Below are positions 1 through 23,896 of a stretch of DNA of 23,896 nt, piece after piece. Each line of letters starts with the position of its first letter. The stretch's first letter is position 1. A program made the position numbers and the translations under genes. This DNA comes from Hydnum rufescens UP504 (taxonomy: Eukaryota; Basidiomycota; Agaricomycetes; Cantharellales; Hydnaceae). A model generated the notes under the pieces. It saw nothing but the letters and a program-made list of their open reading frames with translations. It did no database searches and had not been told where the DNA came from. The DNA lies in assembly GCA_014904985.1 (NCBI GenBank), contig MU129017.1, positions 26,156 to 50,051 on the forward strand, written 5' to 3'.

Positions 1-3000
1 AGGGGAGAGAGAAATATAAAAGGGTAGGAGGTGTGCACTAACCATCTATGGGGACAAAACACCAAGAGGACATCAGCAAGCAATGATGTATTTAAGTCTA
101 AGACATCTGGACTCACAGACTGGATTGTCAATGCAACCACAAGAGGAATGAGCAAGGCATGATGCATTAAATTCCAAGACATCTGGACTTACTTCCTACA
201 TTGTCAATGCCATCAAAAGATGGATCAGTGAGGATGGTGGATCAAAATTCTATGAGATTTCAACTTACAACCTATATTGTGAATGCCACCAAAAAAATGA
301 ATCAGCAAGGCACAATGCATTGAATTCTAAGACATCCAGACTTACACCCTATGTTGTGAATGCCACCAAAGATGAATCATCAAGACACAATGCATTGAAT
401 TCTAAGACATCTAGACTTACATGCTATGTTGTGAATGCCACCAAAAGATGAATTAGCAAGGCACAATGCATTGAGTTATAAGACATCCAGACTCACAGGC
501 TATGTTGTGAATGCCACCAAAAGATGAATCAGCAAGGCACAATGCATTGAATTCAAGACATCTAGACTTACATACTATGTTGTGAATGCCACCAAAAGAT
601 GAATCAGCAAGGCACAATGCATTGAATTCTAAGCCAACCAGACTTACAAACTATGTTGTGAATGCCACCAAAAGGTGAATCAGCAAGGCACAATGCATTG
701 AATTATAAGACATCCAGACTTACATACTATGTTATGAATGCCACCAAAAGATGAATCAGCAAGGCACAATGCATTGAATTCTAAGACATCTATACTTACA
801 AGCTATGTTGTGAATGCCACCAAAATGATGAATCAGCAAAGCACAATGCATTGAATTCAAAGACATCTAGACTTACACGCTATGTTGTGAATGCCACCAA
901 ACAATGAATCAGCAAGGCACAATGCATTGAATTCTAAGACATCTAGACTTACACCCTATGTTGTGAATGCCACCAAAAGATGAATCAGCAAGGCACAATG
1001 CATTGGATTCTAAGACATCCAGACTTACACCCTATGTTGTGAATGCCACCAAAATGATGAATCAGCAAGGCACAATGCCTTGAATTCTAAGACATCCAGA
1101 CTTACAAACTATGTTGTGAATGCCACCAAAATGATGAATCAGCAAGGCACAATGCATTGAATTTTAAGACATCTATACTTACACCCTATGTTGTGAATGC
1201 CACCAAAAAATGAATCAGCAAGGCACAATGCATTGAATTATAAGACATCCAGACTTACAAACTATGTTGTGAGTGCCACCAAAAGATGAAGCAACAAGGC
1301 ACAATGCATTGAATTCTAAGACATCCAGACTTACATACTATGTTGTGAATGCCACCAAAAGATGAATCAGCAAGGCACAATGCATTGAATTCTAAGACAT
1401 CTAGACTTACACCCTATATTGTAAATGCCACCAAAAGGTGAATTAGCAAGGCACAATGCATTGAATTCTAAGACATCTAGACTTACATGCTATGTTGTGA
1501 ATGCCACCAAAAGACAAATCAGCAAGGCACAATGCATTGAATTCTAAGACATCTAGACTTACATGCTATGTTGTGAATGCCACCAAAAAATGAATCAGCA
1601 AGGCACAATGCATTGAATTCTAAGACATCTAGACTTACACCCTATGTTGTGAATGCCACCAAAAGATGAATCAGCAAGGCACACTGCATTGAATTCTAAG
1701 ACATCTATACTTACAAACTATGTTGTGAATGCCACCAAAAGATGAATCAGCAAGGCACAATGCATTGAATTCTAAGACATCCAGACTTACACCCTATGTT
1801 GTGAATGCCACCAAAAGATGAATCAGCAAGGCACAATGCATTGAATTCTAAGACATCTAGACTTACACCCTATGTTATAAATGCCACCAAAAGATGAATC
1901 AGCAAGGCACACTGCATTGAATTCTAAGACATCCAGACTTACAGGCTATGTTGTGAATGCCACCAAAAGATGAATCAGCAAGGCACACTGCATTGAATTC
2001 TAAGCATCCAAACTTACAGACTATGTTGTGAATGCCACCAAAAAGATGAATCAACAAGGGACAATGCATTGAATTCTAAGACATCTGCACTTACTTCCTA
2101 CATTGTTAATCCAACCCAAAGATGTATCAACTGTTAACCATTCTTCTGAGGATGTGTGATATGGACTTACATCCTACAGTGTTCAGGTGACCAAGCAATC
2201 CATCAGCCAGGCCCCTTGCATCAAATTCTAAAGATCCCAGCTTACCCTCTATGTTGTCAATACCATTCACAAGAGAAATCAGCCAGCAGTGGTATGGAAT
2301 TGAACCCTCCAGACCTACCCCCTTTGTTGCCAATGCAAAAGATGAATCAGGCAGCAACCATGCCTTAATCAATATGATATCTGGACTTACATACTAAAAT
2401 GTCACCCAAGATACCTCAACCAAGTACCTTGCCATGAATGGTCAGAGACACAAACTCACCACCTTACATTGTCCATGCCACCAAGAATGTGTCAGCCACT
2501 GAGTATGCATTCAATTGCCAGAGACCTCAACATACATTCTACATTTTCAATACCAGGCATTAGTCAACACCCATATATCACATGGTGGGCAATGCAACTC
2601 ACTTCCTAAATTGTCAATGCCACCAAATGATGAATCAGCCTGCAATCCTGCATCAAATTGTGAGAGGTCCTGAGCCCACCAGCTACAATGTTGATACCAT
2701 TGATGGGATCAGCCAGCACCACACACTGACTTCAAAGGGAGCCAGGCTTACCTCCTAGGTTGTCACAGTCATCCAGAGATGTATGACCCAGTGATTGTGC
2801 ATCAAGGAGGTATCAATTAGAACTTACATTCTCCATTATTAATGTCACCAAAGAATATATTGGCAGTGACCCCACATTGAATTAAAGGAGATCCAAACTT
2901 ACATGCTACATTGTCAATGGGACCAAACAATGTATCAGAGAGTGACCATGCATTAAATTGTAGGAGATTCAGGCTTACTTCCTACATTGTCCATGTGAGA

Positions 3001-4698
3001 CAAAGAAATATCACTCCACACTTGTGTGTTACATTGGAAGAGAACCAGACTTACAGCCTACATTGTCAATGCCACCAAATCTATCTCAGCCAACCAGCAT
3101 TGATTCATTACTAAGGAATTCAGACTTACATTCTATGTTGTCAGTCCCACCAATGAAGGTATCAGTCCTACATCCACCCATGGAAGGCAGGTGACATCCA
3201 CTTACTTCCTATTTCATCAACCCCACCCAATGATATATCAGACAGCACCCACACATCAAACTGGGAGGTACCCAGGCTTACATGCTACATTGGCAATGAC
3301 ATTGAAAACAATGTATCAACTAGGACATAATGATAGTGGGGATAGACTCACATCCTACATTGTGAATACCACCCATTGATGTATCAACCTGTGACCCTAC
3401 ATGAAATTGTAGGAGAAGCTGCCCACCAGCTATGTGATGGTGAATGCCACCAAAAATGGATCAACAAGCAATCAGACAAACTCAAAAGGGAGCCCACATT
3501 CTTGATTGCCAATGTTATCCAGTGATGCATCAGCCAGGGATGGTGCATCAAGGTGGAGAGCCACACTTACATCCTATGTTATCAATGTCACCAAACCATC
3601 CACTACCTGTCAGTGACCACACATCAAATTGGAAGATATCTAAACATACAGACTGTAATGTCAATGGAACCAAACAATGCATGAGCTATCAACAAAGGAC
3701 CACAGATCAAATTGTGAGAGAACTGGACTTACTGCCTACATTGTCCATGACAGAGGAAGAAATATCAGCCCATACACACATCAAATTGCAACATATACTG
3801 ACTTTCTACAGTGTCCATCATCAATCATCCAATGACAGATCAGCTAGTAACCATGTGCCAACTCATAGGAATTCCCAACTTACATACTATATTGTCCATG
3901 TCATCAAATGATGTATCAGCCACTAACCACCCATGAATACTTGGAAATATGAACATACTTCCTATTTTTTTGATCCCACCAATGATGTATCAGCCAAGGA
4001 CCTGATATTGAATCCACACTCACATACTATATTGTGAATGTCATCAAAATATTTGTCAGTTAGCCATGCATTGGATTCCAAGACATCTGGACATACATCC
4101 TAGTGTTAATGCCACCAAAAGATAGGCAGTCACTAATCATACATCAAATAGCATGGGAAGCCAACCCACATTCTATGTGTTCATCCCACCAAAAGTTCTA
4201 TAAACTCATGACCACATATCAAGATGTGAGGTGCAGTCTTACCTCCTACATTGTTCACATGACCAAGGGATATATCAGCTGGCAATGGTGCAGATCCAAA
4301 GGTGAGAAATGCATACTCACACACTACATTTTCATGCCAGCCAAAGATGTAAACACAGCAATCCCACATCAAATTCTAAGAGATGCAAACTCACCCCCTG
4401 CATTGCAGATTCCACCAGAAGTTGTATCAGGGAACAGCCATGCATGAAATGGTGGGAGCTCCAGACTCACATACTGTTCCAATGACATCAAAAAATGTAT
4501 CAGCCAGCTACCATGTATCACATTGTTGGAGATCTGGACTGACCAACTGCATTGTCAATCCCACAAAGGGAGATGTAAGCCAGTGATCATGGAACAAATT
4601 TTAGTGCCTGCTCCCATACCTCCTATGTTGTCAATGCCATCCAATGAACCAATTATGCCACAATCAGTACATTGCTCACAAGTGACAGAGTCACTCAC
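1..4698 (-). repeat. Tandem array of intron-like units of about 76 bp, homogeneous at left and diverged at right
   Basis: The period is 75-77 bp from about 117 to 2171 and 65-83 bp from 2171 to 4698. Units at left (about 270-2095) are nearly identical: plus-strand landmarks are GAATTC, AGACATC, CTTAC, a variable triplet, CTATGTTGTGAATGCC, GATGAATCAGCAAGGCA and CAATGCATT. Units between 2171 and 4698 keep only scattered matches. What they keep is, read on the minus strand, GTAAG/GTGAG at the start, CTGAT in the middle, and GGCATTGACAATGTAG-like sequence at the end. The unit length is not a multiple of three, so straight reading frames through it do not persist and the plus-strand open frames here are not credible genes. 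Confidence 0.95.
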
Positions 4699-4773
4699 CA
4701 TGAGAATCCTGAACCTGCTATCTGCACATAACTGGGTTTCTTCATCTTCCCCAGGTCCCGGGGTCCTGGTCAT
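43..4773 (-). CDS. Gene of about 62 single-codon exons behind a GTPase-like anchor exon (partial at left edge)
   Basis: No known family recognised. On the minus strand an anchor exon (4773-4699, ATG at 4773-4771) encodes 25 residues: an acidic stretch, then ADSRFRILM. It ends at a GTGAGT donor. From there to 43 every repeat unit is an intron of about 62-80 nt, and successive introns are separated by exactly 3 nt. The trinucleotides start (plus coordinates) at 43,117,193,269,346,421,497,572,648,724,800,877,953,1029,1106,1183,1259,1335,1411,1487,1563,1639,1715,1791,1867,1943,2018,2095,2171,2246,2319,2391,2460,2536,2603,2680,2752,2828,2903,2979,3055,3130,3206,3282,3352,3427,3498,3571,3650,3733,3803,3884,3959,4024,4097,4170,4243,4321,4395,4471,4544,4620. 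All 63 donors are GT and all 62 acceptors are AG. Because the anchor ends in phase 0, each trinucleotide is one codon, and none is a stop. The first twenty residues after the anchor read ELYGCENDYEYKASDNLDHE. The proximal 34 codons are rich in E/N/D and the distal 28 in G/F/Y/H. The last trinucleotide (43-45) is followed by GTTAGT, so the gene probably continues past base 1. Seen: the geometry. Inferred: that it is transcribed and spliced this way. It could instead be a satellite of intron-like units or a recursively spliced intron. Confidence 0.6.
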
Positions 4774-6052
4774 GAAGTTCCCTGAACATAGTCAAATTGT
4801 ACCATTATCTCATTGATACAACTTGAGACCGGACCTTCAGCTCCACCATGAAGGACACTACAAAATAAACACAGCTGTTAATCACTATCAATCCATTGAA
4901 CATCCAGACTCACCGTTCTAAAACATATATGGTATGAACCCGGCGATTTCTTTTCCAAACCGTAAGCTCAAGCAATGATCTCTGGGTACCAGGTGGAAGT
5001 GCATCTATAGTGGTTTGAAGAAGTTGGGCACACAATGCTACACTCTGCTTGGTATCTTGATGCATGTCTTCAAGCCATAGATTTAATTGCCAAAATCACG
5101 ACTCGGATAGAGTATACATACTTCCAACCCTGGCGAAACCAGCAGGTGGGTATCGCTCCTTCTGAAATTCTGTCTCGAGTCCGTGAACAAATTCAGCCAC
5201 TTTTTGCTTCACTTCCGGGGCACAAGCAAGGAAATCGGATGGGCTGGCAGTAGAGTCGAGAACCGCACTCCTAACTTTCATCTCTCTTCCATCCAACTTC
5301 GTGAAGATCCCGATAACAGGCACTAAACGGAGACATGGGTCAGTGCGTAAAATAGGGTCGAAGGGTGCAGCTCAGGGACATACCTGATGCTGTGGATTTG
5401 GAGAAAAAGCCTGACTGTAGGAATCCAAAGGGCCTGTCATTATCTGTTGGAATGCAGAGCCTGTAGCAATCGATGAGTCAAAGTATGAGGACGTCATAGG
5501 GGAACGCACCAAATTGCATGCAACTGCTGTGAAGGCGAAGCTAACGAGCGCTTTTGAATAAATTTCCAGACGGCCTGGAGCTCCTCGACCCCTCCCGCCT
5601 CGAAACCACCAGAGTCGTGGAAAACGAAGTCAGAGTTTGATGCGTAAGTGATTTCGTCGTCGATATTGTGGATCCCTCGCTAGATGGTATGAAAACATTG
5701 AGTAACCGGCGTGTACGATTGCTCGAATGACTCTTACTTGATCGTATCCCCTGGGGACTTCCTTGATCTGAGAGAGAAAGGGATGCATTAGACCAGCAGC
5801 TCTATTGAGTTGAATATCTGTAGTAATTACACGTTTTCCGTTCCGCTTCACTATAGCCGCGCCGGCGGGGCTGTCTGTTAGTCGTTCGAGCAGAGTGGTC
5901 TTTCCTGCGTTCGCCGGTCCGAGTATGAGGATCCTGAAGCGCTTGTTTCTCCTGTCTTCGTCGGGGACTTCTTCGTCGGGGACTTCTCCGTCGGGGACTT
6001 TCTTGGTGAGTTTCTTGGGGAGCTTAACATGCTTGCGGATGGATGTCCACAT
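4770..6052 (-). CDS. P-loop GTPase (G-domain protein), seven exons, intact
   Basis: Predicted small-GTPase-like protein of the fungal family with an HDS-x-GF switch; GTP binding and hydrolysis are expected, and no partner can be inferred. Exons (minus): 6052-5831, 5767-5738, 5679-5510, 5460-5384, 5322-5122, 5067-4914, 4857-4770. Introns are 49-63 nt, all GT-AG, and phases agree throughout, giving 313 residues. G1 is GPANAGKT after RFRILIL (about residue 40), G3 is FHDSGGFEAGG, then the family-typical LHAIW/LCIPTDNDRPFG segment, and G4 is FTKLD following VPVIGI. The N-terminus is acidic (PDEEVPDED). No membrane helix is seen. The start is the first ATG before the P-loop. The stop TGA (4770-4772) overlaps the ATG of the array anchor exon as ATGA. 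Skipping 4782-4834 (weak GTCCGG donor) or 4782-4819 would instead join the frame to the array. The donor of the last intron (GTGAGTCTGGATGT) resembles the array introns. Confidence 0.85.
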
Positions 6053-6467
6053 GGTTGATGGAGTAGTGAAAGAGAGAGAGAGGGCGTGTGCCTATGTGAA
6101 ATGTCAAATACATTTGCTACCTTTTAGGGTCAAAGTTCCTGAAGGCCCTATAGATCTGATCGCAAGTTTACAGTAACTGAGAGCTGCCCAGATTATTCCT
6201 GATCACACTGGACAACAGCCCGATTTTGCCTGACGGACTAGGAGAGACTCTGGCCAAAGAATGTACTAATCGCCAAACTAGACAGCTACGGCTATGGAGA
6301 GAGATGTACTCGGCCTCACCTCGGTAGGATCTCACGGCTCATTCGAGCAGTCCGTAGCAGCTTTCTCTCGCTTCTATTCTGATGAATAGACTGTGCAAGA
6401 GGCCTCCGCGTGTCTTCAAGATACACCAACAATCAAACTGTCGCTGTACTCCATATGTTAGCCAATA
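6053..6467. promoter_or_regulatory. Divergent intergenic region between the two GTPase genes
   Basis: These 415 bp separate the start codons of the minus-strand GTPase (6052) and the plus-strand paralogue (6468), so they should carry both promoters. A short GA run lies at 6070-6082. I see no clear TATA box, no conserved operator and no credible gene. The role is inferred from position only. Confidence 0.4.
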
Positions 6468-8695
6468 ATGCCACTCCTCCAGTTCCTCCCTTGGCGACGC
6501 CGCTCTCCTATGCCGGATCGTGCAGCTAGCCCTGATACCGAGGATTCCACTTATCCAGGCACTAAAACTTCCCGCGAGACTGCGGTACTTCAAGCACCAG
6601 CATCAACCAATCCTACCAACGTGCCGCAGGACTCCTCCCCGCTGAGGCCCACCACCGACACTCTCCTAGAGGATTCTAGGTACGCTACGTTCCTCACCTA
6701 TACCCCCCGTCAGTGCTCGGGTAGCGTCGCTAGGTTCAGGGTCCTCGTTGTGGGAAAAGTAAGCCATGCATCCTTTCTGATCCATTTCACTCACTGTAAA
6801 GCATTTTCAGTCAGAGGGTGATCAATGCAGTATTCGGTGTCGACAACCTCACTGTGCGTTTTCTTCTCCTTCCCCAAATCCTGCATTACTTGATCCCGAT
6901 GCATGCTATAGAGAACCTCCAATGACCATTCCATTCAACACGATATTGATCAGCCACTCGCCCCTGATGACAACCATCGACTCATTCTACGCGATTCACA
7001 AGGATTCCTTGGTGGAGATATAAAGAATCTTAAAACGGTTCAAGAGTTCATCAAGAGGAAGGGCGCAGAAAGGGAGCTTAAGGACAGGCTACATGCTATT
7101 TGGTGCGTATAATCTCGCCTTTTCTACAGAGCGCCCCCATGAGATCCTCATTTCTCACGCCTCTAGGCTGTGCTGCGAGATTCCTGTTTCCGGAGGTCGA
7201 ATTTACGAGCGAGGAGATGAAATACTCCTCCAGGACGATACCAACAAGCGTATATTGATCGGTTCTCGCGAAACTGGTGTTTCTACGCTGACCCTTGGCG
7301 ATGTATCATCCTGCATCCCCTCAGGTCCCAATCATTGTCGTATTCACCAAGTACGACTAGCTTGTGATCCAAAAGAAGTTTAGTCTCGCAGAGTCTCTTG
7401 CTGATGACAGAGCCGAATGGGAGTGTCGAGCCAACAAAACTGCTACGGAGGCCACCAAAGTTAGCTGTGAGAAGCCCCTCAACGCGGTGGCAAGCAATAG
7501 ACATGCATGGACCGAGGTTTCTGGTATGTACTATTGGTCGGACGACATTTATTCTCACGCTGATAGAGTCTGATTTCTAGCAAAGGACGAGTACAAAGAC
7601 ACTATCCAGAGACTGATCAACCTCACAATGAACTCTATCCTCGGTGTTCCTACAAAGGCCACTGATCCGAAAACCCAGGCACCGACGGGCGAGGGTGCCG
7701 CTGATTCAGAGCCACCGAATCTTGAAGACTGGCTCTTCGCAGCTGCTCAAAGAGGTGGTCTTGGAACAAATATCTCAACATCGATTGCGTCAGCCCAATC
7801 TATTCACTATCCCTGGTCTAACGTTCACATTCTGATATGATATCTTCCAGCGTCGGGCGGCACAGTGCGTCCATTTTGGAAACACGAGAGATTCCGACCT
7901 CATGTCCACCATTTCGTTTCCATAGAGTATTGGGGCTATATGTTCTCCGGAGTGTTTACCGGCATACCTCTTGATGAATGCATTGGGGTCATCCATGATG
8001 ACATCGTCAACGTCTGGAATTTTAATGACCCAAACCATCAGGCACGTCTTGCATCGGTCGTTGTGCAGCGGTTGTTCGCAGAGTAATCGAATTCTTGTAT
8101 GTAGTGTCGGAAGTCCGCAGAATTTCGGGGCCTGATGACGCATCTGGTGACAGATCTTGCAGCAACCGGCCGAATCCTCCGACTCCCGTCCTCTAGATCT
8201 AAATGACAAAGTCTGAGACGGAACTCACCCAGCATCGATAACACCGTAAAGATTGTCGGCTCCCGCGGTTGGTGTGGCTACGAGTGCGCCGCCTTCAGCG
8301 CCGTATGTCCTTCCGGCTGCAATTGCTGTGGCGCTGGCTTCATGGGCCTATACAATTTACCAAAGAACCTGGGTGTCCATTATGCGTGGGTGAAGCTCTA
8401 GTTAAATTATGCTATACTACAGTCCCGAAATCCTTCGATACCTGATGGGATATGTAATCGACCTCATCATTGTGATGACCTGTCTATTTGCCTTGGTAGA
8501 TTCCCGTGGATTGGATCGGATATCTCCTGCGATGGTCAATCTCGTGCTGAGGATGTATTCACAGTATAAGGGCAGCATCCATGAGCAGGTCAAGTCGTAT
8601 GTCAACGACACCACCCTCCCGGGGTTGAGACCGAAGCGGGCAATCAACCGGATCTCTGAGCTTGAGGGTACAAGGACCTTGATAAGGCCGTGAAA
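6468..8695 (+). pseudogene. P-loop GTPase paralogue, P-loop lost and frame broken
   Basis: Same family as the minus-strand GTPase next door. Traceable exons: 6468-6758, 6815-6853, 6912-7102, 7167-7278, 7325-7523, 7581-7788, 7851-7864, 7926 to about 8050, then pieces to 8695. Landmarks in order: RFRVLVVGK, then directly RVINAVFGVDN across the first intron; the switch LILRDSQGFLGGD; LKDRLHAIW/LCCEIPVSGGR; VPIIVVFTKYD; SIAVGRHKYWGYMFSGVF; the helical region with CIGVIHDDIVNVWNF; and a C-terminal hydrophobic pair (LPAAIAVALASWAYTIYQ, then EILRYLMGYVIDLIIVM from 8430). Lesions: the second half of the P-loop (GxGKS) is missing at the intron 1 junction; a TAG stands directly after KYD (7358-7360); and one extra base near 8259 is needed to explain the frame change before the hydrophobic region. 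The splice pattern around 8050-8260 and 8340-8410 is unresolved. Calling it a pseudogene is an inference from these breaks. Confidence 0.7.
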
Positions 8696-8752
8696 TTATC
8701 GGCCTCGAGGACTCTGGAATCAGTCTCTTCTTGCTATATTGCACCAAGTCAA

Positions 8753-9060
8753 TTACGTTGAGCCCAGTGGTGTCAAGATCGCCCGCAACCCCATTTCCTC
8801 TAGTCGTCCTTGCACAGCCGCGCCAATTTGCTCAAACACTGCCCGACCCGCCGGATGTTCGAGCAAGTTGCGCCGTCCTTCGAGGGGAATCGAGGCCTAA
8901 AAATGGAATTCACATAATTGGATTGTCGATAGCCCCAAATTACTCACCGGTGCATTTCTAGGGGCTAACAGGGGTCTTCCTGAGACTGATGAGCCCGGAA
9001 ACGCGATTGTCCCTAGTCTACCCACAGGGTTGGATGCTGTTATTGACGTGATGATCTTTA
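8753..9060 (-). CDS. Possible small minus-strand gene, 3' part, unrecognised
   Basis: Two open segments are joined by a well-formed 51-nt intron (8897-8947; donor GTGAGTAA, acceptor TTTTTAG, phase 0). The upstream segment (about 9060-8948) reads through VGRLGTIAFPGSS. The downstream segment (8896-8753) contains RAVFEQIGAAVQGRLEEMG and ends ILTPLGST before TAA (8753-8755). The 5' end could not be found: a stop lies upstream in the same frame and no consistent acceptor joins an ATG. No family recognised. The matched intron and open frame on both sides are the only support. Confidence 0.3.
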
Positions 9061-9381
9061 TGATGACATGAGCTTATTTTTGCAAAGTGAGCAGGAACCT
9101 GTTGAATACTGAATACATACTCACTTGGAACGCGTGGAAACAATCTGTGAGATTCTGTTCGTGCCTCGATATCGCAGTGATAATTTGATCATGCCGGACG
9201 TAGCGACTCAAAAGATTCAAACCGGACCATCACTTTGCGTCACCACAAATTGCCATCAGGTTCCTATAGCGCAAAGAGATTCATTTCACTGTAGAGACTG
9301 CGGGAGGAAATTGGGAAGCATACAGCCTTAAAATGAATAAACTTGAAGCTATTACCGCATCATCGAGGATGTTGCTCCCCT
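9061..9381. other. Intergenic stretch without a supported gene
   Basis: Short open frames exist on both strands. A plus-strand frame (9125-9331) has a CxxxxC/CxxC-like pattern and a minus-strand frame begins near 9197. Neither joins convincingly to a neighbour. A strong GTGAGTAT donor lies on the minus strand near 9122, so this may hold a 5' exon of the small gene to the left. Confidence 0.3.
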
Positions 9382-9963
9382 TCAGCCCCCCACGAAGCTC
9401 TCAAGAAACTTTGTGACCCGAACTATGAGCTGGGTGCATCCATCTCTTCCGTCGCGCAGGGTTTTAACTGCCTCGATTACCTCCCCTACGACGTCGAAAA
9501 CTTGACTGAGCAGTGCAGATAGTGCACATGGAAGAGCTGGGATATCGCGGATTATGGAAGAGATGGCAAGAGCGGCATCCCATCCTGGGCCGGCGTTCTC
9601 ATTGAGGTAATCTGGGTATGATGGGTGAGGCGTGGTTGGAGGTTCGGGGTGTGCGAAAGTGGATAGTCGGTTAGGAGAGGAATCATTGGATGGGGCTGAG
9701 GGTGACTGGACGCTGCGTCTTCTCATCGAGAAGAATCCTCTGGATGCCATGAGGCGTTGAGCACTCGAGATCCAGGAGTTGAAAACGAGGCGGCGCTGGG
9801 ATGTGCTCGGAAAATGGGATAAATCATCACCTATATCCATTGAGGATGTATTCAAATCATTTGAGGGCTTGCACAGCTCCAAATAATTGCTACACATCGA
9901 GACGAGGTGTAGGTGTAGACAACGCATTGTAATCGATAAGTTAGGTGATTTAGCCATCGACAA
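9382..9963 (-). pseudogene. N-terminal fragment of a fungal NLR-type (STAND) protein
   Basis: An open frame of 193 codons from the ATG at 9963; the true start may be a later Met (MASRGFF). It is a serine/proline-rich N-terminal region with RRRSVQSPSAPSNDS and PEPPTTPHPSYP. After it comes a helical segment, AGPGWDAALAISSIIRDIP, followed by LSQVFDVVGEVIEAVKTLRD and a C-terminal VRVTKFLESFVGG. The order (low-complexity head, then GWDxAxxI...P...AL..L..V...V) is what I expect at the N-terminus of agaricomycete NLR-like proteins, ahead of the NACHT domain. No NACHT or repeat domain follows; the frame stops at 9382. Family assignment is from pattern memory only. Confidence 0.45.
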
Positions 9964-10421
9964 GTCCCCGGATGAAGCTTTCCCTGTTTAAGCTGTGATT
10001 GCCAGATGCTCTGCAAGGTCGTCGAAGGTCGTTTCATTGGTTCATGAGATTAGTACAGTTCTCGACGAATTTCCTGTAATCGGGCCGGGAGTAATATTTC
10101 ATCTTGATGCAAGCGCCCGTGTCCATTCTTTCCTTATTTGTTGAATCGTCGTATCGGACGCTCCTCCTAGTTGTTCGAGTTTCCTTATTCCAGTATTGCG
10201 ACCTAGAATGGCCTTTCCACTAAGTTGCTACCACGGTAGCATAAGCTGAGTCTCTGTGTGCCTGAAGGAAAGTCCCTTCCTCACCCAAAGCTGCTTCAGA
10301 TGGTGCCAAACGACTTCCGTTTCCGTAGGGTTGATTCTGATGAGCATTGATCCCAATCGTTACAGCCCTCCATTTGCCGCTTTGTTGTCGGTGCTTATCA
10401 TAAATTACAGTCTTTGAGTGG
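9964..10421. other. Intergenic stretch, nothing supported
   Basis: Short open frames on the minus strand show no motif and no consistent splice pattern. The stretch separates the NLR-type head from the degenerate TPR block to its right. Confidence 0.4.
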
Positions 10422-11349
10422 TCAATGAACACACGCCCCCAGGTCAACATCAACTTGTATGATATTCACCTGCTCTTTTCGATGCCTCAACGGGGTGTAC
10501 TGTAGATACCTTCGCATCTCCCCACAGTCGTTCGATTGGTCCTGCACGCTTGAGGCTGGAATCCTTGACTTGGACTTTATCGCGTGGCTTGAAGGTGGTC
10601 TCTCAGATGTATCAGGCATACGATTCCATCTCATTACTCTTGAATCCGCATTGAGTATTTGGTTCGTCTCTGGCCTGGCCTCTCTCCCGACTATTTCCCA
10701 GAATTGCCCCGCCTGTGGAGTACGCCTCTCCCTGGTCGCTCAATCAACGGACATTACTATAAATATTCACGCCCTCCGGATTTGTCTTGATCGCTTCCCC
10801 ATGGTGGCCGAATCCTAAAGGATGGGTAGCGAAGTTGACACGAGAGTGAATGCGACCTAAACATAATATTTCGGGTCGATCTGCTTCCAGGACGCGGCAA
10901 ATGCTCGTCATTTGCCTTCAGTGCTTCCTCACGGCGACCGGATTTCGAATGATCTATGGAGAGGTCGAGAACTCGCGTTCGAGCTCTTGGGCTCAGTCTT
11001 CTGCTATTCGTGTAGCTCATCGGGCCTGGATTTCGCCCCTTTCATCCTGAGCCTCCTGCGTGAGACACGAGAGCAAAAACACCTCTTATGTAGACGTAAC
11101 AGCTGGCGACCTAGGGCTCTTATACAAGAATGACGCATGCAGCTCTAACCATATCGCTGTTCCTTGCATACTTTGGCCAGTTCTTCTCCACTCTCGCACC
11201 CATGCATATCCGAATGTCATTTCTGGATCCACGGCGGATCGTCGAGCTGGGCATTCGATGGCCGATCTTGTGAATAGGTGTACAGAGGCCCTTGAAATAT
11301 GGCTGAACTCTGGGATAAGCTTACGCGGACCTGTCAGACCCTGCGGCAC
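10422..11349 (-). pseudogene. Degenerate TPR-repeat remnant of an NLR/TPR-type gene
   Basis: Read on the minus strand, several short frames resemble the TPR units of fungal TPR/NLR proteins. The clearest are LDLSIDHSKSGRREEALKAN (around 10925-10970, compare the usual LxxLSxxLSxLGRREEAL) and HHGEAIKTNPEGVNIYS downstream (about 10750-10815). A weaker one is LSDQGEAYSTGGAIL followed by a Cys-Gly-Phe segment. ECPARRSAVDPEM near 11250 may be another. The units lie in different frames with stops between them, so the locus is decayed. Because TPRs are C-terminal in such proteins and lie 5' of the NLR-type head at 9382-9963 on the same strand, they probably belonged to a separate upstream gene. Confidence 0.4.
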
Positions 11350-11481
11350 TATAGGACCAGCGCATAATTATTGCAGGGTGTCGGCCCGACACCAACCCCT
11401 GAACGCGCACACCACAGCCTTATTCTTCTATATGGGGAGGAATATCGCAGCGTGCGTGTCCTTGAACATCTTCGTCCACAT

Positions 11482-12166
11482 ATGTCATCACCCCAAGTAC
11501 TCATTGTAGGTCGTCCCACTGAAAAAAACCCCGCTTGTAATCTGATTCCCATATAGGTTGGAGCTAGGCTATGCACGCCCCCCCCCCTCAATACCAAATT
11601 TACGGTGATTTCTTACTGATGCAGATGATCCAGGTGGTCTCGCCACTGCTCTTGTTCTCCACACCAATGGGATCGCTGTCCGCCTCATAGAAAACGCTTT
11701 GGATTATCACATCCGTGTCCGTGGTAATGGAATCCAAGTAAGTGCGATAGCCATCCCTGACTCCATGATCTTCGACCCCCTAACCGATGCTCTACTGCAG
11801 CCTAGGATTCTCGAGCTATTCAAGATTCTGGGCCTGGTCACAGACATATTCGATGATTCTATCAAACCCCCTCAAATGAGAGCGTATGACGGAGAGTTGC
11901 CATTAGGACGTGGGACTTTGTTCAGAAGGAAGTCGCAACTCCAGCAGTTCCCTACGTGCGTACCATTTCTTTTATGGCCCGATACGCCTATTTTGTTTCT
12001 TACTGCGTGCTCGTCTCCCGAGCCCAATAGCCGCATACTAGTTCAATCCACTACAGAGGCAATATTACGTTACCCAGTCCTCAGGGAGGTGGTTTTCGCC
12101 ATGGCTGAAGGGCGTATGGCAACCGCCTGCACCGCCTCATTTGTTATTAGAACCAGCTCATTTTGA
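11482..12166 (+). pseudogene. FAD-dependent monooxygenase (PheA/TfdB-like), N-terminal remnant
   Basis: The ATG at 11482 begins MSSPQVLIV, the first strand of a Rossmann FAD site. After an intron (acceptor at 11624) comes DPGGLATALVLHTNGIAVRL, the helix and second strand with a conserved acidic residue in the following IEN. Next is RVRGNGIQ, an intron with a good GTAAGT donor, then PRILELFKILGLVTDI, PPQMRAYDGELP and, after another intron, VQSTTEAILRYPV, equivalent to the family QxxTEAILR motif. These match the order of aromatic-ring hydroxylases. The GxGxxG motif is not recovered: the bases GTTGGAGCT are present at 11555-11563 but no valid donor follows, and a run of about 11 C lies nearby. 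The frame ends at 12166, well short of a whole enzyme. The family is fairly sure; the broken status is inferred. Confidence 0.55.
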
Positions 12167-12610
12167 ACGAAAACGACTCGACGCTATGAGTGATATTGGC
12201 TTGACAGGGTGCCCTCAACACTTCCAACGCATGGATGATGACCATCTTGACCCGAAATGCTGACGGTGCCTGGTGAGTCCACTAAAAGGTACTGAAATCA
12301 GTCGTAAGAGACCCTGTCACAGGTAGGAAGCATAGAGTATCTCCGGGAGGTCCACCACGTAAGAAGAAAGGGCAAAGAGTTAGTTGTATGATGAGCCTCC
12401 ATCACAGTTTGCTTCTAACGTCGTCACCAAACGTTGAACCTAAAAGGAATACTTTAAAGGCAAGCAGCTAGATCCGATCTACATGCGAAGTTGCGTACGT
12501 GTTCTTATAACCATTAGACCTGTATAATCTTCTTCCTCCTATTATATACGGAGTAATACAAACTAGCAGGGCAACATCTGGAGCACGCCAGTCGCATGGT
12601 CAATGATCGT
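12167..12610. other. Stretch without a supported gene
   Basis: Between the monooxygenase remnant and the end of the F-box pseudogene I find no frame longer than a few tens of codons with recognisable content. It may hold eroded 3' parts of the monooxygenase. Confidence 0.35.
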
Positions 12611-13779
12611 CTATCTCGTCCAGTTGTAATCAGCCGGGGCCCGCTGAAATGTCTTTACGCCCATGCCTCTTCCATCCAAAACATTGACACAATCAAGGGA
12701 GGGTCTGCCCTTATCGCAGACGATGAAGCGTAGTTGTGACGGCCAATTCTTGCGACTATCCATGATCGTGGCACTGAGATGCATTAGTATTTGTCCCAAT
12801 CCGGCAGAGACAGTGCGAGCAGAGATAAGGCATGTTTCAGAGAAGCGACGATCCATTCCTATGACTCAAGGGCGAGTGGGGGAGACCAGCTGGAACACTT
12901 GCTAAATATACGATGCGGTGCCAGGCCCAGAATCTCAAAACATCGCGTATAGCCCAGTGGTGCAAGGCATATATCCCCAACCCAACAAGACTTGGTGTGG
13001 ACTGCAGGATTTCAGGCAGAATTTCATGGAAGCCAGTGAAAAAACTGCCAGGAATCAGATGAATCTCGAGACAGCGCAGATGGGAAGTGACATCCCGAAG
13101 GATCCGGACAAGTGGGAGAAAGTTATCGGTGAGTGAGCCAGAGATGTGTGAGAGTCACCTTGCCATGGTGAGCCAAACTTGCGCCAGGACACAGTCCGCG
13201 CATGCTGAGTTCCCGTAATTTTGGTACGTCTGCGCAGAGCTCAGCGATTCCTTGGGTGGAAAACGATGCTACGGACGAAAGGGACAGTAAACGCAGCTGC
13301 GGGAGCGCAAAGGACAATGCCATGGATTCATCGATGCCATCGAGATATAGCTCTTCGAGATCCTGCATGTTGTTGATATTTTCGGCGAGAATTATGCCAT
13401 ACCGGTGGTGATAATGAAACTGGAGGTGCAAGGACCGAAGCGTCGAATAATCGCCCTTGAGCATTGACACCAACTGTAAAGACTGCAAGAATTTTTTAAT
13501 TTCAAGCGTGAAAGTGGCTGGTTTAGTGGGATCACCGACTGGAAAATTCGGGACATATGGAGCAAAGATATCGATAATGTCGAGACCGCGCGCTGCACAC
13601 CGTAAGGAGTCCCAGACAGTGACAGGGCCATAGAGAGAGTGAGGGTATAGGTAGGCATGTGCCAAACAAATGACTTGAGTCTCCCATGTTTGCTAAGAAT
13701 ATCGAGCAAGGAAGCTAAATCTGAGCACAAGTTCGAAAATGTGTCGTGGTCTCTGATTCCACTATGGTGGGGTCCCTTC

Positions 13780-13787
13780 ATCCATAG
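13780..13787. repeat. hAT target-site duplication, left copy
   Basis: ATCCATAG directly before the CAGTG terminus, identical to 17127-17134. The 8-bp length is diagnostic for hAT insertion. Confidence 0.93.
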
Positions 13788-16700
13788 CAGTGTTGCATTG
13801 ACCGGGTCCAAAAAGGTCAAGGGTCAATTTTGACCCCGGTCTGACTTTTGCGACCCGGTCAATCCCACGGTCAATGAGGTCAAAGAGGTCAATTCCCACA
13901 ATCGTAGATACAGTAGGCTCTCTGTCCTAGACTCCTAGATTTTGCATAGATTTCTCTAATCTACAATCACTCTTTTGTTGTTTTCACTGCCTCAGTATGG
14001 TTACTTTGATTATACTGGAAAATTCTGAAGGCACCAAGGAGTTGGTACTGATTTAACTGTGTAAACAGAGGATATTCTAGAAAAAAACCACCTGCATCCG
14101 CATTCCCTACTCCCCAATTAGTGTATGGGGAAGCCTAGTCCTCTCTGGGAGTTCTTTACTCAACTCAATGAGCCATATCAGAACAACAAGACCCACTCTT
14201 CAGCAAGATGTAATGCCTGCCTTGAGCATACTAAATTGCAGCTGGAATGCAATGACTTGGACAGAGTTACATTAGCTGGTGTGATAGGGTCTTGTCTGTC
14301 TGAGACTGAGATGCATGCAGCAGGTACTGTTTTAATTCTATGTGGAAAATATCTACTCTACTCAAAGCTTGCCACACACTCAGCAATAGCAGCATGTCAG
14401 CTGATTCAAGGTTCCATTGAAAAACTTGCATGGCATCTTATCTCATGTGAACACATCTCTGAACATGCTCACACTGCAGGTTCTAAATGGAATGAAGAAC
14501 ACCATCGGCCCTCTGGATCACTTGCAATCCTACCCTCTGCAACCCAGCAACTTCAAGGATCTGCTCCCTCTCCAACACTTCTTCTCCCACCTCCTCTTCC
14601 TCAGAGTCATAGTGTCACACCACTTGGTTTTCGCCCCGCATCACCCTTCAACACTGAATTGGAGCAGACAAGCAAAACAATCTGGCCATTAGCCAAAGTG
14701 TTTCAAGATGAGATTGAAATGCAGTTAATGTGCATGTTCGTGTCTGCTGGCTGGGCATTTAATTCTGTAGAGAACCCCGAATTTCTTAAGTTACTCAAAA
14801 TGCTGCAGCCCGGATTTGATCCCCCTAGCTGATCCAAACTATCTGGCTCCCTTCTACAAGCCCAGTATGCTGAAATTCAGGATGGACTAATGAATATCAT
14901 GAAGGGCAAGTATGCCACAGGACAATGTGACAGCTGGAAGGATATATCTAAGAACCATCTCATTGCATTCTTGGTGACAGCAAAAGGAAAGGTATTACTT
15001 AAATTTCCTCTCCTTTGGATGCAGAATTAAAACCTCTGAGTTCCAGATATGAGTTACCCATGTTCACAACACCTCAGGGGAGTGCAAAACAGCTGATAAC
15101 CTCTTGACTCTTATAGAACTAGAGAAAAAGTTCATTGAAGAGGATCTCTCATGTATCCTTATTGGATGGGTGTCTGATGCTGGGGGGGAATTGCGTGCTG
15201 CTTGCATCCGCTTACAATCACGATACCCTTGGCTCCTTGTAACTGATTGCTTTGTGCATCAGGCATGTAGTATATAAATCCTCTTTCTGGCACTACTGAG
15301 ATTTTTTTTGACATCAGATGCAGCTAGTTCTTGGAGATTATATCAAAAAAAACCCTTGCCTATTCCGAATGGCAGAGGCTTCCGAGCTCATTTCATGGTT
15401 CAATAACCATTCATTTGCACTTCATGTGCTCTTTTCTGAACAGCGATCCATGCCAGAATTTGGGAATGTGATTCTAACTCTCATTCGGGCAGTAATTACA
15501 CATTGGCTTACACATGTCACATCATTTAATCAGCTGCTTCGAGTGTCCATGGCAATGAAGTCTGCGGTGTTGAAGCACAAAGACAATATCATCAAAGCTG
15601 CAGGTACGGCAGTGTCAGCTGTCTCAAAGGCAAAGGAAATGGTTAAGATTATTGAAAATCCAGCATTCTGGACTGACCTCGAGATGTATGTCCCCCATCT
15701 CCTCTCTATCTCATTTACATATTCCCCTGATATGCACATAGGATATCCTCACACCTGGAACCCCTTTCCATTGCAATTAATGTTTGCCAAGGCTCGCATA
15801 CAAGGGTAGACATGGTCGGGCTCATGTTTGGCCAACTATATAAACATTATATGGATCTCTCAGCTACTGCGCTGCTCAGTGGTGAACCCGAGTCCCCCGT
15901 AGATGCAATTCTGACAAGCCTCAAGACCTGTTGGGTGAAGATTGACCAGCCCCTATTTATTGTTGGCATTGTTCTCAATCCATTTCTCAAAACCAAACTC
16001 TTTAACCCAAGTTTATCTGTGCATATGCTTATGATGCTTATTGAAAATCTCTACTGTCAGGTTTTCAGACTCCAATCTGTTCCACAAGAAATCTCATCCC
16101 AGGCATTCACCTATCTTACAGATCAGGAAGATGTATTTGGAATTAAGGGGGGGGATTGGACTGACCAGATGCTGCGGCATCATGTTGTGGTATGAAAAAT
16201 AATGAATCTTTCCTTCATTCCATGCTGATCCTGCACCTAGGACCTGTGCCCACTGAAGGCATGGAAAGCAATACTGGCAATGGATCCATTGGCACAACTT
16301 GCACATCTGGTCTACTCATTTGTATGCTCATCAGTGGTGACTGAGCAGTTCTTCAGTGAGACCAGGGGGACAAAAACTGCAGCCCACAACAGACTCTCAG
16401 TCGACAAGATGGTTATGGCATCTACCATTTGTCTTGACCTCCAGCGGCAGCACAGTGAAGATGGCTCTGCACGAAAACACACAAAATGAGCATTTGGTCT
16501 TCCTATTTCCACTACAGACAGTGATCCCACTGGCACGCGCTTGGATCCTGTTAATAGTTGTGGACCTGACCCGGAGGAGACAATTGGATATATTGTGATG
16601 AGGAATTCATTACTTGCCAATTTAGAGGGAGACGCAGATATTTCACTGATGACAAGCTCTGTGTCCCCTGTTGAGCTGCCACCCAATTCCCAGGTATGAC

Positions 16701-17126
16701 TTTTGGGATAGATCTAAATATTATGACTCACACTGCTCACTTCCTAGCATATCTCAATAAATGGTCACAAGTGGACCCTCAAGGAGGTGTTCAATTTAAT
16801 GTTGGATGACACATGGAATGCATATTGGTTCCAGGGGAAGTGGAATGCTATGGTGGAGGAGGAGTTTGCTGACTTAGTGACACAGCAAGCAAATCTTGAA
16901 TTGGATCCCACCCTGGCAGAAGCTACAGGCTGGCAGGTTGGGAGCGAAAGTACCACTAGTTCATGAGTTTGATACTGCATTATGCTGTATTACATTAAAT
17001 CAGTCTAATTGGTTGCCTGAATGGTTTGACCTTCACATGCTGATAGGGGTAAAGACCCCAGGTCAGACCAGGGGTCATGACTTGACTCGGTCAGACCCAG
17101 GTCTGACCTGGGGTCCAGCAACACTG
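13788..17126 (+). mobile_element. hAT-family DNA transposon, 3,339 bp
   Basis: Both termini begin CAGTGTTGC (13788-13796 and the complement of 17118-17126), as expected for hAT elements. The element is flanked by identical 8-bp direct repeats, ATCCATAG (13780-13787 and 17127-17134). Subterminal regions at both ends (13798-13895 and 17050-17116) are packed with GGTC/GACC motifs on both strands, a likely transposase-binding array. It carries one degenerate transposase gene. It lies inside the F-box/LRR gene, and the perfect target duplication points to a fairly recent insertion. Confidence 0.93.
14125..16966 (+). pseudogene. hAT transposase with three in-frame TGA codons
   Basis: Exons, judged by splice phase and family order: 14125-14991, 15047-15262, 15318-15685, 15742-16189, 16241-16693, 16748-16966. 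The N-terminus has a BED-finger-like pattern (W at codon 8, CNAC, then HLISCEH after a likely internal intron). The core has YATGQCDSWKDISKNHLIAF, HNTSGECKTADNLL, WVSDAGGELRAACIRLQ, TDCFVHQ/MQLVLGDY and HLEPLSIAINVCQG, typical of RNase H-fold hAT transposases in fungi. The C-terminal dimerisation region is SSVVTEQFFSETRGTKTAAH, then NRLSVDKM. TGA codons interrupt the frame at 14830-14832, 15050-15052 and 16487-16489. At each the family usually has a basic residue, so CGA to TGA changes are likely. One intron (15263-15317) is GC-AG (CAG/GCATGT). The element is therefore probably non-autonomous now. Confidence 0.85.
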
Positions 17127-17134
17127 ATCCATAG
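17127..17134. repeat. hAT target-site duplication, right copy
   Basis: ATCCATAG directly after the CACTG terminus, identical to 13780-13787. No mismatch has accumulated. Confidence 0.93.
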
Positions 17135-17376
17135 GGTGTGGCATCACTGTGCGAGATTGGGTCGGGCAATAAGTTGAGTTAGAATAACTGACACAGACAT
17201 AAATGAAATTGCAACATCTTCATAGAGCATCAGTAGGATGAGTTCATGCAGATAGCTGCAGCATTGTGATAGATGCGATCTGTCGTAAGCAGCAGGGAGG
17301 AATGAGATGATATAGCAGACCAACTCAGGAAAGGCGAAGATATGTGTGGAGTGCATGCTTGATGGACATAGAAGAA

Positions 17377-17688
17377 CTACAGGGCGAGTCTCTCCATGAT
17401 TACATAATACTTGCTCAGCAATGAATATTGAGTTCCAATAGACACATGCATTGAGTGATTTATCTCAATTGGTCTGATCGAAAGGAGAAATGAAACCAAG
17501 ATCAAAAAACCCACTGGCCAGATCGAGAATGCATCGCTTGCCAGGCATGACTCGACAGAATGGATTTGAAGGGAATCAAAACTGATGACGGTACCCTCCA
17601 ATGAGATGAATATCGCCAGATCCAATCGACCCTCTTGCAGGGTGCCAATATGTGCATCAGCATCCAAGAGCAAGCAACCTGCCATCAC
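17377..17688 (-). CDS. Unrecognised open frame upstream of the F-box pseudogene
   Basis: A frame of 103 codons on the same strand as the F-box gene, ending 20 bases before its start codon. It begins MMAGCLLLDADAHIG and includes a hydrophobic run (WPVGFLILVSFLLS) that could be a membrane segment. No family is recognised and no splice partner found. It may be chance or a decayed neighbour. Confidence 0.2.
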   Translation of the reverse strand: MMAGCLLLDADAHIGTLQEGRLDLAIFISLEGTVISFDSLQIHSVESCLASDAFSIWPVGFLILVSFLLSIRPIEINHSMHVSIGTQYSLLSKYYVIMERLAL

Positions 17689-17973
17689 ACGAAGTGGAAG
17701 ATGTGGCTTGGATTTTGAGGAACAATTTAAGGAGTATCAAGGGAAACCACAAGGCTGCAATGGGCATACAGTAGTAGGATGTTACACCACTCAATCAGTG
17801 CTATTGGTCCACTTGGGTATAAGGGTGACAGCTTTATGGGCACTTCTTGCCGGAATCAATGGCCTGGGGCCCTACTATATAATTACCACTCTCGCCAATG
17901 ACAAGAAAAAACAAAGAAAAGAAGGGACCCAATCTCCTAGGTGCATATGTTGTTGGTCAGGCTCATCACTCCA
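17689..17973. other. Stretch without a supported gene
   Basis: An open frame on the plus strand (to 17986) shows no motif. I see no repeat boundary or RNA gene here. Confidence 0.3.
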
Positions 17974-18287
17974 TCAGTGCTTTTGAGCATTTTCATCCCT
18001 CGCATACACTTCCCGAAGGTCTCTAATCAGGGCATATAGGCACATCTGTGTTTTCTCCATTGTCAGTTACACGCGGGGCTGTCATCACAATCGCAAATGT
18101 CTTGAATTTCCTGGGCAAAACGGATCACTGTTAACATATCATCCAGTATGTGGATGTCCTGATGCATTTGGAGGATCTCATTATTTGTGAGGGCATCCTG
18201 TGGAGTTCTGAAGGTGACAGTTCCTACATCGAGTATGGAGTTGACTGTCATTTTGATAATTCCTGTTGTGGCTGGATTTCGCCGCAC
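17974..18287 (-). CDS. Small two-exon gene, unrecognised
   Basis: The upstream exon runs from about 18287 to 18073 and contains TPQDALTNNEILQMHQDIHI and LDDMLTVIRFAQEIQDIC. A 50-nt intron (18023-18072; donor GTGTAA, CTGAC branch, acceptor ATTAG) joins it to an exon reading DLREVYARDENAQKH, with a TGA at 17974-17976. The frame is preserved and the product is a charged, helical, possibly coiled-coil segment. The 5' end is uncertain because the start overlaps a repeat that begins near 18243. No family recognised. Confidence 0.35.
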
Positions 18288-18622
18288 CTGGCAAAATGTC
18301 TGTCAGTTTGTAATTCACTTTTCTCAACAACAAGAAAAGGTAGCAACTTGTGGTCTGGGGAATAGATTCTTGTTGAATGCCCGCAGGTCATGTCATTGCC
18401 AGAATTGCAAATTTCAAAGATTTGACCATTTTGGGTTTTAAAAACTATTTCCCCCTCACTCACTCAGTTTTGACCAGTTGCCTCCCATTTTTTAATATGT
18501 TCTTTACCCCATGAATACCTAGGAAATGTTGAAGCCCGATTTCCAAAATTTACATTTTCAGTTTTTTCCAATAGTGAATTGTGCTTTCCCAGTGTACTGA
18601 GTTGAATCCCAGATAAAATATT
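18243..18622 (+). repeat. Diverged direct repeat, left copy
   Basis: It matches 20047-20425 in the same orientation: both start ACTGTCATTTT, share GGATTT..GCC...CAAAAT.TCTGTCA, CAGTTTTG.CCA, TTTAA.ATGTT, and end GAGTTGAATCCCA. Identity is visibly lower than between the foldback arms, so it is older. Similarity continues weakly into the left foldback arm, suggesting that one larger repeat family underlies both. Confidence 0.7.
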
Positions 18623-18919
18623 TAAAACAGCTCTGTTTCATCCAAAAATTTGCATGTGCTCCAATTATTGAGGGATAAAAATCCTCTCAAGGGCATTGGT
18701 GAATTTTTTAAAATTGCAAGCTTGAGGCTCATATCAATGAATCTACAAATCCCCCACAGAGTGAAGTCAATATCATACCCTTCCAGACCTCCTAGACCAT
18801 CTCCCAGGGGTAAAAGTATCCATGGCCCTCCCTGGAGCATATTCCATGTCTTAAAACACTAGCTCTCTGGGAGGGTAGAGAAATAAACACTAATACCATA
18901 GAACCATGTTACTGTCAGG
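18623..18919 (+). repeat. Foldback element, left arm
   Basis: About 297 bp beginning TAAAACAGCTCTGTTTCATC. It is an inverted copy of 19752-20046 with only scattered differences (for example a one-base difference in a T run and AATACC versus AATACT). Confidence 0.92.
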
Positions 18920-19091
18920 GCAACACTGCCATTGAAGCCACAAACAGAAAGAGGAAAGAGATTAATTAACCACACACTATCACAGTAGGAATCCTGAGTA
19001 TACACCACACAACAAGGGACACACAAGTCTCACACCTATCGCAGTGGGAATCCTGAGAGATTGAAACTGGTGATCCCCCAACTGTGAAGGG

Positions 19092-19100
19092 CTATAAATA
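19092..19100 (+). promoter_or_regulatory. TATA-like box inside the foldback element
   Basis: CTATAAATA stands about 80 bases before the ATG at 19174, after a stretch with two copies of the GTGGGAATCCTGAG-like motif (about 18986-19000 and 19043-19056). This could be an internal promoter for the short frame downstream. Inference from the motif only. Confidence 0.3.
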
Positions 19101-19173
19101 CTACTTCCTGCACACAGCCACCAGCCTTCCAGAGCCTTCCACCATCTTCCATAACCTTCTGGATCCTCTTAGA

Positions 19174-19377
19174 ATGCTGGCTCCACAGCCCAACAGTCAG
19201 CCTCCACAGCCACCATCACTAAGCCTCACTAAGCTGATGCAGCCATGTTACGAATCCTGTGTGCACCTCCACATGGCTATGCCCCAATTTCCATATGTAT
19301 CCCCCTTAGCAAATGTACTTCCAAGGCAGTGTATGCCTGGGTACTCCAAAGGTGTCCAAAGTGTCAAAGGACCATAA
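19174..19377 (+). CDS. Short proline-rich open frame within the foldback element
   Basis: It encodes 67 residues starting MLAPQPNSQPPQPPSLSLT and ending SVKGP. The frame also continues upstream to 19084 without a stop. It is low in complexity at the start and has no recognised domain. A TATA-like box lies upstream. Coding status is doubtful. Confidence 0.2.
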   Translation: MLAPQPNSQPPQPPSLSLTKLMQPCYESCVHLHMAMPQFPYVSPLANVLPRQCMPGYSKGVQSVKGP

Positions 19378-19751
19378 TGATGGGGATGGAGTATGGATTG
19401 GGACAGGTGGTGTGGATTCAGGGAGTGGGGCAGAGGAGGAGGAGGGGGAGTCTGGATTGGCAACTCCATGGACTCACATGGGGAGTGAGGGAATGACAGG
19501 TGCTGACAAGGGCACCAATGCTGCCACTGGTTGACTACCCAGCCCATAGCCCATCAGTTGAGGCCCAAGAGTATGAGGGCAATAACAATAAGAGAAATGC
19601 CAATAATGGCAAGGATGACAATAACCCCCTGACTGAATGGAGGGAGAGAGGAGACAAGAGCATTTGAAGAAGTAGGCACCATATGATAGAGTCAATGAGG
19701 AATGATACTCTGATGGGTAAGTCCACAAGTGGAAGCAAATGTCAATTTGAT

Positions 19752-20046
19752 CCTGACAGTTACATGGTTCTACAGTATTAATGTTTATGTCTCTACCCTC
19801 CCAGAGAGCTAGTGTTTTAAGACATGGAATGTGCTCCAGGGAGGGCCATGGATACTTTTACCCCTGGGAGATGGTCTAGGAGGTCTGGAAGGGTATGATC
19901 TTGACTTCACTCTGTGGGGGATCTGTAGATTCATTGATATGAGCCTCAAGCTCACAATTTTAAAAATTCACCAATGCCCTTGAGAGGTTTTTATCCCTCA
20001 ATAATTGGAGCACATGAAAATTTTTGGATGAAACAGAGCTGTTTTA
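19752..20046 (-). repeat. Foldback element, right arm
   Basis: Inverted copy of 18623-18919 (about 95 percent identical by eye). A transcript through both arms would form a long hairpin. Confidence 0.92.
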
Positions 20047-20425
20047 CTGTCATTTTCATAATCTGAGTCACCACTGGATTTTGCCACAATATACAAAATT
20101 TCTGTCAATCTTGTGACCCCAATTTCTCCATGACAAGAGAATCTAGACACTTGAAATGCAGTGTGAGATCTCATATAATATATCTCCAGATCATGTCAAA
20201 GCCAGAATCACAAAATTTTCAAATTTTAGAGATTTTAATCTTCAAACAACATTTCCCTATCTATGTGCCCAGTTTTGGCCAATGGATACCATTTTAAATA
20301 TGTTATTTGGCTCATAGATATCCACCTAATGTCAAAGCCTAATTTCCACAATTCTCATTTTGAGAATTTTCATATTGCAAAGTGTACTAGGGAGGTGTGC
20401 TGAGTTGAATCCCAAGTAAAATTTC
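20047..20425 (+). repeat. Diverged direct repeat, right copy
   Basis: Same-orientation partner of 18243-18622. It starts exactly where the right foldback arm ends. The following 100 bases (to about 20530) retain weak similarity to the left arm. No gene is seen in 20047-20554. Confidence 0.7.
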
Positions 20426-20554
20426 ACAGAATGCCCCTACACCCCCACAAATTGGCACATATGTTCACCAACAGATATTGAAATTTGTCTCCTGAGGATT
20501 AGTTGATTACTTCAAAAATGCAAGCTCAAACACCTAATGCACCCTCAAAACAGT

Positions 20555-20600
20555 ACCTCTTAGGTGGTTTGAGTTTGCATCTGGAAACCACCTAAGAGGT
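20555..20600. repeat. Perfect 16-bp hairpin
   Basis: ACCTCTTAGGTGGTTT (20555-20570) is exactly complementary to 20585-20600 with a 14-base loop. It stands at the left border of the TGTCTA-rich region and could be a transposon terminus or a structured element. Function unknown. Confidence 0.85.
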
Positions 20601-20614
20601 GTTCTGAGTATAGG

Positions 20615-21770
20615 CGTGTCTAAGACACACCTGAGGAGTATTTTTAGGGAATTTTTTTCTAAGTTCACTATATAGACATGCCTAAAATAGCCCGCCGCAG
20701 GCACCGCCCGGGAGGGTTTGTTCACCAGCTGGAGAGTGTTACAGGTCTAATTTAGGCATGTCTAATAAGATATTTTCTGGAGCCTTAGAGGTGTCTATCA
20801 TCTGTACTGTGTGTCTACTGGTGTCTAAATCAAACATTTTGAGCCCAAGGCCCCAGTGGCAGCACTAATAGGATGTCTAATGGTGTCTACTAGTGTCTAA
20901 ATTAAAACAAAGGCATCTCATGGTGTCTAATAGTGTCTAATAGTGTCTAATAGTTCTAATAGTATCTAAATCAAACATTTTGAGCCCAAGGCCCCCAGTG
21001 GCAGTACTAATAGGTGTCTAATGGTGTCTACTTGTGTCTAAATTAAAACAAAGGCATCTCATGGTGTCTAATAGTGTCTAAATCAAACATTTTCCCAGGG
21101 CCCCTGCTTGGGTCATGGTACTGGTGGGGGTCTAATGGTGTCTAGATCAATAATCATGGTACTATTTCAGGTGCATGTCTACTGTCTAAATTGAAACAAA
21201 AGCATCTGCTCAGGGGACATCATTAGGTGGTGTCTCATGGTGTCTAATGTCTAAGTCAACACTTGTGGATGCATGCCTACTGGTGTCTAAATCAAACATT
21301 TTGGCACCAAGGCACCTGCTCAGGTGGCATTACTAAGAGGTGTCTAATGGTGTCTAGATCCCTTAATTGTGGCTTAAATTGTGGGACTCTGGTGGATGCC
21401 TGCCTAGTAATGTCTAAATCAAACTTTTTGACATAAGGGCACCTACTCAGGTGACATCATTAGGTGGTGTCTAATGGTGTCTAAATCAAACATTTGACAT
21501 AAAGGCACCTGCTCAGGTGGGAGTACTAAGAGATGTCTAATGGTGTCTAGATCAGTAATTGTGGGACCATTGCAGATGTGCATCTACTAGTGTCCAAATC
21601 AAAACAAAGGCAACTGCTTGGATGACATCATTAGGTGTTTCATGGAGTCTAATGCTGTCTAAATCAATAGTTGTGGTTGCTCCTGTGGATGTCTGTCTAC
21701 TACTAATCTCTGACCCAAAGGTGCTTGTTCAGGTGCCCTAGGTAGGGTCCAAATGGTCTCTACATGAATA
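20615..21770 (+). repeat. TGTCTA-rich degenerate tandem region
   Basis: TGTCTAA/TGTCTAG occurs dozens of times, often as GGTGTCTAATGGTGTCTA. It lies within longer repeated blocks that share AATCAAACATTTT, GGCACCTGCTCAGGTG and AACAAAGGCATCT. Such dense short motifs are typical of subterminal regions of large DNA transposons. It lies 3' of the KDZ-like coding remnant on the minus strand, so it may be that element's end. No gene seen. Confidence 0.8.
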
Positions 21771-21954
21771 ACCCCTGCAGGTGCTGCCAGAATGTTTGTG
21801 AGAAAATCATGGAAGAACTTGGACTTGAACACAGATTCAGTCTGCCATTGGCCCCCCCCCCTTTCTCATTGGGGGGTTTCTATTAGGGTACTAGGGGGTG
21901 AATTAATCCACAACCAGCATTTCAATAGTCCCTCATATGATCCTTTGCAGTATC
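21771..21954. other. Spacer with a short C-run
   Basis: Between the two motif fields. It contains a run of about 9 C followed closely by G-runs (GGGGGG, GGGG). No gene or motif array. Confidence 0.4.
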
Positions 21955-22195
21955 ATGCATAGACATGCCTAGATATTCTGAAACTGGTCTAAACATGTGT
22001 GTCTATACATGTCTAGGTGTGTCTAGCAGTAGCATGCTCTAGATGTGTGTCTAGGCATGTCTAGATGCATGTCTAGCATGTCTAGCATGTCTAGATCTAG
22101 CATGTCTAGGCATGTCTAGACATGTGTCTAGAGCATGTCTAGACATGTCATAGACATGTCTAGGCATGTCTAGACATGTCTAGGCATGCCTAAAG
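21955..22195. repeat. Palindromic TCTAGACATG cluster
   Basis: About twenty copies of CATGTCTAG/CTAGACATG variants in 240 bp, many forming the self-complementary TGTCTAGACA. The motif is related to the TGTCTA field to the left but is denser and readable on both strands, as expected for an array of dimer-binding sites. Confidence 0.8.
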
Positions 22196-22296
22196 TATGT
22201 ACCCATGCACGTCAGCTTGCAGCCTTGGGACCTCATTGTGCCGCTGGATTAGGACTTATCTAGAATGGATCTATTAATTTCATCTAGATACATCAT

Positions 22297-23896
22297 CTAC
22301 ATTCTTTTCACTAAGTGAATCAGTGAAGGGGTGTTTCTCAACTCATCATCTTCAGAGTCAATATCATCGTCAAGGGCAGTACCGTGTCTATCAGGAGATG
22401 CCATACTGGGGAATATCAACATTCATACATTCAGTGTGGTGTTGTTGTTCAGTATCGTGTGGTGCTACTGGAGGTCTGGCGGACTTGTCTTGAATATAGA
22501 ACTGCCTGATTTATGCATAGTTGCATGAACAAACTTGGTGGCCAGTCTAGTTGAAACCAATGGCATCCAAATGAGCACGCCATATACCACCCATATTGAG
22601 GTGCAAATCAAGTCAAGTGCAACATGATAGGATGTGACTGGATTTTCTGTAGTTTCATGAATTAGTGTAATGGGACTCTGCACAACTCAGTAACTTACCA
22701 GCATGCAAAAGGGCCAGTTGAATTTCCTCCTCCTCACCAAACCATTTCACAGCGGCTGTCACCTCCCAAGTTAGTCGGCGTTTCTCTCCTTGCAGCGAGC
22801 CTTCTCTAGCATAGCCACTATACCTCTCCGAGTTTCCTCATCACATAACCATGCAGGAGCGTGTCCTCATCCTGAACCATGTCCCAATCCTCATAGAGCG
22901 CAGGATCAGCCATGTCCCATATATTTGACACATCAATGAGGCTTGGCAAAGTCGCCATACCGGAGCAGCGCGACTTTTTTTGAGGACTGTCATCGTTGAT
23001 GGAGCATTGATCTTGTTCGCAAGTCTCTTGAAGACACCACCACGGCGCTCAGTGGCCCGAGTAATCTGTGCACAGACCTTCGGATCTGATATAGTCATAA
23101 GAATGGAACCCCCATCTAAAAAATCAGACGTAGTACTTACCAGTGACGAAGGGTGGTAATCTGCATGTAATCTGCCTTCTTCAAACCTGCGCTCCCGGAG
23201 TTTGTCCTGCAGCCGCCGCTTGAGAGCACACACATTCATATGCATCTCAAAGAATCGGTTTGCTTTCATCTTTTTTAGTGTATCGAACGCAATCCCAACC
23301 GACTCGACCAAGCATTGCTTCATGCCGTCCCAGATTCCGATCTGCCATTTTGACTTCCGCCTTGAGCACGTCAAGGGATAGCAGAAGTTCAGAATGGTGA
23401 TGGGTGTTTCGAGTACTCTTGAAGAGCTTTGCCCTTACAGCATCACATCGGCTTTGATTTCTGTGCACCCAACCCTGAGCTCAAGGATCTTCTGGACCAT
23501 TCTAACACCATGAAGCTTTGATTGACCTAGATTAGCTCATACATCAGGCCTAAGATCTCATAGAACACAAATGGGGTGCTAACATGGGTGGCGGTAAGCG
23601 CTGCTGCTTCTTCTGCAACTTCCACTGACTCCTCAGCATGGTATGCTCTATCCCAATTCTCCTTTAGAATCATCTTTGCTTGTTTAAGACGCTCCGAAGT
23701 GGCACTCCACTTATTAAGCAGCCATGCCCCAGTTGACCAAGGATTTCGTGTCTTTTTGCTCAAATATCCGTGTCAAGAACAAATAAGCGGCGATGAATCT
23801 ACCATATTTGTGCATTAGCACCCCATAGAACCTGGAGAGAATAGTCTGACATACCCCAGATACGCGAACCCAGGGATTAATTTCCGGATCGAGCTC
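22297..23896 (-). pseudogene. KDZ-like transposase, decayed C-terminal part (runs off right edge)
   Basis: Read on the minus strand from 23896: SGVCQTILSRFYGVLMHKYG, then FIAAYLFLTRIFEQKD, a frame change in an A run near 23760, NPWSTGAWLLNKWSATSERL, later ESVGIAFDTLKKMKANRFFE with MHMNVCALKRRLQDKLRERR, then SLIDVSNIWDMADPALYEDW. Next is APAWLCDEETRRGIVAMLEK (near 22840) and EVTAAVKWFGEEEEIQLALL, followed by a good GTAAGT donor near 22700. An acidic C-terminal tail (ALDDDIDSEDDEL) ends at TAG 22297-22299. The LALKxRLRxRLRxRKFE-like helix, the WLxDExxRxGIxAMLE segment and the acidic tail are what I recall of KDZ (Kyakuja-Dileera-Zisupton) transposases in agaricomycetes. At least three frame changes are required, so it is not intact. 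The catalytic part would lie outside the window. Confidence 0.6.

Follow-up and report, generated by a model that had tools for sequence, protein, structure and literature searches.

Sequence features of a Hydnum rufescens G-domain gene family point to a 3' array of single-codon exons

What is encoded by a stretch of fungal DNA in which splice acceptors and donors alternate with three bases between them is the question raised by the minus strand of a 23,896-nt segment of the Hydnum rufescens UP504 genome (the window). Between the donor at 4698 and the acceptor end at 46, we identified 62 introns of 62–80 nt, all GT...AG, with an AG-to-GT distance of exactly 3 nt in 62/62; the donor at 42 brings the GT donors to 63. 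An earlier sequence-only reading had described 62 acceptors and 63 donors alternating at this exact distance, with one codon per exon in frame, and the recount agreed on both points (62/62 and 63/63; no stop codon among the 62 array triplets). The same reading placed a CTGAT branch-like motif in every unit, which was too broad, given that even with variants allowed (CTGAT, CTAAT, TTGAT, CTGAC and CTCAT, within 45 nt of the intron end) the motif was found in 52 of the 62 introns.

Within the diverged units 1–36, the longest periodic chain reached 35 at spacer 3 vs at most six at the other spacers from 0 to 15, and 500 mononucleotide shuffles of these units yielded chains of no more than four. 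The later, near-identical part of the array also chains at other spacers (e.g., 29 at spacer 7), and periodicity alone is therefore weak proof there. Read along the minus strand, the array opens with a conserved head (2095..4698) of 35 introns and 35 single-codon exons, ELYGCENDYEYKASDNLDHENAEHNELENVYGRDE, codons 1–28 of which are joined in relatives. It continues into a variable region (346..2094), comprising 23 near-identical introns and hypervariable single-codon exons, all NNT (SPGGFGHHGYFGFGGRLYFYPHG), and then into the part of the array end that lies within the window (43..345), with the four single-codon exons V, E, S and M. The 63rd donor, GTTAGT (37..42), follows, and the contig soon becomes N. 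Across the approximately 650 bases inspected below window position 1 the contig is N, and thus the 3' end of this copy (C109) is unreadable; sister arrays terminate in VESMDL or a variant of it.

The window array forms the 3' portion of a gene with a G domain (GTPase-like) that starts near 6052 and in which seven exons (6052–4699, minus strand) join in frame across GT...AG introns of 49–61 nt. The first exon (5738..6052) is an open reading frame whose boundary matches that in P0007 and P0008, two gene models of H. rufescens, and it contains GPANAGKTT, which we take to be a P-loop-like motif. Exons 2 (RGIHNIDDEITYASNSDFVFHDSGGFEAGG...; 5510..5679), 3 (LCIPTDNDRPFGFLQSGFF...; 5384..5460) and 4 (VPVIGIFTKLDGREMKV...; 5122..5322) were delimited by the same two gene models and by in-frame joining. 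Exon 5 (NMHQDTKQSV...RRVHTIYVLER; 4914..5067) was placed by in-frame joining, with its 5' junction spanned by the database proteins P0002 and P0004 and its 3' junction by P0001–P0004; exon 6 (VLHGGAEG; 4835..4857) is joined to N(I/F)MTR in P0001–P0004. The anchor exon (NFMTRTPGPGEDEETQLCADSRFRILM; 4699..4781), from which the array departs, is internal and not a first exon. A 25-codon leader had been proposed as the gene start, which has to be corrected: the leader is joined to upstream exons in database proteins and belongs to an anchor of 4781–4699. The anchor ATG was rejected as a start codon because database proteins read across it and because it is ATA or GTG in four copies (C4, C178, C267 and C32b). 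Pfam scanning gave 21.2 bits for Arf against a cut-off of 22.3, and 18.7 for MMR_HSR1 against 21.9, with E of 0.0002–0.002, both sub-threshold, and the UniRef name for P0007 is 'G domain-containing'. Neither NACHT, NB-ARC nor WD40 was detected in the joined product, P0007 or P0008, where the matches were all sub-threshold and mostly to GTPase/AAA families; the spliced array plus tail produced no Pfam match. Both gene models end in the first array intron, which implies that the annotation conceals the single-codon architecture and may conceal comparable genes in other places. The sequence-only reading had noted neither the upstream G-domain exons nor the family to which the gene belongs, nor that codons are hypervariable where the introns around them are near-identical.

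The most direct evidence on splicing comes from four database proteins, P0001–P0004 (jgi; contigs of 931–1641 bases), in which 28, 28, 11 and 9 array codons, respectively, are already joined. In P0001 and P0002 the 28 joined codons, ELYGCENDYEYKASDNLDHEKAEHDALE, are fused to the anchor exon, as are ELYGCENDYEY in P0003 and ELYGCEKYY in P0004, and in all four the anchor is also joined to the upstream G-domain exons across ordinary introns. The two 28-codon contigs (931 and 1186 bases) are shorter than the introns they would need (28 x ~73 = ~2 kb), and two of the four proteins continue from the joined codons into the next intron. Mapping compared the states in which all introns are out, or introns 1 to j are out and the next is retained (j = 0–39). 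P0003 fitted best with introns 1–11 removed and intron 12 retained in 12/14 copies (28/32 residues with C133b), and P0004 with introns 1–9 removed and intron 10 retained in 14/14 copies (14/15 residues with C32a). All four terminate inside the array, through a retained intron or an apparent mis-splice. The missing introns and the contig sizes suggest that these contigs, whose source is stated only as 'jgi', are RNA-derived. Since the codons are joined in P0001–P0004, single-codon exons are joined in relatives; the earlier proposal that each triplet is an exon is hence borne out there for the first 28 codons, and for the remaining codons and the window locus it is inferred.

This architecture extends through the H. 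rufescens genome, where 47 anchor-exon-like sites were found against 3 in a control; the family counts rest on the 14 of these that were read, and 14/14 lead into single-codon arrays with the common opening codons ELYG.E..YEY. Arrays are in frame throughout in C109 (over its readable length), C6, C32a and C133b, the last with 85 single-codon exons (78 + 1 + 6); how many near-identical units a copy has, and in which order, depends on the genome assembly. The array end (VESMDL or variant) and the downstream tail are common to the nine copies aligned, and the tail after VESMDL includes a predicted hydrophobic segment. In C2, C32b, C123 and C164, spacers of 2, 3 and 4 bases are mixed (3 in 52/85 matched units), the C164 parse being out of frame, and array fragments outside the triplets pooled below contain stops in C14 (TAG and TAA) and C133a (one TAA); such sister copies may be broken. 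An ATG-triplet chain at C133:33059-32293 proved to be a microsatellite.

Pooling of the 14 chains gave no stop in 598 triplets, whereas column shuffles gave a mean of 26.7 and a minimum of 12 in 5000; with stops counted once per distinct state (98 states), the count was again 0, against a shuffle mean of 3.5 and zero in 1.2% of shuffles. Among the intron triplets of that alignment, 5.5% are stops. Invariant codons in the head of 13 copies amounted to 10/31 vs 157/1757 equal-width intron windows (Fisher p = 0.0003), and to 12/31 vs 278/1757 at the amino-acid level. Invariance of splice sites across labelled chains holds by construction, because chains require AG and GT; we therefore counted from the C109 columns without the labels of the other copies. 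In the 12 other copies, AG was kept in 411/411 and GT in 423/424 ungapped cells, whereas non-splice AG and GT within introns were kept in only 68% and 70%, and indels broke 2/412 AGNNNGT cells vs 814/3645 equal-length intron blocks. Average conservation was discarded as a proof of coding, as the mean conservation of head codons does not exceed that of introns and their variability is as high. Head codons with at least five states were 5/31 vs 229/1757 intron windows (p = 0.59). Codon positions 1 and 2 were more variable than introns in group A (7 copies; 21/70 vs 443/2471, p = 0.017) and group C (2 copies; 19/72 vs 353/2405, p = 0.011), showed no excess in group B (3 copies; 11/68 vs 277/2382, p = 0.25) and were less variable than introns across all 14 copies (29/64 vs 1264/2104, p = 0.020), so that the column-variability counts of the head point both ways.

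The variable region behaves differently in its introns and its codons. In C109 (units 37–59), C133b and C14, the introns are 94–96% identical, while only 26–43% of unit pairs agree at codon positions 1 and 2, compared with 95–100% at position 3; the third base is nearly always T and the first two are near random. Unit pairs with identical introns differ in their codon in 49/56 cases, codon sharing does not track intron similarity (permutation p 0.65, 0.13 and 0.43), and the distance between units has no visible effect. Recent block duplication was rejected as the source of the codon strings, since C133b and C14 each contain only a single repeated four-codon block and C109 contains none. When translated, these downstream codons would yield a peptide that is hypervariable, each cassette supplying a single codon.

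Taken together, the exon-intron-codon layout, the 14/14 family members read and the joined codons in relatives make it very probable that this gene is spliced intron by intron through its one-codon exons, as codons 1–28 being joined in related proteins implies. The short introns (60–80 nt) would be recognized by intron definition and excised one after another, so that after each step the growing 5' exon would end in a new 3-base exon, as in a recursive-splicing ratchet that advances one codon per click; one amino acid would be gained per splicing step. In the product, a fixed head (ELYG...) would precede the hypervariable peptide, and a fixed tail would follow it, with VESMDL... and after that the predicted hydrophobic segment. 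Because all spacers are 3 bases and the introns near-identical, the frame would survive intron recombination or exon skipping and only the peptide would change. The most likely candidate use is in recognition, either allorecognition or defence. More tentatively, and with somewhat less than even confidence, we propose that the array is a diversity generator, in which 76-base cassettes, spread over ~45 GTPase-like genes, could be gained, lost or reordered through intron recombination, or skipped in splicing, with the frame intact, and would yield an open-ended repertoire of hypervariable peptides, probably for self/non-self, through a process that changes codons and spares introns. A cassette in this proposal pairs an intron with a single near-random NNT codon, and no NNT codon can be a stop.

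Four other explanations were weighed against this splicing model. It is extremely improbable that the array is a plain 76-bp satellite within a single large intron, its splice-like motifs incidental or mere ratchet points and its triplets never in mRNA: the later units are indeed near-identical tandem copies and the conservation of head triplets does not on average exceed that of introns, but the codons joined in P0001–P0004 already contradict it in relatives for codons 1–28, and the stop-free triplets, the splice sites and spacing kept while other intron bases change, and the diverged part that chains at spacer 3 only also speak against it. The joined proteins could themselves stem from intronless genomic retrocopies, which their unstated source type would allow; this is very unlikely, since the search for an intron-free contiguous head copy in the H. 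rufescens genome returned 33 matches, all on the anchor exon, 10 extending 3–7 residues past it and none more than 7, since two different introns are retained, and since a retrocopy would itself derive from spliced RNA.

A more serious alternative, which we nevertheless consider unlikely, is that productive splicing is confined to the conserved head, with the later near-identical units skipped or retained, so that the protein normally stops within the array and most variable codons go untranslated. The four joined proteins do all end there, after codon 9, 11 or about 28–29, and no database protein was found over the variable region or tail (H. rufescens models ending at the anchor, 2/66 candidates, or 0/4), in searches that complete products could escape through ORF calling on short contigs and through words taken from one copy's variable codons. 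Against it stand the hypervariable codons, with their third base nearly fixed as T and without stops in four in-frame copies, and the array ends and tail common to nine copies. A separate proposal, compatible with intron-by-intron splicing, concerns origin: an introner-like invasion, in which a mobile intron inserted repeatedly between existing codons, would explain why neighboring introns are alike and codons different. The identical-intron pairs and codon sharing that does not track intron similarity fit it, and some fungi are known to have introner-like elements (PMC4457414); we rate this origin as improbable, because insertion at every three bases would be extraordinary, because the approximately 100 listed of 722 intron-core matches cluster in the arrays of this G-domain family and not in scattered genes, and because the head introns differ from one another within an array yet match across copies, which indicates that the array was copied as a unit.

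If spliced intron by intron, the locus would test the minimal exon size that the spliceosome handles in series and its accuracy over dozens of steps, and its introns would act as homogenized spacers around hypervariable codons. The cell would make a highly variable protein whose tail is likely spliced one amino acid at a time. We know of no exon structure more extreme than one in which every amino acid has its own exon. Our literature searches found no described gene with an array of single-codon exons, in agreement with the sequence-only reading, which had also named schistosome micro-exon genes (MEGs) as a distant parallel with longer exons. In the parts of the sources consulted here and below, MEG exons of flatworms (schistosomes, tapeworms) are defined as at most 36 or at most 70 nt (PMC8293314, PMC7653826); they likewise form series of short exons, multiples of three in length and skippable in frame, whereas the H. 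rufescens arrays have 62–85 consecutive one-codon exons in a fungal host, with a G domain attached and near-identical introns in the later part. If spliced as inferred, the 62 consecutive 3-nt exons fall within the structural definition of at least seven exons, at least half of them micro-exons (<70 nt, divisible by three) and a run of at least four (PMC7653826). One word-based search revealed no homology to flatworm MEGs, the 6/25 candidates with E <= 1 being H. rufescens or jgi proteins. Aphid bicycle/megacycle genes similarly combine many microexons (over 100 in one gene) with rapidly evolving families, in another protein and host, and the portion of their description consulted mentions neither repeated intron cassettes nor one-codon exons (PMC9168663).

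Recursive splicing also brings AG near GT, so that each step leaves a new donor in both systems; Drosophila ratchet points are zero-length (PMC4674806), whereas the Hydnum array leaves three coding bases per step, with AG never abutting GT (three bases between in 62/62). Single microexons of 1–3 nt are spliced in APC11, VPS55 and CYP621A (PMC4674806, PMC8831610, PMC12940212), as lone exons in otherwise ordinary genes, whereas Hydnum has arrays of dozens. Introners share near-identical introns in many copies and insert in many genes across the genome (PMC9860276), while the Hydnum introns follow one another at one-codon intervals within a single family. The Podospora HNWD genes (het-d/het-e/het-r) offer a likeness in homogenized units that hold variable codon positions, their repeats being homogenized by concerted evolution with four codon positions per unit under diversifying selection (PMC2873952). 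Their unit is a translated WD40 repeat of a NOD-like receptor, and the Pfam scan did not find in Hydnum the NACHT or NB-ARC plus WD40 that characterizes the fungal NWD type. In the Hydnum array it is the intron that is homogenized, and one codon per unit would be translated.

On the minus strand, from 4698 to 43, 62 introns (62-80 nt) are each followed by an exon of three bases, so that the exact three-base spacing proposed in the sequence-only reading was borne out without exception; none of the 62 triplets is a stop. The branch-like motif which that reading had placed in every unit was found in 52 of the 62 and was missing from the other 10. In the diverged first part of the array, units could be chained 35 long at a spacer of three, compared with at most six at other spacers and at most four in shuffled controls (n=500). 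Upstream lie seven exons (6052 to 4699), with in-frame junctions and GT...AG introns of 49-61 nt, the last of them being the anchor exon (4699..4781), from which the array departs.

A protein search using the predicted spliced product of C32a, a sister copy elsewhere in the genome, returned six matches among 25 candidates. Four of these were jgi database proteins (P0001-P0004) in which array codons are already joined: P0001 and P0002 continue from the anchor into ELYGCENDYEYKASDNLDHEKAEHDALE, a run of 28 joined codons, and P0003 and P0004 carry 11 and nine joined codons before intron 12 and intron 10, respectively, are translated. The upstream exons YVLER, VL..GA.G and NIM are also joined in all four, which shows these exons to be part of the same gene as the array. 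The contigs behind them span 931-1641 bases, a size that by itself rules out introns only for the two 28-codon cases. Past codon 28, P0001 and P0002 end in DSRYHID, the last six residues of which correspond to the coding of the intron 32 start behind its GTAAG (in five of 14 copies), and the preceding D sits where copies C6 and C14 carry the codon GAT; this ending probably reflects the skipping of two codons and the use of the intron 32 AAG as acceptor. The removal of upstream introns with retention of the next one suggests a 5'-to-3' splicing order, but only weakly, since an ORF caller would report no other cases. The earlier reading of one codon per exon is thus supported, through the joined codons of these relatives, for the first 28 positions; beyond them we infer it.

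Hydnum rufescens UP504 is an agaricomycete of the order Cantharellales. Among the gene models of H. rufescens, P0005 and P0006 include the anchor and lack the joined codons; P0007, which matches C32a, and P0008 run from the G domain through the anchor exon and end inside the first array intron. In P0006, the public annotation appears to take array introns as coding exons, VSLEVPPFHAWLFPDTTSG resembling the translation of intron 4.

The repeat-unit core was detected at 722 places in the 63.2-Mb genome (control, 0). With up to three mismatches allowed, the anchor-exon end plus donor matched 47 sites, and a reversed control three. All 14 heads (conserved array starts) read from these 47 sites lead into AG-NNN-GT chains starting E L Y G, and they retain E6, Y9, E10, Y11 and N16, as well as L27, Y31 and D34 where aligned. 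Length differences between heads reflect mostly the loss of whole intron-plus-codon units. The C2 array has no clean head, and that of C133a lies outside the stretch analysed. An AG-ATG-GT-like chain in another stretch (L023, 2440-3110) was rejected as a GATGGTGATGATGGAGAGATG-type microsatellite imitating a single-codon array.

Fourteen pooled chains, picked for splice-site quality and not for stop avoidance, hold 598 triplets without a stop, against a mean of 26.7 on column shuffling; an inferior parse of AGGAAGTAAGT would yield TAA, and three stop triplets lie outside the 598, in fragments of C14 and C133a. Over 13 copies, invariant head codons numbered 10 of 31, against 157 of 1757 intron windows. 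Head codons with at least five states were not enriched (5/31 vs 229/1757 intron windows, p = 0.59), and the mean divergence of head triplets was similar to that of introns. Splice sites are kept far better than the remaining intron sequence: with C14 excluded (only 18 units aligned), AG was retained in 411 of 411 cells and GT in 423 of 424, against 68% and 70% for AG and GT elsewhere in introns, and indels broke two of 412 AGNNNGT blocks compared with 814 of 3645 intron blocks.

Spacers were counted without preference for three, in units matching the common acceptor and donor only, of which C10 and C32a have too few for a count. All 104 matched units of C109 (the window's own copy), C6, C14, C133a and C133b have three-base spacers, as do 52 of 85 in C2, C32b, C123 and C164, the rest having two- and four-base spacers and one of six. 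The spacers of these last four copies (stretches L011, L018, L021 and L026) are mixed as if the variable bases suffered small indels; in C32b, several four-base spacers precede a two-base one in the matched-unit list. In C6, one acceptor is lost and two of the donors are GC, with the frame kept; C14 has a lost acceptor, odd spacers and a stop. C32b and C123 gave no head-to-tail parse, and that of C164 is out of frame. The irregular copies may be decaying ones or assembly faults.

In the variable region, mean intron identity reaches 94.6% in C109 (23 units), 94.2% in C133b (42) and 96.3% in C14 (35). Unit pairs there agree at codon position 1 in only 31%, 34% and 26% of cases, respectively, and at position 2 in 27%, 30% and 43%, against 100%, 95% and 100% at position 3 (T). 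Pairs with identical introns have unlike codons in 1/1, 18/22 and 30/33 instances, and codon sharing was not predicted by intron similarity. In a fourth set, C166 (14 units), introns are 81% identical, no pair is identical and the third base is less fixed. Because the head introns of C109 and C14 are 98% identical (18 units compared) and their variable strings unlike, the variable part seems, from these comparisons, to turn over fast.

Past VESMDL, the codons at which sister arrays end, or its variants APEDL and ASKDL, nine copies have in common an intron followed by a six-base exon predicted to encode DD or DN; further on, they share sequence that runs to a conserved stop after IDEYT[AP]L. 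The predicted tail exon model comprises GIKASVPLLKVL, then CTGDCLSWLVKLVVILWIR onward, and includes a hydrophobic segment averaging 1.8 across 19 residues; a protein search with this model gave no match. The corresponding part of the window copy lies where the contig consists of N's. Elsewhere in the window, a divergent ORF (6468-6821, plus strand) with ARFRVLVVGKVS looks like the beginning of a further P-loop G-domain gene, with no Pfam match found at E <= 0.01, and tandem repeats on GTGTCTAATA- and TGTCTAGACA-like units occupy 20811-21554 and 21995-22192.

Function, splicing order and the origin of the codon variability we infer. A literature search of open-licence PMC papers turned up no gene in which dozens of single-codon exons follow one another. 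Plants and others splice one- to three-base exons (PMC4674806, PMC8831610), small exons are numerous in the micro-exon genes of flatworms and the bicycle genes of aphids (PMC7653826, PMC8293314, PMC9168663), and introners multiply introns (PMC9860276, PMC4457414). The NWD repeats of Podospora combine homogenised units with diversification at a few codons (PMC2873952); the Hydnum array resembles them in this respect, but here the homogenised part is the intron.
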